DNA from: Chloroflexota bacterium
Lineage (GTDB): Bacteria > Chloroflexota > Anaerolineae > Anaerolineales > VGOW01
Direction of reading: 5' to 3'
Length of the DNA: 64,000 nucleotides
NCBI GenBank assembly: GCA_016197225.1
Contig: JACPWC010000114.1
Span: 1-64,000, forward strand
The notes below the pieces were generated by a model. That model was not told the origin of the DNA. It did not search any database and worked only from the letters and a program-made list of their open reading frames with translations. How positions within the stretch are numbered: the first letter of the stretch is position 1; each line of letters starts with the position of its first letter. A program made the position numbers and the translations under genes. Positions 1-64,000 of the stretch are shown here, in pieces.

Positions 1-111
1 AACGCCGACTCTGCAACACTCAAAGCTCTCGACCAAATGACCCGGCGCAGAGTCATTACCAAATTGAACGCGGACTACACAGTTGAAGTCCCTCTGGTGC
101 GCCGCTGGTAA
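1..111 (+). CDS. C-terminal end of an unidentified protein (5' truncated)
   Basis: An open frame enters from the left edge and stops at 109-111 (TAA), giving 36 residues that end in EVPLVRRW. Basic, alternating helix/strand text of this kind is common at the ends of winged-helix modules attached to AAA or STAND ATPases, but that is only a resemblance. The next gene starts 46 nt downstream on the same strand. The fragment is too short for a function to be assigned, and it could also be a chance open frame. Confidence 0.35.
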   Translation, partial: NADSATLKALDQMTRRRVITKLNADYTVEVPLVRRW

Positions 112-157
112 ATGAACGAGCGCCGCTGTAAACCCAATCTCTAATCTCCAGCCTGCA

Positions 158-1075
158 ATGCCAACTTCCCTCCTCACTCACGGTCGCGTCACCTGGACCA
201 ACATCGTCAAGCCGACGCAAGACGATATTAACGGACTCAGCGCCCGCTACCCGCAGTTTCATCCCCTGAATCTCAAAGACTGCCTGAGCGAATTGGAGTT
301 CCCCAAGCTCGACCATCACGACGATTACCTGTTCATGGTGGTGCAAATGCCGGTTCATGACGACAAGGCCCAGTTCTCCCGCCCGGTGGAAGTGGACATC
401 TTCGTCGCCCGAGGTACGCTCGTCACCTCACACAGCGGCCAACTTCCCCCGCTCGACGATCTCTTCACCCAGGCCCAGAAAGACGCCGACGCCCGTGAAC
501 GTCTGATGGGGCGCGGGGCCAGCCCCCTGCTCTATCACCTGCTCGATGCGTTTATTGGCTATAACTTCCCTCTCGTCCAGCGCCTCGACCACGAGATTCA
601 CCATATCGAAGACAATTTGTTCAGCAATGACACCCGTCACATCCTCAACGAGATCGCCCTCGTCCGCCGCGAACTGATCGCCCTGCGCCGCATCCTTAGG
701 CCGCAATTGGATGTGATTGCCTCCCTGGCCACCGGCAACTGGCCCTTCATTCACGACGATTTGACTCTCTACTGGGGCGACATCAATGACCGGCTCAAGC
801 AAACCCAGTCCATGCTCGACGAGCACATCGAAGTGGTGGACGGCCTCTCGGACACGATTGACACTCTGGCCTCGCACCGCATTGATGAAGTCGTCAGAGT
901 GCTGACGATCATCACCGTCCTCACCCTGCCCCTCACCTTGCTCTCGACCATTTTTAGTATGAACGTCGTTTTGCCGTTCAAGGAACATCCGGCGTCGTTC
1001 TACGTGGTCATTGCCTTTGGCGTCGCCCTCACCGCCGCGCTGGTGTGGTATTTGCGACAACGAAGGTGGCTGTAA
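158..1075 (+). CDS. corA: CorA-family divalent cation (Mg2+) transporter
   Basis: A 305-residue protein with the CorA plan: a large soluble N-terminal domain rich in acidic and helical segments, a long helix (about residues 165-240), then two membrane spans at the extreme C-terminus (about 248-268 and 278-300) and a short basic tail. CorA proteins form pentameric channels for Mg2+ or Co2+ influx in the inner membrane. The loop after the first span, normally GMN, reads SMN here (TIFSMNV), which keeps the Met-Asn pair but replaces the Gly. The gene is convergent with the LCP gene, from which it is separated by a purine/pyrimidine quasi-palindrome. Family assignment is firm; ion specificity is inferred. 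Confidence 0.9.
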   Translation: MPTSLLTHGRVTWTNIVKPTQDDINGLSARYPQFHPLNLKDCLSELEFPKLDHHDDYLFMVVQMPVHDDKAQFSRPVEVDIFVARGTLVTSHSGQLPPLDDLFTQAQKDADARERLMGRGASPLLYHLLDAFIGYNFPLVQRLDHEIHHIEDNLFSNDTRHILNEIALVRRELIALRRILRPQLDVIASLATGNWPFIHDDLTLYWGDINDRLKQTQSMLDEHIEVVDGLSDTIDTLASHRIDEVVRVLTIITVLTLPLTLLSTIFSMNVVLPFKEHPASFYVVIAFGVALTAALVWYLRQRRWL

Positions 1076-1143
1076 ACAGAAAAGAGAAGAGAGAAGAGCG
1101 TAGCGATTGCCACCCCTCTCTCTTCTCTCCTCGCTCCTCTTTC
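1076..1143. repeat. Quasi-palindromic spacer, possible bidirectional terminator
   Basis: Between the convergent corA and LCP genes lies a purine-rich run (GAGAAGAGAGAAGAG) followed about 20 nt later by a complementary pyrimidine run (CTCTCTCTTCTCTC). The two halves can pair and would sit at the 3' end of both transcripts. The pattern is the same kind of short-word inverted repetition seen in many spacers of this window. Confidence 0.45.
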
Positions 1144-1151
1144 AGCAGGTC

Positions 1152-2240
1152 TTACGGCGTCGCCAAAAACGCTTCTACAACTGGCCCGATACTTGCACGT
1201 TGAGGGATCCAGACGTTCGCCCCGCCGGGCGTGACCCACGCCGCCAGATAAGTCTGGTCAATGGCGTAAGTTGTGATCCGCGAGCGGTCAATTTTCTGCG
1301 CCGTCAAGCCGTAGGAAACGAGTTGCGGCAGAGTCAAGTCGGTCTCGAACGTGCCGGCGGCGGCAGTGTAAAGCTCCGGCAGGCGCGAAACAGCGTCAAC
1401 ACCGATGGCCTTGTCGCGGATGGCGAGCAGAACCAACTGCTGGCGTTTGATGCGCTCGGTGTCGTTGTCCTGATGGCGAGTGCGGGCGTAACGCAAGGCA
1501 GTGAGGCCATCCATGTGCTGGAGGCCAGGCTCGACGATCAGAGTCATGAAGCCGTAATCGTCGGTCGGGAATTTGTCGTCGTAGATGCGCTTTGGCACCT
1601 CAATGTCAATGCCGCCCAACGCGTCCACGCCGTTGACAAAGCCTTGAAAGTTGACGAGGGCGAAATGATCGAGCGGGATGCCGAAGTTGAGAGTCACAGC
1701 GTCCATCGCTTCGCGCGGGCCGCCGCCGGGCAAATCGTAAAGTTCGCCGTAGTAATAAGCAGTGTTGATTCGGCCTTCGGTGATCTTGTAGGCCTCCAGG
1801 TTGGGCAGGGCCACCCACACATCGCGTGGCAGAGCCAGCAATTTGGCCGTTTGATTATCAAAGTCAACACGAAGCACCATCATGGTGTCGGTGCGGGTGG
1901 GCTGACCGGCTTCGTCGGGACGCTCGTCCTTGCCCATGAGCAGGATGTTGACCACGCCGGTTGATGGAACTAGCGTGGCGGTGGGAACCGGAGTCGGCTC
2001 GCGAATGGTTGGCCCGGAAACCCCCGGCACTATCGTCTGCAACACTTCGAGCGGCGGCGGCGGAGTCTCGTTGGCGGCCAGAGCCTGAGAGCGAGTCCGC
2101 CAGTAAACGCCGATGAAGCCCAGAGTCAGGCAAATGTTTGCGCCCACCACCCAGGCCAGAGCAATGGTCAAAAAATGAATACACCCGGAACGTTTCCGGG
2201 CTGGCTGTCTTTGTGTTGGTTGAGGTTGTTCGTCCATCAA
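1152..2240 (-). CDS. LytR-CpsA-Psr (LCP) family cell-envelope protein
   Basis: A 362-residue protein with a short cytoplasmic N-terminus, one membrane span (about residues 22-48), a Pro/Thr-rich linker, and an extracellular LCP domain from about residue 95. The family landmarks are visible: NILLMGKDER, RTDTMMVLRVD, LPRDVWV and a Tyr-Ala-Arg-x-Arg element near residue 250. LCP proteins transfer undecaprenyl-linked glycopolymers to peptidoglycan or other acceptors at the outer face of the membrane. It is transcribed divergently from the propeller gene at 2357 and convergently with corA. The substrate polymer cannot be told from the sequence. Confidence 0.92.
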   Translation of the reverse strand: MMDEQPQPTQRQPARKRSGCIHFLTIALAWVVGANICLTLGFIGVYWRTRSQALAANETPPPPLEVLQTIVPGVSGPTIREPTPVPTATLVPSTGVVNILLMGKDERPDEAGQPTRTDTMMVLRVDFDNQTAKLLALPRDVWVALPNLEAYKITEGRINTAYYYGELYDLPGGGPREAMDAVTLNFGIPLDHFALVNFQGFVNGVDALGGIDIEVPKRIYDDKFPTDDYGFMTLIVEPGLQHMDGLTALRYARTRHQDNDTERIKRQQLVLLAIRDKAIGVDAVSRLPELYTAAAGTFETDLTLPQLVSYGLTAQKIDRSRITTYAIDQTYLAAWVTPGGANVWIPQRASIGPVVEAFLATP

Positions 2241-2253
2241 TCCGTTGATCCTG

Positions 2254-2323
2254 GTAGGGGCGCAGCATTCGGAAGGAAAGTTTGCTATTCGCCAAACAAT
2301 TCGCCCGAATGCTTCGCCCTTAC
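2254..2323. repeat. Dispersed palindromic repeat between divergent genes
   Basis: Two 19-nt arms, 2254-2272 and 2305-2323, are inverted copies with 17 of 19 positions matching; the arm core is GCATTCGG / CCGAATGC. The element lies between the divergent LCP gene and the gene at 2357, so it falls in both upstream regions. A related half (GTAGGGGCGCAATTCC) occurs at 6366-6381. Its form suggests a REP/MITE-like repeat rather than a promoter. Confidence 0.7.
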
Positions 2324-2356
2324 GACCGCACTAAAAGACATTACCCGACTTGTGTT

Positions 2357-4795
2357 ATGAGCCTTGTGACCGTAGAATTACCCGCAATGTCCCTTGAAGC
2401 CGATGTAGCTTACGTGCATTTGATTGACGGCGTTCGCCAGACTGAAGTTCCGCCCGGCTTTGCCGTGCGAGCCGCGCCCCGCCGCGCCGCCCGAAGCCGC
2501 GACCGCGACATGTTGCTCCTGGGACTCTACATGAACTCGCCCTTGCAAGCCGAGTGGCTTGACCACATTGCCAGCGTGTACTTTGGCACACCCGGCTCGG
2601 TGACGGCGGCCACCCGCGCCGCCATCAGCGCCCTCAACAGCAAATTGCTCGACACTAACCGCCTGCTCGGCGTGGACGCCGTCTCGGGCGGGCTGAGTTG
2701 CGCCGTGCTTCGCGGCAACGAACTCTACGTGGCGCAATCGGGGCCAGGGCAGGTGATCATTCTGCACGCCAACGCCGTCGAACGTTTCCCCGCCGCCTCA
2801 CGCGACTCGCGGCCTCTCGGCCTGGGGCAAATGCCCGACGTGCAATACTTTCACACCTCAGTCGCCGCCGCCGATTATGTCTTACTCACTCGCGCCGCGC
2901 CGGCGGCATGGGAATCCACGTCCTTTACCAATCTGCCCAGCGCCACGCTCGAGTCGGCGGTGGCCCGCCTCACCCGGCTCTCCGGTTCTGAGGCGTGTGT
3001 GCTCGTCGCTCGTTTCGTAGCCGAAGGCATTCCGCCCGCCAGGCCGCGAAGCGCGATCACTGCCGCGCCGCTGCCGCCCGCCGAGCCGTTGGTGAAAGCG
3101 TCGGTTGAGCCGCCGACGGCGGTGACGATGCCGGAATCCGCTCCCCAACCAGTGGCGGCTGAACCGGCCTCGGAGCCGGTCATGGAAGCAATCCCGGTTT
3201 CCGAGTCCGACACCTCGGCGTTGGCTGGAATTATATCGCGGGTGCGCGCCTCGACGGCGATGGGCGACTCCTCATCCGTCGAAGTGGAAGCCGCCTCCGC
3301 GCCTGACTCGAATACGCTCCCGGCTGTCGTTCAAATTGGCGAGCATGCTTACGAGTTTGAGGAAGACGAGAACGCCGAGCCGGTTGAAGCCGACGAGGAA
3401 TCGAAGCGCTTTGATCTCAAGACAACCCTAAGCGAACTGGGCGAGCGCCTCAAACGTTGGTTCACCGGCCTGCCTCTCGCCAACCTTGATGCTTCACTCA
3501 AGCGCGGCTTCTCGTCGCTGGGCGGCTCCCTCTCCGGCTCCAGCAGCAATTTGCTGGGCCGCGTTTTGCCGGAAGGCGGCCTCCGCGCCGGCGACCTTCG
3601 CATTCCAAACTCGGTCTTGATGGCAGTGGCGATCCTGACTCCGATCCTGATCGGTTTGCTGGTCGGCGTTGTCTACGTCCAGCGCGGGCGCGACAAGGAG
3701 TTCAGAGAATATCTGGAGGCCGCGAAACTGGAAGCTAGCCTGGCCCGCACCGCGCCCGACCCGCTGGCCGCCCAGCCACACTGGGAAACCACGCTCTCTC
3801 TTTTGAATCAGGCCGACATCATTTATGCCGGACGCCCCGAGTCGGCGGCCCTGCGCGCCGAGGCCCAGCAGGCGTTGGACGCAGTGGACAACGTCCAACG
3901 ATTGGCGTTCGAGCCGCTGATTCAGGGCGGCCTGGCCCCGGATGCCACGCTCACCGAATTGGTCGTCAACGGCAACGAAGTGTATGCCCTCGATTCGTCG
4001 CAAGGGCGAGTCTACCGCGCCCTGCTCACCGAAGCCGACCGCTTCAGCGTTGACCGGGGCTTCGAGTGTAGCGCCGGGCCGGTCGGCTCGTATAACATCA
4101 CCCACATCGTGGACATCGTCTGGCTCAACACGCCGAACATTGTGGGCAAGCCCGCCCTGCTGGCGATGGACGCCGACGGCGACCTAATGTACTGCAAGCC
4201 CGATGGCACTTTGCCCGAAGCCTCCGGTTTAATTCCGCCGGACTCTGGCTGGAAGTCGCCACAAGCCATTGAACTTTACGCCGACCGGCTGTACGTGCTC
4301 GACCCGGGCGGCAACCAGATTTGGTCGTATGATCGCGTGGGCGGCGTGTTCTCTGACCGGCCCAAGAATTACTTCACCACTCAGGTCTTCGATCTTTCAA
4401 GCGCCGTCAGCTTCACCATCGCTCAGGGCGATATTTACATTCTGCGGGCCGACGGGCGGCTCACCTTTTGCGCCCGCGACCCAAATACGCTGGAGCCAAG
4501 CTGTGTTGAAAACGCGCTCTACTCCGACTCGCGGCCGGGCCGCCCCAGCGGCGACCGTCTGCAAGACATGATCGCGCCCAGAGCCTTGTTCTACGACCCG
4601 CCGCCGGAGCCTTCGCTCTACCTGCTCGATCAGGGATTGAATGGCGTTTATCAACTGAGCCTGAAGCTGGTTCTGCAACGCCAGCAAAAGCCTGAGGCAG
4701 TTCTGCCCGAAGCAATGACGGCAATTGCCATCGGCTCGAATAAGGATATTTTCGTCGCCGCCGGAAACAACGTCTTTCGGGCACAGCGGCCTTAA
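2357..4795 (+). CDS. Membrane-anchored protein with PP2C-like N-terminus and propeller-like C-terminus
   Basis: An 812-residue protein if started at the ATG at 2357; a second ATG at 2387 is equally plausible. The open frame extends back to 2282, but that part lies in the repeat. The N-terminal 250 residues resemble a degenerate PP2C phosphatase fold (segments such as GGLSCAVLRGNELYVAQSGPGQ). An acidic, low-complexity linker follows, then one membrane span (about residues 420-445, LMAVAILTPILIGLLVG), then about 350 residues of repeated beta-strand units with a Gly/Asp/Tyr pattern typical of an NHL- or quinoprotein-like propeller. This suggests a cytoplasmic domain coupled to an extracellular sensor or scaffold. 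The PP2C metal-binding aspartates are not convincingly present, so enzymatic activity is doubtful. No specific function is assigned. Confidence 0.7.
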   Translation: MSLVTVELPAMSLEADVAYVHLIDGVRQTEVPPGFAVRAAPRRAARSRDRDMLLLGLYMNSPLQAEWLDHIASVYFGTPGSVTAATRAAISALNSKLLDTNRLLGVDAVSGGLSCAVLRGNELYVAQSGPGQVIILHANAVERFPAASRDSRPLGLGQMPDVQYFHTSVAAADYVLLTRAAPAAWESTSFTNLPSATLESAVARLTRLSGSEACVLVARFVAEGIPPARPRSAITAAPLPPAEPLVKASVEPPTAVTMPESAPQPVAAEPASEPVMEAIPVSESDTSALAGIISRVRASTAMGDSSSVEVEAASAPDSNTLPAVVQIGEHAYEFEEDENAEPVEADEESKRFDLKTTLSELGERLKRWFTGLPLANLDASLKRGFSSLGGSLSGSSSNLLGRVLPEGGLRAGDLRIPNSVLMAVAILTPILIGLLVGVVYVQRGRDKEFREYLEAAKLEASLARTAPDPLAAQPHWETTLSLLNQADIIYAGRPESAALRAEAQQALDAVDNVQRLAFEPLIQGGLAPDATLTELVVNGNEVYALDSSQGRVYRALLTEADRFSVDRGFECSAGPVGSYNITHIVDIVWLNTPNIVGKPALLAMDADGDLMYCKPDGTLPEASGLIPPDSGWKSPQAIELYADRLYVLDPGGNQIWSYDRVGGVFSDRPKNYFTTQVFDLSSAVSFTIAQGDIYILRADGRLTFCARDPNTLEPSCVENALYSDSRPGRPSGDRLQDMIAPRALFYDPPPEPSLYLLDQGLNGVYQLSLKLVLQRQQKPEAVLPEAMTAIAIGSNKDIFVAAGNNVFRAQRP

Positions 4796-4838
4796 ATCAA
4801 ACGCCAAGTATCTGGCCCGACACTTGGCGTCTGATTGC

Positions 4839-4867
4839 TTGACTCTCATTCTCGCGAAAGATAGAAT
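4839..4867 (+). promoter_or_regulatory. Sigma70-type promoter of coaE, near-leaderless
   Basis: TTGACT at 4839-4844, a 17-nt spacer and TAGAAT at 4862-4867. The coaE start codon is at 4875, only 7 nt after the -10 box, so transcription would begin at or next to the ATG. Just upstream, an inverted repeat (CGCCAAGT at 4802-4809 and ACTTGGCG at 4822-4829) may end the preceding transcript. Confidence 0.65.
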
Positions 4868-4874
4868 ACTGCCC

Positions 4875-6035
4875 ATGAGCCAATGGCCCGGAAAATACGT
4901 CATCGGTCTGACCGGCAACATTGCCACCGGCAAGAGCGTGGTGCGCAAGATGCTGGAGCATCTGGGCGCGTTCGGCATTGACGCCGACGGCCTCTCGCAT
5001 CAGGCCATGGCCAAGGGCGGCCCGGCTTACAACCAGGTGGTGCAGGCGTTCGGCCAGTTCATTCTGGGCAGTGACGACCAGATTGATCGCCAGGCCCTGG
5101 GCAACATTGTCTTCTCCAGCCCCAAGGCCCTGGCCAAGCTTGAAGCCATCATTCATCCCATCGTCCGCCAGGCAGTGAACATTCTGGCCGCCCGCGCCAA
5201 ACAACCCGTCGTCGTCATCGAAGCCATCAAATTGCTGGAGGGTGAATTGGCCGCCCTCTGTGACTCAGTGTGGGTGGTGAGCGTGCCCGAAGAGATGCAG
5301 GTGGTGCGGCTGATGCAGAAACGCGGGATGACGATTGAGCAGGCCCGCTTGCGCATTGCCGCCCAGTCGGCACAAGCCGAGAAGATGGCCAAGGCCACCA
5401 TCGTCATTCAGAACATGGGGTCGTTTGAAGATACCTGGTCGCAGGTGCAGGGCGCATGGAACAAGCTGGTGCCGACGGCGCAAAAACAAAAGGCCGAGGA
5501 GGCCGAGGCGGCTCCCCAAGCCACCCCGGCCAGGGTCGGAGCCGCGCCCGCTGTCGCCATTCGCAAAGGCAAACCGGCAGACGCCGCCGCCATCGCCAAC
5601 TTTATTAATCAAACGGCAAAGAGTTCGCTCACCCGCGCCGACATCATGGCCCTCTTTGGGCAAAAGGCGTTTGTGCTGGCGCACGTCAACAACACCCTGG
5701 GCGCGCTGGCCGGGTGGCAGGTGGAAAACCTGGTGACGCGGGTGGACGACCTTCACCTGCTCAACAGCGTGCCGCCGGATGTGGTCATCGGCCCGATGTT
5801 GGACACGATTGAAGCGGCATCGCAGGAACTACAGAGTGAAGCCGCCTTTGTGTTTGTTCAGCCCGATCTTGGCAACGGGGCCAAAGCCGCCTTCGCCGGC
5901 GCCGGCTACGAGCCAATCACTGCCGATAGCATCAGCATCACTGCCTGGCGCGAAGCCGTGAAAGAGTCGCAGCCGCCGGGAACGATGACGATGTTCAAGA
6001 AACTGCGCGAAGACCGGGTGCTGAGGCCGGTGTAG
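4875..6035 (+). CDS. coaE: Dephospho-CoA kinase fused to a GNAT-like domain
   Basis: A 386-residue protein starting at the ATG at 4875; the frame is open further upstream but the promoter abuts this ATG. Residues 1-200 are a dephospho-CoA kinase, which phosphorylates the 3'-OH of dephospho-CoA in the last step of CoA synthesis. The P-loop GNIATGKS is at 14-21, followed by DADGLSHQAM and the EAIKLLEG and PEEMQVVRLM segments. After an Ala/Glu-rich linker, about residues 225-375 read as an acetyltransferase-like (GNAT) domain beginning AVAIRKGKPADAAAIANFI. Normal CoaE is about 200 residues, so this is a fusion. The extra domain lacks a clear acetyl-CoA pyrophosphate loop and may be non-catalytic. 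tRNA-Val follows downstream under its own promoter. Confidence 0.88.
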   Translation: MSQWPGKYVIGLTGNIATGKSVVRKMLEHLGAFGIDADGLSHQAMAKGGPAYNQVVQAFGQFILGSDDQIDRQALGNIVFSSPKALAKLEAIIHPIVRQAVNILAARAKQPVVVIEAIKLLEGELAALCDSVWVVSVPEEMQVVRLMQKRGMTIEQARLRIAAQSAQAEKMAKATIVIQNMGSFEDTWSQVQGAWNKLVPTAQKQKAEEAEAAPQATPARVGAAPAVAIRKGKPADAAAIANFINQTAKSSLTRADIMALFGQKAFVLAHVNNTLGALAGWQVENLVTRVDDLHLLNSVPPDVVIGPMLDTIEAASQELQSEAAFVFVQPDLGNGAKAAFAGAGYEPITADSISITAWREAVKESQPPGTMTMFKKLREDRVLRPV

Positions 6036-6067
6036 CACTTCAACTTCGCTCAGGGCGCAAAAGCAGG

Positions 6068-6096
6068 TTGTCAAACCCCCACTGACTCTGTATAAT
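6068..6096 (+). promoter_or_regulatory. Strong promoter of tRNA-Val
   Basis: TTGTCA at 6068-6073, a 17-nt spacer and a perfect TATAAT at 6091-6096. The mature tRNA begins 12 nt after the -10 box, leaving a 5' leader of only a few nucleotides. Confidence 0.85.
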
Positions 6097-6107
6097 GCAA
6101 ACACTTC

Positions 6108-6181
6108 GGGCGGTTAGCTCAGTTGGTTAGAGCGTTGCTTTGACATAGCAAAGGTCGTAGGTTCAAGTCCTATACCGCCCA
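6108..6181 (+). tRNA. tRNA-Val (anticodon GAC)
   Basis: A 74-nt cloverleaf. The acceptor stem pairs GGGCGGT (6108-6114) with ACCGCCC (6174-6180), followed by discriminator A at 6181; CCA is not encoded. The D arm is GCTC/GAGC, the anticodon stem TTGCT/AGCAA with loop TTGACAT, the anticodon GAC at 6142-6144, and the T loop TTCAAGT. GAC reads the valine codons GUC and GUU. A consensus promoter lies directly upstream. No obvious U-tract terminator follows; the next element is a quasi-palindromic spacer and then a T-box leader on the same strand. Confidence 0.97.
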
Positions 6182-6183
6182 CA

Positions 6184-6247
6184 CAATCTCCAATCCTCCA
6201 ATTCTCCCATCAAAAGAGAATTGGCAAATTGGAGAATTAGAGAATTG
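6184..6247. repeat. Quasi-palindromic spacer after tRNA-Val
   Basis: Repeated words CTCCAATTCTC and complementary GAGAATTGG / TTGGAGAATT occur in both orientations within about 60 nt. The segment can fold into alternative hairpins and may serve as the 3' end of the tRNA transcript. It belongs to the class of short-word palindromic spacers described in the findings. Confidence 0.5.
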
Positions 6248-6580
6248 AAACGCGTTGACCGGGACGAGTAACTGTTGAGCGTGCAACAGGAAGCGGCGGC
6301 CACGGACTGAGAGCCACCGCCGGCAAAGCAACAGCCAAAACCACCCGCAAGCGTAACCCTGAACGTAGGGGCGCAATTCCTTCGCCCAACCTAGTAAGGG
6401 AAACGGGCCGGCCCGTTACAGCCGCAAGAGATGGTCTGGTCGTCCAGTAGTCTCGTGGTCTGGTAGTCAGCGTGTTGCTCGACTATTCGACCAATTGACC
6501 ACTCGACCACCCGACTAAATTGGGTGGAACCGCGTGAGGAAGCTCTCGCCCCAAACTTGGGGCGAGAGCTTTTGTTTTGT
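6248..6580 (+). promoter_or_regulatory. T-box riboswitch leader, predicted threonine specifier
   Basis: The T-box antiterminator sequence GGGTGGAACCGCG sits at 6522-6534. It is followed by a strong intrinsic terminator (AGCTCTCGCCCC at 6541-6552 pairing with 6559-6570, then TTTTGTTTT). Upstream are stem I landmarks: GACGAGTA near 6263-6270, then CTGTTG (6272-6277) pairing with CAACAG (6329-6334), followed by AAAACCAC. By alignment with the second leader in this window, which reads TTTCCAC before serS, the specifier is ACC at 6340-6342, a threonine codon. T-boxes bind uncharged cognate tRNA and antiterminate transcription. The first gene downstream is an exonuclease, and thrS lies about 1.5 kb further on. 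About 90 nt between stem I and the antiterminator (6430-6518) is a quasi-palindrome built from GGTCTGGTCGT-like words. Confidence 0.85.
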
Positions 6581-6589
6581 GCCATTGAA

Positions 6590-6655
6590 CCCGCAAAGGT
6601 TTCCCTTCGTTTCCTTTCTTTCCTTTGCGCTCTTCGCGTCTTGGCGTGAGGTGAA
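6590..6655. repeat. Dispersed repeat remnant (CGCAAAGG ... CTTTGCGCTCTTCGCG type)
   Basis: The pyrimidine-rich segment between the T-box terminator and the exonuclease start contains CCGCAAAGG and CCTTTGCGCTCTTCGCGTC. The same words recur at about 47820-47905 and 52298-52380. The repeat ends just before the ribosome binding site GAGGTGA of the exonuclease gene. Confidence 0.55.
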
Positions 6656-6657
6656 CC

Positions 6658-7221
6658 ATGCCCGAAATTTACGTCAGCACCGACATCGAAGCCGATGGCC
6701 CGATTCCGGGGCCGCACTCCATGCTCAGCTTTGCCTCGGCGGCTTACCTGCCGAACAAAACGCTGGTGAGCACATTCGCGGCCAACCTGGAGACACTGCC
6801 CGGCGCGTCGGGCCACCCGGAGACCATGGCCTGGTGGCAGACCCAGGCCGAGGCCTGGGACGCTTGCCGAAAAGAGTTGTTGCCGCCGCATGTGGCGATG
6901 AAGAATTACCTGACGTGGTTGAAGCGATTGCCGGGCAGACCGGTGTTCGTGGCCTACCCGGCGGCCTACGACTTCATGTTCGTCTACTGGTATCTCATCA
7001 AGTTCACGGGCGAAAGCCCGTTCTCGCACTCGGCGCTGGATATCAAAACGTATGCGATGGCGCTGTTGAGGAAGGAATACCGCGAGGCGACGAAGGACAA
7101 CATGCCGAAGCGCTGGTTCGACCAACTGCCGCACACGCATCTGGCATTGGACGACGCCATTGAGCAAGGGGCGTTGTTCTGTAATATGCTGGCCGAGAAT
7201 GTGGGGATGAAATGCGAGTGA
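6658..7221 (+). CDS. DEDD-superfamily 3'-5' exonuclease (Rv2179c-like)
   Basis: A 187-residue protein with the acidic residues of a DEDDh exonuclease: STDIEADG (Asp9, Glu11) at the N-terminus, [10 protein letters not shown] in the middle (second Asp) and [11 protein letters not shown] near the C-terminus (His plus Asp). The layout matches the small exoribonuclease family typified by mycobacterial Rv2179c, which trims RNA 3' ends. A good ribosome binding site, GAGGTGA, lies 4 nt before the ATG. It is the first gene behind a T-box leader with a threonine specifier, an unusual position for a nuclease. Downstream the strand switches to a Uma2 gene whose stop abuts this stop codon. The substrate is not known. 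Confidence 0.8.
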
Positions 7222-7854
7222 TCAGCTTTCGGCGGAAAGCAGGTCGTCTACCGCAAGTTCGAAGCCGTTGAGAAGAATTGAGCGGGCGTGGTCGCCGGAG
7301 TTGAACTGTCCCGAAAGCTTGAACGTCCGACCGTCAAGAGTGTAAACGGAAACGCGGCGAGCCTGCGGGTTGATGATCCAATATTCAGGAATGCCGGCCT
7401 GGGCGTATTCGCGAAACTTCGTTTCTGTGTCGTGCGGCTCGTTACTGGGTGAAATGATTTCTACTGCTAAATCGGGCGGCCCACTTTCTCGTTCGCCCAT
7501 GCGGTCACGATTCTCATTGAGCCAGAACATAAAGTCCGGCTCGCGGTATTTGCCCGGCCACAGGCGGACAGGGTGAGGCGCGAACAAAACCTCGCCGATG
7601 TTGTTCTCTTTCAGCCAGTCAGTCACAAGATTGATGTAACGCTTCAGAATGCGTTGGTGAGTCAGGGTTGGCATAGGCAAAACCACCAGTCGGCCGTTCG
7701 AGAGTTCCATCGGGCGGTTAAAGGCTTCTGAAAAGACCAGGTAAGCCTCTTCGCTCCACACTTGTTCGCTGAGGAGTTCGTAGGCCAGTTCCTGCTCAGT
7801 CTGGGCAGTGGGCGAATATGTCTGAGGCGTAAACGGAGCGCTTACAATTGTCAT
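7222..7854 (-). CDS. Uma2-family (DUF820) putative endonuclease
   Basis: A 210-residue protein starting at the ATG at 7854; the frame is open upstream but the family pattern starts here. It shows the Uma2 signature in order: MELSNGRLVVLP, a His-rich helix (LTHQRILKRYINLVTDWL), YREPDFMFW with the catalytic-type Asp, LAVEIISPSN, a Lys/Arg helix (TKFREYAQAGIPEYWIINP) and a terminal strand pair. The fold is PD-(D/E)XK-like; the biological role is unsettled and these genes are abundant in Chloroflexota and cyanobacteria. It lies antisense between the exonuclease and thrS, inside what looks like one threonine-controlled transcription unit, and may be an insertion there. Confidence 0.85.
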   Translation of the reverse strand: MTIVSAPFTPQTYSPTAQTEQELAYELLSEQVWSEEAYLVFSEAFNRPMELSNGRLVVLPMPTLTHQRILKRYINLVTDWLKENNIGEVLFAPHPVRLWPGKYREPDFMFWLNENRDRMGERESGPPDLAVEIISPSNEPHDTETKFREYAQAGIPEYWIINPQARRVSVYTLDGRTFKLSGQFNSGDHARSILLNGFELAVDDLLSAES

Positions 7855-7900
7855 TCTTTTACCTTGCCGAGAGTCTAGCACATTCGGCGAAGGACGGCAA

Positions 7901-7983
7901 AAGGAGGGAATATGACTAACCCCAACACCAACACTATCAAGCGGCCCCGGCAAAGGCTGTGAACCGCGCCTCTGCCGGGCCGC
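7901..7983 (+). promoter_or_regulatory. Candidate leader peptide and hairpin upstream of thrS
   Basis: A strong ribosome binding site, AAGGAGG (7901-7907), precedes a 16-codon frame at 7912-7962 that reads MTNPNTNTIKRPRQRL. Three of its first eight codons are Thr. Its 3' part forms one arm (7941-7952, GCGGCCCCGGCA) of an 11-bp hairpin whose other arm is 7973-7983. This resembles a peptide-leader attenuator, but no U-tract follows the hairpin, so it may be fortuitous. Confidence 0.3.
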
Positions 7984-8026
7984 GCCATGTTTGCTAAAGC
8001 GGTTCGGCAGAGAAACCCAATTGTTC

Positions 8027-8053
8027 GTAGAGCGATTTGCCAAATCGCTCTAC
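8027..8053. repeat. 27-bp palindrome, family A copy 1
   Basis: A nearly perfect palindrome with arms GTAGAGCGATTTG and CAAATCGCTCTAC around a central C. It lies directly upstream of the thrS ribosome binding site. Two further members are at 40197-40223 and 60062-60088. Confidence 0.85.
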
Positions 8054-8068
8054 TGAAGGAGATCAAAA

Positions 8069-9871
8069 ATGCCCAACCAACCGAAAGAACGCTACGAAGA
8101 GTCGGAGCTTTACAAGATTCGCCACTCGGCGGCGCACGTGATGGCCCAGGCTGTGAGCGAACTGTTCGAGCCGGGCCAGGCCAAGATCGCCATCGGGCCA
8201 CCCATTGAAAACGGCTTTTACTACGACTTCGACCTGCCGCACGCCCTCACGCTCGACGACTTCGAAGCCATTGAGAAGCGCATGAGGCAAATCATCGGCG
8301 GCAACCACAAGTTCGCGCGCCAGGAAGTGAGCGCCGACGAGGCCCGCGTCCAGTTCAAAGATCAGCCTTACAAGCTGGAGCTGATTGACGGGCTGGACAA
8401 GGGTGGCGTGGACGAGTACGGCAACCCAACCACAGAAAAGCCGGTCATCTCGTTCTACACGCACGACACGTTCACGGACTTGTGCCGGGGGCCGCACGTG
8501 GAGCACACGGGCAAGATCAACCCCTCGGCCTTCAAGCTGATGAGCATCGCCGGCGCGTACTGGCGCGGCGACGCGGAGCGCCCGCAACTGCAACGAATCT
8601 ACGGCACGGCCTGGAAGACGGCGAAAGAGTTAGAAGAGTATCTCTGGAAACTCGAAGAGGCTAAGAAGCGCGATCATCGCAAGCTGGGCAGAGAGCTTGG
8701 CCTGTTCTACCTCTCCGACGACGTCGGCCCCGGCCTGCCTCTCTTCACACCTAAAGGCGAGATGTTGCGCTACCAGATGGAGAAGTATGTGCGCGAGGCG
8801 CAGACGAGGTATGGCTACCAACATGTGTGGACGGGCCATCTGGTGAAAGAGGACCTGTACAAGAAGTCGGGGCACTACGACAACTACAAGGACTCGATGT
8901 TCCCGCCGATGGAAGACGAGGGCGTGACGTTCCGCCTCAAGCCTATGAATTGCCCCAGCCACATGACGCTTTACAAAGAGATGGGCCTGCATTCGCACAA
9001 GGAACTGCCTTTGCGCTTCGCCGAGTTCGCCACGCTCTACCGTTACGAGAAGACAGGCGAGTTGAGCGGCCTCACGCGCGTGCGCGCCCTGACGCAGGAC
9101 GACTGCCACATCTTCTGCCGCCCGGATCAGATCGAGCAGGAGTTCACCCTCTGCCTCAACCTCATTCGCGAAGTGCTGGGCCGCTACAAGTTCACGGATT
9201 ACAGTGTGCGCCTCTCGTTGCGCGGCAGTGAAGGCAAATTCGTGGCCGACGACGAGAAGTGGACGCTGGCGACGAACGCCCTCAAGGCCGCACTCGACGC
9301 GAACGGCGTTGAGTACGAAGCTGTCGAAGGGGAAGCCGCCTTCTACGGCCCCAAGGCCGACTTCCTGGCCCGCGACGTTTTAGGCCGCGAGTGGCAGTTA
9401 TCCACGATTCAAGTAGACTTCATTCAACCGGCTCGTCTCGGTTGTGAGTACGTTGGCGAGGACGGCCAGGCCCACACGCCCGTGCTTCTGCACCGGGCCG
9501 TCACGGGTTCGACGGAACGGTTCCTGGGCGTCATCATCGAGCACTTCGCGGGCGCGTTCCCGGTATGGCTCGCGCCGGTGCAGGCAATGATCATTCCCAT
9601 CGCCGACCGCCACGCCGAGTATGCCAACAAAGTGGCCGAGCAGTTGAAGGCCCAGGGCTTCCGGGTGGAAGTGGACTCGCGCAGTGAACGTATGCAGGCC
9701 AAGATTCGCGACGCGCAACTGCAAAAGATTCCCTACATGCTGGTAGCGGGCGACAAAGAGGCCGAGGCGGGCGCAGTGGCGGTTCGCCTGCGTTCCGGCG
9801 AAGACCTGAAGGCCAAACCACTGGCTGAGGTGATTGAAATGATGAAGAAGGCGGTTGAGAACGGCGATTAA
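8069..9871 (+). CDS. thrS: Threonyl-tRNA synthetase
   Basis: A 600-residue class II synthetase that charges tRNA-Thr in the cytoplasm. It begins directly with the editing domain (IRHSAAHVMAQAV, the HxxxH element) and lacks the N-terminal TGS domain of the usual 640-residue enzyme. The catalytic core shows PMNCPSHM with the zinc Cys, RYEKTGELSGLTRVRALTQD (motif 2) and the motif 3 region GCEYVGEDGQAHTPVLLHRA. The anticodon-binding domain occupies the last 110 residues. The ribosome binding site GAAGGAG is adjacent to a 27-bp palindrome. A T-box leader with a threonine specifier lies 1.5 kb upstream on the same strand, beyond an exonuclease and an antisense Uma2 gene, so regulation by that leader is plausible but indirect. 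Confidence 0.97.
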   Translation: MPNQPKERYEESELYKIRHSAAHVMAQAVSELFEPGQAKIAIGPPIENGFYYDFDLPHALTLDDFEAIEKRMRQIIGGNHKFARQEVSADEARVQFKDQPYKLELIDGLDKGGVDEYGNPTTEKPVISFYTHDTFTDLCRGPHVEHTGKINPSAFKLMSIAGAYWRGDAERPQLQRIYGTAWKTAKELEEYLWKLEEAKKRDHRKLGRELGLFYLSDDVGPGLPLFTPKGEMLRYQMEKYVREAQTRYGYQHVWTGHLVKEDLYKKSGHYDNYKDSMFPPMEDEGVTFRLKPMNCPSHMTLYKEMGLHSHKELPLRFAEFATLYRYEKTGELSGLTRVRALTQDDCHIFCRPDQIEQEFTLCLNLIREVLGRYKFTDYSVRLSLRGSEGKFVADDEKWTLATNALKAALDANGVEYEAVEGEAAFYGPKADFLARDVLGREWQLSTIQVDFIQPARLGCEYVGEDGQAHTPVLLHRAVTGSTERFLGVIIEHFAGAFPVWLAPVQAMIIPIADRHAEYANKVAEQLKAQGFRVEVDSRSERMQAKIRDAQLQKIPYMLVAGDKEAEAGAVAVRLRSGEDLKAKPLAEVIEMMKKAVENGD

Positions 9872-9898
9872 GTCAGACCCAAAAACTACTCACGAGTA

Positions 9899-10006
9899 GG
9901 AAATTGGAACGCAGATTACGCAGATTTGCCGCAGATTTACGCCGATGTTTTTTGAAAATCAGCGAAGATCAGCGTTTTATCCGCGTTCATCAGCGTTCTA
10001 AGAGAG
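9899..10006. repeat. Dispersed quasi-palindromic repeat (CGCAGATTACGCAGATT type)
   Basis: The spacer after thrS is built of repeats of CGCAGATT in one half and AATCAGCG / GATCAGCG words in the other. A related copy, with CGCGGATT, CGCAGATTTTG and AATCAG, occurs at 47700-47777. No gene is seen in it. Confidence 0.7.
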
Positions 10007-10046
10007 ATCGATGGTAGTTACGACTCTGGAAATAAGGAGACTAACA

Positions 10047-10805
10047 ATGACCAATCCACAACGACTTGATCTGCCCGATCCCACCGTCACAGCCAGTGGC
10101 AAGGGGCAAACGGGCATGGAGTACAAGATCATCGGCACAACGTTGCAAGCGGTGATCATGGAACTCGATCCCGGCGAGACCGTCTACTCGGAAAGCGGCG
10201 GCATGGCCTGGATGAGCGGCAACATCGTGATGAAGACCAGCGGACGCGGCGGCGGCCTGGGCGGTGTGCTCAAGCGCGCCGTCAGCGGCGAGTCGCTCTT
10301 TCTGGTCGAGTACACCAGCCAGGGCGGCAAAGGCACAGTGGCCTTCGCCTCCGACTTCCCCGGCAAGATTGTTCCGGTGACGCTTGCCGACGGCCAGCAG
10401 ATGATCGCCCAGAGGTCGGCGTTCCTGTGCGCCGAAAAAACCGTTGGGCTGGACATTCACTTCCGGCGCAAGCTGGGCGCGGGCTTGTTTGGCGGAGAGG
10501 GCTTCGTCATGCAAAAGCTCACCGGGCCAGGCGTCGCCTTTGTCTGCCTCGACGGCGAGATCATGGAATACACGCTCGGCCCGAATGAGGTGCTCAAGGC
10601 CGACACCGGCCATGTAGCGATGTACGAGCCGACGGTGAACTTCGACATCGAGATGGTGAGCGGCATGACCAACATCCTGTTTGGCGGCGAGGGGCTGTTC
10701 CTGGCAACCCTGCGCGGGCCGGGCCGGGTGTGGTTGCAGACCATGCCGACGATGAACCTGGCAAAGGCTATCATGCCCTACATGCCCAAAGCTTCGGCCG
10801 GCTAA
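10047..10805 (+). CDS. AIM24 / TIGR00266 family protein
   Basis: A 252-residue protein started at the ATG at 10047, which has the ribosome binding site AAGGAG 9 nt upstream. It is dominated by short beta strands and Gly-rich turns ([54 protein letters not shown]), the pattern of the AIM24/TIGR00266 beta-structure family. Bacterial members have no settled biochemical role; the eukaryotic namesake affects mitochondrial membrane organisation. It precedes a CPBP protease on the same strand with a 61-nt gap, so the two may be co-transcribed. The family is clear, the function unknown. Confidence 0.9.
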
Positions 10806-10866
10806 AACTCAACGGTCACCATCAAATGCCCGGCTCTTGCGCCGGGCGTTTGACTCAAGGAGCAAG

Positions 10867-11754
10867 ATGTCTTATCTGGATGTTGCTCAACAGGGAAAGA
10901 ATCAATGGTGGCGGTTTTTGATCGCCGTGCCATTTATTCTGTTCGTCTGGCTCATCGTCGGCTCGCTTCCGCTTGTCGCTGCTGTCATCATTCTCAAAGC
11001 CGATGGTAACCCGGCCACCGACGTTGACTTAAACACCGGCCAGCTTATCGGAGTCGATCCGCTGTGGTCGTTTCTTCTGTTGATGATCAGCTTCGTGATC
11101 TTCCTCGTCGGCGTCATCATCGCCGTGATCCTGATTCATCGGCGGCCCCCAAGAACATTGATCACCGCGGCCAGCGCCGTCAACTGGAAACGGGTCGGGC
11201 AGGGATTCCTGGTTTGGGGGTTGTTGGCGGCGGCCATGTCGGCAGTCGAGTCGATTCTGTATCCTGGCCGTTATCAACTCGAATTCGACCTCGCCCGCTT
11301 CATCCCGTTTGCCATCGCCTCCGTGATTCTGATCCCGATTCAAACGACGGCTGAGGAGTTTTTCTTTCGGGGCTACCTTCTGCAAGGCTTCGGCCTGCTC
11401 ATCAAGAATCCGGTTGTGTTGAGCCTGTTGTCCGGCTTCCTCTTCATGTTGCCGCACCTTGCCAACCCAGAAGTCGCCGTCAACTTCTGGCTGTTGGTTC
11501 TGTTTTATTTCAGCTTCGGCACATTCCTGGCCTGGGTGTCGCTCAAGGACAACAGCCTCGAACTGGCGCTCGGCGTCCACGCTGGCAACAACCTGTTCAC
11601 CGCCCTGTTCGCCAACTACAAAGGCGGCGCGCTCATCACCCCCGCCGTCTTCACGGTGGGCGAACTGGACGCCGTTTACAACCTGGTCGGCTCACTGGTC
11701 AGCATTGGCCTGTTTTACCTATGGTTTTTCGGGCCGTTCAGGCCCAAAAATTAG
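10867..11754 (+). CDS. CPBP-family intramembrane glutamic endopeptidase
   Basis: A 295-residue polytopic membrane protein with about seven hydrophobic spans. The CPBP (Abi, Rce1-like) motifs are present: AEEFFFRGYLLQG supplies the Glu-Glu-x3-Arg catalytic element, LPHL a downstream His motif, and HAGNN the last conserved His/Asn pair. Such proteins cleave within or near the membrane; some process bacteriocins or prenylated peptides. The start chosen has the ribosome binding site AAGGAG. It follows the AIM24 gene on the same strand, and ssb downstream has its own promoter. The substrate cannot be inferred. Confidence 0.9.
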   Translation: MSYLDVAQQGKNQWWRFLIAVPFILFVWLIVGSLPLVAAVIILKADGNPATDVDLNTGQLIGVDPLWSFLLLMISFVIFLVGVIIAVILIHRRPPRTLITAASAVNWKRVGQGFLVWGLLAAAMSAVESILYPGRYQLEFDLARFIPFAIASVILIPIQTTAEEFFFRGYLLQGFGLLIKNPVVLSLLSGFLFMLPHLANPEVAVNFWLLVLFYFSFGTFLAWVSLKDNSLELALGVHAGNNLFTALFANYKGGALITPAVFTVGELDAVYNLVGSLVSIGLFYLWFFGPFRPKN

Positions 11755-11764
11755 AACATCTGTA

Positions 11765-11793
11765 TTGACAATCGCTCAATACAGTCGTACTAT
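11765..11793 (+). promoter_or_regulatory. Promoter of ssb
   Basis: Consensus TTGACA at 11765-11770, a 17-nt spacer and TACTAT at 11788-11793. The expected 5' UTR of about 55 nt contains an 8-bp hairpin (CCACCTGC at 11812-11819, GCAGGTGG at 11825-11832) just before the ribosome binding site AAGGAG. Confidence 0.8.
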
Positions 11794-11855
11794 AGGTGCA
11801 TTCCAATTGACCCACCTGCACAAGGCAGGTGGTAACTTACACAAGGAGACTTACC

Positions 11856-12278
11856 ATGTACCAGAAAATCATTATCGCAGGCAATTTGGGAAAAGACCCG
11901 GAGATGCGCTACGCGCCCAACGGGGACGCCGTCACCAGCTTCAGCGTGGCGACCAGCCGCAAGTACACCGACAAGGGCGGCAACAAGGTTGAGGAAACAA
12001 CCTGGTTCCGGGTGTCGGTGTGGGGCAAGCAGGCCGAAACTTGCAATCAGTATCTCAAAAAGGGGAGACCGGTGCTGATTGAAGGGCGGCTCAATGCCGA
12101 CAAAGCCACTGGCGGCCCCAAGATTTTCACTCGGCAGGATGGCACCAGCGGCTCGTCATTCGAGATCACGGCTGAGAGTGTGAGGTTCCTCGGCGGTCAA
12201 CGCGACGGGGAGGCCGCCGCGCCAGGGGCGCCTGTTATACACGATGCCCCCACCGACGAAGAGAACATCCCCTTCTAA
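11856..12278 (+). CDS. ssb: Single-stranded DNA-binding protein
   Basis: A 140-residue SSB with an N-terminal OB fold (MYQKIIIAGNLGKDPEMRY, FSVATSRKYTDKGG, TTWFRVSVWGKQAE, YLKKGRPVLIEGRL). A short Gly/Ala linker leads to the acidic tail DEENIPF, which in bacterial SSBs docks partner proteins; the tail ends in IPF as in most SSBs. It coats single-stranded DNA in replication, repair and recombination as a tetramer. It has its own strong promoter and a terminator directly after the stop. The linker is short compared with proteobacterial SSBs. Confidence 0.97.
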   Translation: MYQKIIIAGNLGKDPEMRYAPNGDAVTSFSVATSRKYTDKGGNKVEETTWFRVSVWGKQAETCNQYLKKGRPVLIEGRLNADKATGGPKIFTRQDGTSGSSFEITAESVRFLGGQRDGEAAAPGAPVIHDAPTDEENIPF

Positions 12279-12309
12279 ACTTCAGCCGCCACTCATAAAC
12301 ACAGCCCTA

Positions 12310-12345
12310 ACAGCCGTCGGCACACCACCGGCGGCTGTTTTTCCT
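12310..12345 (+). terminator. Intrinsic terminator of ssb
   Basis: ACAGCCGTCGG pairs with CCGGCGGCTGT across a short loop and is followed by TTTTTCCTTTT. It lies 32 nt after the ssb stop codon. Confidence 0.85.
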
Positions 12346-12368
12346 TTTACGAAGAATTGGAAATTGCC

Positions 12369-12704
12369 ATGAGTGATCAGCCTTCTCCCTCCCAATCGCC
12401 CGCCCCGGCCCCTCAGCCGCCCCAACAAATTCAACTGGAACTACCCATCAATCTCGACGCCATCTACACCAACTTTGCCATCATCACCCATAGCCCGTCT
12501 GAAGTGATCATTGATTACGCCCGCGTCCTGCCCAACACGCCTAAATCCAAGATCGTGGCCCGCATCATCCTCACGCCCATGAACGCCAAAGTTTTGCACA
12601 AGGCGCTGGGCGACAACCTGGCGAAATACGAGGCCCAGTTCGGCCCCATCATCCTCCCCACCGGTCTGGCCGACCAGCTCTTCAAACCGCCCAAGCCCGA
12701 ATGA
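12369..12704 (+). CDS. DUF3467-family small protein
   Basis: A 111-residue protein with a Pro/Gln-rich N-terminus (about 25 residues) followed by a compact alpha/beta domain: IYTNFAIITHSPSEVIIDYA, a strand with KIVARIILTPMNAKVLHKAL, and an Ile-Leu-Pro C-terminus. This matches DUF3467, a small family found in many bacteria and archaea with no assigned activity. It follows the ssb terminator and precedes a GxxExxY gene. The ATG at 12369 was chosen over upstream non-ATG options because the domain begins right after it. Confidence 0.8.
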   Translation: MSDQPSPSQSPAPAPQPPQQIQLELPINLDAIYTNFAIITHSPSEVIIDYARVLPNTPKSKIVARIILTPMNAKVLHKALGDNLAKYEAQFGPIILPTGLADQLFKPPKPE

Positions 12705-12709
12705 GGGTC

Positions 12710-12735
12710 AACGGATTTAGCGAATTGAACGGATG
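12710..12735. repeat. CAACGGAT-word repeat
   Basis: A 26-nt segment, CAACGGATTTAGCGAA followed by TTGAACGGAT. A copy matching at about 21 of 26 positions lies at 25986-26011, and inverted or expanded versions at 13180-13207 and 54719-54773. Each is in a spacer. Confidence 0.65.
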
Positions 12736-12746
12736 GGAGAAAAATC

Positions 12747-13178
12747 ATGGCTAAAATAATCACGCCTCATGATGCTTTGACCTACAAGGTTATCGGGTTG
12801 GCGATGGCTGTTCATAATGAACTTGGGCCAGGATTCCCGGAAGAGTTTTACCAAAAGGCAATGGAAATGCTGATGAAAGCCGAGAAGGTGCAACACGACC
12901 GTGAGTTCCCCATAGAGATATTTTTCCGAGGACAGATTGTAGGAAAGTTTGAGCTGGACTTTGTGGTTGAACGAACGGTAGTGCTTGAATTCAAGGCAGT
13001 TGCAACCCTTGCGCCAATTCATGAACAACAAGTGCTTTCTTATCTAGCGGCATCCGGTTTACCTGTCGGCCTGTTGATCAACTTCGGCGCCGCCCGACTA
13101 CAACAGAAGCGTCTCTTCCCATCCCTGGCCGTGCAAGCCTCTCCAGCTTTCATAGCTCGCCAAACCAAATCGAAATAA
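12747..13178 (+). CDS. GxxExxY-family protein
   Basis: A 143-residue protein of the GxxExxY family, named for the motif seen here as GPGFPEEFYQKA (residues 27-38). The middle contains FELDFVVERTVVLEFKAV, a strand pair with Asp and Glu typical of a PD-(D/E)XK-like core, and the C-terminal part GLLINFG is also conserved. The role is unknown; a nuclease-like fold has been proposed. The gene is bracketed by two inverted CAACGGAT-type repeats (12710-12735 and 13180-13207), so it may have moved as a unit. GC content is lower than in neighbouring genes. Confidence 0.88.
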   Translation: MAKIITPHDALTYKVIGLAMAVHNELGPGFPEEFYQKAMEMLMKAEKVQHDREFPIEIFFRGQIVGKFELDFVVERTVVLEFKAVATLAPIHEQQVLSYLAASGLPVGLLINFGAARLQQKRLFPSLAVQASPAFIARQTKSK

Positions 13179-13214
13179 TCATCCGTTATCTCCGTTACAT
13201 CCGTTGTCAAAACC

Positions 13215-13844
13215 ATGAACAACTTAGACCAAATCGCCTCCCGCATTCGTGACAATTTCACCGCCAAGAACGCCGCCCGCGACAAAGCACTTGAGCGTTC
13301 GCGTTCGCTCATCCGTTTCTGCGCCAACTCGATCCGCGCCGCCCACCGCGACGAGCGCGACGAGGCCCGCGCCCTGCTCGCCCAGGCCCGCCAGATCGTG
13401 GACGCCATCCGCGCCGACCTGGTTGCTTATCCTGATCTGTATCACGCCGGTTACACCCAGGACGCGCTCAAGGAGTTCGCCGAAGCCAACATCGTGCTGG
13501 CCCTGATCGCCAACGAGCCTCTGCCCGAACCGGAAGCCATCGGCGTCGAATATGCCGCCTACCTCAACGGCCTCGGCGAGGCCGCCAGCGAAATGCGCCG
13601 CCGCTGTCTCGACATCATCCGCCACGACCACTCCGCCGAAGCCGAGCGCCTGCTGGAAGCGATGGACGAAATTTACAACCTACTGGTGACGATTGACTAC
13701 CCGGACGCCATCACCGGCGGCCTGCGCCGCACCACCGACCTGGTGCGCGGCGTCACCGAACGCACCCGCGGCGACCTGACGATGAGCATCCGCCAACAGC
13801 AATTGCAGGAAGCGTTGAAAAGGCACGAAGACCAAAGTTCTTAG
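13215..13844 (+). CDS. Translin-family protein
   Basis: A 209-residue, almost entirely helical protein matching the translin/TRAX superfamily: a long N-terminal helix with RDKALERSRSLIRFCANSI, AHRDERDEARALLAQARQI, then KEFAEANIVLALI and a C-terminal DEIYNLLVTIDYPDAITGGLRRTTDLVR. The EFAEA and DYPDAI segments are landmarks. Translins form ring-shaped oligomers that bind and, with TRAX, cleave small RNAs; archaeal and a few bacterial homologues exist. Whether the TRAX-type catalytic acidic residues are present is unclear. It is an isolated gene on this strand between a GxxExxY gene and a secreted protein. Confidence 0.8.
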   Translation: MNNLDQIASRIRDNFTAKNAARDKALERSRSLIRFCANSIRAAHRDERDEARALLAQARQIVDAIRADLVAYPDLYHAGYTQDALKEFAEANIVLALIANEPLPEPEAIGVEYAAYLNGLGEAASEMRRRCLDIIRHDHSAEAERLLEAMDEIYNLLVTIDYPDAITGGLRRTTDLVRGVTERTRGDLTMSIRQQQLQEALKRHEDQSS

Positions 13845-13897
13845 AGTCGGCTAACCCGTTTTACAGGCTTTTTACAAGAGAAGAGTGTGAAGGAAAC

Positions 13898-13940
13898 ATG
13901 TTGCTCCTATAGTTGAAGCATCTCAAATATAAGGAGCAAC
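13898..13940 (+). promoter_or_regulatory. Hairpin occluding the ribosome binding site of the next gene
   Basis: GTTGCTCCT (13900-13908) is the exact complement of AGGAGCAAC (13932-13940), which contains the ribosome binding site of the gene at 13946. The upstream arm also lies in a tiny frame, ATG TTG CTC CTA TAG (13898-13912), preceded by AAGGA. Ribosomes there could open the hairpin. Alternatively, TATAGT at 13908-13913 is a -10 box and the hairpin is not transcribed. Confidence 0.35.
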
Positions 13941-13945
13941 GAAAA

Positions 13946-14506
13946 ATGATCACCAAAACTATCACCACCAAAATTCTCTCTCTCGTCGTCACCGGCTTCG
14001 CCGCCTGCGCCATTGCCCTGGCCGGAATCGTGGCCGCCCCTGTTTCCGCCGCCCGCGCCCAAGAGGGCACGCCCCCGCAGGGCAACGCCAACGCCCGCCT
14101 GGAAAAGGCCTTCCAGAAACTCCAGGAGCGGCTTGAGACTCAGCAGGCCAACATTGATAAGGCCCAGTCGGGCGCAGACAAAGCGCAAACCCTGATTGAT
14201 GAATTGAAGGCGAAGGGCAAAGACACCTCTGCGCTCGAAGCCGCGCTGGCAACGTTCAACGAGCAGATTGACGAGGCGCAGGCCAAGCACGACGAAGCGC
14301 AAGGCATTGTGGACACCCACGCCGGTTTCGACGACAGCGGCAAAGTGACCGACGCCGATCAGGCGAAAGCAACGTTGGAGAGCGCCGGCGCGGCCCTTCG
14401 TGAAGCGCGGCAGACTCTGCGCGACGCCACCAAAGCTCTTGGCAAGGCCGTGCGCGACTTCCGCAAGGCCAACAAGCCCCCCAAGCAGGCCACGCCACAG
14501 CCCTAA
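13946..14506 (+). CDS. Secreted helical / coiled-coil protein of unknown function
   Basis: A 186-residue protein with an N-terminal signal peptide (hydrophobic residues about 9-33, Ala-x-Ala-like site before QEGTPP). The mature part is Ala/Lys/Glu/Gln-rich and almost wholly helical (LEKAFQKLQERLETQQANI, AALREARQTLRDATKAL), ending in a Lys/Pro tail. No Cys and no catalytic motif are seen. Such proteins occur in Chloroflexota as short envelope-associated coiled coils, but I do not recognise a named family. The ribosome binding site AAGGAG can be masked by an upstream complementary sequence. It is convergent with the truncated methyltransferase downstream. Confidence 0.75.
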   Translation: MITKTITTKILSLVVTGFAACAIALAGIVAAPVSAARAQEGTPPQGNANARLEKAFQKLQERLETQQANIDKAQSGADKAQTLIDELKAKGKDTSALEAALATFNEQIDEAQAKHDEAQGIVDTHAGFDDSGKVTDADQAKATLESAGAALREARQTLRDATKALGKAVRDFRKANKPPKQATPQP

Positions 14507-14570
14507 CTACTGCGCCTCAAGGACGACGTAAAGCGAAAGATCGTTCGAGCGCCCATCCGAACGAAACATC

Positions 14571-15026
14571 TCAACGAGCGAAAGGCTCGATCTTCTTTCG
14601 CATTCGCTCGCTGTGCGTGAACTGCCAGACGGAGAGCGCCACCCGCCCGCCCGGCTTGACCACTCGCGCCAATTCGCGCACGAACGACTCTCGCTCCGGC
14701 AAATGATGCAGAACGGCAAAGCAGATGAGGGTCGGGAAAGCGCCGGTGGCAATGGGAAGCGAGTCGGAAACATCGGCCAGAACAAAGGGTAGTTTTTCAG
14801 AGGCGGCCCGCCCGATGAGTCGGGCGCTGAAGTCGAGACCCACGTAGTTGCCCCTCTCCGGCAAAACCCGGCTCACCCGTCCATCGCCACAACCCACGTC
14901 CAGCACCGAAGCGCAATCCAACATCGCCAGCGCCCGCCGGATGCCAGGGTTGATCGCCGCCCGCGAGTCGGAGAACTCGGCGGCGAAGGAGTTGTAGAAG
15001 TCACGATTGAGTTGAATAAAATCCAC
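14571..15026 (-). CDS. Class I SAM-dependent methyltransferase, C-terminally short
   Basis: About 151 residues if started at the GTG at 15026; the open frame runs back to 15080, but that part lies in a repeat. The Rossmann SAM-binding motif is clear (VLDVGCGDGRVSRVLP), followed by YVGLDFSARLI, FAVLHHLP and VKPGGRVALSVWQF. The text resembles Trm9-like tRNA methyltransferases, which run to about 220-250 residues. Here the frame stops soon after motif VI (RKKIEPFAR, then a stop), and neighbouring frames do not show a convincing continuation. It is probably a truncated copy. The adjacent elp3, also linked to wobble-uridine modification, makes a tRNA role tempting but unproven. Confidence 0.65.
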   Translation of the reverse strand: MDFIQLNRDFYNSFAAEFSDSRAAINPGIRRALAMLDCASVLDVGCGDGRVSRVLPERGNYVGLDFSARLIGRAASEKLPFVLADVSDSLPIATGAFPTLICFAVLHHLPERESFVRELARVVKPGGRVALSVWQFTHSERMRKKIEPFAR

Positions 15027-15039
15027 TGGTCTTTGCCAC

Positions 15040-15117
15040 GAATTACACGAATTCACACGAATTTGTTTGCCCAAGAGCAATTCGTGATAATTAGCGAAAT
15101 TCGTGGCTGAATTTGTC
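15040..15117. repeat. AATTCGTG-word quasi-palindrome
   Basis: The spacer between the divergent methyltransferase and elp3 genes contains CACGAATT words on the left and AATTCGTG words on the right, in several imperfect copies. It overlaps the upstream end of both open frames and so confuses start prediction. Confidence 0.65.
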
Positions 15118-15156
15118 GCCCAAACTAGCAGAGACGTTTTGAATTATACTTGCCTC

Positions 15157-16872
15157 ATGCATTCTGACCTCGCCCACTGGCGCGAAACGCATTTTCACGA
15201 CGACGAACACGATGAACACATCCTGCCCATCGTGCAAGCCGTGCGCGCCTTGCCGATATTCACCGCCAACGATTTGGGCGACCTTCTCCGCCGCCACCCC
15301 AAACCCGGCGGCGGCGCGTTCAGCAAGCACCACATCGTACAAGCTTACAAGCGATTGTGCGAGGCGGGCATCATTCCTTTCGAGCGCGACACCCTCAAGC
15401 GACTGCAAATGAAACCCACGCGCACCATCTCCGGCGTGGCCCCCGTCACCGTGCTCACCAAACCGTACCCCTGCCCCGGCAAGTGCATCTTCTGCCCGAC
15501 CGACGTGCGCATGCCCAAGAGCTACCTGCACGACGAGCCGGGCGCCATGCGAGCCGAGCAGAACAACTTCGACCCCTACGCCCAAACCGCCAACCGCATC
15601 CGCGCTTTTGAACTCAACGGCCACAGCGCGGCCAAAGTGGAACTGCTCATCCTCGGCGGCACGTGGTCGTCGTACCGCCGCGACTATCAAGAATGGTTCG
15701 TCCAGCGTTGCCTCGACGCGATGAATGGACGCGACTCCGCTTCTCTTGAAGAGGCGCAGCGCTGGAACGAAAACGCCGCCCACCGCAACGTCGGCCTGGT
15801 CGTCGAGACCCGGCCCGACCATGTGACATGGGACGAGATTCGCTGGCTTCGTCATCTCGGCGTCACCAAAGTGCAAATGGGCGCGCAGAGTCTGGATGAT
15901 CACATTCTGGAGATCAACAAACGCGGCCACACCGTCGAGCAAACACGGGAAGCCGTCAGCCTGCTCCGGGCCGCCGGATTCAAAATCGTCCTGCACTGGA
16001 TGCCCAACCTGCTCGGCGCAACGCCCGACTCCGACCGCGCCGATTTCCTGAAGTTGTGGAGCGACCCCGGCCTGCGCCCCGACGAACTCAAGATTTACCC
16101 CTGCTCGCTGTTGGCCAACGCCGAGCTTTACGACTACTGGCAGAGAGGCGAGTACACACCTTACACCGACGACGAATTGCTCGAACTCGTCGCCGATTGC
16201 CTGACGAAAGTGCCGCGCTACTGCCGGGTCAACCGCGTCATTCGCGACATTCCGGCCCCCAACGTTGTCGCCGGGAGCAAGCGCTCCAACCTGCGGCAGG
16301 ATGCCGAACGACTGATTAGCGAGCGCGGCCAGAAATACGAATGCCTGCGCGCCCGCGAAGTGCGCGGTGCAACGGTTGAGGCCGCCGACCTGCACCTTGA
16401 AACCTTCACCTACGAAACCCGCGTCGGCGTCGAGCACTTCATCTCCTTCGTCACCAGCGCCGACAAAGTCGCAGGATTTCTACGCCTCTCGCTCCCGGCC
16501 CCCACCCCGGCCCTCCCCCGTCGAGAAGAACACTCGACAGGGGAGGGAGCCGACTCCCCTCTCCTGTTCGGTGCTGTTCCGAACGGCGCGCAAGCGGGGG
16601 TTGGGGGTGAGGGCCACCTCCCCGAAATCGCCGACACCGCCATGATTCGCGAACTCCACATCTACGGCCCCGCCCTCAGCCTCGGCGACGACAGCAGTGG
16701 CGAAGCCCAACATTTAGGCCTCGGCACGCAACTCCTGACCGAAGCCGAACGACTCGCCGGGGAAGCCGGATTCAACAAAATGGCCGTCATCTCGGCCATC
16801 GGCACCCGCGAGTATTACCGCAAGCGGGGGTTTGAGGTGGAGGGGTTGTATATGACGAAGAGGTTGGAATAA
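15157..16872 (+). CDS. elp3: Elp3-like radical SAM tRNA acetyltransferase with repeat insertion
   Basis: A 571-residue protein of the Elp3 family, which uses a radical-SAM domain and a GNAT domain to modify wobble uridine 34 of tRNA. It shows a helical N-terminal domain, the Cys cluster in PYPCPGKCIFCP, RMPKSYLHDEPGAMRAEQN, VQMGAQSLDDHILEINKRGH, and the terminal acetyltransferase part HLGLGTQLLTEAERLA to YYRKRGFEVEGLYM. Between the two domains, about residues 447-490 are Pro/Gly/Arg-rich and encoded by a palindromic repeat inserted in frame (16496-16625). A TATACT -10 box at 15145-15150 abuts the chosen ATG, suggesting a near-leaderless mRNA. The small gene that follows starts 2 nt after the stop. 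Confidence 0.92.
   Translation: MHSDLAHWRETHFHDDEHDEHILPIVQAVRALPIFTANDLGDLLRRHPKPGGGAFSKHHIVQAYKRLCEAGIIPFERDTLKRLQMKPTRTISGVAPVTVLTKPYPCPGKCIFCPTDVRMPKSYLHDEPGAMRAEQNNFDPYAQTANRIRAFELNGHSAAKVELLILGGTWSSYRRDYQEWFVQRCLDAMNGRDSASLEEAQRWNENAAHRNVGLVVETRPDHVTWDEIRWLRHLGVTKVQMGAQSLDDHILEINKRGHTVEQTREAVSLLRAAGFKIVLHWMPNLLGATPDSDRADFLKLWSDPGLRPDELKIYPCSLLANAELYDYWQRGEYTPYTDDELLELVADCLTKVPRYCRVNRVIRDIPAPNVVAGSKRSNLRQDAERLISERGQKYECLRAREVRGATVEAADLHLETFTYETRVGVEHFISFVTSADKVAGFLRLSLPAPTPALPRREEHSTGEGADSPLLFGAVPNGAQAGVGGEGHLPEIADTAMIRELHIYGPALSLGDDSSGEAQHLGLGTQLLTEAERLAGEAGFNKMAVISAIGTREYYRKRGFEVEGLYMTKRLE
16496..16625. repeat. Palindromic repeat inserted within elp3
   Basis: The left arm contains GGCCCCCACCCCGGCCCTCC and the right arm GGGGGTTGGGGGTGAGGGCC, imperfectly complementary. 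Inner arms CGAGAAGAACACTCG and GGTGCTGTTCCGAACGGCGC frame the centre. C-rich/G-rich repeats of this type are normally intergenic. Here the sequence is 3n long and stop-free, adding roughly 40 residues to the protein. Confidence 0.8.
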
Positions 16873-16874
16873 AG

Positions 16875-17123
16875 ATGCGTTTGACTAGCAAGAAGGGCGT
16901 GCGTGGAAAGTGTTATCGCGCCTATCAGCAAGGCCATACAGTCGAAGTCTACCAGGAGGATGGAACGGTTAGTGTTCGTTACTTCATTCTTGCCGATGGC
17001 GCGGTGATGCTCGAACCCGATGTGCGCGAGTATTTCCCCGACTCTCAAGCCGTCAACAAGGCGCTTCGCGCGTTGATCACCCTGGTGCCGGCCAAACGCC
17101 GAAGCGTCAGCAAGGCGCGGTAA
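16875..17123 (+). CDS. Small hypothetical protein
   Basis: An 82-residue protein starting 2 nt after the elp3 stop codon, so probably co-transcribed with it. The text (LTSKKGVRGKCYRAYQQGHTVEVYQEDG, VMLEPDVREYFPDSQAVNKALRALI) suggests a small beta-rich N-terminus and a C-terminal helix that ends in a basic tail. The YFPDSQAVNKALR segment resembles short uncharacterised proteins I associate with Chloroflexota and cyanobacteria, sometimes linked to toxin-antitoxin loci. No function is assigned and no partner gene is adjacent. Confidence 0.7.
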   Translation: MRLTSKKGVRGKCYRAYQQGHTVEVYQEDGTVSVRYFILADGAVMLEPDVREYFPDSQAVNKALRALITLVPAKRRSVSKAR

Positions 17124-17171
17124 ATACCCGCGAGTATTATCACTCCGCAGTTTGAGTTGGGAGCGCAGTGG

Positions 17172-17287
17172 GGCCGCTCTAATCCGCCCACCACCCTGTT
17201 TCTAAAATTCCCCAGCCACTGCTGAGGAGCTTCCCCCGCAGAGCAAAGGTGAAGCGTGAATCAAGGTCCCTAGCGGATTAGAGGGCC
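17172..17287. repeat. MITE-like element with inverted ends
   Basis: A 116-bp non-coding segment with terminal inverted repeats CTCTAATCCGC (17177-17187) and GCGGATTAGAG (17273-17283), extended by GGCC on both sides with one extra G. Its interior shares the order TCTAATCCGCCCAC, GAGCTTCCCCC, GCAGA, CAAAGGT with 59504-59579. TCTAATCCGCC also occurs at 58777-58787. No open frame is seen. Confidence 0.65.
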
Positions 17288-17333
17288 AACCCTACCTCAC
17301 CTCTTGGCTGACTCATAATAAGCCGCTCCCAAA

Positions 17334-18005
17334 ATGCGACGTTGCTCTTTGACAGGCCCTAAGTTTAGCCATATGCAGTCTCAGTCAAAGCATTCTATCA
17401 ATCCAACAACATACACTCTCATAAGCATGTTGCTCGGATATACCGTCTTTTTTCTACCCTGGGTAACTCTCACTGTTCGACCCCTCCTCGGCCCCAGTCC
17501 CCTTGGATTGATCACCAATTCGCCTGCCACAGAACCAGCTAGCAACGCTCCAGTGATGCCAGAAATCGGCAAACAGTCGGAAATCGTTGCCCGTTTCTGG
17601 GAATCTCAGCCAATGCTTTTTACGGGAGAACTGTTTCCAGGTTTTAGCCCAACTTGTGGTATTGGAAAAGTCGATTGGCAAAGCGAGTCCGCACAAAAAA
17701 CTTACAACTTCCTTCACCGTCTTGGTTGGGCAACTGTATTCACTGAAATAGGTATATGGCTTTCCGTTTTTATTATTAATCGCAAAGCAAAGCCCGTTAT
17801 CTCTCCTCTTCAATTCTTGCTTGCTACTGCTTTTGCTTGCATAATCGGGCTGGTTGTTTTAGCATACCTTGGCCCATCGGCATCATGCCCTCAATTGGTG
17901 GGAGTGATTGTTGAAAACTTGACGCCCAATTGGCTAACAATTTCGCTGGCTCTGGCAAGCATTGGAATCGGTGTTATGGGAATTGCCACCCGTTTTTCAA
18001 ACTAA
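17334..18005 (+). CDS. Hypothetical four-helix membrane protein
   Basis: A 223-residue protein, or 210 residues if started at the ATG at 17373. Hydrophobic spans are at about residues 28-50, 130-148, 160-180 and 198-220. Between the first two is a roughly 75-residue loop with a single Cys (SPTCGIGKVDW), and a second Cys lies between spans 3 and 4, so the loops probably face outside and may form a disulfide. Codon use is clearly richer in A/T than its neighbours, which suggests acquisition. It sits between a MITE-like element and a TetR regulator. I do not recognise a family. Confidence 0.7.
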   Translation: MRRCSLTGPKFSHMQSQSKHSINPTTYTLISMLLGYTVFFLPWVTLTVRPLLGPSPLGLITNSPATEPASNAPVMPEIGKQSEIVARFWESQPMLFTGELFPGFSPTCGIGKVDWQSESAQKTYNFLHRLGWATVFTEIGIWLSVFIINRKAKPVISPLQFLLATAFACIIGLVVLAYLGPSASCPQLVGVIVENLTPNWLTISLALASIGIGVMGIATRFSN

Positions 18006-18038
18006 GGCCGCTGCATTGATAAATTGCTTGAACTTGCC

Positions 18039-18088
18039 TTGACATTCCTTCCCCTCCCATGCTACCCTTTCCCTAACACCCATTAGGG
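18039..18088 (+). promoter_or_regulatory. Promoter and candidate operator of the tetR-paa unit
   Basis: TTGACA at 18039-18044 has a weak -10 (TACCCT at 18064-18069). It is followed by the partly palindromic CCCTAACACCCATTAGGG at 18071-18088, which lies over the expected transcription start and ends 8 nt before the TetR start codon. The position suits autoregulation by the TetR protein; this is inferred. Confidence 0.5.
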
Positions 18089-18096
18089 AAACCATC

Positions 18097-18687
18097 ATGG
18101 CAACCCGCACCGACACCCTCACCCGCCAGACCCAAATCACCGCCGCCGCCGAGCGCCTCTTCCGGCAGAAGGGCTATCTGGCCACGACCGTGCGCGACAT
18201 TGCCGACGAACTGGGCGTGCGCGGGGCCAGCCTCTACAGCCACATCGGCGGCAAGGAAGAACTGCTGTGGGCCATCGCCAGCCGCGCCGCTGACGAGTTC
18301 TTCGCTGCCCTCGAACCTATCGCCACTTCCGACGAACCTTCGCAACTCAAACTCCGCAAAGCCATCATCGCCCACGTCGGCGTCATCACCCGCAATCTGG
18401 ACGCGGCGGCGGTGTACTTCAACGAGTGGCGGCACTTAAGCACCCGGCGGCGAAACCGGTTCGCAAAGCGTCGTGATGAATACGAGGCCCTGTTCCGCGC
18501 CATTTTGCGCGACGGCATCACCACTGGCATCTTCGCCCCGGTAGACGAAAAGTTCGCCGCCCTGCTCGTCCTCTCGGCCCTCAACTGGACTCACCAGTGG
18601 TACAAGCCAGACGGCCCGCTGACGGCTGAAGAAGTGGGCCGCACTCTAGCGGATATGTTGTTGAATGGACTCTCTCGAATGGTTTGA
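18097..18687 (+). CDS. TetR-family regulator, probably of the paa genes
   Basis: A 196-residue TetR-type repressor. The N-terminal helix-turn-helix is clear ([25 protein letters not shown], then [17 protein letters not shown]). The C-terminal domain ends [27 protein letters not shown], typical of regulators controlling acyl-CoA or aromatic catabolism (PaaR, KstR and FadR-like members). It stands 65 nt before paaA on the same strand, which suggests it controls the phenylacetyl-CoA epoxidase genes, with an acyl-CoA as likely ligand. A candidate operator overlaps its promoter. A quasi-palindrome separates it from paaA. Confidence 0.9.
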
Positions 18688-18752
18688 ACGTATTGCGTAA
18701 TGCGTATTCCGTAGATTTACGGTTTACGCAATACGCGATACGCAATACGCGA
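18688..18752. repeat. GTATTGCG-word quasi-palindrome between tetR and paaA
   Basis: The words CGTATTGCGTA, TGCGTATTCCG, TTACGCAATACGC, GATACGC and AATACGCG repeat in both orientations across the spacer. The segment ends immediately before the paaA start codon, leaving no normal ribosome binding site. Confidence 0.7.
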
Positions 18753-19733
18753 ATGTACGGTTCCACAACCTTCACCGACATCAAACAGTCCCCCATTGCG
18801 GGCGAAGACCCGGAGAAGCTGGCCGAGTTTGAGGCCCACATCGCACGCGGCGAAAAGATCGAGCCGCCCGACTGGATGCCTGCCGAATACCGCCGCCAGT
18901 TGATTCGCATGATCGAGCAACACGCCCACAGCGAGATCATGGGCGCTCTGCCCGAAGGCAAATGGATTCCGCACGCGCCCGGCTTCGGGCGCAAGCTGGC
19001 ACTGGTGGCCAAGGTGCAGGACGAAGTCGGCCACGCCCAACTGCTCTACCGCGCCGCCGAGACCCTGGGCAAGAGCCGCGAGCAGATGATTGACGACCTG
19101 CTCTCTGGCAAATCCAAATACTCCAACGTCTTCAACTACCCGACTCCAAGTTGGGCCGACACCGCCGTGATCGCCTGGCTCATTGACGCCGGGGCCATCA
19201 TCAACCAGAACACCAACGCCGAAGGTTCGTATGGCCCCTACTGCCGCGCCCTCAAGCGCATTTGCTATGAAGAGTCGTTCCATCTCAAGTACGGCTATGA
19301 CTCGGTGATCACGCTCGCCAGCGGCACAAAGGCTCAACGGGCCATGCTACAGGACGCGCTCAACCGGTGGTGGCGGCCCATCATGCACTTCCACGGCCCG
19401 CCCGACAAGATGTCGGCCCACACCGAAATCCTCATGCGCTGGAAAGTCAAAATCAGAAGTAACGACGAGATGCGGCAGGAATTTCTGGACACGTACGTGC
19501 CGAAAATTTGGGAACTCGGTCTCACCGTCCCCGATCCCAACCTGAAGAAGAATCCCGCGACCGGCGAGTGGGAATTTTCCGACCCGGACTGGGGCGAGTT
19601 CAAGCGTGTCATCAACGGCGACGGCCCGTGCAACGCCGAGAGGCTCGGCATCCGCCGCCTGGCGCACGAAGAAGGCGCCTGGGTGCGGGCGGCGCTGGCG
19701 GCGGACAGACAGGCGACGCCAATCGTTCAATGA
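18753..19733 (+). CDS. paaA: Phenylacetyl-CoA epoxidase subunit A
   Basis: A 326-residue catalytic subunit of the ring 1,2-phenylacetyl-CoA epoxidase, a diiron monooxygenase in phenylacetate degradation. The ferritin-like helices carry the metal ligands in [37 protein letters not shown], and [17 protein letters not shown]. The C-terminal [18 protein letters not shown] is typical. The start at 18753 follows a repeat and skips 23 upstream codons derived from it. paaB, paaC and paaD follow on the same strand. The reductase gene paaE, the isomerase paaG, the hydrolase paaZ and the ligase paaK are not in this window. Confidence 0.97.
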
Positions 19734-19736
19734 AAG

Positions 19737-19782
19737 AAACGACAAACGTCAAAGTACCGTGTCGTTTGTCGTTTGACGTTTG
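19737..19782. repeat. AAACGACAAACG-word quasi-palindrome between paaA and paaB
   Basis: AAACGACAAACG (19737-19748) pairs with CGTTTGTCGTTT (19763-19774), and CAAACGTCAAA (19743-19753) with TTTGACGTTTG (19772-19782). Two overlapping hairpins are therefore possible in the operon spacer. Confidence 0.8.
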
Positions 19783-19796
19783 ATGGTGTAGTTCCT

Positions 19797-20099
19797 ATGT
19801 CTGATACGCAATGGCCCCTCTTCGAAGTCTTCCACCAAAAAGCGCGCGGCGAGCACCACGTTCACGTCGGCTCGGTGCATGCGCCCGATGCTGAAATGGC
19901 GTTGGTTCTAGCGAAAGAGCAGTATGCCCGGCGCATGGCCTGCGTCAACCTGTGGGTCGTGCGCGCCGACCACATCCACGCCAGCGACTACGCCGACTCC
20001 GATATGTTCGCCCATGCCACCGACAAGAGTTACCGCGAAGCGTTTGGCTACAAAGTGGGCGATAAGGTGAAGAAGAAAAAGAAAGAAGCGACAAAATAG
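19797..20099 (+). CDS. paaB: Phenylacetyl-CoA epoxidase subunit B
   Basis: A 100-residue PaaB protein: WPLFEVFHQKARGEHHVHVGSV at the start, AKEQYARRMACVNLWVV in the middle, and a YREAFGYKVGD segment before a Lys-rich tail (KKKKKEATK). PaaB is a small subunit of the epoxidase complex with PaaA and PaaC, needed for assembly or electron transfer rather than catalysis. It lies between paaA (63-nt gap) and paaC (110-nt gap); both gaps are filled by quasi-palindromes. The lysine tail is longer than I would expect. Confidence 0.95.
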   Translation: MSDTQWPLFEVFHQKARGEHHVHVGSVHAPDAEMALVLAKEQYARRMACVNLWVVRADHIHASDYADSDMFAHATDKSYREAFGYKVGDKVKKKKKEATK

Positions 20100-20115
20100 A
20101 ATGACCAGCCTGCCT

Positions 20116-20197
20116 GTCAACGAATGCTTCGCACAACGAATAAACGAACTCTTCGGCAACACATTCGTTTATTCGTTCGCGAAGCGTATTCGTTGAC
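20116..20197. repeat. CGAATAAACGAA-word quasi-palindrome between paaB and paaC
   Basis: CAACGAATGCTTCGC, ACAACGAATAAACGAA and their complements TTCGTTTATTCGTT, GCGAAGCG and ATTCGTTG fill the spacer. The two halves can fold into a long imperfect hairpin with a centre near 20155. Confidence 0.75.
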
Positions 20198-20209
20198 AGA
20201 AATATTTGA

Positions 20210-20956
20210 ATGAACGACGAAGCTCTCAAAAACCTGCTCTTCCGCCTGGCCGACGACGAGTTGATCATGGGCCACCGCCACAGCGAGTGGACCGGAACCG
20301 CGCCCATCCTCGAAGAAGACATCGCCCTTTCGTCCATCGCCCAGGATGAGATCGGCCACGCGCAAGCGTATTACACCCTGCTCGCCGGCCTCGGCGCGGG
20401 CCAGCCCGACGACATGGCCTTCACCCGCAACGCCGACGACTTCCACTGCGCCCAACTCTGTGAACTGCCGAAGGGCGACTGGGCTTCGACCATCGCCCGC
20501 CAGTTTTTCTACGACGCCGCCGAGAGCGTGCGCCTGGCCGCCCTCACAAATTCCGGCTACGCGCCGCTGGCTCAGTTGGCCCGCAAATTGATCGGCGAAG
20601 AGAAATATCATCTCCTGCATGCCCGCTCGTGGATCAGGCATCTCGGCCACGGCACGATTGAAAGCCGCCTGCGCCTGCAAGCCGCGCTCGACACGCTTTA
20701 TTCTTACGCCCTCGGCCTGTTCGAACCGCCACCCGACGAAGCCGCCCTGGTAGCCGATGGAATCCTGCCGCCCGAAAGCGAACTGCGCGACCGGTGGCGG
20801 GCGATGATTGACCCTCTGCTGGCCGAAGGGCGCGTCATCATCGTCGAAGCGCCGCCAATTTACGGCGGCAGGCTCGGCCAGCACACCGAGCATTTGACGA
20901 AACTGCTGGACGACATGCAGTTGGTGTATCGCACTGACCCGCAGGCGGAATGGTAA
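20210..20956 (+). CDS. paaC: Phenylacetyl-CoA epoxidase subunit C
   Basis: A 248-residue ferritin-like subunit that pairs with PaaA in the epoxidase. Key segments are LADDELIMGHRHSEWTGTAPILEED, SIAQDEIGHAQAYY and RKLIGEEKYHLLHARSWI, which retain several diiron-type Glu/His positions although PaaC itself is considered structural. The C-terminus GGRLGQHTEHLTKLLDDMQ matches the family. The length is normal. It is followed by paaD after a 79-nt quasi-palindromic spacer. Confidence 0.96.
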   Translation: MNDEALKNLLFRLADDELIMGHRHSEWTGTAPILEEDIALSSIAQDEIGHAQAYYTLLAGLGAGQPDDMAFTRNADDFHCAQLCELPKGDWASTIARQFFYDAAESVRLAALTNSGYAPLAQLARKLIGEEKYHLLHARSWIRHLGHGTIESRLRLQAALDTLYSYALGLFEPPPDEAALVADGILPPESELRDRWRAMIDPLLAEGRVIIVEAPPIYGGRLGQHTEHLTKLLDDMQLVYRTDPQAEW

Positions 20957-21029
20957 AAGCAGTGAACAGTAATCAGTGATCAGTCACCTCTGATTACTGT
21001 TCACTGATCACTGTTCACTGATTAGTGAT
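20957..21029. repeat. CAGTGATCAGTG-word quasi-palindrome between paaC and paaD
   Basis: AGTGAACAGTAATCAGTGATCAG on the left and CTGATTACTGTTCACTGATCAC on the right (each shown here with small overlaps) are inverted copies; further copies of the same word fill the rest. The same word family fills 54236-54320, upstream of the PhoB-like regulator. Confidence 0.8.
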
Positions 21030-21035
21030 GACCAG

Positions 21036-21515
21036 ATGATCACCGAATCCCAAATCATCGCCGCCCTCCAAGACGTTCACGACCCTGAAATCCCGACGCT
21101 GTCCGTCGTCGAACTGGGCTTGATTGCCGACGTGCAAGTAGACGAGAACTCGGTGCGAGTGAAGATGACGCCAACCTTCGCCGGTTGCCCCGCCGTGGAG
21201 ATGATGCGCGGCGCGATGGAGGAACGCCTGCGCCAACTCGGTTTGGCCGACGTGAAAGTGACCATCACCTACGACCCGCCCTGGAACTCGAACCGAATCA
21301 CGCCCGAAGGCCGCCGCAAGCTCAAAGCGTTTGGCCTGGCCCCGCCCGCCCCCTACTCCGGCGAACTCAACCTGATTCAAATCATGGACGTTCCCTGCCC
21401 GTTCTGTGGCTCGCACAACACAACGCTCGAATCGCCTTTCGGCCCGACACTTTGTCGCGCCATCCACTACTGCCACGACTGCCAGCAGTCATACGAACAG
21501 TTCAAGCCGGTATGA
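21036..21515 (+). CDS. paaD: Phenylacetate degradation protein PaaD (DUF59 family)
   Basis: A 159-residue protein with an N-terminal DUF59/MIP18 domain (LQDVHDPEIPTLSVVELGLI, TPTFAGCPAVEMMRGAM) and a C-terminal zinc-ribbon-like part with four Cys (CPFCGSHNTTLESPFGPTLC, then CHDCQQSYEQFKPV). PaaD is thought to help mature Fe-S or diiron centres of the epoxidase system. Its stop overlaps the next start in ATGA, implying translational coupling with the split-barrel gene at 21512. The DUF59 Cys in AGCPAV is present. Confidence 0.95.
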   Translation: MITESQIIAALQDVHDPEIPTLSVVELGLIADVQVDENSVRVKMTPTFAGCPAVEMMRGAMEERLRQLGLADVKVTITYDPPWNSNRITPEGRRKLKAFGLAPPAPYSGELNLIQIMDVPCPFCGSHNTTLESPFGPTLCRAIHYCHDCQQSYEQFKPV

Positions 21516-22009
21516 CTCTTCCTACTGAAGTCCTCGCCGTCTTCGATCACTTCCGCACCTGTGAATTTTCCACCATCACCAAAGATGGCACGCCGATGAC
21601 GTGGCCCATGCCAGCCCATTACCTGCCGGAGCAGAAGCAGTTTCTTCTCACCACTTCCATCGGCCTGCCACAAAAAGCGTTCAACATCCGGCGGGAGCCG
21701 CGAGTCTCTTTGCTCTTCTCCAACTCGACCGGAAGCGGTCTGGCGAACCCGCCCGCCGTGCTGGTGCAAGGCACAGCCGTCGCGCCCGACAAAGTTGTAA
21801 CGGCGCTTGATGCTTGTGCGGGATTGAAAGAGTATTGGCGCGACACCATCTTCGCCCGCCAGCCTGCTTCGGAAATTTTCAGCAACAACCCGCTGGCCCA
21901 GAAGATAATGGACTGGTATTACATGCGGCTGATCATTCACGTCAGCCCGCGCCGCATTTTGTGGTGGCCGAATGGCGATTTCACGCAACCAGCTCTCGAT
22001 GTGGCCTAA
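21512..22009 (+). CDS. Pyridoxamine 5'-phosphate oxidase-like split-barrel protein
   Basis: A 165-residue protein with a split beta-barrel fold: FRTCEFSTITKDGTPMTWPM near the start, then KAFNIRREPRVSLLFSN and a strand with PAVLVQGTAV. Such proteins bind FMN, F420 or PLP-type cofactors. A WYYMRLIIHVSPRRILWWP segment near the end resembles deazaflavin-linked members. It is translationally coupled to paaD (ATGA) and overlaps the next gene by 11 nt, so it belongs to the same mRNA. A reductase role in place of the missing PaaE is possible but speculative. Confidence 0.82.
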   Translation: MTLPTEVLAVFDHFRTCEFSTITKDGTPMTWPMPAHYLPEQKQFLLTTSIGLPQKAFNIRREPRVSLLFSNSTGSGLANPPAVLVQGTAVAPDKVVTALDACAGLKEYWRDTIFARQPASEIFSNNPLAQKIMDWYYMRLIIHVSPRRILWWPNGDFTQPALDVA

Positions 22010-22472
22010 ACTGATCGAAAACCTGACTCGCTTCTCCAGCGCAGTGATCACCGCCCCCGACGCCGACGGTTGCCCCTTCAGCGTCCGGTGTGTCCCCAAA
22101 CACGATCCTGTCGCCCAAGTTTTGCGCCTCCAACTTCCGCCCGGCACGTCGCTTCAGCCCGGGCCGGCCAGCCTGATGTGTCACTCTCACGACCGGCTGT
22201 TGTGGAACTTGAGCAACTTTTTGGCACGTGGCCGTTTGGAGGAAGATGCTCAGGGCTGGTTCTTCCGCCCGACGCAATTCGTCTCGGGCACTGGCTTTGC
22301 CAACCCGTTGACCGGGTTGAAAACGTTCTTCAAGGCTCGCGAGTCGGCCAAACGCTATCTCGAAAAACGCGGCCTGCGCCGCCCGGCCATTCCGTGGGAG
22401 CAAGTGAAGGCGGTGAGGGCCGAGGCAAAAGAAGAGGCAACCCCGCGAGTGGCGGCCTCCCCGTTCGGCTAG
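21999..22472 (+). CDS. Second split-barrel-like protein in the paa unit
   Basis: A 157-residue protein if started at the ATG at 21999; an ATG at 21972 is possible but overlaps more. The strand pattern FSSAVITAPDADGCPFSVRC, VLRLQLPPG, PASLMCHSHDRLLWNLSNFLARGRL resembles the flavin-binding split barrel of its neighbour in a diverged form. The C-terminal 50 residues are helical and basic (KTFFKARESAKRYLEKRGL). It overlaps the upstream gene and is probably co-translated with it. No cofactor motif is clear, and the role is unknown. Confidence 0.72.
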   Translation: MWPKLIENLTRFSSAVITAPDADGCPFSVRCVPKHDPVAQVLRLQLPPGTSLQPGPASLMCHSHDRLLWNLSNFLARGRLEEDAQGWFFRPTQFVSGTGFANPLTGLKTFFKARESAKRYLEKRGLRRPAIPWEQVKAVRAEAKEEATPRVAASPFG

Positions 22473-22529
22473 CCGCGCCCGCTGATGCTGTTCTAACGCT
22501 TTCCGCCGACAATGCTTCTCAGGCGGGGG

Positions 22530-22535
22530 TATAAT
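22530..22535 (+). promoter_or_regulatory. -10 box abutting the gene at 22545
   Basis: TATAAT at 22530-22535, with CCGACA (22506-22511) as a weak -35 at an 18-nt distance. The ATG at 22545 is 9 nt after the box, so the mRNA would be nearly leaderless. Confidence 0.55.
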
Positions 22536-22544
22536 CGTCAACAG

Positions 22545-22895
22545 ATGAGCAATCGGCTTGCCACCGCCAAAAACATTTGGGTTGCCACCGTCCGGCCCGA
22601 TGGCCGCCCGCATCTGGCGCCGGTCTGGTTCGTCACCGCTAACGGCCACTGGTATTTTGTCACCGACCCCAAGAGCGTGAAGGCGCGAAACTTGCACAGC
22701 AACTCCAGGATGGCTCTTTCGCTCGAAGATGGCAACGATCCGTTAGTTGTCGAGGGCGAAGCCAGCCCGGTTCAGCCCTCCGTCGAAGTCATTCGATTAT
22801 TCAAAGAAAAGTATGATTGGGACATCACAACCGACACCCAGTACAGCAAAGTTTACGAAGTACGGGTTAGCCGTCATTTGATGGGGAAGGAGTAG
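22545..22895 (+). CDS. PNPOx-like / F420-type small oxidoreductase
   Basis: A 116-residue split-barrel protein: KNIWVATVRPDGRPHLAPVWFVTANGHWYFVTD, then KSVKARNLHSNSRMALSLED, GEASPVQPS, and FKEKYDWDITTDTQYSKVYEVRVSRHL. This is the compact architecture of pyridoxamine-phosphate-oxidase-like proteins that often use F420 or FMN. The substrate is unknown. A TATAAT box directly before the ATG suggests it has its own transcript rather than depending on the paa unit. The start at the second Met of the open frame is preferred for that reason. The Clp-N gene follows after 6 nt. Confidence 0.82.
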   Translation: MSNRLATAKNIWVATVRPDGRPHLAPVWFVTANGHWYFVTDPKSVKARNLHSNSRMALSLEDGNDPLVVEGEASPVQPSVEVIRLFKEKYDWDITTDTQYSKVYEVRVSRHLMGKE

Positions 22896-22901
22896 TGTGC
22901 C

Positions 22902-23492
22902 ATGATGCGCTTCGACCGTTTCAGCCAACAGGCTCAAGACACTGCCGCGCGCGCCTATGAAGTCTGCCAACGATATGGCCACAGCCAAATGGACAGTGAG
23001 CACATTCTCATGGCGCTACTCGAACAGCCGGACGGCGTCGTGCCTCGCGTACTTGGCAAGTTGTCCGTAGGTGTTGAACCAGCGAAACAGCGGCTCGACG
23101 AAGCCCTGCGGTCAATCCGGAACGCCAAAATTTTCGGCGGAGGACCAGGGCAGGTCTTCATCACCCCACGCGTGAAGCAAATCATTGACCTTTCCAACGA
23201 GGAAGCCAACTGGCTCAATGACGAATACATTTCCACCACACACATCTTTTTGGCGATCCTGTCAGAGCACGGCACGGCGGCCGCCAAAATTTTTGAAGAA
23301 ACCGGGGTCACGAAGGAACGAGCCTACGACTTCGTCAAACAAGAGTCGCCAGAGGCGGCTGGAAGCACACAGGCTATTGGAAAGGCAACTGCTTTGTCGC
23401 TGGAGGCCCTGTTGGCCATCGTCGAGCAATTGCCGCTGGAAGACGCTCGAAAACTTTACCAGCAATTGGGCGAACGATTGAACAAAGAGTAA
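22902..23492 (+). CDS. Stand-alone Clp N-terminal domain protein
   Basis: A 196-residue protein whose first about 155 residues are a double Clp-N repeat ([41 protein letters not shown], and a second copy [23 protein letters not shown]). It is closely parallel to the N-terminus of the full ClpC starting 13 nt downstream. It lacks both ATPase modules and instead ends in a short helical tail ([24 protein letters not shown]). It looks like a tandem duplication of the substrate- or adaptor-binding domain. It might compete for, or deliver, adaptors to ClpC; this is inference. ClpS, by contrast, is a different fold. Confidence 0.85.
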
Positions 23493-23505
23493 AGGACACA
23501 TCACC

Positions 23506-25977
23506 ATGATGCGATTTGACCGATTCACCGAGCGCGCCCAGGATGCCGCCGCGCGCGCTTACGAAATCCTGCAACGATACAGCCACAACCAGGTGGACAC
23601 CGAACACATCCTGCTGGCTCTGCTCGAACAGCCCGACGGCGTGATCCCGCAAATTCTGGAGAAGCTGTCGGTGGACATCGAGTTGATCAAGCGCCGCATT
23701 GACGACGTGCTGAGGGCCAGCCCCAAGGTTGCCATTTACGGCGGCGGGGCCGGGCAGGTGTTCATCACCCCGCGCGTCAAGCGGATCATTGACCTGGCCA
23801 ACGAAGAAGCCAACCGGCTCAAGGACGAATACATCTCGACCGAGCACATCTTCCTGGCGATCCTGTCGGAGCGCAACACCGCTGTCGCCCGAATCTTGAG
23901 CGAAGCCGGCGTGACCAAAGAGCGGGTGAACGATGCCGTGAAAGACATTCGCGGCGGACAGCGGGTGACTGACCCTCAGGCCGAGACTCGCTATCGCACC
24001 CTCGAGAAGTACAGCCGCGACCTCACCGCCGCCGCCAAAGAGGGCAAGCTTGATCCAGTGATTGGCCGCGACGACGTGATCATGCGCGTCATTCAAATCC
24101 TGTCGCGCCGCACCAAAAACAATCCGGTGTTGATCGGCGAGGCGGGCGTGGGCAAGACCGCCGTCGTCGAAGGGCTGGCCCAGAAGATTGCCACCAACGA
24201 CGTGCCGGAAATTTTGCTCGGCAAGAAAGTGATCTCGCTCGACCTGGGCGCGATGATCGCCGGCAGCCGATTCCGGGGCGAGTTCGAGGAGCGGCTCAAG
24301 GCCGCCATTGAGGAGATTCAACGCTCGCAGGGCGACATCATTTTGTTCATTGACGAACTACACACGGTTGTTGGCGCGGGCGCGGCTCAGGGCGCGATGG
24401 ACGCCAGCAACATGCTCAAACCGGCGCTGGCGCGCGGCGAACTGCAATGTGTGGGCGCGACCACGCTCGACGAATATCGCAAGCACATCGAAAAGGACGC
24501 CGCCCTCGAACGGCGCTTCAGTCCGGTCTTCGTCGAAGAGCCGAGCGTCGAGGACACCATCGAAATGCTCAAGGGCCTGCGCGACCGCTACGAAGCGCAC
24601 CACAAGGTGACCATCACCGACTCGGCCCTGGAAGCGGCGGCCAAACTTTCGCAACGCTACGTCACCGAACGTTCACTGCCCGACAAAGCGATTGACTTGA
24701 TGGACGAAGCCGCCGCCAAGCTCCGGGTGGCCTTGTACTCTCTGCCGCCTGAACTCAAGGAATTGAAAGTGGACGTGGATCGCCTGCAAGCCGAAGAAGA
24801 CGCCGCCTCTGCCGCCCGCGATTACCAGCGGGCCGCCGAGATCAAAGTGCAACGCATCCGCCACGAAGACGACTTCAATCATAAACGCGACGCTTGGGAA
24901 GCCGAGCAACACCTTGACGAGAAGGTGGACGAGAAGGACATCGCCGCTGTGATCTCGCAGTGGACGGGCATCCCGTTGAACCAAATGCTGGAAACAGAGT
25001 CGGCCAAACTGTTGCACATGGAAGAGCGTTTGCACGAGCGCATCATCGGCCAGGATGCCGCCATCCATGCCCTGGCCGACGCCATCCGCCGCGCCCGCTC
25101 CGGCCTCAAGTCGCCCAAGCGGCCTATTGGCTCGTTCATCTTCCTCGGCTCGTCGGGCGTGGGCAAGACAGAACTGGCGAAGGCGCTGGCCGGATTCATG
25201 TTCGACGACGAAGACGCGCTGGTGCGGGTGGACATGAGCGAATACCGCGAGCAACACACAGTCAGCCGGCTCTTCGGGGCGCCGCCCGGCTACGTGGGCT
25301 ACGACGAAGGCGGCCAACTCACTGAGGCCGTCCGACGGCGGCCTTATCGCGTGGTGCTGTTCGACGAGATCGAAAAGGCCCACCCGGACATCTGGAACGC
25401 GCTTTTGCAAATTCTGGACGATGGCCGCCTGACCGACGGCCAGGGCCGCACGGTGGATTTCCGCAACACGGTGCTGATCATGACCAGCAACCTGGGCACT
25501 GAGTTTGTGCAGAAATCCGGCTCGCTGGGCTTTTTGCGGCACGGCGAAGATAGCAAAGAGGACGAGAACCACGAGAAGATCGAGAAGGCGCTCAAGTCCA
25601 CCTTCCGCCCCGAGTTCATCAACCGGGTGGACGAGATCATCATCTTCTCGCCGCTCAGCCTGGAAGATGTGGAGCGCATTGTGGAATTGCAGTTGAAGGA
25701 CATCCGCGACCGCATTGGCGAGCATGGCCTGAAACTGGAGTTGACCGAGGCCGCCCGCAAGTGGCTGGCCAAGCAGGGCTACGACAAAGCTTTCGGTGCG
25801 CGGCCACTGCGCCGGGCCTTGCAGAAGTTTGTGGAAAGCCCGCTCTCGGTGCAGATGTTGCGCGGCGATTTTGCTTCTGGTGACACGGTGACGGTGGACG
25901 TGAAGGAAGACCAGATCGAGTTCCGCAAAGGCGGCGACAGCATCCCGGTCGAGCAGATGCAGACGACGGAGGCGTAG
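23506..25977 (+). CDS. clpC: ATP-dependent Clp protease ATP-binding subunit ClpC
   Basis: An 823-residue Hsp100 unfoldase. It has a Clp-N double repeat (1-150), a first AAA domain with Walker [11 protein letters not shown] (about 210-219) and Walker B ILFIDELH, and a middle region with a UVR-like segment ([21 protein letters not shown]) as in ClpC rather than the long ClpB coil. The second AAA domain has [10 protein letters not shown] (about 547-556), [12 protein letters not shown], and a C-terminal D2-small domain. ClpC hexamers unfold substrates for ClpP in the cytoplasm. The preceding Clp-N gene is 13 nt upstream, so the two are co-transcribed. A strong terminator follows. No ClpP gene is in the window. 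Confidence 0.95.
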
Positions 25978-26023
25978 TTTTTAGACAACGGATAGAGCGA
26001 ATAAAACGGATAATGGTTTTAGC

Positions 26024-26056
26024 AGAGACGACCCGGCGGGTCGTCTCTTTTTTTGT
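26024..26056 (+). terminator. Intrinsic terminator of clpC
   Basis: AGAGACGACCC (26024-26034) pairs with GGGTCGTCTCT (26038-26048) around a GGC loop, followed by a run of eight T. A CAACGGAT-type repeat (25986-26011) lies between the stop and this hairpin. Confidence 0.92.
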
Positions 26057-26132
26057 GGCGCCAGCGCCCTTCGGCTGCGGCCTGCAAACTACACGCAGGC
26101 CTCCGCTCAGGGTGCTACCTCGTAGGTGAGCG

Positions 26133-26849
26133 TCACAACCTTTTTGCCGCTACACCGACCAGATGGATTTTGAGCGACTTGGGAATCAATTGCTCCGCCC
26201 AAGCTGACAACCGAAATAACGACTCATTGAAAGCCGTGTAAGTCGGGTCAGGGATGAGGTGGAGTTGGAGGGTGAAGCCGACTCTGTTACAGAGGCGTTG
26301 AAGCGCCTTCGCCGTGTTAGCTTTGTACTGCACCGGAAACGTGTCGGCTTCGGAACGAGCGTAGAGATGGGGAACGAGTTTGCGTTGAAGAGCAGGTGCA
26401 AGTTTGCTCAGACGGTTGGCAATGAGAAGCGGGTGCAGAGCGTTAGGTGTGAGAAAGATGAAGAGGCCGCCCGGTTTGAGAATGCGCTGGATTTCATTGA
26501 AAACCGCCTCTGGCGCGGTCAGGTGTTCGAGCAACCACGAAGCGGTAACGACATCGAACGAGTTGGCCGAGAAGGGAAGTAAGTCGGCCAGGCCACACAA
26601 ACGACAAACGTCAGGCGTGCGATGATCGAGGAGAGAGTCAAGGTCGGGGTCGAGGGCGGCGGCTAAACCGACGTGAAAGCGAATCCGTTCAATCAGTCCG
26701 CCGCGCCCGCCGCCGAGGTCGAGCAATCGAGTCTGCGGTGAAATCGAGTCGCGAACGAGCCGCTCGTAAACGTCGCCACTCGGTTGCCAGCCGGGGTTGA
26801 GGGCGCGGTAACGGTTGCGGTATTCGTTTTGGCGGTCGAGGGGAAGCAC
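26133..26849 (-). CDS. Class I SAM-dependent methyltransferase
   Basis: A 238-residue methyltransferase starting with GTG at 26849. The SAM-binding motif is TRLLDLGGGRGGLIER, followed by ALDPDLDSLL (acidic loop), LPFSANSFDVVTASWLLEHL and KPGGLFIFLTPN. The C-terminal half is basic and helical, with RLSAWAEQLIPKSLKIHLVGVA. This resembles the UbiE/Coq5-like or glycan-linked methyltransferases, but the substrate cannot be told. The start lies 1 nt after the stop of the Uma2 gene, so it is the last gene of a minus-strand unit from about 32.5 kb down. Confidence 0.85.
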   Translation of the reverse strand: MLPLDRQNEYRNRYRALNPGWQPSGDVYERLVRDSISPQTRLLDLGGGRGGLIERIRFHVGLAAALDPDLDSLLDHRTPDVCRLCGLADLLPFSANSFDVVTASWLLEHLTAPEAVFNEIQRILKPGGLFIFLTPNALHPLLIANRLSKLAPALQRKLVPHLYARSEADTFPVQYKANTAKALQRLCNRVGFTLQLHLIPDPTYTAFNESLFRLSAWAEQLIPKSLKIHLVGVAAKRL

Positions 26850-26850
26850 G

Positions 26851-27510
26851 TCAGGCCAGCAGGTTGCGCAGTGCGCGCTGGCGCTCGGTCGAGTCGAAGA
26901 GGGCTAGCACCGGAATGGCAAAACCGGGGATGGCGGCGCTCTTGAGCGTTGCGTTGTTGGCGCTGTCTGTTTTCACGGCCAGTTTGTAGGCTTCGCCATC
27001 AAGCAGGTATTGTTCAACCGTCTGGGCTTCGGGATCGATGATCCAATATTCGGCCACGCCGTGGGCCGCATAATCTTCAAACTTCACGCCGCGATCAACA
27101 TTAGCAGTGCTGTCGGAAAGCACTTCGGCGATGAAGTCCGGGGCAGGGAAGCGCAACTGATCTGGTCGTAAATGCGCCGCCTTCTCTTTGCCGAAGAAAC
27201 AGACATCCGGTTCATAGTCGTTGCGCGTGAGAGAGATCATCAATTTTTCATGACCAGTAATGCCGAGATTATTCTTCCCTGCGAAAGCGGCAATCAGTTG
27301 GTATAAAGCCCCTGAAAACTCGTTGTGCATCAATTTGACTGGCGAGTGCATTACAACTTCTCCATTGATAAATTCAACTTTGTCGCCTTCTTTGACGGTT
27401 TCGTAGAACGCCTGTCGCTTGCGCTGTTCTTCGGCGAGTGTGGCTTCCAACTGCTGAATGTACTTCGGCAGTTTTGGCGAGCGGATGAGAGGGTCAAGCA
27501 CTGCTTCCAT
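26851..27510 (-). CDS. Uma2-family (DUF820) putative endonuclease
   Basis: A 219-residue Uma2 protein, the second in the window. The N-terminal helix (KLPKYIQQLEATLAEEQRKR) leads to VEFINGEVVMHSPVKLMHNE, then YEPDVCFFGKEK with the catalytic-type Asp, PDFIAEVLSDSTA, and KFEDYAAHGVAEYWIIDPEA before a terminal YLLDGEAYKLAVK. It keeps the full PD-(D/E)XK-type residue set of the family. The function of Uma2 proteins is not established. It sits between the PilZ gene (21-nt gap) and a methyltransferase (1-nt gap), so it is transcribed with them. It is not closely similar to the Uma2 gene at 7222. Confidence 0.88.
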   Translation of the reverse strand: MEAVLDPLIRSPKLPKYIQQLEATLAEEQRKRQAFYETVKEGDKVEFINGEVVMHSPVKLMHNEFSGALYQLIAAFAGKNNLGITGHEKLMISLTRNDYEPDVCFFGKEKAAHLRPDQLRFPAPDFIAEVLSDSTANVDRGVKFEDYAAHGVAEYWIIDPEAQTVEQYLLDGEAYKLAVKTDSANNATLKSAAIPGFAIPVLALFDSTERQRALRNLLA

Positions 27511-27531
27511 CGGTCAATCTCCGAGTTGATT

Positions 27532-28188
27532 CTACACCATGTCCAATTCGTTTAGAATCTCAGTGCGGCGTTGAGAGATATAGTTGGTGACGGCGCTGGC
27601 AAGGTGCGAAGCCTGGGAGAAATCAATGCCGGCCCGGAATGAATCGCCGATGGTCTTGAGGTAAACCACCGTCCCCGAAAATTCAAGTTGGGCGTTCGGG
27701 AGTTGAAAGGAGGCCTGCACCGTCGTCTGACGTTTGAGGAGGTGATCAACGCCGGGCGTGGCAAGGTGAACGCCCACGCCGTCCATGGAAATGTCAATCA
27801 GGCCGCCGTTGAGGGTCTGGCCGCCAACCCGGATCGTCACCAGGCCGGACTCTTTTGGCTCAACGCGCACGATGGCCCGCTCGCCAATCTTGCGGCCCGC
27901 GTACAAAAAGTTTGCCAGAGCCACCGTGCCCGCCGCCTTGTCCAGTTCAACGACTGTGGCGCTGGCAGCCTCATCAAGTTCGGCGCAGAGGATGTAAGTG
28001 TGGCCTTCAAGCCCCAAGCAGGCCGCCTGGCGCTTCTGAACTTTGAGAGTCGCCAGGCCGTCGCCGACTTTTACCAAAGAGGCAGTGGTGATAATGGGCA
28101 AGCCTTTGTAGCCGTTGAGAAGTTCAACGTCGGCGCCGGCCCTTGCCGCCCGCTCCAGACCAAAGAGAATTTGGTCGCCCTGTCTCAT
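27532..28188 (-). CDS. PilZ-domain protein, putative cyclic-di-GMP effector
   Basis: A 218-residue protein with an N-terminal YcgR-like barrel and a C-terminal PilZ domain (TIRVGGQTLNGGLIDISMDGVGVHL, the DxSxxG-type element, then QASFQLPNAQLEFSGTVVYLKTIGDSFRAGIDF). PilZ domains bind cyclic di-GMP through an upstream RxxxR and this DxSxxG motif; the Arg pair is represented by RVEPKESG and is not a clean match. Its ATG overlaps the stop of the shifted recN tail (ATGA), which shows it was translated coupled to intact recN. The output is probably envelope or motility control, but no such genes are nearby. Confidence 0.8.
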   Translation of the reverse strand: MRQGDQILFGLERAARAGADVELLNGYKGLPIITTASLVKVGDGLATLKVQKRQAACLGLEGHTYILCAELDEAASATVVELDKAAGTVALANFLYAGRKIGERAIVRVEPKESGLVTIRVGGQTLNGGLIDISMDGVGVHLATPGVDHLLKRQTTVQASFQLPNAQLEFSGTVVYLKTIGDSFRAGIDFSQASHLASAVTNYISQRRTEILNELDMV

Positions 28189-29812
28189 TTTTCTCGCCCC
28201 GCTTTTTCGGCCCCCACCATCTTCAACAATTCTTCTGCGCTTTGCCGGGTAGCTTCACCCTCGGTGCCCAGCATCTGGGTAATCTCTTCCACGCGCTCGG
28301 CGGCGGAAAGCGGTTGCACTTCGGTGGTGGTGCGCCCACCACCGCCCCCACCCGCCCGCCGATGCCCTGATCAATCTCGTCGAAGATCAGGGTGGGCGTG
28401 CGGTCGGCGCGGGCCAGCACCCCTTGGAGGGCCAGCATCAGCCGCGCCGTTTCGCCGCCGGAGGCGATCTTCACCAACGGTTTTAATCCCTCACCGGGGT
28501 TGGGCGCAATGAGAAATTCGATACGGTCAATGCCGGTGCTGTCAAAGGCCACCCGCTTATCCTTGTTCACCAGCGCCCCGTCGTCGGCTTCCTCCCACTG
28601 CACGTCCACGCCAAATCTGGCCCCTTCCATTCGCAGGTCGCCCAGTTCGGCTTCGATGCCTTGCGCCAGCCGTTCGCCTGCCTCGCGCCGCACCGCCGAC
28701 AGCGCCTGCCCCAGCTTGCCGAGCTTTTTCAGCATGGCCTCTTCCTGTTTTCGCAGAGCTTCGATGCGTTCGCCGGCGTGGGTGATGCCTTCGAGGTCGG
28801 CCTGAGCCTTTTCGCCGAAGGCGTTGACGTCCTCTATCGTGTCCCCGTATTTGCGTTGGAGCGACTTGATCAGGTCAATTCGTTCTTCCACCTGATCGAG
28901 CCGTTTGGGGTTGAACTCGATGGCTTCGCGGTAGCCGCGCAAGTCACGCGCCAGTTCAGTGAGTTGTTCGGAAAGGGATTGGGCAGTGTCACGGTGCTGT
29001 TCGAGAGTCGGGTCAATCTTGGCCAGGCTGTTGAGGGCACGAACGGCCTGCCCCAGCAAGTCGGTGGCAGAGTGTTGATCATCCACCCCCTCAGCGGCGG
29101 CGACAATAGCTTCGTCAGCCAGAGCGGCCAGCTTTTCGGCATTTGCCAGCCGCGTTCGTTCTTCGAGCAACACTTTGTCTTCGCCGGGCTTGAGCTTGGC
29201 CGACTCAATTTCGTTGATCTGAAAGGTGAGCAGGTCGGTGCGGCGGGCGGCATCTTTCTCGCCGCGCACCAGTTCGCCAAGTTCGTGGCGCACGCCGTTG
29301 AGTTCGCGGACGGCGGTTGCCAGTTCGGCGCGTTGCGACTCTAAACCGGCATAACGGTCGAGCAGGTAGACATGCTCGCGCACGCGCAGAAGCGAGAGAT
29401 GCTCGGACTGGCCGTGAATGTCCACCAGTTGCTGGCCGATCTCTTTGAGGATGGCCAGGCTGACGGTGCGCCCGTTGACCCGGCAGACGTTGCGGCCTTC
29501 GCGGCGGACTTCACGGGCGAGCGTCAACGCTTGCCCGTCACCTTCATCCTGCAATTCTTCTCGTTCGAGAATCGGGTCAACCGCCGTTTTTAGTTCGGCG
29601 TCGAGTGTGAACACACCCTCGAGCCGGGCGACCTCGGCCCCGGCCCGCACCATTGTCGCGTCGCTTCGCCCGCCCAACAGCAAACTGACGGCGTCAATGA
29701 TGATGGACTTGCCCGCGCCGGTCTCGCCCGTCAGAACGTTGAAGCCGGGGGCGAACGTCAGTGTCAGGTTGTCTATGATGGCAAAGTTGGTGATGGTGAG
29801 TTCGGTGAGCAT
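28185..29812 (-). pseudogene. recN: recN, internally deleted and frameshifted
   Basis: A RecN DNA-repair ATPase (SMC-like). The N-terminal part is intact: Walker A GETGAGKSIIIDAV, the coiled-coil arms, the signature IASGGETARLMLALQG, and Walker B TLIFDEIDQGIGGRVGAVVG. After GAVVG the frame runs into unrelated text and stops at 28223. In the +1 frame the genuine tail resumes directly (GRTTTEVQPLSAAERVEEIT to EKAGREK) and ends at 28185, where its TGA overlaps the PilZ start. About 35-40 residues, including the THLPQ switch His, are missing. The break lies in a GGTGGTGG/CCACCACC hairpin (28323-28343). Either the gene is dead or the assembly collapsed here. Confidence 0.9.
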
Positions 29813-29819
29813 AAGCCAA

Positions 29820-29880
29820 TTCTCAATTCACAATGCACATTTCTCATTTGAGCCTTGAGCATTGCGAATTGTGCATTGTC
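29820..29880. repeat. Quasi-palindrome between zinc-finger gene and recN
   Basis: Words AATTCTCAATTCACAATGCAC and TGCGAATTGTGCATTGT (about 29820-29877) are inverted and partly repeated. The spacer lies between two genes of the same unit. Confidence 0.65.
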
Positions 29881-30427
29881 AGTTGATGCGAATGCCTCTC
29901 AGCCGGTAATAAAGTGTGCTGGCGCACATGACGACGTAGACGATGAGCCAAAGTGAGCTGAAGAGCGAACCGAAGCTCAGGCCCGAATCGCCGCCGGCGA
30001 ACAGGCTGAACACCAGCACGATCAGCGGCAGGGCGCAGAGGGGCAGTGCGCCCAACACCACGCCGCCGACGGCGGCCCAGGGCAAATACTTGCCCCGCCG
30101 CTTTTGCACGGCCCGGAAGATCACTTCGGCGATCACGCCGCCGGCCATCGGCGAAAGAAAGAACACGAACCAGCCCAGCCGGGTGATCAGCGCCCCGGCC
30201 AGGCCGGAGAGAAAGGCCGAGACCACGGCGGCGATCACATAGTCGTACCACAGCGCCGTTTCAAAGATTTGTTGTTGCTGGTTCACGCACTCCGGGCAAC
30301 GGTAGCCGGTGGGCATCCGCCGGGCGCACTTGACGCAGATGGGCTTGCCGCATTTGTTACAGCGCAAAGATGTTTCGCGGTCGGGGTGGTTGGCGCAGAA
30401 GATACTTTCTGAAGTTTCAACAGTCAT
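29879..30427 (-). CDS. B-box-type zinc-finger membrane protein
   Basis: A 182-residue protein. Residues about 10-48 form a zinc-binding B-box-like motif with regular Cys/His spacing (CANHPDRETSLRCNKCGKPI, then CVKCARR and YRCPECV). The remainder has four hydrophobic spans (about 60-82, 84-105, 118-142 and 152-172). Such zinc-finger membrane proteins with rhomboid-like or short helical bundles are common in Chloroflexota and Firmicutes, but their function is unknown. It lies between recN and nadK on the same strand; both gaps carry quasi-palindromes. Confidence 0.82.
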   Translation of the reverse strand: MTVETSESIFCANHPDRETSLRCNKCGKPICVKCARRMPTGYRCPECVNQQQQIFETALWYDYVIAAVVSAFLSGLAGALITRLGWFVFFLSPMAGGVIAEVIFRAVQKRRGKYLPWAAVGGVVLGALPLCALPLIVLVFSLFAGGDSGLSFGSLFSSLWLIVYVVMCASTLYYRLRGIRIN

Positions 30428-30428
30428 A

Positions 30429-30508
30429 AAAAGTAATACTCAATACAGAATACTCAATACTCAATAGTTGGTTGTTATTTAGTATTGAGTACTGGGTATT
30501 GAGTATTG
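30429..30508. repeat. AGTATTGAGTA-word quasi-palindrome
   Basis: AATACTCAATAC and its complement GTATTGAGTATT repeat in both orientations, centred near 30470, filling the spacer between nadK and the zinc-finger gene. Confidence 0.8.
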
Positions 30509-30513
30509 ATAAT

Positions 30514-31374
30514 TCATTTAGCCTTATCCGCCGTCGGGTTCTGGGTCATCCGGTCGGCTAGAGTCTTATAGAAGTGAGTGGGCGGCGTGATGCGCACAAA
30601 ACGGGCGACGTAGCGGCTCGTCCTGGCCCGCAACAGGTCTTGATCGCGCAGGGGCACACTTTGCTGGCCGTCTATGCTGAAGACGGCCTGGTGATCGGTG
30701 CGCACGGCGATCTCGACGACGATGTCGGGCGGCAGAATAATGGCCCGATCCAGCGAAAGGTGAGGGGCGATGGGCACCAGCAAAATACTTTTAGCCTCCG
30801 GCGACAACACCGGGCCGCCCGCGGCCATTGCATAAGCCGTCGAACCGGTGGGTGTAGCCGCAATCAATCCGTCGGCCACGTAAGTGGTCAGCGGCGTATC
30901 GTTGACGGAAGTTTGCAGACGAATAGGCCGCACCACCGTGCCGCGCGAGACCACCAATTCGTTCAACACTTCGTAAGCGCGCAAAGTGACGCCGTTCTGG
31001 CAATGCGAGACGCTCAACATCATTCGCTCTTCAAGCCAGAAGTCGCCGCACAACATCCGCCGCAGAACGTCGGGCCAGTCGTCGGGCTGGGCATCCATCA
31101 GAAAGCCGAGCCGCCCCAGGTTGACGCCCAACACCGGTTGGTTGTTGAACGCGCCGAGTCGGCCAACCCGGAGCATGGTGCCGTCGCCGCCGAGGGCGAT
31201 GAGCATGTCGGCTTCCCCGGCGCTGGCGCGTTTGGCCTTGTCGTCAATTGAACTGTATTCGGCCAGAGCGCCCTGTTTCTGAATGAAGGCCGTCATCTCT
31301 TCAGCCAGCCCCAACGACTCGTGAACTTTGGGATGGTGAAAGATGACAAAGCGTTTCGGCGGAGTCGGAGTCAC
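30514..31374 (-). CDS. nadK: NAD kinase
   Basis: A 286-residue ATP-NAD kinase that makes NADP. The family landmarks are in order: ADMLIALGGDGTMLR (GGDGT), GVNLGRLGFLMD, the NE/D-type segment EVLNELVVSRG, and TYVADGLIAATPTGSTAYAMAAGGPVLSP. The C-terminus carries DHQAVFSIDGQQSVPL. The active site Asp in GGDG is present. It lies upstream of the zinc-finger membrane protein and recN in the same direction; nadK-recN linkage is widespread in bacteria. A 30-nt gap separates it from the DUF2270 fusion gene, which is probably first in the unit. Confidence 0.96.
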   Translation of the reverse strand: MTPTPPKRFVIFHHPKVHESLGLAEEMTAFIQKQGALAEYSSIDDKAKRASAGEADMLIALGGDGTMLRVGRLGAFNNQPVLGVNLGRLGFLMDAQPDDWPDVLRRMLCGDFWLEERMMLSVSHCQNGVTLRAYEVLNELVVSRGTVVRPIRLQTSVNDTPLTTYVADGLIAATPTGSTAYAMAAGGPVLSPEAKSILLVPIAPHLSLDRAIILPPDIVVEIAVRTDHQAVFSIDGQQSVPLRDQDLLRARTSRYVARFVRITPPTHFYKTLADRMTQNPTADKAK

Positions 31375-31404
31375 GGCTTGAATTATAACGGAGAACGGGG
31401 GCGG

Positions 31405-32493
31405 TTATTCGTTGAGCGATTGGAAGCCGCGCCCAAGAATTTCCTGCGCCGGGGCGACGATGATGAAGGCGTTGGGGTCCTGCGCCTTCACCAGCGCCTT
31501 GAGTTGAGGCATTTCGGTGACAGTGACGGCGATCATTAGCACGTCACGCTCCTGCCGGGCGTACATGCCTTTGCCGTGCAGCGCGGTGACGCCGCGCTTC
31601 AACTCTTTGAGGATGCTGTCGGCAACTTCCTGTGGCCGGGCCGAGATAACGAGCGCCAGCAATTGTTGGCGCTTGCGCCCCGGGCGTTGCGAGGCGCGGG
31701 TCGAGCTTCGCGTTTCCGAGATCGTCTCCGACACTTCCATGGCTCGCCACAAATTGCTGAGGATGGGGAACTCGCCCCACTTGGGCAGAACTTCGCCGGT
31801 GGCTTGACTCAGGCCCGCGGTGCCAAAGCCGATGAGGAACAGGGCGCCGTTGTAGATCAGACCGGCCACCAACATGGCCCAGCCCGGCACCGGGCCAAGC
31901 GCCGACCGTTCGATAAACTCGGTTAATGAGATGGCCGGGACTGGATGCAAGAAGCTTTTCAACACCCAGGCGGCGGCGAGGATGAAGAAGATCCACATAT
32001 AGTTGCGGCGGAAGCGGCGGCCAAACGCTTCCCACATGCTGATGGGGAAGTCTGGATGCAACAAACTTTCGGCCAGGCTCTCGGCCCAGTCGGCGCTGGG
32101 CGAGAAGGGCGGAACGAGCATGGCGGCGAAGAAGTCGGTCTCCATCAGGCGCACGCGATACGACCACAGTTCGTAATAACGATAGCGCCGGGCTTCGATC
32201 CACAGAAAGAGCGTGACCAACAAAGTGTCGAGGATGATGACGCCGTAATGATGATTGGGGTCGGAGAGGGCGAAGGAGATGGCGGCCCCGGCGGCGACGA
32301 CGGCCCAGTTGGTAGTGGTGTCCAGCCGGGTGCGCCAGGCGTTCGAGCGTTGAATCTCGCCGCGATAAAAATGCACCATGGCCGTGTTGAACTCGGCCGG
32401 GCGCATTTGATAGCCGCGAAACGACCACACCGGTTCGCTGGGCCGCGTTGTCTCGGCGTCGTTATCAGGGTTGGGCGAGTCAGGCTGAGTCAT
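31405..32493 (-). CDS. DUF2270 membrane protein fused to a DUF2179 domain
   Basis: A 362-residue protein started at the ATG at 32493. Residues 30-235 match DUF2270: MVHFYRGEIQRSNAWRTRLD, a first span pair (AVVAAGAAISFAL, VIILDTLLVTLFLWIEARRYRYYELWSYRVRLME), and two further spans around 165-185 and 205-230. After a basic linker, residues about 275-362 form a DUF2179-like domain as found at the end of YitT proteins (QQLLALVISARPQEVADSIL, GMYARQERDVLMIAVTV, DPNAFIIVAPAQEILGRGF). That domain family may bind a nucleotide second messenger. The fusion suggests a ligand-gated membrane protein, which is inference. It is the first gene of the minus-strand unit with nadK. Confidence 0.82.
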   Translation of the reverse strand: MTQPDSPNPDNDAETTRPSEPVWSFRGYQMRPAEFNTAMVHFYRGEIQRSNAWRTRLDTTTNWAVVAAGAAISFALSDPNHHYGVIILDTLLVTLFLWIEARRYRYYELWSYRVRLMETDFFAAMLVPPFSPSADWAESLAESLLHPDFPISMWEAFGRRFRRNYMWIFFILAAAWVLKSFLHPVPAISLTEFIERSALGPVPGWAMLVAGLIYNGALFLIGFGTAGLSQATGEVLPKWGEFPILSNLWRAMEVSETISETRSSTRASQRPGRKRQQLLALVISARPQEVADSILKELKRGVTALHGKGMYARQERDVLMIAVTVTEMPQLKALVKAQDPNAFIIVAPAQEILGRGFQSLNE

Positions 32494-32529
32494 AGATTGT
32501 GATGAGATTATAGCGGAGAATGGTGAATC

Positions 32530-32559
32530 AAAAGACCCGCTGAGTTCAACGGGTCTTTT
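32530..32559. terminator. Bidirectional terminator downstream of tRNA-Lys
   Basis: AAAAGACCCG (32530-32539) pairs exactly with CGGGTCTTTT (32550-32559). On the minus strand it is the tRNA-Lys terminator, ending in TTTT. Confidence 0.88.
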
Positions 32560-32574
32560 GCGCATCGGGCGAAG

Positions 32575-32647
32575 TGAGCCACAGAGGACTCGAACCTCTA
32601 ACCAAGGGCTTAAAAGGCCCCTGCTCTGCCAATTGAGCTAGTGGCCC
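32575..32647 (-). tRNA. tRNA-Lys (anticodon TTT)
   Basis: A 73-nt cloverleaf on the minus strand. The acceptor stem pairs GGGCCAC (plus-strand 32641-32647) with GTGGCTC, with one G-T pair; discriminator A, no encoded CCA. The D arm is GCTC/GAGC, the anticodon stem GGGGC/GCCCT with loop CTTTTAA and anticodon TTT, and the T loop TTCGAGT. It reads AAA and AAG. A consensus promoter lies upstream and a hairpin terminator 16 nt beyond the 3' end. Its promoter overlaps that of the divergent retron-like RNA. Confidence 0.96.
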
Positions 32648-32660
32648 GAGTGCGTCGCAG

Positions 32661-32699
32661 ATTTTAACACGCTGAACATGCCCCGTCAATGTGTATAAT
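32661..32699. promoter_or_regulatory. Overlapping divergent promoters: tRNA-Lys (minus) and retron-like RNA (plus)
   Basis: On the minus strand, TTGACG (plus positions 32684-32689) and TAAAAT (32661-32666) are 17 nt apart and fit the tRNA. On the plus strand, a perfect TATAAT lies at 32694-32699, 9 nt before the structured RNA; its -35 region (32671-32676) is poor. The two promoters share DNA, so polymerase at the strong tRNA promoter may hinder the other. Confidence 0.75.
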
Positions 32700-32708
32700 A
32701 CGCCAACT

Positions 32709-32825
32709 CGCCGGGCGGCTCTGGTGGAGCCTCAAGGCTCAGGCCGATGTTTCGTCGGCCAGGCGCAACTGCCAGCACAGAAGATAGAGGGTCGGATTGC
32801 ATCCGACTGGCAGAGCCGCCCGGCG
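32709..32825 (+). ncRNA. Structured RNA, candidate retron msr-msd
   Basis: A 117-nt segment closed by a perfect 15-bp helix between its ends: 32709-32723 (CGCCGGGCGGCTCTG) and 32811-32825 (CAGAGCCGCCCGGCG), the arrangement of retron a1/a2 repeats. Inside are four hairpins: GAGCC/GGCTC with loop TCAA (32727-32740); GGCCGA/TCGGCC with loop TGTTTCG (32742-32760); GGCG/TGCC (32762-32773); and, after a 17-nt unpaired stretch, GTCGGAT/ATCCGAC with loop TGC (32791-32807). The GTTTCG loop recalls the msr hairpin of retron Ec86. TATAAT 9 nt upstream would start transcription right at the first arm. The reverse transcriptase begins 9 nt after the second arm. A candidate priming G is 32723 or 32724. The msd part would be unusually short. 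Confidence 0.72.
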
Positions 32826-32833
32826 CCCTTCTT

Positions 32834-33787
32834 ATGAATCTGTTCAAGTCGCTCTTCAACACTGTCTCGGGTGGCCGGTCGCCTGCCGACCTGGCGAAAT
32901 GGCTCGACCTGCCGGAAGCTGAACTGCGCGAGTGGTTGACGAACAAGCCGGCCTGGGCGCGGGGCTACGAATACGCCCGCTTCTCGATCCCCAAACGGCG
33001 CGGCGGCGTTCGCGCCATTGAAGCGCCAAACAAGAAACTCAAAGCTCTGCAAAGGCGAATACTGCGCCGCCTGCTCAACCCGCTCAAGTTTCACCCGGCG
33101 GCCACCGGCTTCGTGCCGGGCCGCTCCATCGTGGACAATGCCCGGCCTCACGCCGGGCGCGGCGTGGTGATCAACATTGACCTCGCCGAGTTCTTTCCCA
33201 CCATCACTGCCGAGCGGGTGACTCAGGTCTTTCGCAGTTTAGGCTGGGGCGCAGAAGCGGCGACGATCTTGACTAACATTTGCGCTTACGAAGGCCGCTT
33301 GCCTCAAGGCGCGCCCACCTCACCGGCCCTCAGCAATCTGATCTGCCGCAAGCTGGACGAAAGATTTTCGGCGCTGGTCAAACGATACAAGGGCCAATAC
33401 ACGCGCTACGCCGACGACATTACCTTCTCATTCCCCGGCCTGGGACGAAACAAACGCCTGCGGCCCAAACCCAAAGGCCGCCCGCCGCTGGCCCGCCCGG
33501 CTCAAGGCGGCCCGGGCCGCACTCTGCTTACCCTCATCAAAACCATCGTCGAAGAAGAAGGCTTTCGCATCCAAATGAAAAAGAAGGTTCGTGTCCAACG
33601 CCCGCACCAGCGGCAGACTGCCACTGGCCTGGTTGTGAACCGCCAGGTGAACCTGCCGCGCACCACCCGCCGCCTGATTCGTGCCATGCAACATCGTCAG
33701 CGCCTGGACCAACTCGACGCCGAAGGACAGAGACGGCTGAAAGGGCTTGAGGCGCTCATGGACATGGTCAGCCGCCAACGTGGATGA
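32834..33787 (+). CDS. Retron-type reverse transcriptase
   Basis: A 317-residue RT started at the ATG at 32834, 9 nt after the structured RNA; the open frame extends upstream through that RNA but the RT domain starts here. Motifs in order: FSIPKRRGGVRAIEAP (50-65), TGFVPGRS (91-98), the retron-specific NAxxH as NARPH (102-106), INIDLAEFFPTI (113-124, first catalytic Asp), RLPQGAPTSPALSNL (155-169), YADD (192-195), and TATGLVVN (262-269), where most retrons have VTG. A Pro/Arg-rich insertion (about 200-228) separates YADD from the next motif. Retron RTs make a branched RNA-DNA from the adjacent RNA and act in phage defence. There is no clear ribosome binding site. The gene overlaps the next by 4 nt (ATGA). 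Confidence 0.9.
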   Translation: MNLFKSLFNTVSGGRSPADLAKWLDLPEAELREWLTNKPAWARGYEYARFSIPKRRGGVRAIEAPNKKLKALQRRILRRLLNPLKFHPAATGFVPGRSIVDNARPHAGRGVVINIDLAEFFPTITAERVTQVFRSLGWGAEAATILTNICAYEGRLPQGAPTSPALSNLICRKLDERFSALVKRYKGQYTRYADDITFSFPGLGRNKRLRPKPKGRPPLARPAQGGPGRTLLTLIKTIVEEEGFRIQMKKKVRVQRPHQRQTATGLVVNRQVNLPRTTRRLIRAMQHRQRLDQLDAEGQRRLKGLEALMDMVSRQRG

Positions 33788-34482
33788 TCGGCGCTCTCTT
33801 CATCTCCCCTCATTTTGACGACGCCGTCTTTTCCTGTGGCGGCCAAATCTACGACCGGGCACGGCGCGGCGAGCGCGTCGTTGTTGCCACCATTTGCGCC
33901 GCGCCGCCGCCTGCCGGTCAGCTTTCTCCCTTCGCCGCCAGCTTGCACGAACGCTGGAGCCAGTCTGGTCTGTTCAACTTTGATCGCGCCGCCGAAGATC
34001 GGGCGGCGCTGGCCGTGCTGGGCGCGACTCCGGTTCACCTCAACTTCCACGATTGCATTTACCGGCGCGCACCTGAAGGCGATTGGCTGTATGACTCTGA
34101 AGCCGCCATCTTTGGCAAGTTGTCGCCCCGCGAGTCGGCGATGGCTGACGAGGTAGCGGCGGCCCTGGCCGCCGTCGGGCCGCTGGCTCCGGGCGCAGAA
34201 ATCTACCTTCCATTTGGAGTCGGCAACCACGTGGATCACCAATTGGCGCGTTTGGCCGCTGAAAGATGGTTGTCCCAAACCGGGCAGAGCTTTCATCATT
34301 ACGCCGATTATCCTTACGCTCAGTCGGTGGCTGGCGGGGCCGAGGTGGCGATCACAGAATCGGCGAAAAAGGCCAAGCTTCAGGCGGTTCGAGCCTATAC
34401 TTCTCAGCTTTCCAGTTTTTGGGCCGACGACGCAAAATTGACGGAATCGGCGGGAAATTGGACTGAACGCCTGTTCGACTGA
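33784..34482 (+). CDS. PIG-L / LmbE-family deacetylase, putative retron partner
   Basis: A 232-residue protein of the PIG-L deacetylase family, zinc enzymes that remove acetyl groups from N-acetylglucosaminyl compounds such as mycothiol or bacillithiol precursors. The metal motif is SPHFDDAVFSCGG (His10, Asp12, Asp13 region), and the third ligand region is FGVGNHVDHQLARLA (about 143-157). The start overlaps the reverse transcriptase stop (ATGA), so the two are translated together; nothing else is between them. No thiol-biosynthesis partner is nearby. It may be the accessory or effector enzyme of the retron-like system, or simply a neighbour carried along. I do not recall this family among known retron effectors. 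Confidence 0.85.
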   Translation: MIGALFISPHFDDAVFSCGGQIYDRARRGERVVVATICAAPPPAGQLSPFAASLHERWSQSGLFNFDRAAEDRAALAVLGATPVHLNFHDCIYRRAPEGDWLYDSEAAIFGKLSPRESAMADEVAAALAAVGPLAPGAEIYLPFGVGNHVDHQLARLAAERWLSQTGQSFHHYADYPYAQSVAGGAEVAITESAKKAKLQAVRAYTSQLSSFWADDAKLTESAGNWTERLFD

Positions 34483-34483
34483 C

Positions 34484-34512
34484 TTGCTAAAAACAATTGA
34501 CTGTGTTATCAT
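34484..34512 (+). promoter_or_regulatory. Promoter of greA
   Basis: TTGCTA at 34484-34489, a 17-nt spacer and TATCAT at 34507-34512, directly after the stop of the deacetylase gene. Transcription should begin near 34519. Confidence 0.65.
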
Positions 34513-34528
34513 GCCCGCAATCCAAACA

Positions 34529-34558
34529 GAACTGAGAGGCCCTCTCAGTTCTTTTCTT
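34529..34558 (+). terminator. Intrinsic terminator inside the greA leader
   Basis: GAACTGAGAG (34529-34538) pairs exactly with CTCTCAGTTC (34542-34551), followed by TTTTCTTT. It lies between the greA promoter and the greA start codon (34580), so it would release a very short transcript or attenuate greA. It could instead end transcription from the retron-like unit. Confidence 0.8.
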
Positions 34559-34579
34559 TACCTACACAACATTCAACCT

Positions 34580-35050
34580 ATGGCCGAGCAAGTCACTTAC
34601 CTGACCCACAAGGGTCTCAAAAAGCTGGAAGAAGAACTCGAATATCTGCGCACCGTCCGGCGCGCCGAAGTGGCCGACCGTTTGCACCAGGCGATGGAAG
34701 ACGGCGAGCTGATTGAGAACGCCGAATACGAAGCCGCCAAGAACGAACAGGCATTTGTCGAAGGCCGCATTCTCACCGTTGAGACCATCCTCTCCGAGGC
34801 GGTGCTCATCGAAGAAGAAGAACGCTCGACCGGCATCGTCAACGTCGGCTCCAAAGTGCGCGTGCAGGAAGACGGCAGCAAACCCGAAGAGTACACCATC
34901 GTCGGCGCGGCCGAGGCCAACCCGGCCAAGGGGCTGATCTCCAACGAGTCGCCGCTGGGCAAGGCTCTGCTGGGCCGAAAGACGGGCGACGAAGTCAAGG
35001 TGAACGCGCCCGCCGGGGTGCTGTCGTTTCGGATTGTCAGGATTGATTAA
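34580..35050 (+). CDS. greA: Transcription elongation factor GreA
   Basis: A 156-residue GreA with the usual plan: an N-terminal antiparallel coiled coil carrying the acidic tip ENAEYEAAKNEQAFVEGRI (Asp/Glu pair near LIENAEYE), then a globular C-terminal domain (STGIVNVGSKVRVQEDGSKP, TIVGAAEANPAKGLISNESPLGKALLGRKTGDEVKV). GreA enters the secondary channel of RNA polymerase and stimulates cleavage of backtracked RNA. The ATG at 34580 fits the family start. Its leader contains an intrinsic terminator, and a second terminator follows the gene, so it is a single-gene unit. Confidence 0.97.
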   Translation: MAEQVTYLTHKGLKKLEEELEYLRTVRRAEVADRLHQAMEDGELIENAEYEAAKNEQAFVEGRILTVETILSEAVLIEEEERSTGIVNVGSKVRVQEDGSKPEEYTIVGAAEANPAKGLISNESPLGKALLGRKTGDEVKVNAPAGVLSFRIVRID

Positions 35051-35072
35051 TCCTGCTCACCAGAAACACATT

Positions 35073-35107
35073 AGCCCTGCGCGTCGCGATGCGCGGGGCT
35101 TTTTTTT
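35073..35107 (+). terminator. Intrinsic terminator of greA
   Basis: AGCCC-T-GCGC pairs with GCGC-G-GGGCT around GTCGCGAT, followed by eight T. It lies 22 nt after the greA stop. Confidence 0.9.
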
Positions 35108-35122
35108 AACTTTGAGGGCATT

Positions 35123-36658
35123 ATGCGCGAGTATTCCGAGATTGAAAAATTCCGATTAGCAAAACTGGAACGTTTGCGGGCGCGGGGCGAAGAACCTTAC
35201 CCGCCTCGCCTTCAACGCACTCACACCACCGGGGAAGCCGTCTCGGCCTACAAGGCCGCTCTGGCGGCGAGCGGAGCGAGCGCCGACCCGCACGACTCGC
35301 AAGTCAGGGCCATCGTCTGTGGCCGCATCCGTTCAATTCGGACGATGGGCAAGTCGGCCTTTGCCCACATTGAAGACGGCGCGGGCAAACTGCAACTCTA
35401 CTTCCGCGCCGACGAAGTTGGCGTTGAGGCGCTCAAGAACTTTCAGGCCGACCACGACCTGGGCGACTTTATTCAGGCCGAGGGCGTGATGGTGCAGACG
35501 AAGGCCGGCGAGATCACCCTGCGAGTGGCCTCGTTCCGCATGTTGGCTAAAGGCATCAGCCCCCTGCCTGCCGCCAAAGAAGAAGTAGTGGACGGTGAAC
35601 GCAAAGTATATTCGGCCTTCGACAACCCCGAAGCCCGCTACCGCCAGCGTTACGCCGATTTGGCCGTCAACCCTGAAGTGCGCGACATCTTCCACGCCCG
35701 GGCCAAAGTCGTGGCCGCCTTGCGCCGCTTTCTCGACATCAACGGCTTTCTGGAGGTGGAGACGCCGATCCTGCAACCGCTTTACGGCGGGGCGGCGGCG
35801 CGGCCTTTCACCACCCATCACAACCAACTGCACCAGGATTTGTACCTGCGAATTTCGTTCGAGCTTTACCTGAAACGCCTGCTGGTGGGCGGCCTTGAGC
35901 GGGTGTACGAAATTGGCCGCGACTTCCGCAATGAGGGCGTGAGCTTCAAACACAATCCGGAGTTCACCCAGCTTGAGTTCTATATGGCTTACGCCGATTA
36001 CAACGACGTGATGGCCCTCACCGAGTTGATGTTGTCAACCGTGGCTGAGGAAGTTCTGGGAACGCGCAAAGTGACTTATCAAGGCCACGAGATTGACTTC
36101 ACCCCGCCCTGGCCGCGAGTCACTATTCACGACGCAGTGCTGGAACGGTCGGGTATTGACCTGACTCAGTTCCCCGCCGCCGAGGCGCTGGCCGAGGCCA
36201 TGATTGCCAAAGGCCACAAGCCGGAACCAAAATCCACCCGTGGCAAGCTGATTGACAGTCTAATCGGCCACTACGTCGAGCCGAATTTGATCCAACCGAC
36301 GTTCCTGCTGGATTATCCGCGCGATATTTCGCCGCTGGCCAAGAGCAAACCGGGCGACCCGACGACGGTCGAACGATTTGAGTTATACGTGGCCGGCTTC
36401 GAGTTATGCAACGCCTTCACCGAGCTGAACGACCCGCTTGATCAGGAAGCGCGCTTTTTGGAGATGAGCCAGGATTACGCCGCCGGCGACGAGGAGCAAC
36501 ACCCGCTGGACGAAGATTATTTGCAGGCCATGCGCTACGGCATGCCGCCCAACGGCGGCTTCGGCATGGGCGTTGACCGCCTGACGATGTTGCTAACTGA
36601 CAAGGCCACCATCCGCGAAGTGCTGTTGTTCCCGCATTTGCGGACGAAAGAGGAGTGA
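35123..36658 (+). CDS. lysS: Lysyl-tRNA synthetase, class II
   Basis: A 511-residue class II LysRS. The N-terminal OB domain binds the anticodon (VRAIVCGRIRSIRTMGKSAF, HIEDGAGKLQLYF). The catalytic domain shows FLEVETPILQPLYGGAAARPF (motif 1), FRNEGVSFKHNPEFTQLEFY (motif 2), and GFGMGVDRLTMLLTDKATIR (motif 3). The length is normal. It starts 15 nt after the greA terminator, with little room for a promoter, so limited read-through may express it; no T-box leader is seen, unlike thrS and serS. tRNA-Lys(TTT) lies 2.5 kb upstream on the opposite strand. A toxin-antitoxin pair with its own promoter follows. Confidence 0.97.
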   Translation: MREYSEIEKFRLAKLERLRARGEEPYPPRLQRTHTTGEAVSAYKAALAASGASADPHDSQVRAIVCGRIRSIRTMGKSAFAHIEDGAGKLQLYFRADEVGVEALKNFQADHDLGDFIQAEGVMVQTKAGEITLRVASFRMLAKGISPLPAAKEEVVDGERKVYSAFDNPEARYRQRYADLAVNPEVRDIFHARAKVVAALRRFLDINGFLEVETPILQPLYGGAAARPFTTHHNQLHQDLYLRISFELYLKRLLVGGLERVYEIGRDFRNEGVSFKHNPEFTQLEFYMAYADYNDVMALTELMLSTVAEEVLGTRKVTYQGHEIDFTPPWPRVTIHDAVLERSGIDLTQFPAAEALAEAMIAKGHKPEPKSTRGKLIDSLIGHYVEPNLIQPTFLLDYPRDISPLAKSKPGDPTTVERFELYVAGFELCNAFTELNDPLDQEARFLEMSQDYAAGDEEQHPLDEDYLQAMRYGMPPNGGFGMGVDRLTMLLTDKATIREVLLFPHLRTKEE

Positions 36659-36671
36659 CTCAGAAGGCCAA

Positions 36672-36700
36672 TTGACAGGTCTTTTCGAGAGGCGTATCAT
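36672..36700 (+). promoter_or_regulatory. Promoter of the toxin-antitoxin pair
   Basis: TTGACA at 36672-36677, a 17-nt spacer and TATCAT at 36695-36700. The antitoxin starts at 36740. Confidence 0.8.
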
Positions 36701-36739
36701 CTCCTCACGCTATCGGGCAAGTCGCAAGAGAGTGAAAAG

Positions 36740-37006
36740 ATGACAAACCTTCAACTTCCAGATAACTTAGCAAAGCAGATACGGGAAACGGCTGAAGCGA
36801 TTGGGATAACGATCCCTGATCTGCTTCGCCAACTCATTTCAGATTACCGGCACAAACAGAATCAAGCTTTACCCGCCAGGCAACAAAGTAATGCAACTTC
36901 ACCTATAACCGAGCGTTTGAATGCAATTTATATAAAAGAGACATCGCCGTTGGACATGGCCCTATTCAAAATGCAAACCCTTTCGCTGGGCCGTGAACAA
37001 TGGTGA
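36740..37006 (+). CDS. Antitoxin of a MazF-type pair
   Basis: An 88-residue protein, expected to bind the toxin and repress the operon. The N-terminal 40 residues (LQLPDNLAKQIRETAEAIGI, TIPDLLRQLISDYRHKQ) look like a ribbon-helix-helix DNA-binding unit. The C-terminal half is polar and flexible and ends LDMALFKMQTLSLGREQW, suitable as a toxin-neutralising tail. It overlaps the toxin gene by 7 nt and has a consensus promoter. The GC content is lower than that of lysS and serS, suggesting acquisition. The exact antitoxin family is uncertain. Confidence 0.82.
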   Translation: MTNLQLPDNLAKQIRETAEAIGITIPDLLRQLISDYRHKQNQALPARQQSNATSPITERLNAIYIKETSPLDMALFKMQTLSLGREQW

Positions 37007-37362
37007 TTGAGCAGGGTGACATTTGGTGGGCAGAATTACCAGAACCGGCAGGATCTGAGCCTGGCTACCGACGGCCAGTCATCGTTGTTCAAAGCAATGA
37101 TTTCAATCGGAGTCGTATCCGCACAATTGTTTGTGTAGCACTCACTTCAAATGTAGCGCTGGCGGAAGCGCCAGGCAATGTTTTTATGCCCAGCAGCCTG
37201 ACTGGCTTGCAACGCGATTCTGTTGCGAACGTATCGCAGGTTGTCACTCTTGATCGAGGCTTTCTTACCGAGCGTGTTGGCCAGCTTGACTCCGATTTGC
37301 TGGAAGGAATTTTGGATGGCATAGAACTTGTCATAGGTCGGGGCCAATATTCAGGAGTTTAA
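37000..37362 (+). CDS. MazF/PemK-family endoribonuclease toxin
   Basis: A 120-residue toxin of the MazF/PemK fold: QGDIWWAELPEPAGSEPGYR at the N-terminus, RPVIVVQSNDFNRSRIRTIV (the conserved RPxxVxS element), then ALTSNVALAEAPGNVFMPS, LQRDSVANVSQVVTLDR and a C-terminal helix LLEGILDGIEL. Members cleave mRNA at short sequences in a ribosome-independent way. The Arg after GY and the Ser/Thr of the SQ/T segment, typical of the active site, are present. It is co-translated with the antitoxin. The next element is the serS T-box. Confidence 0.92.
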   Translation: MVIEQGDIWWAELPEPAGSEPGYRRPVIVVQSNDFNRSRIRTIVCVALTSNVALAEAPGNVFMPSSLTGLQRDSVANVSQVVTLDRGFLTERVGQLDSDLLEGILDGIELVIGRGQYSGV

Positions 37363-37374
37363 CTGAATCTTTAC

Positions 37375-37714
37375 TTGACGCATTCATCGCTCGCGGTATA
37401 ATCGCCCCAACTTTATAACCCAAAGACATAAAGAGACGTGTCACCGGGCAACTTTTCAGAGAGCCGCCGGACGGTGCGAGGCGGCAAGCCAACCAGGTGA
37501 TTTCCACTCTTGAGGCCAGAGCAAAAATGGCCTGTCGCCCCCGAAAGGTGTGGCCGGGTAAGCCCGTTATAGCGTTTGAGGTCGCAACTCCCACCCGACC
37601 CTCCCCCATTTTCACCCAACGAAAATAGGGGAGGGCAAGAGAAGGGTTCCGACAAAAGCAGGTGGCACCACGAGCGGCCCCTCGTCCTGCAAACGGATGA
37701 GGGGCCGTATTTAT
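37375..37714 (+). promoter_or_regulatory. Promoter and T-box riboswitch of serS (serine specifier)
   Basis: TTGACG (37375-37380) and TATAAT (37397-37402) form the promoter. The leader shows a stem I closed near TCACC (37441-37445) and GGTGA (37496-37500), followed at once by TTTCCAC; the specifier is TCC at 37503-37505, a serine codon. The antiterminator motif AGGTGGCACCACG is at about 37660-37672. The competing terminator pairs GGCCCCTCGTCC (37676-37687) with GGATGAGGGGCC (37695-37706) and ends GTATTTATTT. The specifier matches the downstream gene, so uncharged tRNA-Ser should switch on serS. Confidence 0.93.
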
Positions 37715-37733
37715 TTACTTGAAGGAGGCCATC

Positions 37734-39002
37734 ATGCTCGATCTAAATCTCGTTCGCAACCAAACTGACCTGGTCAAAGTGTCCATGAGCGCCAGGCGCT
37801 TTGACGCTCCAATTGACCGCGTGCTTGAACTCGACAGCCAGCGGCGGACTCTGCTCACCGAAGTGGAGCAACTCAAAGCCGAGCGCAACGCCGTCTCCAA
37901 AGAGATCGGCAAAATCAAGGACGCGGCGGAGAAGCAGGCTAAGATCGCCGAGCAGAAAGGCATGGGCGACCGCATCGCAACGCTCGACGAGCAGGTGCGG
38001 CAGGTAGAGGCAGAAATGGACGCCCTGCTCAGCGCCATCCCCAACCTGCTCGACCCGCGCGTGCCTGACGGCGACGACGACAGCCAGAACGTCGTCATCA
38101 AAACCGTCGGCGAGCCGAAGCAGTTGCCCTTTGAGACTAAGCCGCACTGGGACTTGGGCCAACAACTCGGCATCATCAACTTTGAGCAGGGCATCAAGCT
38201 CACCGGCTCGCGCTTCTACGTGCTTCACGGCGCGGGCGCGCGCCTGCAACGCGCCCTTATTTCCTGGATGCTCGACCTGCACACGCGCCGGCAGGGCTAC
38301 ACCGAAGTCTATACGCCCTTCATGGTCAAAGAGGCGACGATGTTCGGCGCCGGGCAACTGCCTAAATTCAGAGACAACCTGTACCGCGACGCCGAAGAGG
38401 ATTTGTGGATGGTGCCGACTGCCGAAGTGCCCGTTACCTGCCTGCACCGCGACGAAATTTTGGCCGCCGCTGATCTCCCCAAACGCTACTCAGCCTACAC
38501 CCCCTGCTTCCGGCGCGAGAAGATGGCCGCCGGGCGCGACGTGCGCGGCATCAAACGCGGCCACCAGTTCGACAAAGTGGAAATGTACATCTTCTCCCTG
38601 CCCGAAGAGTCAGACAAGGCGTTGGAGCAAATGCGCCAAGACGCCGAGCAGACCTGCGCCGAACTGGGGCTGGTCTATCGCGTCAAGCAACTCTGTTCGG
38701 GCGACGTGGGCTTCAGCGCCCGCACCACTTACGATCTTGAAGTTTGGGCGCCGGGCCAGAACGAGTGGCTTGAAGTTTCGTCCGTCTCAAACTGCGGCGA
38801 CTTCCAGGCCCGCCGGGCCAACGTGCGCTTCCGCCGCGAGCCGGCGGCCAAACCGGAGTTCGCCCACACCCTCAACGGTTCCGGCCTGGGCCTGCCGCGC
38901 ACCATGATCGCCGTCATGGAAAACTACCAGCAGGCCGACGGCTCTATTATCGTGCCGGAAGTTCTGCGCCCGTGGATGGGTGGAATTGACGTGATTCGTT
39001 AG
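37734..39002 (+). CDS. serS: Seryl-tRNA synthetase
   Basis: A 422-residue SerRS. The N-terminal antiparallel coiled coil that reads tRNA-Ser spans about residues 25-105 ([18 protein letters not shown]). The class II catalytic domain includes [19 protein letters not shown] (serine binding), [20 protein letters not shown] (motif 2), and [19 protein letters not shown] (motif 3). The ribosome binding site GAAGGAGG lies 7 nt before the ATG. It is controlled by a T-box leader with a matching serine specifier. The length and motifs are complete. Confidence 0.97.
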
Positions 39003-39059
39003 AATAACGAACTTGCCTTGCACAGTTTTACCGCAGAGAACACAGAGAAGACTCTTTAG

Positions 39060-39102
39060 TTTAGACCGACGCGGCTGCTTCGCAAAACCGCGTCGGTCTA
39101 AA
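39060..39102. repeat. Palindrome, family B copy 1 (AGACCGACGCGG)
   Basis: TTTAGACCGACGCGG (39060-39074) and CCGCGTCGGTCTAAA (39088-39102) form a perfect 15-bp stem with a 13-nt loop, in the serS-DUF456 spacer. A second copy of the core lies at 59586-59618. It is preceded by an ACCGCAGAGAACACAGAGAA repeat (39030-39049). Confidence 0.88.
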
Positions 39103-39116
39103 GTGTTTGTTTCTGG

Positions 39117-39638
39117 ATGGAACTCAACGAAACCACCCACTTCTTCATTGGCTTTCTGGCGTTTCTGGTCATGGCCGTCGGCCTGATCGGCACCCTCCTG
39201 CCCGCCCTGCCGGGCATTGAACTGATCTGGCTGGCAACGCTGGGCTACGGCGTCTTCAGCGGCTGGGGCAAGTGGGGAGTCTTCCTCTTCATCCTCATCA
39301 CGCTCACCCTCGTCGTCGGCGAAGTTGTCATCTGGTGGCTGACCAACACCACGGCGGCCAAAACCGGAGCCTCGTGGCAGGCTGTTCTCCTCAGCATCAT
39401 TCTGGGATTGATCGGCATGTTCGTCATCCCCGTGGTTGGCGCGCTCATCGGCGCAATGCTGGGCGTGTTTCTGGTGGAATATCGTCGGCGGCGAGATTGG
39501 CGCGAGGCGCTCAAAGCTACGACCGGCGTGTTGTGGGGCGCGGGCCTGTCGTTCGGGGCGCAAGTGATCTTTGCCCTGGCGATGATGGGTTTTTGGGGAT
39601 TGTGGTTTTACCTGCGGGCGCTCGAAATCGGAGTCTGA
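39117..39638 (+). CDS. DUF456-family membrane protein
   Basis: A 173-residue protein with four or five membrane spans and the DUF456 pattern: AFLVMAVGLIGTLLPALPGIELIW at the start, LVVGEVVIWWLTNTTAAKTG, IGMFVIPVVGALIGAMLGVFLVEYRRRRD and GLSFGAQVIFALAMMGFWGL. The Gly-rich middle segment with PVVG and GAxxG is diagnostic. The function of the family is not known. The start is 14 nt after a 15-bp palindrome and has no clear ribosome binding site. Its stop lies 1 nt from the stop of the convergent HEAT-repeat gene. Confidence 0.88.
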   Translation: MELNETTHFFIGFLAFLVMAVGLIGTLLPALPGIELIWLATLGYGVFSGWGKWGVFLFILITLTLVVGEVVIWWLTNTTAAKTGASWQAVLLSIILGLIGMFVIPVVGALIGAMLGVFLVEYRRRRDWREALKATTGVLWGAGLSFGAQVIFALAMMGFWGLWFYLRALEIGV

Positions 39639-39639
39639 G

Positions 39640-40188
39640 TCACGGCTTGAAATAGACCTGCCCCACGCCCATCGCTTCCAATCCCTCATCGGCCCAGTAA
39701 CTCACCAGCATCGAGTCATCTTCCAGCGCCTTGAAAAGCGCCGGGATGGCCGCCGGGTCTTTGATATGAGCCAGGGCGCGGGCGGCCAGCCGCCGCGTGG
39801 CCGCATCCTCAGCCTGCAAGGCTTCGAGCAACGCCGGAACTGCCGGCTTGCCGATCTGCTCCAGCGCGTCGGCGGCCAGGCGAGCCAGGAAGTCGCTGGA
39901 GTCTTTCAAGGTCTCGACGAGGGTTGGGACTGCCGAAGACTCGCGGCGCTGACCGAGGGCGACGATGGCGCACGCCCGCACGCCCGGATCGGGATCGGCG
40001 GCGGCGGCCAACAACGGGGCAACCGCCTCCGGTGTGGGCAACGAGGCCATCGCCCGGAGCGCCCACCAGCGAATATCGGGCGACTCCGAGCGAGAACGTT
40101 CAATCAATTGAGGGAAATCTTCAGGAATGATGTGAGACAGGCCGGCTTCGGCGCGGCTGTCATCGCCTGCAAAGAGATCGTCCAGCAT
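39640..40188 (-). CDS. HEAT-repeat protein
   Basis: A 182-residue solenoid of about five HEAT-like repeats of 30-32 residues (PDIRWWALRAMASLPTPEAV, PGVRACAIVALGQRRESSAV, DFLARLAADALEQIGKPAVP, AATRRLAARALAHIKDPAAI, and a last incomplete unit). No catalytic residues are seen; it is likely a cytoplasmic protein-binding scaffold. Similar short HEAT proteins in Chloroflexota and cyanobacteria include phycobilin-lyase relatives, but nothing supports that activity here. Its start lies 9 nt from a 27-bp palindrome, on the side facing the Trm112-like gene. Confidence 0.85.
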   Translation of the reverse strand: MLDDLFAGDDSRAEAGLSHIIPEDFPQLIERSRSESPDIRWWALRAMASLPTPEAVAPLLAAAADPDPGVRACAIVALGQRRESSAVPTLVETLKDSSDFLARLAADALEQIGKPAVPALLEALQAEDAATRRLAARALAHIKDPAAIPALFKALEDDSMLVSYWADEGLEAMGVGQVYFKP

Positions 40189-40196
40189 AGTTTTCC

Positions 40197-40223
40197 GTAG
40201 AGCAAGTTGGCAACTTGCTCTAC
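40197..40223. repeat. 27-bp palindrome, family A copy 2
   Basis: Arms GTAGAGCAAGTTG and CAACTTGCTCTAC around a central G. The palindrome occupies nearly the whole spacer between the HEAT gene and the Trm112-like gene on the minus strand and touches the latter's stop codon. Confidence 0.88.
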
Positions 40224-40447
40224 TAATCGGCCGGCGGGGGAACCGGCAGGGCGTCTTCGGCGGTGTTCACCCACTTGTCGCCCACATCAATCAGCATTAC
40301 CGGAATGTCATCACGAATCGGGTACTTCCGTTTGCAATCGGGTTCCTGGCAAACCAGCCAGGTATCTTTCACCAGCTTGAGCATGCCCTGCTTCTCACGC
40401 ACACAATGCGGGCATCGCAGAATATCGAGCAAATCTTGACTGACCAT
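40223..40447 (-). CDS. Trm112-family zinc-binding protein
   Basis: A 74-residue Trm112/YcaR-type protein: SQDLLDILRCPHCVREKQGM with the first Cys pair, TWLVCQEPDCKRKYPIRDDI with the second, and PVMLIDVGDKW at the end. In eukaryotes Trm112 is an activating partner of several RNA and protein methyltransferases; short bacterial homologues have been linked to tRNA or glycan methyltransferases. The zinc Cys residues are complete. It is followed by the HEAT gene and separated from the kinase gene by a strong terminator. Confidence 0.92.
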   Translation of the reverse strand: MVSQDLLDILRCPHCVREKQGMLKLVKDTWLVCQEPDCKRKYPIRDDIPVMLIDVGDKWVNTAEDALPVPPPAD

Positions 40448-40501
40448 TTAGGTTAAGCCTCCGTTGGCGCGAAGTATACCAGACACCCGGTGATTCAAAC
40501 C

Positions 40502-40536
40502 AAGACCCGGCGGGTTTCAGAAACCCGCCGGGTCTT
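40502..40536. terminator. Perfect 16-bp hairpin between kinase and Trm112-like genes
   Basis: AAGACCCGGCGGGTTT (40502-40517) and AAACCCGCCGGGTCTT (40521-40536) are exact complements around a CAG loop. It lies 12 nt beyond the kinase stop on the minus strand and would terminate that transcript. Confidence 0.88.
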
Positions 40537-40547
40537 TATGGTTCTAA

Positions 40548-42503
40548 TCACGGTTGCCAGACTGGCGAGAGGTCGGGGTCGAGTTTGGCCGTCAACCGCG
40601 TTGGTTTCTTGCCGTCGGCATCCATCACGTAAAGCTCAGGGTTGCCGTCGCGTTCGGAGATGAAGATGATCTTCGTGCCGTCGGGCGACCAGGCCGGGCT
40701 GTAATCTTTACCGGCGCTGTCCGTCAACCGGGCCGGTTCCGAGCCATCGGCATTCATGGCGTAAACCTCTTCGTCGCTCGTCTCGTTGGAATAAAACAGA
40801 ATCTTTGCCCCGTCTGGCGACCAGGCCGGGCCTTGATAGTCAACCGTGTCTTTCGTCGTCAGCCGGGTCTGTTCCGAGCCGTCGGGGTTCATCACGTAAA
40901 TTTGCCAGTGGCCGTCGCGGTTGGAGGCAAAGGCAATCTTCGAGCCGTCGGGCGACCAGGCCGGCGTGCTCTCACGGGCAAAGTTGCTGGTCAGCCGGGT
41001 CTCGTCGGAACCATCCGCGTTCATCAAGTAAACTTCCGCGTTGCCGTCGCGAAAAGAGATGTAGGCGATCTTCGAGCCATCGGGCGACCAACCTGGCTCG
41101 ACATCGTTGAAGTCGTTGCTCGTCAGCCGCGTCTGCTCCGAGCCGTCAGCGTTCATGGAATAGATTTCGGGTTTGCCGTTGCGGGCCGAGTGGAAGGCGA
41201 TCTTCGTTCCGTCGAACGACCAGGCCGGAGAACGATCCTCAGCCGGGGCATCCGTCAGGCGAGTCACGCTGGCGTCGGTGCCTTTGCCCGCCGTGAGCAA
41301 ATAGATTTCGTAATTGCCGTCGCGGTTGGAGACGAAGGCGATGCGGCTCGTGCCGCCGCCAAACTGGGTCGGGGCGCTGGTGGGCGTCGCGGCAGCGGTC
41401 GGCGCTTCTGTCGCGGTCGCGGGCAGAGGTGTTTCGGTTGCGATCACGGCGGGTGAGGTCGGGGTGGCGGCCACCACCTGGGTGGCGGTGGCAACGGCTA
41501 CTGGAACCGCCGTCGGCGTAGCCGGCCCGGCCAGCAGAGTCATCAATCGTCCCCAACCGCCCGTCACCGCCAATCCGATTCCAATCAGCACGATGCCGCC
41601 GATGATCGCCAATGCAATCTGAGGCAGGGCCATTCGTCTTTGAGGCGGCTGGGGTGAGTCGCCTGCGCCTTCTTTCGGCAGGCGGGCGGTTTGCATGGGG
41701 TCTACGCCGGTTCGCAGGCTGGCCCGCATGTCTTCCGCGTTCTGAAAACGCTCTTCGGGGTCAATGGCGAGCGCCTTGTCTATCACTTCGGCCAGGGCCG
41801 GGCTGACGTTCAACTCGCGGCGGGCCAGCGGCACAAACTTTTGCGGCTTCATGATCCGCGAGAGGGCGTCGGCGGGCGCTTCGCCGCTGAGGAGGGTGTA
41901 GAGCGTTGCGCCGAGCGCATACAGGTCGGAGCGGGCGTCGGTGTGGCCCATGCCGTACTGCTCCGGCGAGGCAAAGCCGGGGGTGAGGCCGCGCGCGCCG
42001 GTGGTGGTCACGCCGCCCTGCGTTCCCATTTCTTTGGCAATGCCAAAGTCCACCAGCACCGCCTGGCCCTCAGGCGTGATTTTGATGTTGGCCGGTTTGA
42101 TGTCGCGATGGATGATATTGCGCTTGTGCAAATAGTCGAGCGCGTTCAAGACCTGCTCGCCCCAGTGCCTCACGTCGGCTTCGGGCAGGGGGCCGAGGCG
42201 CTCCAGCCGTTGTTTGAGGTCGTCGCCTTCGATGAAGTCCATCACCAGATACTGGCCCTGGCCGGGGATGATGAAGTGATCGGTGACGCGGGGCAGGTTG
42301 GGGTGGCGGAGCGCGGCCAGCAGGCGGGCCTCGCGCTCAAACTGCTTTTGCGATTCTTCAGCGCCCAGTTGATTCTCTTTGATAGCGCAACGAATGTTCA
42401 AGCTTACGTCATGGGCGTCGTACACAGCGCCCATGCCGCCCTGGGCCAGAAAAGCATCAATTTGATAACGGTCGTGGAGGAGTTGGCCGGGAGAGAGGGG
42501 CAT
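40548..42503 (-). CDS. Ser/Thr protein kinase with extracellular PD40 propeller
   Basis: A 651-residue membrane kinase. Residues 13-270 are a Hanks-type kinase domain: glycine loop AQGGMGAVYDA (20-30), Lys42 in CAIKEN, HRDIKPANIK (132-141), VDFGIAKE with the DFG (152-154), and a GFASPEQYGMGHTDARSDLY activation segment. One membrane span is at about 292-315 (IALAIIGGIVLIGIGLAV). After a Thr/Pro/Ala linker, about six PD40/TolB-type repeats (each with a WSPDGSKIAF- or DGTKIIF-type core) form a beta-propeller. The propeller would sit outside the cell and sense a ligand or the wall. PASTA domains, common in such kinases, are absent. Substrates are unknown. Confidence 0.95.
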   Translation of the reverse strand: MPLSPGQLLHDRYQIDAFLAQGGMGAVYDAHDVSLNIRCAIKENQLGAEESQKQFEREARLLAALRHPNLPRVTDHFIIPGQGQYLVMDFIEGDDLKQRLERLGPLPEADVRHWGEQVLNALDYLHKRNIIHRDIKPANIKITPEGQAVLVDFGIAKEMGTQGGVTTTGARGLTPGFASPEQYGMGHTDARSDLYALGATLYTLLSGEAPADALSRIMKPQKFVPLARRELNVSPALAEVIDKALAIDPEERFQNAEDMRASLRTGVDPMQTARLPKEGAGDSPQPPQRRMALPQIALAIIGGIVLIGIGLAVTGGWGRLMTLLAGPATPTAVPVAVATATQVVAATPTSPAVIATETPLPATATEAPTAAATPTSAPTQFGGGTSRIAFVSNRDGNYEIYLLTAGKGTDASVTRLTDAPAEDRSPAWSFDGTKIAFHSARNGKPEIYSMNADGSEQTRLTSNDFNDVEPGWSPDGSKIAYISFRDGNAEVYLMNADGSDETRLTSNFARESTPAWSPDGSKIAFASNRDGHWQIYVMNPDGSEQTRLTTKDTVDYQGPAWSPDGAKILFYSNETSDEEVYAMNADGSEPARLTDSAGKDYSPAWSPDGTKIIFISERDGNPELYVMDADGKKPTRLTAKLDPDLSPVWQP

Positions 42504-42522
42504 AAGATGTTATTGATGATTT

Positions 42523-42600
42523 TTACCACAGAGTTCACCGAGAACACAGAGAAAACTCTGTGGGCTTTGTGCTCTCCGTGGTGAAACGATTCTACACAGA
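42523..42600. repeat. CACAGAG-word quasi-palindrome
   Basis: ACCACAGAGTTCACCGAGAACACAGAG on the left (42525-42551) and CTCTGTGGGCTTTGTGCTCTCCGTGGTG on the right are imperfect inverted copies, shown here only as bounded words: ACCACAGAG and CTCCGTGGTG. The spacer lies between the divergent kinase and hydrolase genes. A half copy is at 39030-39050. Confidence 0.7.
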
Positions 42601-42666
42601 GTTGAGCCGTCTTTTGCAGGTTTGAAGTATACTCCGCCCTACCAAAACGGCAAGGGAACTTTCGTC

Positions 42667-43536
42667 ATGATTCCAACTGATAACTTTCTGAAAGTGAACG
42701 GCCTGCGCCTGCACACTCGCGACTGGGCCGGCGCGGGGCAGGCTGTAATTCTCGTTCACGGGCTGGCTTCCAACGCCAAAATCTGGGATCGGGTTGCGCC
42801 GATTTTAGCCGGGCGCTTTCGCGTCCTCGCCCTGGATCAGCGCAGTCACGGCCAAAGCGAAGCGCCCGCCAGCGGCGATTACGGCTTCGACTCCATTTGC
42901 GCCGACCTGCATGGCGTGATTGAGGTTTCAGGTTTCTCCAGGCCGGTGATCGTGGGCCACTCGTGGGGCGCGAGCGTGGCCCTCGAATACGCCGCCCGCT
43001 GGCCGGACGGGGTGAGCGGCGTGGCGCTGGTGGACGGCGGCTTCCTTAGCCTGGGCAAACGCATGACGTGGCCCGAAGCCGAACAGCGGCTGGCCCCGCC
43101 GAGGCTGGCCGGGACGCCGCTGGCCGAATTCCGCGAGCGAGTCAAAACCTTCAGCGGCGAACTTTACAGCGAAGAACTGCTGGACATCATTCTCGGCAAC
43201 TTTGAGGTAATGCCGGACGACACCATCCGCCCGCACCTGGCTTTTGAGAATCACATGAAGATTGTGCGGGCGATGTGGGAAGAAGACGCCGAGCGGTTGT
43301 ACCCGCGCGTGCACTGCCCGGCTCTGTTCCTGCCTTGCCTCCCGCCAGAGCCGCGCGACGAACAAGCGGCGAACTTTATGCGCTTCAAGCGCGAGGGGGC
43401 CGTGCTGGCCGAGCGCCTCCTGCCCCAGGCTCGCATCGAGTGGCTGGCCGACTCCATTCACGACGTGCCACTACAAAGGCCGGCGTTGGTGGCGGAGAAG
43501 GTGGGGGAGTTTGTGGAGAGTGTGCGCGGCGGGTGA
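42667..43536 (+). CDS. Alpha/beta hydrolase
   Basis: A 289-residue alpha/beta-fold hydrolase: HTRDWAGAGQAVILVHGLAS with the oxyanion HG, RVLALDQRSHGQSEAPASGD, and the nucleophile elbow IVGHSWGASVALEYAARWPD (Ser in GHSWG). The acid is expected near LFLPCLPPEPRDEQ and the base His near WLADSIHDVPLQRP. A family landmark of lipases, esterases and haloperoxidase-like enzymes is clear; the substrate is not. The ATG at 42667 was chosen; the open frame extends 15 codons upstream. It is followed by the RHS island. It is the last intact housekeeping-like gene before that region. Confidence 0.92.
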   Translation: MIPTDNFLKVNGLRLHTRDWAGAGQAVILVHGLASNAKIWDRVAPILAGRFRVLALDQRSHGQSEAPASGDYGFDSICADLHGVIEVSGFSRPVIVGHSWGASVALEYAARWPDGVSGVALVDGGFLSLGKRMTWPEAEQRLAPPRLAGTPLAEFRERVKTFSGELYSEELLDIILGNFEVMPDDTIRPHLAFENHMKIVRAMWEEDAERLYPRVHCPALFLPCLPPEPRDEQAANFMRFKREGAVLAERLLPQARIEWLADSIHDVPLQRPALVAEKVGEFVESVRGG

Positions 43537-43549
43537 AGGGTTCTCCACA

Positions 43550-43978
43550 TCAAAATTCTGCGTGTAATATCTGCCCTGATCTATATCCTGAGCGAAGTCG
43601 AAGGAGAAGTTGAAGGGTCTGCCCACCTTCCACGCGCGTGGTCATGTTGCCATTGGCATCATACGAGTAGCTCTCGCCCGTCGAGAGGCCAGTGACGGCG
43701 TGCTTGTGAGCCGTGTCGCTGTAGGTATAGTTTGTATACTTCCAGTCCTGCTGGCCCGGGCTGAGCGCGCCGCGAATGAAGGAAGAGATGGCGCCTGAGG
43801 CGCTGGTGAAGCCGATGAAGTGCCCGCGATTGTTGGTGCCAATGCTGGCCGCGCCGAACGTGCCAGAGTTGGTGGCTGTGCCAACAAAAGCGTTGGGCCA
43901 GATGCTAACTCGCAGGATGTTGCCGAGTTCGTCGTAGTCGCAGGAATGCTGGTAAAGCGTGACGTTATTTTGGACGGT
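43550..43978 (-). pseudogene. RHS-repeat fragment 1
   Basis: A minus-strand open frame of about 140 residues (43550-43990) encodes one RHS/YD-repeat stretch (YDELGNILRVSIWPN, GAASIGTNNRGHFIGFTSAS, HAVTGLSTGESYSYDANGNM, TTRVEGG). It is nearly the same text as the start of the RHS gene at 46806-45244. After TTRVEGG it runs into unrelated sequence containing a CCTGAGCGAAGTCGAAGGAG repeat. It lacks start, core and toxin tip, so it is a remnant of a duplicated RHS cassette. The 3' end of the TolB-like gene abuts it. Confidence 0.85.
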
Positions 43979-45177
43979 CAGGGTTTCCAACTCGGCATAT
44001 ATTTGGAAATATCCCTAACTACAAGAGTTACTGTATTTGTACAAATGTCCGCAACATACAAATTAGAAATATCAGTGTCACTAGAGATAAAAGCAATATG
44101 TTGACTATCAGATGCCCAGCTAAAATCACGCACATCTAAGCCTTTTCCTTCTGCTATAACCTTTTGATTAGCTCCATCAGCATTCATGACAAGAATGGAA
44201 TTACCTGTTATTTCTCGATGTGTATCGGTAGTAATTGCTCCATATGCAATCACATGACCATCCGGTGACCATAGGGCTTTTATTTTGAGGGTATCGGTGC
44301 TCGTCAATTGTTTTCGCTCAATTCCACCTGGACTCATCACGTAAACCTGTTCGGGGCTGAATCCTGGCCCAGGCACCGATATAAACAAGATTGCCTTGCC
44401 TGATAAATGCCATTGAGGAATGGTTTCGCTAAACCCCTGGGATGGTAACTCTCGCAAGCCCAAGCCATCAAGTTCGATTGTATATATTCGCCGGACTACA
44501 CCTTGGCTATCTAACGCTGCATCAAAAGCGATGGTTCGACCATCTGAGGCCCAATCAGGGCGAGAAGGCCCAAATACTAGTCCCTTTGTCAAATTCGTTA
44601 GCACGAGCTTTTCGATATTTAGAATGTACAGATCGTTTGTTTCATTATTATCCAATCCGATGAGAGCAATCTCTTCGCCATCATCAGACCAACTGAATTC
44701 TTGTAGGGTTTTCAAGTTGGGAGTCAGCACACTTCTATTTGAGCCATCCGAATTTATTACGTACAGTTGATAGGCTTCCCAGGAACTTCCAGAGGCAAAA
44801 GCTATTCGTTGTCCATCTGGAGACCAAACAGGAGCAACGTCGTCTATGTTATTGTAAGTGATTTGTGTCAATTCGCCCCCATCTGCCCGCACAGTGTAAA
44901 TCTCCTGGTCGCCATCCCATTTTGCAACAAATACAATAAACATCGAGCCCAGATCAGGCACTTTTGAGACCATGCACGGATTAACAGTGGTAGGTTCATA
45001 GGTAGGAGTGAGAGTCCGTGTAGGTTGTGGAGGCAATGTCTTCTCGGCTAGCACCGGGGTAGCAGTATTTGAGGCTTCCGTCAAATGAGTAGGTTGTCCG
45101 TCAACAGTGATTGAGGGGGCGCAAGCCGCAGACAATACTAAAACGGTGACAAGCGTGAGCAAGCAAGTATTTTTCAT
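43978..45177 (-). CDS. PD40/TolB-like propeller lipoprotein
   Basis: A 399-residue exported protein. The signal peptide ends in a lipobox (LLTLVTVLVLSAACAPSI, Cys19). A short Thr/Pro linker leads to about six PD40 repeats (VWSPDGQRIAFAS, DWASDGRTIAFDA, LWSPDGHVIAYGA, SWASDSQHIAFIS and others) forming a TolB-like propeller. The final repeat ends DISKYMPSWKP, as is usual. Codon use is richer in A/T than the flanking genes, in line with its place inside the RHS island. The job of such lipoproteins is unknown; they may bind periplasmic or surface ligands. It shares architecture with the PD40 lipoprotein at 51288. Confidence 0.9.
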   Translation of the reverse strand: MKNTCLLTLVTVLVLSAACAPSITVDGQPTHLTEASNTATPVLAEKTLPPQPTRTLTPTYEPTTVNPCMVSKVPDLGSMFIVFVAKWDGDQEIYTVRADGGELTQITYNNIDDVAPVWSPDGQRIAFASGSSWEAYQLYVINSDGSNRSVLTPNLKTLQEFSWSDDGEEIALIGLDNNETNDLYILNIEKLVLTNLTKGLVFGPSRPDWASDGRTIAFDAALDSQGVVRRIYTIELDGLGLRELPSQGFSETIPQWHLSGKAILFISVPGPGFSPEQVYVMSPGGIERKQLTSTDTLKIKALWSPDGHVIAYGAITTDTHREITGNSILVMNADGANQKVIAEGKGLDVRDFSWASDSQHIAFISSDTDISNLYVADICTNTVTLVVRDISKYMPSWKP

Positions 45178-45243
45178 ATCCAGAGTCCGAATTGATAAAC
45201 TGGGGAGTTGCCAATATGAACTTTCTAATTGTATTGGAACTGG

Positions 45244-46806
45244 TCAGCAATAACTGCCTTTCCCACAGCCCGACGATTTTGGTATTAACTGATAGACTGT
45301 TGCGTTGTTGCGCTCTGCGATCTGGAACCAGCTTGTTGAGTTAGCAAAGCCCACGCCAACAAACAGATCAAATCGCTGGCCTTTGATTGCTCCACCCCGA
45401 TCCTGTACTTCAAAAACACCATCATAAGGAGTATGAGAAGCGAGAGCTGGTGCGTAAATTAAAGTGCCTTTTTCTAACTCTTTGGGTCCTGCGACTGAGT
45501 AGTAGGGTGTCAAGTTTCGAGCCAGGCCGAGCTTGAACATAGCATCTCCGGGATTGCCTACATGGTCAACATCAGATACTGTCCCGTCTTCACGCACATA
45601 ATTACCGTTTCTCCAATCGACTCTATAGTTTTCTTTATCCGCCCAATAGAGTTGGCTGGGGTTATCAATATGAATATATTGTCCTGAGTCAAGTAGCCCT
45701 GTACCCTGCATGACCACCCCGCCTCTCCCAAAAAGAAAATCTTCCTTTGCTTGCATATCTGGAATCCCTGGAATATCGGTTCCCGAGCCGGAGAAATAAC
45801 CGCTTTTTTCATCCGCATACACATAAGCAGAAAATGTATATTCCCCAAGCAACTGGAGATCGTAGTCGTCGAAGGGATTAGGAATATAACTACTATTGTC
45901 AGTACCCTCTTCGCAATCTTCTTCAAAGGCATATTCGCTATCACAATAACTATGCCCAGTAGGATCAATGAATTTCAACGGATTATTGATCGCGTAGCTG
46001 TATCTGTTCAAACTTTGTGGGTTCTTCCAATCCGGCACCACCGTATCCGCGCTAATGAACCTCCCCAGCTTTTGCGAGTAGAATCTCGCCCCAAAGCTGT
46101 ATATCCCCAGCCCGGTGTCAATCTGCCCGGTGAACAAATGCGCCGTCTTCAGGTCGGCTGTTGTGATGCGGCTCTCGCCAAACGGGTAATATCGTTGCTC
46201 GCCATTCGCCTCAATCGTCCCATCGGATTTCAGCAGAACACTGGCTGACCCCAGATGGTCACTCAGCATGTAATACACCGTGTTCGTCCCGCCCACGATG
46301 TCCACCCGCATCGCGCCGCCGGCAGGGTAATACGTCGTCTTCTTCGTCACCGTCCCGCCCGCGCTCAACTCAACTTCGTAGCTGCCAAGATAGAGCGTCG
46401 AAGTTCCATCCGGCTTGACCTTCTTCACCAAAGCGCCATCGGCATCATACACGAACGTCGTGGTCTGCGTGCCAACCACGACGGACGCAAGCCGATTTTC
46501 AACGTCAAAGGTTTGGGTATAAGTCGAGCCACCTTCCACGCGCGTCGTCATGTTTCCATTCGCATCATACGAATAGCTCTCGCCAGTGGAGAGGCCGGTG
46601 ACGGCGTGCGGCCTCACCGCGCCTGGGCCGCTGGCCGGGTAGGTATAGTTTGTGTACTTCCAGTCCTGCTGGCCCGGGCTGAGAGCGCCGCGAACAAATG
46701 AGGAGATGGCGCCTGAGGCGCTGGTGAAGCCGATGAAGTGCCCGCGATTGTTTGTGCCCACGCTGGCCGCGCCGAAGTTATTGGTTGGTGAAGGCGAATT
46801 CGGCAA
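45244..46806 (-). CDS. RHS-repeat protein with C-terminal 3D-domain-like tip, N-truncated
   Basis: 520 codons of an RHS protein. The N-terminal 270 residues are RHS/YD repeats (YTQTFDVENRLASVVVGTQT, VYDADGALVKKVKPDGTSTL) and end with the RHS core motif: YMLSDHLGSASVLLKSDGTI, YYPFGESRI, IDTGLGIYSFGARFYSQKLG, RFISADTVVPDWKNPQSLNRYSYAINNPLKFIDPTGH (given here in pieces). The tip (about 285-520) has no Cys-rich core but ends with a 3D-like domain (VFEVQDRGGAIKGQRFDLFV) as in MltA-type lytic enzymes, so it may act on the cell wall. A normal RHS protein is over 1000 residues; only the last repeats remain, without a signal peptide. It is probably no longer secreted. No matching immunity gene lies directly downstream. 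Confidence 0.85.
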   Translation of the reverse strand: MPNSPSPTNNFGAASVGTNNRGHFIGFTSASGAISSFVRGALSPGQQDWKYTNYTYPASGPGAVRPHAVTGLSTGESYSYDANGNMTTRVEGGSTYTQTFDVENRLASVVVGTQTTTFVYDADGALVKKVKPDGTSTLYLGSYEVELSAGGTVTKKTTYYPAGGAMRVDIVGGTNTVYYMLSDHLGSASVLLKSDGTIEANGEQRYYPFGESRITTADLKTAHLFTGQIDTGLGIYSFGARFYSQKLGRFISADTVVPDWKNPQSLNRYSYAINNPLKFIDPTGHSYCDSEYAFEEDCEEGTDNSSYIPNPFDDYDLQLLGEYTFSAYVYADEKSGYFSGSGTDIPGIPDMQAKEDFLFGRGGVVMQGTGLLDSGQYIHIDNPSQLYWADKENYRVDWRNGNYVREDGTVSDVDHVGNPGDAMFKLGLARNLTPYYSVAGPKELEKGTLIYAPALASHTPYDGVFEVQDRGGAIKGQRFDLFVGVGFANSTSWFQIAERNNATVYQLIPKSSGCGKGSYC

Positions 46807-46993
46807 TCAGGCGGTCAAGTGAGTCCCCCGAATCCACGGATAAGAACCTAAAAAATGCTTTTCGCTCAGCAAACTCGGCTTTATATACAAAACCGGTTTT
46901 CACCTGTTGGGCGCAAGACTGAAGCGCACTATTCACCTATTTTCGTAGGCTGATCAGTGATTTTCAGCTAGATGCCCTATCCGCAGATCCGGG

Positions 46994-47356
46994 TTATTCA
47001 TTTTGTGGTTCAAGTAGTTTGGAATCGAACCATACATCTTCGTAATTTTGTGCAAGTAGAAACCGCCAACCAGGTGGCAGTCCAAGGTATGGAACAACTT
47101 CTGGATACCATGTCTCAAGGTGAGCAATGTGCAACGGCTTAAAGAAACTTGGATCATCAGAAGGCTCTCCCTGCCCCGCCCAAATATACCAACCAGATGT
47201 ATCGCCCTCGGAGCGAATACGCAAGCCATTTAGCGGGTAAACGTGCTCTTTCGTATTCTCAGTTATGCCTATCTTCGAATTGATTAATACCGGTTCATAG
47301 ATAGCACCATGTTTTCTGCAAATCTCTTGTTGGCTACGAGCTATGTCAGGATTCAT
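46994..47356 (-). CDS. Imm33-like (DUF2185) immunity protein
   Basis: A 120-residue cytoplasmic protein. The segment GDTSGWYIWAGQGEPSDDPS, FFKPLHIAHL and LGLPPGWRFLLAQNYEDVWFD matches the Imm33/DUF2185 pattern of immunity proteins encoded beside polymorphic toxins. Its start overlaps the stop of the small frame at 47353-47538 (ATGA). An RHS core remnant lies upstream at 47967-48150, so the toxin once protected against was probably located between them and has been lost or shortened. The start at 47356 is preferred to an open-frame Met at 47431. The family call is made from memory of the motif. Confidence 0.75.
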   Translation of the reverse strand: MNPDIARSQQEICRKHGAIYEPVLINSKIGITENTKEHVYPLNGLRIRSEGDTSGWYIWAGQGEPSDDPSFFKPLHIAHLETWYPEVVPYLGLPPGWRFLLAQNYEDVWFDSKLLEPQNE

Positions 47357-47538
47357 TTTGTTTTTCCAAAGAGCAACTGTTTCATAAATTTTGAAAATTG
47401 ACTGAGCCGCCCTCCTTGCCGATAAGAGCAATCAGGGCAGTGTGATTGAACAGCATCTACACTCTTCATGCGCGTTGTATCAATTTCCCCAGTCTTATAG
47501 TATTCTACAACAAGAGCCTCTTTGTGATCGGCAAACAT
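47353..47538 (-). CDS. Small frame coupled to the Imm33-like gene, possible toxin remnant
   Basis: A 61-residue frame with one Cys pair (HCPDCSYRQGG) and a basic C-terminus (FSKFMKQLLFGKTK). Its stop overlaps the immunity start in ATGA, the usual sign of translational coupling between a toxin and its immunity gene. It may therefore be the residual C-terminal end of an RHS toxin tip; the CxxC with upstream His could be part of a zinc-dependent fold such as a deaminase, but nothing else of the domain is present. Function is not assigned. Confidence 0.45.
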   Translation of the reverse strand: MFADHKEALVVEYYKTGEIDTTRMKSVDAVQSHCPDCSYRQGGRLSQFSKFMKQLLFGKTK

Positions 47539-47617
47539 GGTATCTGCTGTTTACCGCACTCCACGCAAGGTTGGCCTTGCACCGCTTTTCTTTGAGCAGC
47601 TGTTACAGAGTTTGAAG

Positions 47618-47673
47618 AGCACGGATTGGCAGAATGTTCGGATTCTGATCAGTTCATTCTGCTAATCCGTGCT
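47618..47673. repeat. Inverted repeat in the RHS island
   Basis: AGCACGGATTGGCAGAATG (47618-47636) and CATTCTGCTAATCCGTGCT (47655-47673) match at 18 of 19 positions. It lies in the non-coding part between the Imm33 unit and RHS fragment 3. Confidence 0.85.
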
Positions 47674-47696
47674 ATCTCACGACGGGTCTCCCGACT

Positions 47697-47905
47697 TTAA
47701 CGGGAATGGGACGCGGATTCACGCGGATGAACGCAGATTTTGTTTTTTATCAGCGAAAATCAGTGTTCATCTGCGTCCCAAAACTTTTTTGGCTCTACCA
47801 GATTGAGTGTGAAAACCCTTAACACAAAGGCGCTAAGGCGCAAAGCCGCTAAGAAATAAACTGGTTTTTCTTTGCGCCCTGGCAACTTTGCGGCTTTGCG
47901 TTAAA
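47697..47905. repeat. Two dispersed quasi-palindromic repeats
   Basis: 47700-47777 has GGGACGCGGATTCACGCGG, AACGCAGATT, then TCAGCGAAAATCAG and CATCTGCGTCCCA, related to 9899-10006. 47815-47905 has AACACAAAGGCGCTAAGGCG, then CTTTGCGCCCTGGCAACTT and TGCGGCTTTGCGTTAA, related to 6590-6655 and 52298-52380. No gene is seen between 47539 and 47966. Confidence 0.7.
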
Positions 47906-47966
47906 AAATCCCGTTAAACCCGGAAGAGCCACTTTTTCACGTTAAATTTGGGAGAGCCCTCACGAC

Positions 47967-48150
47967 TCAAAAAGCACGGTTTGCCCGGTTGAAATTAGGC
48001 AAGCCATGTTTTTGTTGGGCGCTACCGAACGGCTCATAACTCCGTGTCAGGGTCACAACGCCGCCCGCATTCGCCAATTGTCTCACACTCCCCAGCGCAT
48101 CCGGCAGGTGGTAGGCAAAGCCGCCGGGTTGTTGACTGATATATAATCCG
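47967..48150 (-). pseudogene. RHS core fragment 3
   Basis: A short minus-strand frame reads YHLPDALGSVRQLANAGGVV and TLTRSYEPFGSAQQ, the RHS core motif just upstream of a toxin tip. It is a remnant of a third RHS copy whose body and tip are missing. Its 5' end is cut by the start of the MtaD gene region on the plus strand. Confidence 0.75.
48142..48147 (+). promoter_or_regulatory. -10 box abutting the mtaD start
   Basis: TATAAT at 48142-48147; the ATG at 48155 is 7 nt further on, so the transcript would be nearly leaderless. No good -35 is visible. Confidence 0.5.
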
Positions 48151-48154
48151 CCGC

Positions 48155-49486
48155 ATGGCAAAGACCCTCCTCAAAAACCTCGACATTCTCACCCTCGACG
48201 ACGCCGGAACGATTCTGCGAAACAGCAACATTGCCATTGACGGCAAGATCATCGTTGCGGTGGGCGAGGCGCCTCCCGACTTCAAACCGGACGAAGTCAT
48301 TGACGGCTACAACCACCTCGCCCTGCCCGGCTTCTTTAACGCCCACTGCCACGCGGCCATGACTTACGAACGCGGCTGGGCCGAAGACCTGCCCTTCGAG
48401 CGCTGGCTCAACGAGAAAATCTGGGTGGCCGAGGCGGCGCTGACGCCCGACGATGTGTACTGGGGCGCGGCCCTGGCGGCTTGCGAAATGATTCGCGGCG
48501 GAGTCGTCGGCTTCAACGATCACTACTTTTATATGGATCGGGTGGCCGAGGTGGTCGAGCAGTCGGGCCTGAAGGCCGGGCTGACCTGGTGCGTGTTCGG
48601 CATTGGCGACGATAAGGAAGTGGGCGCGAATTTGGACGGCGCACTGGCGTTCATTGATCGCTGGCAAGCGCGAACGCAAGCCGATGGCCGACTGCGACTC
48701 CTGCTCGGCCCCCACTCGCCCTACCTTTGCCCGCCCCACTTTTTGCGCCGGGTGGCCGGTCTGGCCGCCGAGCGCGGCCTGACCGTTCACCTGCACGTGG
48801 CCGAGTCGCAGGAGCAAGTGGACAACTCGCTCAAGGCGCACGGCAAGACTCCGGTTGCCCACTTAGAGTCGCTCGGCATCCTCGATAACCCTTGCATCGC
48901 CGCCCACTGTTTGCGCGTGAGCGACGATGATTTGCAGATCATGGCCTCCCATTCAGTGACGGTTGCCCACACCCCGATCACCTACATGAAGCTGGCGATG
49001 CCGGCCAACGATCTCTCGCGCTTTGCCAAACACAACGTCAACGTCGCCATCGGCACCGACGGCCCGGCCTCCAACGCCGACATGGACATGCTGGCCGCCA
49101 TCCGCCAGACCGTCATCCTGCAAAAATATGATCAGCGCAACCCTGAGGCCGTGCCGGGCGACACAGCCTTGCGCATGGCTTCGCAGAACGGCGCGCGAGC
49201 TATGGGCTTCGCCAACTCGGGCGTGATTGCGCCCGGCCTGGCCGCCGACCTCACCTTGATTGATATGGATAAGCCCCACCTTCTTCCCCGTCACAACCTT
49301 GTCGCCAACGTGGTGCACTCGGCCAAAGCCGCCGACGTGGATCACGTGTTTGTGGACGGCAACCTGCTCTACCGGAAGGGCGAGCTATTGACTCTCGACG
49401 AGGCGAAGATCAAAACAATGGCCGAACGTGGCGCGCTGAACATGGTGAGCCGCGACATGCGAAGCGTGAGGGAATATAAAGGATGA
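48155..49486 (+). CDS. Amidohydrolase, MtaD-like (5'-methylthioadenosine / S-adenosylhomocysteine deaminase)
   Basis: A 443-residue metal-dependent amidohydrolase. Metal ligands are seen in PGFFNAHCHAAMTY (HxH), TVHLHVAESQEQVDN, CIAAHCLRVSDDD and NVAIGTDGPASNADMDM (the catalytic Asp). The N-terminal and C-terminal beta-sandwich parts (LLKNLDILTLDDAG, GLAADLTLIDMDKPHLLPRH) complete the fold. The closest well-known group is MtaD/SsnA-type deaminases of methylthioadenosine and S-adenosylhomocysteine, with guanine or N-substituted guanidine deaminases as alternatives. A -10 box abuts the start. Downstream is a convergent SnoaL-like gene. Confidence 0.88.
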   Translation: MAKTLLKNLDILTLDDAGTILRNSNIAIDGKIIVAVGEAPPDFKPDEVIDGYNHLALPGFFNAHCHAAMTYERGWAEDLPFERWLNEKIWVAEAALTPDDVYWGAALAACEMIRGGVVGFNDHYFYMDRVAEVVEQSGLKAGLTWCVFGIGDDKEVGANLDGALAFIDRWQARTQADGRLRLLLGPHSPYLCPPHFLRRVAGLAAERGLTVHLHVAESQEQVDNSLKAHGKTPVAHLESLGILDNPCIAAHCLRVSDDDLQIMASHSVTVAHTPITYMKLAMPANDLSRFAKHNVNVAIGTDGPASNADMDMLAAIRQTVILQKYDQRNPEAVPGDTALRMASQNGARAMGFANSGVIAPGLAADLTLIDMDKPHLLPRHNLVANVVHSAKAADVDHVFVDGNLLYRKGELLTLDEAKIKTMAERGALNMVSRDMRSVREYKG

Positions 49487-49550
49487 CGGCCAATCAATCC
49501 CCGGAAGTTACCCCAAGTCTAATAACCAGGCAAGTGTTGTCCAATCGCAA

Positions 49551-49934
49551 CTATCCCTTGACGTAGGACAATTTTTCGCAGATGGAACCGTTCTTCACCT
49601 GGAATATATCAACTCCTCGGACATGCCCCTTTTTTCCTGCCACATCTACCCAGTCGTATCTCCAGCGCATAATGCACCGAATGCCAAAGCCAAAAATCTC
49701 CTCGATTTCGATGTGGGCATGGGGCGACTCACGGAAGAAGTCCCGCCAAAACTGAGTGACTGCTTCCTTCCCCGAGTACACAGCGCCGTCGGGGGCCGGA
49801 TCAGTGTTTTCGAAGACGCAATCGTCGCTCATAAGTTGCATCATACCTGCGACATCATGACGGTTGAAGGCCTCATTGAACTCAAGGACGACTCGGATCG
49901 CCGCTTCTAACCGTGACATGCGGGTTGAACTCAT
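49551..49934 (-). CDS. SnoaL/NTF2-like protein
   Basis: A 127-residue protein of the SnoaL-like NTF2 fold: IRVVLEFNEAFNRHDVAGMM, QLMSDDCVFENTDPAPDGAV, SGKEAVTQFWRDFF, and the strands CIMRWRYDWVDVAGKKGHVRG and GVDIFQVKNGSICEKLSYV. Such proteins act as small cyclases, isomerases or binding proteins; no catalytic Asp/His pair specific to SnoaL is obvious. The ribosome binding site AAGGAGG just upstream of the ATG (reading on the minus strand) supports the start. It stands alone between mtaD and an empty spacer. Confidence 0.88.
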   Translation of the reverse strand: MSSTRMSRLEAAIRVVLEFNEAFNRHDVAGMMQLMSDDCVFENTDPAPDGAVYSGKEAVTQFWRDFFRESPHAHIEIEEIFGFGIRCIMRWRYDWVDVAGKKGHVRGVDIFQVKNGSICEKLSYVKG

Positions 49935-50023
49935 ATAAATAGCACCTCCTTCAGTAGAAAGCCGATTGGCCGCCCAACAAGAAACATCTAACTTGAAACG
50001 CCCGCCTGCCAGGTGTTAAAAAG

Positions 50024-50052
50024 CGACGGGCCTGCACTACTCAGGCCCGTCG
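50024..50052. terminator. Hairpin terminator-like element
   Basis: CGACGGGCCTG (50024-50034) pairs with CAGGCCCGTCG (50042-50052), followed by TCCTTTGTTT. It lies upstream of the SnoaL gene, on its non-transcribed side, so the unit it terminates is not evident. Confidence 0.6.
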
Positions 50053-50444
50053 TCCTTTGTTTACGATATCCTATCCAGCCTTGCAACACCCGTCCGACAT
50101 TGTGTTGGATGGCGCTCGTTCAGGCTGTTGAAGATGGTGCAGAGATGCCCACTACAGGGCCATGCGCTCTTCGCCCGCAAATTGGGGCAAGCCTATAAGT
50201 GAGCGACTCTATCCAGCCTAATGTCGTCCGACCACTGGTGCGCCGAACAACTGCTGACATCGTAAACCTTGCAAGCGATTTTATTTTCACTTGCATCATA
50301 CGACTCTCTTCATGCCGCTGTCAACTGATTCATGTCACTATTTTGGAATCTGTAATTTTTCTCATGTGCTTGAGTCTAAACCAACACTCGTGTCGCTTCC
50401 GCGAAGATGATGCACTCGACCGGGCTATTATTTTAGGGAGGCGA
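50053..50444. other. Spacer with no recognisable gene
   Basis: 392 nt of mixed composition. Two plus-strand frames (50013-50198 and 50199-50567) lack ribosome binding sites and family resemblance, and the second runs into the antisense CruF-like gene. A TATCCAGCC...GTCCGAC word pair appears twice (50079-50101 and 50213-50232 region). I see no promoter of note. It may be decayed sequence. Confidence 0.5.
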
Positions 50445-51287
50445 CTAAGGTCCATCGGATGTTGGCGGTTGGTAGAGCCGGAGTATGGCCGCAATCAGCG
50501 GCGTCCCCATAGCAAACGGCGCGATGACACGGGTGGTTTCAGGATAACCGAGCGCAACCGAGCTTAAAGCCAGCATCCCAAAGCCAATCAAGGGCAGAAG
50601 GATAATCCACTTTCTGATCCGGCCCAGCGGCTTGAATGTGAGCCTTTGCTCAATCAGCCGGTACAGAGCAGAAATGGTAAAGGTGGTGACCAGCCAGCCA
50701 ACGTAATTTTGGAAAGGAACGCCGAAATACGGGCCGCCATCCAGCCATACCCAGGCTTTTAGCTCATTCACCAGAGCCGGGTCCATCGTCAAATCCCAGG
50801 CCGTGATCACCATCGCCGTCAACAGGGCGCTCAACAACAGCCATACTATCGCCTGCCGTCGGCTGAACGGAGTCCCCTGGATGACCAGATTAGCGATCAG
50901 GTGGCTGGGGTATAACACCATAAAGTAGCCCAGGGGAATGACAGCCGGAACCACGCCTAGCAATCTGTAGCCTAGAACATCCGTGTAGTAATAGCGGCCA
51001 AAGATCAGGCCGGTGCGCTGGCCGACATATTCAAAGGCAAAGGCAACGGCTATTGTCAACACATAGAAGATCAAAGCGGGCCGCCAGCCAAGCATGTAAA
51101 TGGCATGGGCCAGCACAAACGACGAGAAAATGACGGTCAGCACCGGCCACGGCACGCGCGCCTCCGCCGGGAGTTTGGCCGTGATGTGATACAGGTTGAT
51201 TCCAATATGTGCCACGAAGAGAAGGACAATGGCGGCAAGCAGAATCAGTTCCAACGTGCGGTTGATCTTGGCTTCGTCGGCGTTCAT
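50445..51287 (-). CDS. CruF-like carotenoid hydratase (DUF422)
   Basis: A 280-residue membrane protein with about seven or eight spans of the DUF422 family: FVLAHAIYMLGWRPALIFYVL, FAFEYVGQRTGLIFGRYYYT, DVLGYRLLGVVPAVIPLGYFMVLYPSHLIANL (in pieces), VITAWDLTMDPALVNELKAW, WLDGGPYFGVPFQNYVGWLV. The EYVG, WDLxMDP and FGVPxxNYxGW elements are diagnostic of CruF, the gamma-carotene or bisanhydrobacterioruberin hydratase that adds water to the psi end of carotenoids. No other carotenoid gene is in the window. It starts 1 nt beyond the stop of the PD40 lipoprotein, so it is the last gene of the unit with the two-component pair. Confidence 0.88.
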   Translation of the reverse strand: MNADEAKINRTLELILLAAIVLLFVAHIGINLYHITAKLPAEARVPWPVLTVIFSSFVLAHAIYMLGWRPALIFYVLTIAVAFAFEYVGQRTGLIFGRYYYTDVLGYRLLGVVPAVIPLGYFMVLYPSHLIANLVIQGTPFSRRQAIVWLLLSALLTAMVITAWDLTMDPALVNELKAWVWLDGGPYFGVPFQNYVGWLVTTFTISALYRLIEQRLTFKPLGRIRKWIILLPLIGFGMLALSSVALGYPETTRVIAPFAMGTPLIAAILRLYQPPTSDGP

Positions 51288-52388
51288 TTATGGCTTCCAG
51301 CTTGGGTCGGCGTCGAAGGCGGTGTTGTCGGTCACGCGAGTGACGGCCAGGGTTTCAAGGTCGAGCAAGTATAGCTCGTAATCGCCCTCGCGGTTCGAGT
51401 CGAAAAGGACGAGCTTGCCGTCGGGCGAGTATTCGGGTGAAGCGTCCACGGCCAGGTTGCCGGTGAGGTTTTGCACGGCAGCCGTGCCCAGCACCAGGCG
51501 GTACAAGTCAAAGTTGCCGTTTCGATCCGAAGCGAACACAATTTCTGCGCCGCCAGGACTCCAGGTCGGGTAAGTGTCGTTGCCGGGGTCGTTCGTCAGG
51601 CGTTGCAGTTGAGCGCCGTCAGTGCGCATCACATAAACCTCGTAGTTCTTCTCGCGATTGGAGGAGAAAACAATTTGCGAGCCGTCAGGCGAATACTTGG
51701 GGAAGAGGTCGAAGCCGCGATCGTTTGTCAGGCGAACTACGTTCGTGCCATCCGGTTCCATGCTATAGATTTCATAGTTGCCGTCGCGGTTCGAGGCGAA
51801 GGCAATGTTCTGCCCGTCCGGACTCCAGGCCGGGGCTTCGTCCTCAACGCCGTTGTTGGTGATGTTGAAGACGTTCGAGCCGTCGGTGTTCATGATGTAA
51901 ATGTCGCGGTCGCCGTCGCGGTTGGAGACGAAGACGATGCGACTGCCGTCGGGCGAGAAGCGTGGGGTGATGTCTGCGCCTTCGGCGTTGGTCAGGTTGA
52001 TGGGCTGAACGTCGCCAAATCCAAAAAGATAGATGTCTTCCTGGCCAGGCGTGGTTGAGGAGTGATAGACGAGTTGGCCGGAGTTGCCGATGGGAGTCGG
52101 TGAGAGAGGCGGACTCGTAGAAGTTGGAAGCGTGGGAGTTTGGGTGGAAGTGGGGGTCGTCACTGTGGGGGTAGCGGACGCAACCCCCGTTGCCGCCGGC
52201 TGAACCGTAGGAGGCGGGGTGGGGGTCGGGTCAAGCACCGAGCGCGGGGCAATGCCCATCGTGCAGGCCAGGGTTGTCAATATCAATATGAAGATAAAAC
52301 CGCGAAGGCGCGAAGCTCGCGAAGAAAAAATCCAGAAAGAACTTTGCGCCCTTTGCGTCTTTGCGGTGAAGAATTTCTTTTCAGGCAT
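51288..52388 (-). CDS. PD40-propeller lipoprotein with repeat-derived N-terminus
   Basis: A 366-residue exported protein. Its N-terminal 30 residues ([29 protein letters not shown]) are encoded by a dispersed CTTTGCG/CGCGAAG-type repeat (52298-52380). They supply the positive region of a signal peptide whose hydrophobic core and lipobox follow ([12 protein letters not shown]). After a Pro/Thr linker come six PD40 units ([40 protein letters not shown] and similar), forming a TolB-like propeller that ends DADPSWKP. Its start overlaps the end of the histidine kinase by 8 nt, so it is the third gene of the unit and may be the sensor's partner; that link is inferred. Confidence 0.85.
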
Positions 52389-53451
52389 AGGGCAGGGTAA
52401 AGGTGAAGGTTGAGCCTTTGCCGAGTTCGGAATGCACGGTGATGTCGCCGCCGTGAGCGCGGATGATTTGCTGAGCGATGGTCAGGCCGAGGCCGGAGCC
52501 TTCGACCGGGCGGCCTTTGACGCGGCGAGCGCGATAGAGCTTGTCGAAGATGTGGGGCAGGTCGTCGGGCGGGATGCCTTCGCCGGTGTCCTGCACCGAG
52601 CATTCGATGTAGGGGCGAGTCTCGGACTCGCCCTTACGAACGGTAACAATAATCTCGCCGTCGGGCGGCGTGTATTTGAGGGCGTTGTCGAGCAGGTTGA
52701 GGATCACTTGTTTGAGGCGGGCGCGGTCGCCTTCGAGGCGCGGCAAGCCGGGCGCAAGGTTGAGGCTGAGAGCCAGCCGCCGCTCTTCGGCCAGATCGGA
52801 AATTTGCAGGATGGCTTCTTCGAGCAGGCCGCCGAAGTTGAGCGGGGCGCGATCAATGGTGAACGAGGGCGACTCGAGGCGAGAGAGGGTGAGCAGGTTG
52901 TCTACGAGTTGGGTGAGGCGCTTGGCTTCGTCGGCGATGATGCGGCGCGAGGCCAGGAAACCTTCGCGGTCGTCGGGCGCGTCGCCAATTTTTGCGGCGT
53001 GGCCCTGGATGACGGTGAGCGGCGTCTTGAGTTCGTGGCTGACGTTCTGGATGAAGTTGCGATAGAAGGCTTGCTGGCGCTGGGCGGCGGCCATGTCTTC
53101 GAGCAGAACCAGCGTTTCAGTTTTGGAGAGTCGGATGGCCCGCGCTTGAAATGATTGGCCTTCCACCGCCGGGATGTTGCGGACGATGTTCTGCCCGTTG
53201 TGAAGCGAGTCGGCGACGAGGGCGATGGCGTCGAGATTCTCACGCCAGGCTTCGGCGGCGGTGTTGTGGGCGGCGAGGTGGTTGCGCTGAAAGAGCAAGG
53301 CCGGGTAAGGGAAGCCGTCGAGCAGGCGGCGGCGCTGGCGAGTCAACGATTGCCGCTGGCGAAAAAGGATGATCGCCGTTGTGAGGCCGATGAGGGCCAG
53401 AACAATGGCAATGAATTCGAGAGGGCCGAAGTAGAAGATAACGTCAGGCAT
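52381..53451 (-). CDS. PhoR-like sensor histidine kinase
   Basis: A 356-residue kinase starting at the ATG at 53451. One N-terminal membrane span (about residues 8-30, [20 protein letters not shown]), a PAS-like domain ([29 protein letters not shown]), then the HisKA dimer with [20 protein letters not shown] (His139), and the ATPase domain with [15 protein letters not shown] (N box), [20 protein letters not shown] (G1, F box) and [24 protein letters not shown] (in pieces, G2). The extracellular part is minimal, as in PhoR. It lies 56 nt downstream of its response regulator; the spacer holds a quasi-palindrome. Phosphate sensing is a guess based on shape only. Confidence 0.93.
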
Positions 53452-53457
53452 AAAGGA

Positions 53458-53510
53458 GACGACAGACAACGGACGAAGGACCTTCGTCCGTCGTCTGTCA
53501 TTTGTCGTCA
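53458..53510. repeat. ACGACAGACAACGGACG-word quasi-palindrome
   Basis: GACAGACAACGGACGAAGG and CCTTCGTCCGTCGTCTGTC are near-perfect inverted copies around the centre at 53480, in the spacer between the regulator and kinase genes of the two-component pair. Confidence 0.85.
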
Positions 53511-54191
53511 ACTCACATCAAACTTGTACCCCACCCCGCGCACGTTCACAAGATAGCGCGGCTCTTTCGGATTCGGCTCAATCTTTTGGCGCAAGGCCCA
53601 GATGTGCTTTTCGAGAGTCTTGGTTTCAATGTCGCTGTCGCCGGGGATGTCGAAGACAGCTTCGAGGAGCGCCGTGCGGCTGAGGGGGCGACCGGCGTTG
53701 GTGACAAGGTAGTTGAGCAGGTCAAATTCGCGCGGGGTGAGGTCGGCGGCCTCCCAGCCAGAGTCACGCTTGACGCTCACGACCCGGCGCAAAGTATCCA
53801 CCCGCAGGTAGTTGTCGAACTCCTGCACGGCTCTTGGCAGTCGCGCCTTCACCCGCGCCAGCAGTTCGCGAATGTCGAACGGCTTGGGCATGTAGTCGCT
53901 CGCGCCGAGCGAGAAGCCGAACTCAAGGTCGCTCACGCTGTCGCGCACGGTGAGGAAGATGATGGGCACGGTGTCGCCCGCGTCACGGATTTTGCGGCAG
54001 ACGGCCAGGCCGTTCGGGTCGGGCATTTCGATGTCGAGGATGAGCAGGGCCGGATGCTCAGTCTCCCACTTGTATAGCGCCTCAGCCCCGTCGGCGGCGG
54101 TGACGACCGTGTAACCCTCGCGCTCCAGCGCCGGCTGGACGAAGGAGAGGATGTTCGGGTTGTCGTCGGCCAGCAAAATTTTGGGCGGCAT
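53508..54191 (-). CDS. OmpR/PhoB-type response regulator
   Basis: A 227-residue regulator. Receiver domain: [20 protein letters not shown], phospho-acceptor Asp53 in [27 protein letters not shown], and [17 protein letters not shown] with the conserved Lys. The C-terminal winged helix ([51 protein letters not shown]) is of OmpR type. The start at 54191 was chosen; an ATG at 54209 is also possible. It is upstream of the PhoR-like kinase on the same strand and surely its partner. Its spacer toward 54320 is filled with the CAGTGATCA word family. Confidence 0.95.
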
Positions 54192-54235
54192 GTGGGGGAT
54201 TATAGACATGGTGAGTCTGGAGGGCAAGTAGGTAG

Positions 54236-54320
54236 TGGCCGGTGGTCAGTGGTCAGTGAACAGTGATTAGTAGCCAGTTGTTAGCGCACTTTTCACTGTT
54301 TACTGATCACTGTTCACTGT
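54236..54320. repeat. CAGTGATCAGTG-word quasi-palindrome
   Basis: GGTCAGTGAACAGTGATTAG and CACTGTTTACTGATCACTG with further copies. The same word family as 20957-21029 in the paa operon, 33 kb away. Confidence 0.75.
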
Positions 54321-54321
54321 C

Positions 54322-54699
54322 TTACGGCACCGCCCAAACCCTCACCGCCCCCTCCACGCTGGTGCTCACGATGAACTTGCCGTCGGGGCTGAAGGCGAGA
54401 GCGGAGATCGTGTCTGTTTGGTAGTCGGCGACCAGTTCGCCCGTGTCGGTGTCCCAGACCAGCAGTGTGCCATGCGCCAGGGCGGCCAGGCGAGTCTTCT
54501 GCGGGTTGAGCCAGAGGGTGCGTCCGTGAGGCGCGCTGGGGAGTCGGTCTGGGGTGAGAGTGGCGGTTTGGTTGCGGTGCTCGGCCACGCCGGTTGGCAT
54601 CAGGGCGCTCAGGTTGATGTCGTCGCGAGTGGCATCCACCATTGCCAGGCCGAGAATGGATAGAAAGGCCAGGGTGAATAGAACGGCTTTTTGGAACAT
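54322..54699 (-). CDS. Secreted short WD40-like protein
   Basis: A 125-residue protein with a signal peptide (hydrophobic residues about 5-20, cleaved near Ala-Met-Val-Asp-Ala). The mature part has a polar linker and only about two WD40-type blades (LAALAHGTLLVWDTDTGELV, ALAFSPDGKFIVSTSVEG, AVRVWAVP). A complete propeller needs six or seven, so this is either a fragment of a larger gene or a protein that assembles in trans. It lies between the PhoB-like regulator and the polysaccharide deacetylase on the same strand, with repeats on both sides. Confidence 0.65.
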   Translation of the reverse strand: MFQKAVLFTLAFLSILGLAMVDATRDDINLSALMPTGVAEHRNQTATLTPDRLPSAPHGRTLWLNPQKTRLAALAHGTLLVWDTDTGELVADYQTDTISALAFSPDGKFIVSTSVEGAVRVWAVP

Positions 54700-54718
54700 G
54701 ATGACCTCTTGGCAACAA

Positions 54719-54773
54719 CGGGTCTGCCGAATTCAACGGATCAAATCCGTTGAATTCGTTAAATCCGTTGTCC
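54719..54773. repeat. CAACGGAT-word quasi-palindrome
   Basis: GAATTCAACGGAT and ATCCGTTGAATTC are exact complements, followed by GTTAAATCCGTTG. It shares the word with 12710-12735, 13180-13207 and 25986-26011. Confidence 0.8.
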
Positions 54774-55729
54774 TACTTGATCGCCCCCAACACCATCTCC
54801 TCAAACGTCAACCCGCCCGTGACGCCGATGATGGGGTAAAAGTCATCGCCGGAATACGGATAGTAGCGCGGCAGGTTGTAAGGTTCGGGGTCGCCGAGCG
54901 CCACGCTCCGGTCATGGCGAGTGTGGCCGCCGACGGCAAATTTGTAGCCCAACGTTTCAAGGATAGAGAAGGCGGCGGGGTTGGGCGAGTCGAACGGATA
55001 GCAAATGCCCAACGCCGGTTGGCCGATCTTCTTCTCAATCAGTTTCTTCGAGCGGCCCGCGTCCATGGCGATCTGCTCCGGTGACATGGTGGTGTAATCA
55101 ATGTGCGACCAACTGTGCGAGCCAACCGAGATCACGCCTTCCTTTTGCCACTCGGCCAGCCTCGGCCAGCAGGCGTTCTCGCCGTCGCACTCGTCCAGCG
55201 TCCGGCTGGCCAGCACGAAGAAGATGGCGTGAAAGCCATACTGCCGCAAAGCCGGGATGATGACGTTCTCATAGTCGTCGAACTTCGAGCCGCCGACATC
55301 AAACGTCAAAACGACGGAGCGTTGAGGCGGCGCAAACGTCCCTTCGACAAAAGTCGCAAGCTGTTCGGCAGTGAGCGTCGTAAAGTTGTTCTCGGACAGC
55401 CAGCGCAGTTGATCGTCAAACCACTCCGGCTTCATGGACACACCCTTGCCCATGCTAAAGTAGGAATAGTGATATTCGATGATGGGCAGGCGGATGGCAG
55501 TTGGCTCCGGCGAGGCGGCGAAGACGACGTTGGGCGGTTCACTGCCAACGGGCATAGCCGGGGCAAACGCCACTGTTTGAGTGGCGGCTTCCACCAGTGA
55601 AACCGGAGTCGCGATCCGGCGCGGGCGCATGGCCTTCATCGTCAGCTCGACCGGCTGGGTCTCATCAACCGCAACCGCGCTGACCAGAGTCGTCAATAGC
55701 AATGAGAGCAAAAAAAGTTTCCGAAACAT
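54773..55729 (-). CDS. Secreted polysaccharide deacetylase (NodB-like)
   Basis: A 318-residue exported enzyme. After a signal peptide (about residues 1-20) and a linker, the NodB domain has LPIIEYHYSYFSMGKGVSM, RSVVLTFDVGGSKFDDYENV where TFDDG is replaced by TFDVGG plus FDD, GFHAIFFVLASRTL, and SVGSHSWSHIDYTTMSPEQI with the metal His pair in HSxxH. The first motif Asp is kept, the second lies in the shifted FDD. Such enzymes remove acetyl groups from peptidoglycan, chitin or exopolysaccharide. The ribosome binding site AGGAGG precedes the ATG. Its C-terminus ends normally. The altered motif leaves activity somewhat uncertain. Confidence 0.88.
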   Translation of the reverse strand: MFRKLFLLSLLLTTLVSAVAVDETQPVELTMKAMRPRRIATPVSLVEAATQTVAFAPAMPVGSEPPNVVFAASPEPTAIRLPIIEYHYSYFSMGKGVSMKPEWFDDQLRWLSENNFTTLTAEQLATFVEGTFAPPQRSVVLTFDVGGSKFDDYENVIIPALRQYGFHAIFFVLASRTLDECDGENACWPRLAEWQKEGVISVGSHSWSHIDYTTMSPEQIAMDAGRSKKLIEKKIGQPALGICYPFDSPNPAAFSILETLGYKFAVGGHTRHDRSVALGDPEPYNLPRYYPYSGDDFYPIIGVTGGLTFEEMVLGAIK

Positions 55730-55902
55730 AACGGGCCTCCTGAGTGAGTTGCTCTCACTTTAGGAGACCCGGTTCACCGCCAGTTCCGGCCAAAGTTACG
55801 AATGATTAACCGTCGCGGTAACTTTGGCGTAACCCTGAAACAAAATTCTGCTATGATGAAGTTGAGGGGTTGGAAGATCGCTAACCAGGAAAGGATGCCC
55901 TC

Positions 55903-58749
55903 ATGAAAGCGCCGCTACCTGCAAACGAACCGGAACGGCTGGCCGCTCTGCGCCGGTACAACCTTCTCGACACCCCGCCCGAAGAGGCCTTCGACGACCT
56001 CACCCTGCTGGCCGCCAAAATTTGCGAAACGCCCATTGCCCTTGTCACCCTTATAGACGAGAACCGCCAGTGGTTCAAGTCAAAGGTGGGCCTCGCCACG
56101 CCGGAGACCTCGCGGGACGTTGCCTTTTGCGCCCACGCCATTTTGCGCCCCGACGACGTGATGGTCGTGCCCGACGCGCTGGCCGATGAGCGTTTCGCCG
56201 CCAACCCGCTCGTCACCGCCGAGCCGCACATTCGCTTTTATGCCGGCGCGCCTCTCGTCACTCGCGACGGCCACGCTTTAGGCACGCTCTGCGTGATTGA
56301 CCGCGTGCCGCGCGAACTAACATCGGAGCAGTTGGCGGCTCTGCGAGCTTTGCGCCGGACGGCCATCACCGAATTGGAACTGCGCCGGGCGATGGAGGAA
56401 ATGGCGCAGACGGTGGCCGAGCGCGACCAGGCCCAGCGAGCCGAAGAGGAGCACGCCCGCATCACCAACATCCTTGAAAACATGGGTGACGCCTTTGTGG
56501 CGCTGGACGCCGACTGGCGCTACACCTACATGAACCACAAGGCCGGGCAGATTTTCAACCGGCGGCCCGAGGACATGATCGGCAAACATATTTGGACTGA
56601 GTTCCCGGAGGGCATCGGCCAGCCCTTTTACAAGGCTTACTACAAGGCCGTCGAGACACAAACGCCCGTCCACCTCGAAGAATATTACCCGCCCTACGAC
56701 CGCTGGTTCGAGAATCGTATCTACCCTTCCAAAGACGGCCTCGCCATCTTCTTTCAGGACATCACCGAACGCAAACAGGCCGAGGCCGCACTGCGGGAGA
56801 GCGAGGAGAGATTCTCCAAAGCGTTTCATTCCAACCCGGCGATGCTCGTCCTAGCCACGCTCGACGGCAAGAATGTGGATATCAATCAGGCGTATGCAGA
56901 TTTCCTCGGCTATTCCCCGGAGGAGATTCTTGGGAAGAGCGTTGTGGATTTGCAGATCGTCAGCCTGGAGGAGCGCCAGAAAATAATCGAACTTATCCAG
57001 CGCACTGAAGGCTCGTTGCGTAATGCCGAGGTCGCTGTGCGAGTTCGCGACGGCAGTCTTCGCCATATTCTGCTTTCAGCGGATACAATTTCGCTCGACA
57101 GTGTGCCACATCGCCTGACGACTTTGCTGGACATCACCGACCGCAAGCAGGCCGAGGCCGCGCTCCGCGAAAGCGAGCGGCGCTTCCGCGAAATGCTGGC
57201 CGATTTGCAATTGATCGCCGTCATGCTGGATTTGGAAGGCCGGGTCACATTCTGCAACGATTATCTGCTCACGCTCACGGGCTGGCAACGCGCTGAGGCG
57301 TTGGGCCAGGATTGGTTCGCCATGTTTGTGCCGGGCGAGCGTGGCGAGGTCCGCCAGACCTTCGTCGCCGCCCTGTCCGCTGGCGGCGTATCGGCCCACT
57401 ACGAAAACCCCATTCTCACTAAGAGCGGTGAGCAACGAGACATCTTGTGGAACAACACCATGTTGCGCGACACAGCGGGCAACGTCATCGGCACAGCCAG
57501 CATCGGCGAAGACATCACCGAGCGCAAGCAGGCCGAAGAGGAGCAGGCTCGTCTGCACGAGCAAATCCAGCGCCGCCTCAAAGAGCTAACCGCCATTCAC
57601 CGGGCGGGCCGGCAGTTGCAGAAACTGCTCTCACCTGAGGCGCTGGCGCAGGAAGTCATCCGGGTGCTTGAAGAGGTGCTCGATTATGAATACGGCGCGG
57701 CGCTGTTGATTGAAGAGGCAACGGGCCGGCTTCTGCCGTTTGCCGTCAGCGACAAAGGGCTAGGCCCGGCTTATGTTGAAGCCGACCGGGTTTATATTGA
57801 GTCCCATCAGATTCGGCCCGGCTGGGGCATCACCGGCTGGGTGGCGCAAACCGGGCAAAGCATTTGCGTGGGCGACGTGCGGCAGGAGCCTCATTACTAT
57901 TCAATGCGCGACGACATCCGCTCAGAGTTGTGTGTGCCGCTTCGGGTAAGCAACAAAGTCATCGGCGTGATCAATATTGAAACAGCCCGGCTCAATGCTT
58001 ACACGAGCGCGGATCAAAACGTGCTGGAAACGGTAGCGACCCAGATTGCGACGGCAATCCAGAATGTGCGCCTGTTCGACGAGTTACGCGAGAGCCGCGA
58101 ACGTCTGCAAGCCCTTTCCAAGCAACTGCTGGAGGCGCAGGAAGCCGAGCGCCGCCGCATCGCCCGCGAACTGCACGACGAACTCGGCCAGGCGCTCACC
58201 GCCCTGAAACTTAGTTTGCAATCTTTGGAGCGCGCGCCCGCCGCCGGGCTTGAACCGCAGATTCAAGAGAGCATTGACATCGTCGAACACGCTCTGCAAC
58301 AAGTGCGCAATCTGTCGGTGGAGTTGCGGCCTTCTCTGCTCGACGACCTGGGCCTCGTTCCGGCCCTGCGCTGGCATTTGGATCGTTACACACAACGAAC
58401 CGGAACCGCCGTCCACTTCATGGCCGACCCGGCCACGGGCCGCCCGCCGCCTGAAATTGAAACCGTCTGCTTTCGGGTGACGCAGGAAGCGTTGACCAAC
58501 GTGGCCCGCCATGCTCAAGCCGGGCAAGTGTGGGTGGACTTGCGGCAAAGCGGTGATGAATTGCGCCTCACCATCCGCGACGATGGAACGGGGTTTGAGG
58601 CGCGGGCGGCGCGGGCGCGCGCCGCTCGCGGCGGCAGTTTTGGCCTGCTGGGCATGGAAGAGCGCGTTTTGCTCATCGGCGGTAAGATTGAGATCGACTC
58701 CGTGCCGGGCGAAGGGACTGAGATAAAGATTAGCTTTCCGTTGCCGTAA
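55903..58749 (+). CDS. Multi-sensor histidine kinase (GAF-PAS3-GAF-HisKA_3)
   Basis: A 948-residue soluble kinase of the NarX/LiaS type. Domains in order: GAF (about 5-165, [20 protein letters not shown]), three PAS domains each closed by an ITERKQAE or ITDRKQAE motif (about 185-300, 305-425 and 430-545), a second GAF (about 560-715, [20 protein letters not shown]), then the HisKA_3 dimer with [20 protein letters not shown] (His758) and an HATPase_c domain ([33 protein letters not shown]). No membrane span is seen, so it senses cytoplasmic or diffusible signals. The LuxR-type regulator 62 nt downstream is its likely partner. The start at 55903 has a ribosome binding site AAAGGATG close by. 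Confidence 0.95.
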
Positions 58750-58810
58750 GATGAGCATTGAGATGAGGTCGCCCGTCTAATCCGCCAGGTTCCCTGGTTC
58801 TCGCTTCACT

Positions 58811-59488
58811 ATGACCACTCCCATCCGCATCCTCCTCGCCGACGACCACGCCCTGGTGCGCGCCGGGATTCGGGCGCTGCTGCAGAACATGCCCGACGTG
58901 GAAGTGGTGGCCGAGGCCGGCGATGGCCGCGAAGCCTTGCGCCTGATCGAGCAACACAAGCCCGATCTGGTTCTGATGGACATTGCCATGCCGGGGCTGA
59001 ACGGCCTGGAGGCCGCCGCCCATTTGAAAAAAGATTTTCCCGACGTGAGGCTGATCATTCTCTCCATGCACACCAACGAAGAATACGTGTGGCAGGCTCT
59101 GCACAGCGGCGCCAGCGGTTATCTGTTGAAAGATGCCAACCTGTCCGAGTTGGAGATCGCCGTGCGGGCCGTGGCTCGCGGCGAGATGTACCTCAGCCCG
59201 GCCGTGTCCCGGCGCGTGGTAGACGACTACATCCAACGCGTTGGCGGCCAACCCGGCGAAGCCGGCGAGGAGCCGGGCGGCCAGGTTCGCCTCACCCCGC
59301 GCCAGCGCGAAATCCTGCAACTCATCGCCGAAGGCAACACAACCCAGGCCATCGCCCAAACACTCAACATCAGCGTCAAGACCGTCGAAACGCACCGCGC
59401 CCAACTCATGGAGCGCCTGAACATTCACGACGTGGCCGGACTGGTGCGTTACGCGATTCGAATTGGGCTGATCACGTCGGATAAGTAG
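58811..59488 (+). CDS. NarL/LuxR-type response regulator
   Basis: A 225-residue regulator. Receiver: IRILLADDHALVRAGIRALL, phospho-acceptor Asp57 in DLVLMDIAMPGLNG, VRLIILSMHTNEEY and SGYLLKDANLSELEIAV with the conserved Lys. The C-terminal LuxR helix-turn-helix is LTPRQREILQLIAEGNTTQA, IAQTLNISVKTVETHRAQLM, ERLNIHDVAGLVRYAI. It follows the GAF/PAS kinase on the same strand and is its probable partner. The usual linker between domains is Gly/Glu-rich (GEAGEEPGG). It is followed by a palindromic repeat cluster. Confidence 0.95.
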   Translation: MTTPIRILLADDHALVRAGIRALLQNMPDVEVVAEAGDGREALRLIEQHKPDLVLMDIAMPGLNGLEAAAHLKKDFPDVRLIILSMHTNEEYVWQALHSGASGYLLKDANLSELEIAVRAVARGEMYLSPAVSRRVVDDYIQRVGGQPGEAGEEPGGQVRLTPRQREILQLIAEGNTTQAIAQTLNISVKTVETHRAQLMERLNIHDVAGLVRYAIRIGLITSDK

Positions 59489-59498
59489 CGCTCAGTTT

Positions 59499-59618
59499 AG
59501 CCGGTCTAATCCGCCCACACCCTTTGGTTCTAAGTCGCTCCCTATTCTTCTGGGAAGCTCCCCCTGCAGAACCAAAGGTAAGGCCAGACCGACGCGGTCT
59601 TCAAGACCGCGTCGGTCT
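59499..59618. repeat. Palindrome cluster: TCTAATCCGCC element and family B copy 2
   Basis: TCTAATCCGCCCAC at 59505-59518 begins a segment sharing words with the element at 17172-17287. It holds the perfect pair CCTTTGGTTCT (59521-59531) and AGAACCAAAGG (59568-59578). It is followed by AGACCGACGCGGTCT (59586-59600) and AGACCGCGTCGGTCT (59604-59618), a perfect 15-bp stem with a 3-nt loop related to 39060-39102. Confidence 0.82.
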
Positions 59619-59673
59619 ATCAGGGTTTCCCCGATAACGCCCCGGCTTGTTTTAGCATAAAGTGCGCTTGAAC

Positions 59674-60054
59674 ATGAAGCCAATTCGCACTCTGCTGGTG
59701 GACGATAGCCCCGAATTTCTAAAGTCAGCCGCCAGGTTTCTCGCCGCGCAAAGCCGGGTTGACATCGTCGGGCAAGCGCACTCGGCCTGCGAAGCGCTGG
59801 AACTTGTCTCGCGCCTTCAACCTGATCTGGTGCTGATGGATTTGCGCCTGCCCGGACTCAACGGTCTGGAGGCGACCCGCCGCCTCAAAGCCTCGGTTCA
59901 GCCGCCTCGCGTCGTCATCCTCACTCTGCACGACCAGGCCGAATATCGCCGCGCCGCAACCGACGCCAAAGCTGACGGCTTCATCGCCAAAGCCGAACTC
60001 GCCGTGCAGTTGATGCCGCTGATAGATCGCCTCTTTGCCCCTCCATCCGACTGA
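59674..60054 (+). CDS. Single-domain response regulator
   Basis: A 126-residue receiver domain only: [20 protein letters not shown] with the acidic pair, [20 protein letters not shown] with the phospho-acceptor Asp, RVVILTLHDQAEYRRAA and DGFIAKAELAVQLMPLI with the conserved Lys. There is no output domain. The start at 59674 was chosen because the sequence [12 protein letters not shown] is shared with the next gene. It resembles the receiver at 60164 so closely that tandem duplication is likely. It may act as a phosphate sink or by protein contact within this sensor block. Confidence 0.9.
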   Translation: MKPIRTLLVDDSPEFLKSAARFLAAQSRVDIVGQAHSACEALELVSRLQPDLVLMDLRLPGLNGLEATRRLKASVQPPRVVILTLHDQAEYRRAATDAKADGFIAKAELAVQLMPLIDRLFAPPSD

Positions 60055-60061
60055 GCCGAGC

Positions 60062-60088
60062 GTGGAGCAAATTGGCAATTTGCTCCAC
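60062..60088. repeat. 27-bp palindrome, family A copy 3
   Basis: Arms GTGGAGCAAATTG and CAATTTGCTCCAC around a central G, 8 nt after the stop of the single-domain regulator. It could terminate that transcript, although there is no long T run. Confidence 0.85.
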
Positions 60089-60163
60089 ATTTAAGTCTTT
60101 CCCCGCGCCCGCTTCGGGTTTCCCCTGATTCCGCCATTGTCCGTTCAGGCGTATCTTAACCCC

Positions 60164-61069
60164 ATGAAACCTATTCGCACCCTACTGGTTGACGACAGCC
60201 GCGAATTTTTGGAGTCTATCAAACAGTTTCTGGTCGGGCAACACTGGCTCGAAATTGTGGGCGAGGCGCACTCCGGCGGCGAGGCTCTGGCGCTCGTGGC
60301 CGCTCTGCGCCCCGACCTGGCCCTGATTGACTTGCGTATGCCGGGCCTGAACGGCCTGGAAGCGGCGCGTTGCCTCAAAGCCCGCCCCAACTCGCCGCGC
60401 ATCATCATCACCACGCTGTACGACAACCCGGAGTATCGCGCCGCCGCCCTCGCGGCCTGCGCCGACGGTTTCATTGCCAAATCGGAGCTTGGCGCTCAAC
60501 TGCTGACTCTGGTAGAGCGCCTATTCTCCGGGCAGGAGCAAAGTGAGAAAGCCATGTTCCCAGAAAATGAGCAACACGACTGCGAAACAGCCCTACTCAA
60601 AGATATGAGCGGCGAACTCCGGGCCTGCCGTAGCTCCGGTGAAGCAGGGGCCATCATCGCACATTTTGCCCGGCAGTTATTCCCAACCGTGCCAGGCGCG
60701 CTCTACATGCGCCGCGCCGACGATGGCTTTTTTGAATTGGCCGCCTCGTGGGGCGGGTTCCCGGCCACCACCGGCGACGGCGCGTTCTCAGCCTACGAGT
60801 GCTGGGCGCTGAGAAGGGGTTACGCTCACACAAACAGCCGCCCCGGTTGTGCCTGTGAACATATTAGCCGGGGCGAGGCTCATCAGCCAGATCAGTCGCA
60901 ACGCTATCTGTGCCTGCCCTTCGCCACGTTTCAAGGGGATGTGTTAGGCCTCTTGCACTTCCGTTGCCCACTGCAAGCCGGGTCTTCCATGTCCCGGAAG
61001 CCGACACCTTCCACCTTGCGCCTGGCGATGATCATGACCGACTACATCGCTTCGGCCCTGGCAATGTAG
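60164..61069 (+). CDS. Response regulator with C-terminal GAF-like domain
   Basis: A 301-residue protein. The receiver (1-125) has [36 protein letters not shown] and [14 protein letters not shown]. After a linker, residues about 145-300 read as a GAF-like sensor ([60 protein letters not shown]), with four Cys that may bind metal or a cofactor ([18 protein letters not shown]). This is the module usually found in diguanylate-cyclase systems, here without an output enzyme. It starts identically to the upstream receiver ([12 protein letters not shown]). It may pass phosphorylation to the large sensor kinase that follows. Confidence 0.85.
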
Positions 61070-61089
61070 CTTGCTCAACAAGGTTATTC

Positions 61090-64000
61090 ATGGCTGACAG
61101 CATCAACGTTCAACGAACCAACGCCGCGCCCCGCGCGGGCGAAGCGCATTACCGCGCCCTGGTCGAGCACAGCGCCGACGCGGTCTCTTTGGTGGCCGCC
61201 GACGGTGCGGTGCTCTACACCAGCCCGGCCACCACCCGAATACTTGGCTACACCCATGACGAATTCGTTGGACAGAACGCCTTTGAGTTAATCCATCCGG
61301 ACGATCTGCCGCCCAGCGCCGCCCTGTTCGCCCAATTGACCCAAACGCCGGGCGCAACCGTGGCCAGCCAGTTTCGCTTCCGGCACAAAGACGGCTCGTG
61401 GCGCTGGCTGGAGGCAACGGCGAGCAACCACCTGGCCGAGCCTGAAGTGAACGCGATCGCCGTCAACTTCCGCGACATCACCGGCCGCAAACAGGCCGAG
61501 CAAGTTCTGCGCGACTCGGAAGCGCGTTACCGTTTGCTGTTCGACAGCAACCCGCACCCGATGTGGGTCTACGACCTTGAAACACTGTCCTTCCTCACCG
61601 TCAACGACGCCGCTATTCACCACTATGGCTATTCGCGAGAGGAGTTTCTGGCCATGATCATCAAAGACATCCGCCCACCCGAAGACCTGCCCGCCCTGCT
61701 CGACAACCTGGCCCAACCGCCGCAGAAACTTGAGCGAAGCGGCCACTGGCGGCATCGCACCAAAGATGGCCGCCTCATTGACGTGGAAATCACCTCGCAC
61801 GAAATGCGGTTCGACGGCCGGCCGGCCCGGTTGGTCATGGCGAACGACATCACCGAACGCAGGCAAGCGGAGGCGGCGTTGCGCGACAGCGAAGACCGTT
61901 ATCGCGATCTGGTGGAACACAGTCAAGACTTGATTTGCACTCACGACCTGCAAGGTTTTATCCGGTCGGCCAACTCGGCGGCGGCGCGGCTCCTGGGTTA
62001 CAGCCTCGACGAGTTGCTCAGGATGAATATCCGTGACGTTTTGGCGCCCGAGGCTTTGAGCGAGTTTGAGCTTTATCTGAGAAGAATGCGAAAGAGGGGC
62101 GTTGTGAGCGGAGAAATGGTGGTGCAAACCAAAGCTGGCGAAAGGCGCGTGTGGGAATACGATAATTCTCTGCGCACCGAAGGCGTCAACGAGCCGATTG
62201 TGCGCGGCATGGCGCGTGACATCACCGAACGCAAGCTGGCCGAGGAAGCTCTGCGCGAGAGCGAAGAGCGTTTCCGGGCCACCTTCGAGCAGGCGGCGGT
62301 AGGCGTTGCCAATGTCAGCCCGGATGGGCGCTGGCTGAGAGTCAACCAGGCGTTGTGCGACATCGTCGGTTACAGCCGCGAGGAGCTACTGCAACTCACG
62401 TTTCAAGACATCACCCACCCCGACGACCTTGAAACTGATCTCGATCACGTCCGCCGGATTCTGGCCGGGGAAATGCAGACGTATGCCCTGGAGAAGCGTT
62501 ACATCCACAAAGACGGCTCCCACGTCTGGATCGGCCTGACCGTCGCCCTCATGCGCGAGCCGTCGGGCGCGCCCAAGTATTTCATCTCCATCATCAAAGA
62601 CATCAGCGAACACAGGCAGGCCGAAGAAGCTCTGAGCCAACACGCCTTCTACCTGGCGCGGCTCAACGACATCACCCAGGCCGCCGTCGGCGCCCTCGAT
62701 TTTCAAACTCTCATACAAACTCTGGCCGACCGGCTGGGCGAGCTGATCCACGCTGACGGCTGTTACCTGACGATGTGGGATGAGGCCCGGCAACTGCCCG
62801 TCCCCACTGCCGCCTCCGGCGAACTACGCGAGAACTATTACACAGCACGCGCCGCCGACGGCGAGTTGACGATGACGGCCTCGGTCCTGCGCGCCGGTCA
62901 CGCCCTGGTCGCCGACGACGTTTTCAACAGCCCTTATCTCAGCCCGCGCATCGCCGCGCAGTACCCGGCCCGCTCGGTGCTGGGCCTGCCGCTGATCGCC
63001 GACGGCCAAAAACTGGGGGCGGCACTGATCGCCTTCAACCAGCCGCACCACTTCACCCCGGACGAGATCGCCCGCTGTGAGCAGGCCGCCGGGCAGATTG
63101 CCCTGGCGATTGCCAAAGCCCGCCTGCTCGACGATGTTCAACGCGAACTACAGGAACGCAAGCAAATGGAGGCGGCCCTGCGGCTGGCAGAGGCCAAGTA
63201 CCGGACACTGGTGAATCAAGTTCCGGCCATCATTTACGCCGCCGCCCTCGACCGGCCGTACACCGAAACCTACATCAGCCCGCAAGTGGAAAGGATGCTG
63301 GGATTCTCGGCAGACGAGTGGCTGGCTCAACCGGATTTCTGGATGCAACGGCTTCACCCCGACGATCGTGAGCGAGTGCTGGCGGAGCTGGACAGGACCG
63401 CGCACAGCGGCGAGTTCTCCCCGCTTGAATACCGCCTGCTGGCCCGTGATGGCCGCGCCGTCTGGATTCATGATGAAGGAGTGGTGGCCAATGATGGATT
63501 CGACCAATTGCAGATCGTGCAAGGCGTGATGCTGGACATCACCGAGCGCAAGCTGGCTGAAGCCGCACTGGAGCGCTCACTCTCCGTGCTCCAGGCCACG
63601 CTCGAATCCACCGGCGACGGTATTCTGGTTGTCGGCGGCAATCAAATCATCAACTTCAATCAAAAGTTCGCGGCTATGTGGGGCATTCCAAGTCACATTC
63701 TCGAGACCCGAAATAGCCAACAGGTGATGGCCTATGCCCTGCCTCGACTACGCAACCCGGAAGACTTTCTGGCCAAAGTGGGCATCTTGCGGGCCGACCC
63801 GGCGGCCATCTTCCAGGACACGATAGAGCTTAAAGATGGCCGGGCCGTCGAGGTTTACTCCCAGCCTCAAGCCATCGGCGACACAATCATAGGCCGAGTG
63901 TTGAGCTTCCGCGACATCACCGAGCGCAAACAGCACGAACGCGAGCGCGAAGCCATTCTCGCCGTTGCCACTGCCTTGCGCGTCGCCCAGTCGCGGGCCG
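61090..64000 (+). CDS. Large PAS/GAF sensor protein, 3' truncated by the window
   Basis: An open frame of at least 970 residues from the ATG at 61090 to the window end. PAS domains follow one another: about 20-140 ([20 protein letters not shown]), 145-260, 265-385, 390-510 ([20 protein letters not shown]), then a GAF domain (about 520-690, [20 protein letters not shown]), two more PAS domains (about 700-825 and 830-950), each closed by ITERKQAE- or ITERKLAE-type text, and a coiled segment at the edge. A kinase or cyclase output is expected beyond the window. It follows two receiver proteins and may be their kinase. No membrane span is visible. The gene is missed if only closed frames are considered. 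Confidence 0.9.

Follow-up and report, generated by a model that had tools for sequence, protein, structure and literature searches.

Palindromic repeats that lie in frame within genes have been described since the RPE of Rickettsia, a repeat of about 150 bp which is found in many unrelated genes and adds a peptide to their products (excerpts of PMC10969869 and PMC3733652). REP sequences are likewise located within ORFs in several species, where their dimers code for 20-30 aa (excerpt of PMC3733652), and the partner gene RAYT is flanked by REPs (excerpt of PMC2817692); in the literature cited here, as far as the excerpts go, RAYT is the only mover that is named. Homing endonucleases of the EDxHD/Vsr type, a nuclease type related to the one discussed below, are present in phage introns (excerpt of PMC12350094), and ShiLan is a homing insertion in a phage methylase that carries an endonuclease and keeps the frame of its host with no splicing (excerpt of PMC11855218). 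In-frame palindromes (RPE and intragenic REP dimers) and a repeat-flanked partner gene (RAYT) are thus already known. What appears to be new here is a link between such repeats and the DUF559 domain. The insert in Elp3 from which the analysis starts belongs by itself with the known in-frame palindromes, and the DUF559-linked family perhaps represents a new kind. Within open-licence PMC, no report was found that ties DUF559 to palindromic repeats.

The repeat family of the Elp3 insert resembles RPE in being palindromic and in lying in frame in unrelated proteins. The comparison with RPE made in the preliminary description holds in the sense that the two work alike; they are likened by description and not by sequence, and size and family differ. 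A further difference is that the present family borders DUF559, whereas the RPE excerpts (PMC10969869, PMC3733652) name no partner gene. With REP, BIME and REPIN sequences it shares hairpin units that are present in numerous copies, alone or as inverted pairs, as seen from the genome matches and the covariation given below, and with the REP/RAYT system a partner gene flanked by repeats. Unlike in that system, the partner is a DUF559 endonuclease instead of a Y1 transposase, the flanking repeats are often direct, and no GTAG or CGTC end was seen. In contrast to EDxHD/Vsr-type homing genes, which Dassa et al. in 2009 reportedly connected with fractured genes, DUF559 is here bordered by palindromes and translatable within the host protein, and neither an intron nor an intein was seen. 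The ShiLan nuclease, by comparison, is of the HNH type and read in another frame, with no palindromic repeats named in the excerpt, whereas DUF559 lies here in the frame of the host. Same-site presence and absence with an endonuclease gene, as in MetH, is a likeness to homing endonuclease elements. Inteins with a homing endonuclease share with the present inserts the in-frame presence or absence at one site in conserved proteins, and DUF559 also occurs in inserts with intein motifs; unlike in inteins, no intein C-terminal motif was reported in three scanned MetH hosts at E <= 0.01.

The Elp3 insert and its repeat family

The window, i.e. the whole stretch of 64,000 nucleotides that was analysed, contains at 15103-16872 (+ strand) the gene elp3 for the tRNA uridine(34) carboxymethyl radical SAM/GNAT enzyme. 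Its 589-aa ORF matches NCBIfam TIGR01211 (ELP3) with 491.8 bits, above the cut-off, and the Elp3 of D. mccartyi (PDB: 5l7j) with E 3.9e-111. A double palindrome made of two inverted half-units lies in frame within this gene at 16497-16615 (+). The half-units were scored with R1, a covariance model built from 12 copies in the genome, the Elp3 copy among them. The first (16497-16550, +; 73.1 bits, E 1.7e-10 for the genome) is composed of a C-rich tail, an outer stem, a variable inner stem GTCGAG/CTCGAC, a 7-nt loop and a G-rich arm, while the second (16554-16615, -; 39.7 bits) has the inverse orientation and carries the GCGCGCAAGC variant of the arm. The C-rich and G-rich inverted arms that had been noticed from the letters are therefore real. 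As single-stranded DNA, 16497-16615 has a fold z-score of -3.83, with 1 of 200 shuffles folding equally well.

In the protein the insert amounts to about 32 residues beyond the usual 17-residue loop; the repeat-coded stretch corresponds to approximately residues 466-504 of the 589-aa ORF (470-508 in the 593-aa open frame), and Pro, Gly, Arg and Glu are abundant in it. The alignment to 5l7j covers both sides of the insert and runs downstream as far as the end, in agreement with the earlier view of an added Pro/Gly/Arg-rich loop with the downstream Elp3 motifs intact. The placement of this loop between the radical-SAM and acetyltransferase domains has to be corrected. In an AlphaFold2 model calculated from 13 sequences (mean pLDDT 76.4), residues 472-503 have a pLDDT below 50 and form a disordered loop between the strands 456-465 and 513-520; with these strands read as part of the GNAT fold, the model places the insert inside the acetyltransferase domain, in a strand-strand loop. 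No DUF559 domain was seen inside Elp3 itself. The translated repeat has a further match in a 1029-aa ORF of the congener G004 (E 1.7e-7).

The repeat is dispersed through the 4.8-Mb genome of the window, beyond what chance would give, as a search for further copies revealed. The Elp3 insert gave 24 blastn matches at E <= 1e-3, and R1 gave 54 matches at E <= 0.01, a count that may include one palindrome twice, once per strand; merging the two sets by hand leaves about 50 places. The half-unit emerges as a hairpin of 51-63 nt with a C-rich tail, a conserved outer stem, an inner stem that varies freely yet stays paired, and a 7-nt loop, and it stands alone or, as in Elp3, as two inverted halves. 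The covariation score of the inner stem is 0.333 against 0.111 when shuffled (0 of 500 as high), and a sliding partner reaches at most 0.094. At E <= 1e-3, R1, whose training copies come from the window's own genome and whose E-values are rough, has 50 matches in that genome and 61, 19, 16 and 13 in the congeners G004, G003, G001 and G002. The family had been taken for a repeat of the intergenic kind, which is true in part: copies in spacers exist, but 22 of the 50 places are inside genes. One single copy in the window (37586-37638, +; R1 40.4 bits) lies in a spacer, between a short ORF at 37000-37362 and, downstream of the copy, a serS-like ORF at 37719-39002. The sole match in Rfam, mir-5391, was far below the gathering score and was taken as chance.

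Of 61 genomes, 57 proved to contain Elp3, and 30 loci were retrieved; a fragment, L005, yielded no loop. In the other families of the order, all 25 loci have an ordinary loop of 15-18 residues and no R1 match at E <= 1. The five species of the genus carry loops of 49, 33, 33, 24 and 21 residues at the same codon, and R1 matches the four congeners there with 46.7, 35.5, 32.6 and 31.2 bits. The loop is accordingly absent from relatives outside the genus, as the preliminary description had anticipated, and the longer loops within the genus match the repeat in each case, so that a homologous, non-repetitive loop was not encountered. The window's genome (G000) has a double copy; G001 and G003 each have a single forward one, G002 has a remnant in reverse orientation, and the copy of G004 is one long hairpin. 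A single old insertion followed by later deletions explains these five forms; repeated insertion at the same codon may be an alternative.

In-frame copies and the states of host sites

Reading all six frames at the 50 places gave 300 frames through the repeat, of which 246 proved open, which makes the repeat easy to read through. The 22 intragenic places were picked by hand, with no fewer than 45 aa on either side and either coding-like composition or homology, and were judged to be inside long coding frames of the genome. A Pfam family was detected in 18 of the 20 hosts scanned (L049 and L052 being without one, and the places L114 and C16:81106 lying outside the scan). A single domain match spans the repeat in eight hosts, the domains being the ValRS anticodon domain, FGE-sulfatase, amidohydrolase, a MobA-like domain, an ArsP permease, GH2, the N-terminal domain of GH31, and alpha-amylase. 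RecQ contains a 36-residue insert that the homologues of the congeners G001 and G002 lack, as does the homologue of G013; only 1-2 residues of the insert were aligned to the homologue of G006. The best matches of a phosphorylase host in other genomes are 26-41% identical, too distant for a comparison with an empty site. The ValRS of the window's genome (L154) bears two distinct repeat inserts, of which one is decayed and the other well kept, and on contig C16 of the same genome two in-frame copies, at 80260 and 81106 (L052), lie less than 0.9 kb apart in two ORFs.

In G010, a genome of another family, ValRS has a repeat peptide on either side of a DUF559 domain, all in a single frame. This arrangement led to a search for the domain (PF04480), which is present in 41 of 81 genomes. 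Frames of at least 400 aa hold 17 of the 63 DUF559 matches with E up to 3e-21. In MetH and ValRS one and the same site is met in three states: empty, with repeat only, and with repeat-DUF559-repeat in frame. At site 1 of ValRS the full form is found in G010, the repeat alone in G008 and G009, and 13 others are empty; from our reading of the peptide, the site appears to be decayed in G000 and G002. Among 30 loci of MetH, eight are empty (36-37 residues between the anchors), three have the repeat only or a remnant, four have repeat-DUF559-repeat in frame, one is unclear and 14 fall outside the pattern. Of the repeat-only versions, those in G073 and G064 match R1, the latter being a forward-reverse pair like the Elp3 copy, and that in G030 is decayed with no R1 match. 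The MetH of G009 provides a fifth case of repeat-DUF559-repeat. The three DUF559-bearing MetH hosts that were scanned (L244, L253, L254) still score above the TIGR02082 cut-off for MetH, and neither in these nor in L259 and Elp3 was the intein C-terminal motif TIGR01443 reported at E <= 0.01; for two UvrA hosts the scan results considered are 25 of 187 and 25 of 184 families. In five genomes of one family (L247, L248, L249, L250, L258) UvrA contains DUF559 at one common site, with Pro-rich repeat peptides on either side in L247, L249 and L250, and the PIG-L deacetylase of G006 also contains DUF559.

DUF559 genes between repeats

The only DUF559 gene of the window's genome (C117:28716-29033) lies exactly between two double repeats, at 28538-28652 and 29049-29159. 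With 50 places in 4.8 Mb, the chance of a family copy within 250 nt on both sides is about 7e-6. The two repeats differ in one inner stem, implying that they are not a fresh duplication. Across 30 DUF559 loci (87.8 kb) R1 gave 111 matches at E <= 1, and by a count made by hand 16 of the 30 have such a match within 250 nt on both sides; among the controls, the 12 Y1-transposase loci yielded a single match and the 25 Elp3 loci from beyond the genus none.

The same tendency is apparent in a test independent of the model, in which the two 300-nt flanks of DUF559 were aligned with one another, with a cut-off score of 40. Within the order, where 29 loci were used (L239 of the 30 being left out at a contig edge), 16 have direct flank repeats (scores 49-275, shuffles at most 30) and 13 do not, as against 2 of 52 controls, both of them Y1-transposase loci (Fisher 2e-7). 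In a set from the phylum, drawn afresh and not among the loci that gave rise to the idea, flank repeats in direct or inverted orientation border 16 of 24 loci (15 of the 22 that lie outside the order), and the other eight have none that match; among sliding positions in the same loci the count is 0 of 91. On plasmids of Cyanobacteriota, Deinococcota and Pseudomonadota, for which 12 of 34 records were fetched, flank repeats accompany 8 of 12 DUF559 loci, and they are seen in 0 of 9 control stretches, taken from nine of these 12 records, and at 0 of 129 sliding positions within those stretches. The sliding controls are mostly coding sequence, whereas DUF559 genes often sit in spacers. A count of hairpins in the plasmid flanks was set aside, as its controls lay for the most part within genes. 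In L216 the flanking repeats are as long as 173 nt and of high identity, and in the phylum and plasmid sets, whose flanks were inspected in part, those inspected are C-rich or G-rich hairpins.

Genome by genome, repeats are present in 29 of 41 genomes with DUF559 and in 11 of 40 without (p 1.4e-4). Within the families of the order the presence of DUF559 does not predict that of the repeats (permutation p 0.34), and given this result co-occurrence was dropped as a proof. DUF559 was not found in G001 and G003, genomes 63 and 76% complete which carry repeats.

As to the activity of the domain, the DUF559 of the window's genome matches PDB 3hrl, annotated as an 'Endonuclease-Like Protein' (E 9e-23). 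In three genomes of other families DUF559 occurs within inserts that end in an intein C-terminal splicing motif (L340 of G106, L341 of G097 and L342 of G082; TIGR01443 E 3e-6 to 1e-7). The hosts of L340 and L341 are N6/N4 DNA methylase genes by Pfam, and that of L342, a fragment, is probably also a methylase as we read its sequence. A Caulobacter DUF559 protein is tied to DNA damage in cells without a cytosine methyltransferase (excerpt of PMC12907096). All three lines fit a homing-type cutting by DUF559, an activity that the repeat-bordered genes may share.

A homing-type reading and its alternatives

The above observations suggest that the insert in Elp3 is probably a solo copy of a homing-type palindromic mobile element linked to DUF559, a reading we hold with some confidence. 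The complete element would consist of a repeat, a gene for DUF559 as a Vsr-like endonuclease, and a second repeat. DUF559 would cut a target, and repair of the break would copy the element into it; recombination between the flanking repeats would later delete DUF559 and leave a solo repeat behind. Since stop codons are scarce in the repeat, frame-preserving insertions would become Pro/Gly-rich loops, and selection would retain those situated in surface loops. The role of DUF559 as the mover of the repeats is the step against which the within-family permutation result and the repeats of G001 and G003 count.

The alternative that survives best treats the repeats as landing pads, which had already spread by other means, such as replication slippage or another transposase, and were entered by a DUF559 homing gene afterwards. 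It explains the flanking repeats, the solo copies in genomes without DUF559 and the weak link within families. The occurrence of solo and full forms at the same MetH and ValRS sites in several families argues against it, as does the fact that no other mover was found, neither point being decisive, and we regard it as rather unlikely though deserving of consideration. Considerably less probable is a REP-type palindrome moved by RAYT, a Y1/HUH transposase, as in Pseudomonas and E. coli, with DUF559 being incidental. PF01797 genes are indeed present in all five congeners, the hairpins and inverted pairs have the appearance of REP/BIME/REPIN, and two of the 12 PF01797 loci possess flank repeats of their own. 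However, R1 found no family copy alongside any of these 12 loci (a single match overall, 12.3 bits, E 0.67), on which ground RAYT was rejected as the partner gene, and none of 26 aligned halves, read by eye, ends in GTAG or CGTC. That a functional Elp3 loop grew by itself in the genus and is repeat-like merely through its G+C-rich sequence is scarcely credible: the loops of the congeners do vary in length (21-49 aa), but R1 matches at the same codon in all five, the 25 outsiders have 15-18 aa, and similarity at the DNA level extends to some 50 other places, the blastn and R1 matches across genome and congeners refuting such growth as the sole cause. An assembly error that joined a spacer repeat into elp3 would suit a draft genome of 126 contigs, given that assemblies break at repeats, but can be set aside in view of the preserved frame, the copy in separate assemblies of four congeners and the 22 in-frame places.

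Returning to the homing-type element, a more general proposition may be put forward tentatively, and we expect it to fail somewhat more readily than to hold: the C-rich palindromes of Chloroflexota, Cyanobacteriota, Deinococcota and Alphaproteobacteria may be the ends and solo remnants of a single mobile-element class, the enzyme of which would be a DUF559 Vsr-like homing endonuclease and not a transposase. With repeat, nuclease and repeat forming one open frame, such an element could live in essential proteins (MetH, UvrA, ValRS) with no need for splicing, and loss of the nuclease would leave a peptide scar, as in Elp3. As a partner of the repeats, DUF559, which is widespread and has no known function, would acquire a role, unusual Pro/Gly-rich loops of bacterial proteins would find an explanation, and selfish DNA would have a route for adding peptide segments to essential enzymes. 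With DUF559 as a physical partner of the repeats, the question becomes testable in culturable bacteria such as Azospirillum, Deinococcus and Picosynechococcus. On a plasmid of the alphaproteobacterium Azospirillum brasilense (NZ_CP059450.1; L297), a double palindrome of nearly the design seen in Elp3 is situated just upstream of a DUF559 gene.

Follow-up and report, generated by a model that had tools for sequence, protein, structure and literature searches.

In described retrons the stem of the reverse-transcribed msd spans 10–50 bp, and the priming guanosine is listed in the contexts UAGC, CAGA, CAGC, GAGC and ACGC (PMC6868368). The typical retron DNA band is 40–180 nt (PMC12548924). In Eco1 (Ec86), whose RT is the nearest solved structure to the protein analysed here (E ~1e-41), the 169-nt RNA follows the plan a1-P2-P3-msd-a2, with a UAGC priming site and a 22-pair msd branch, and a gene for an effector of the St85 family adjoins. 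Read from the Eco1 locus, P3 is GGATGTTG-UUU-CGGCATCC, i.e., eight pairs closed by a UUU loop; at the border of msr and msd stands UCUGAGUUACUG, which we take to be the point where the Eco1 cDNA ends. The Eco1 RT requires U at loop positions 2 and 3 of P3 and accepts any base at position 1; both the sequence and the structure of P3 matter, whereas changes in the msd stem are tolerated (PMC11754653). Systems with no recognisable partner gene beside the RT and the msr-msd are also known, among them Mx162 and the retrons without a clear effector that are noted, from the 2020 classification, in PMC8867640.

Type XIII retrons occur in the same phylum as the locus analysed here (G787, G795 and G959). 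Their RTs score 441–465 bits with the RT_XIII model and measure ~464–518 aa in the called frame, including a long N-terminal region; SWIM_XIII (425 bits) lies beside the RT of G959, and the other two have a similar gene next to theirs. The type XIII RNAs at L083 and L084 are 142–144 nt long, carry UUAGC (GGUUAGCC) and a hairpin of the CUGCGAUGRUACGUCGCGG type, and close with a last hairpin of 18–19 pairs; at L085, also type XIII, no RNA was found. Retron types were assigned throughout with PADLOC models and PMC12548924.

Here we describe a locus within a 64,000-nt stretch of a Chloroflexota contig (hereafter the window) that, in our judgement, most likely encodes a miniature retron, with a predicted DNA of ~31–35 nt and no linked effector.

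The RNA element and its conservation

The element lies on the plus strand. Its arms a1 (32709–32723) and a2 (32811–32825) form a perfect 15-bp inverted repeat (15/15) around four hairpins, within the 8–30 bases expected of repeats enclosing a retron RNA upstream of its RT, and the RT ORF begins 8 nt later. Behind a1 follow H1 (32727–32740, 5 bp), H2 GGCCGATGTTTCGTCGGCC (32742–32760, an 8-bp stem capped by the loop UUU at 32750–32752) and H3 (32762–32773), a weak hairpin of 3 bp in shifted register in the window and of 4–6 bp in relatives. These would correspond to the one to three msr hairpins of retrons, one of which the RT reads in both sequence and structure, a role for which H2 is the candidate. 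A mostly unpaired linker, AGCACAGAAGATAGAGG (32774–32790), which contains the conserved motif CNGAAGNT and probably marks the msr/msd border, separates them from H4 (32791–32807), an msd-like hairpin of 7–8 bp with a 3-nt loop. The fold of 32690–32840 has a z-score of −4.9, with no shuffle as low, the bare 115-nt element reaches −7.2, and four homologous RNAs give −4.2 to −6.2. The element at 32709–32825 and its hairpins, first proposed in a sequence-only reading, were thus recovered at the same positions, far beyond chance by these z-scores and by the covariation described below; the 7-nt loop TGTTTCG which that reading gave to H2 was not borne out, as the MFE fold closes the 8-bp stem with three nucleotides, UUU. 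No Rfam family was found at 32709–32825.

The same RNA, 112–115 nt long, is present directly upstream of the RT in three relatives (L003–L005), genomes from another family within the order, whose RTs are 64–68% identical to that of the window, in a comparison that covered the two families. A covariance model (R1) built from these four sequences detected a fifth RNA in a sample of the phylum; it belongs to a genome of another class (G916, E = 1.7e-6) and adjoins an RT 44% identical to the window RT, for which RT_XIII is again the best model. Applied to 400 genomes of the order, R1 found again the four copies already known, plus a single match at chance level (G052, E = 0.09) with no RT nearby. 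All five credible RNAs adjoin an RT, and no credible stand-alone copy was seen in the order and phylum samples of 400 genomes each. The 177 genomes from the class of G916 contained no second member, viral contigs contained no exact H2, and R1 matched none of the RNAs of more distant RTs, apart from one weak match in L041.

In the five-sequence alignment 98% of the cells pair, and 16 of the 36 pairs show changes on both sides, a count that leans towards the model since the alignment was fitted to it; slid structures give 0–1 such pairs and shuffles 5.5 ± 1.8, with none of 500 reaching 16. The picture is unchanged in a MAFFT alignment of the four sequences that made no use of structure, where 10 pairs carry changes on both sides. 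The RNA structure is under selection. Covariation extends to the a1/a2 stem, to H1 (three of five pairs) and above all to H4 (six of seven). The six modelled pairs of H2 are invariant in all five genomes, and the only variation within its consensus, GGCCGATG-YUU-CGTCGGCC, is U or C at the first loop base. The linker motif, CACAGAAGAUAG in the window, appears as UCUGAAGUCAG, GCUGAAGUUAG and UCUGAGAGUCG in relatives.

The hairpins could also be a by-product of coding if 32747–32833 were the true 5' end of the RT gene, with its start in the H2 loop. In four genomes the frame opened by the H2 ATG indeed contains no stop and matches that of the RT (87, 84, 90 and 81 nt; 29, 28, 30 and 27 codons). 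In G916, however, the RNA is kept but is not in phase with the RT (139 nt), whose gene has a GGAGG of its own, and on this ground the coding reading of the extension was rejected. The substitutions, amino-acid-changing ones included, track base pairing, and the N-terminus encoded from 32834 (MNLFKSLF) has a counterpart, M.FF..L, in the RTs of type XIII and of G916. We regard this explanation as extremely unlikely, and the open frame is probably due to chance or gives a minor product.

The downstream edge of the RNA differs among the close relatives. Just past a2, L004 has TTTTTCTTTTC and L003 has TTTTT, a tract that the window does not have; in those two loci the a1/a2 stem could double as an intrinsic terminator setting the ratio of ncRNA to RT mRNA.

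The reverse transcriptase and its affinities

The gene directly 3' of the RNA (32834–33787, plus strand) encodes a retron-type RT of 317 aa (PF00078, 75.9 bits). Together with an RNA plan that covaries in five genomes, this position upholds the retron interpretation with which the sequence-only reading had begun. The motifs NARPH, LPQGAPTSP and YADD are intact, and ATG replaces VTG; the same replacement is seen in four of the five members, while G916 keeps VTG and has HARGH as region X. The set of retron RT motifs (NAxxH in region X, YADD, VTG in region Y) was scored as present. A basic Pro/Arg-rich insertion past YADD (GRNKRLRPKPKGRPPLARPAQGG, ~33440–33530, RT residues ~203–232) occurs in all four close members but not in G916. 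The RT is single-copy in its own genome and absent from the other four genomes of the genus; a scan of contigs with the window RT yielded one remote RT only, in Acidisphaera.

The window RT scores best with RT_XIII (305 bits), followed by the type XI and XII models (273–282 bits) and II-A (243 bits). The lower II-A score, and the lack of a neighbour of the St85-family/NDT effector type at the window locus, set it apart from the type of Eco1, to whose RT it is only ~37% identical. The affinity to type XIII is closer. It comprises the a1/a2 arms, an msr hairpin of the CGATG-NNN-CGTCG type at the same place and a short N-terminal M.NFFRRLF-like peptide. Nevertheless, the type XIII proteins are the longer and higher scoring ones, and their RNAs have the UUAGC and the long last hairpin that the window RNA lacks. 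In the RT tree the window RT groups (0.985) with the RT of G916 and with RTs linked to SPFH genes, apart from the type XIII clade, and tblastn found no SWIM_XIII in the 64-kb window or in L054, L055, L056 and L069. Because SWIM_XIII is missing from these loci and UAGC from the RNA, and the tree group is separate, we treat the element as a retron variant near type XIII and not as a member of it.

The SPFH-linked RTs form a sister clade of small retron-like proteins (309–316 aa where called) encoded directly after an SPFH/Band 7 gene: L098:3458-5079 (G508), L100:6307-8025 (G614), L057 (G570) and L099, on the minus strand (G607). PF01145 was confirmed in two of these loci, SPFH is not in PADLOC, and in G508 the SPFH and RT genes overlap stop to start. 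A 12-bp inverted repeat spanning 162 nt precedes the SPFH gene of G508 by ~70 nt and could be an msr-msd. These RTs possibly belong to a new type of retron whose partner is membrane-associated.

Predicted template, proposed priming site and probable recognition hairpin

RNAs of related RTs, whose enclosing repeats we located ourselves and which we graded as plausible, measure 121–184 nt; their a1/a2 arms are long and end close to the RT, and a CGATGNNNCGTCG-type hairpin occupies the place of H2. The last main hairpin has 10–31 pairs in the thirteen RNAs compared (twelve from relatives and that of Eco1) against 8 in the window. The window RNA had been set against a usual retron length of 150–250 nt; it is short, but the relatives' lengths make this contrast overstated. 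Comparison with the RNAs of related RTs likewise leaves it the shortest, although not an isolated outlier. The window family is the short end of a continuum, ~6 nt below the next shortest RNA overall and with a clearly shorter template. An msd hairpin in the described range of ~10–50 bp was not found; it has 7–8 bp in the window and is similar in all members. From the anatomy, the reverse-transcribed template is predicted to cover 32776–32810 on the plus strand (~35 nt), and up to a2 it amounts to 31–35 nt in all five members, compared with the 162-nt msd in the 241-nt RNA of the long-msd vertical retron Mx162 (PMC6868368). A longer msd fold in homologues, which would have spoken against a short template, was looked for in all five, and the msd-like part is short in each.

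The proposed priming (branching) guanosine is 32724 (plus strand, context CUG-G-U), placed by position as the first base past a1, as in Eco1. The surrounding sequence, CUGGU in four members and UUGGU in G916, is none of the listed contexts, yet the G itself is at the expected place. Since different retrons are known to differ in this motif, we speak of a variant.

The parallel of H2 with the Ec86 msr hairpin, suggested in the sequence-only reading, holds when drawn with the actual Eco1 locus: both hairpins have eight pairs and a UUU loop (YUU in the window family), and the two RNAs follow the same plan, for all the differences in total length, msd branch and priming site. The variable U/C of the family falls on loop position 1, the one that the Eco1 RT tolerates. 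Read from evolution and not from mutagenesis, an H2 that stays invariant while H4 drifts with compensation matches the division of labour seen in Eco1. By this analogy, H2 is the probable RT-recognition hairpin. Because the Eco1 border UCUGAGUUACUG resembles the linker motif of the window, the cDNA is likely to end at that motif.

The small size of H4, the missing UAGC and the lack of an effector would also suit an msr that is still bound by the RT next to a degenerated msd, giving no defined DNA and leaving either a relic or an RNA with another role together with the protein. A relic would hardly preserve six of seven H4 pairs through changes on both sides, nor would it keep YADD and an NAxxH-like motif over two classes, and we consider degeneration improbable. 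A variant RT system working in a non-retron mode was considered as well, in which the unpaired linker serves as a short template and is primed as in some defence-associated RTs. Such a mode would account for a linker motif conserved in sequence, next to an H4 conserved in structure only, and for the non-standard context of the priming G. The RT, however, falls with retron RTs and not with DRT families (Drt2 37.6 bits and Drt3a 21.6 bits, compared with 220–305 bits for retron models, and group II intron far behind), and the a1/a2 arms with an Eco1-like H2 are retron anatomy. This makes templating by the linker more improbable still than a degenerate msd. The miniature retron remains our preferred interpretation.

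Insertion sites, proposed mechanism and significance

Upstream of the element lie a tRNA-Lys gene (32575-32647, minus strand) and a TATAAT −10 box (32694–32699, plus strand); downstream, the start of a PIG-L deacetylase gene (33784–34482, plus strand; PF02585) overlaps the stop of the RT gene as ATGA. In two retron-free genomes of the same genus (G002 and G003) the corresponding empty site consists of the tRNA-Lys gene, the TATAAT box and, ~6 nt further on, the PIG-L ATG, and because of this spacing PIG-L looks leaderless, with the box as its promoter. In the window the box is kept, and the ncRNA with the RT gene (~1.08 kb) lies exactly between the box and the PIG-L ATG. Each of the four close members has a similar box ~10–13 nt before a1. 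An ABC-F gene follows the element in G026 and G069, with the junction TGA-G-ATG, and the empty counterpart in G013, of the same family, is an ABC-F gene without a retron, with TACAAT ~9 nt before its ATG. In G050 the element abuts a third gene, for an unrelated 302-aa protein, again through ATGA. Three sites thus show the same junction style (L054, L055, L056 and the window), and two of them have an empty counterpart; G916 differs, with a longer spacer and a ribosome-binding site of its own. Judging from these three sites only, the element may prefer positions before leaderless genes.

The ATGA overlap could be taken as the mark of an ordinary RT-effector operon, with the PIG-L deacetylase as the effector. 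All five genomes of the genus carry this gene, however, and four of these lack the RT; the close relatives abut the ABC-F ATPase or the unrelated 302-aa protein instead. We give hardly any credence to an effector role of PIG-L, which is probably a host gene; the ABC-F and 302-aa proteins were ruled out as effectors, as the abutting gene differs between sites. No recognisable effector gene was found at the locus in the window or at those of the relatives. Further downstream the window encodes a pair composed of a CopG-like antitoxin (RHH_1) and a MazF/PemK toxin (36740-37362).

The features described above suggest the following course of events. Transcription from the TATAAT box at 32694 would give an RNA starting just before a1. 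After pairing of a1 with a2, the RT translated from the same transcript would bind H2 through its UUU loop, and cDNA synthesis would be primed by the 2'-OH of G32724, starting opposite the bases that directly precede a2. The enzyme would then copy H4 and the linker, from 32810 to ~32776, stopping near the CNGAAG motif before H3. The predicted product is a branched RNA-DNA that stays bound by the RT, its DNA part of ~31–35 nt comprising a 7–8-bp hairpin and a single-stranded tail. The function is the least certain step of this mechanism. The complex of RT, RNA and DNA may act as a sensor whose partner, if any, is encoded elsewhere. Since no effector is linked, the complex might also act alone, or the element might persist simply by lying before needed genes.

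A bolder interpretation is that the element represents a deep, unclassified lineage with the smallest known msDNA (~31–35 nt), working without a linked effector. It would spread by inserting itself seamlessly between the promoter and the start codon of leaderless host genes, with its RNA beginning at the transcription start of the host gene and the RT stop fused to the host start codon. Taken as a whole, this is a tentative and rather doubtful proposition.

The family suggests how short a natural retron template can be at the least: an RNA of ~115 nt with a 7–8-bp msd hairpin, selected across two classes. The contrast between an invariant H2 and a covarying H4 sets the part that the RT has to read apart from the part that it simply copies, and it matches, from a distant lineage, the rule established by mutation of Eco1. 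A compact RNA that could yield a DNA of ~33 nt would be a useful start for producing short single-stranded DNA in cells. The absence of an effector, together with insertion before different leaderless genes, raises the question of how such retrons act and move.
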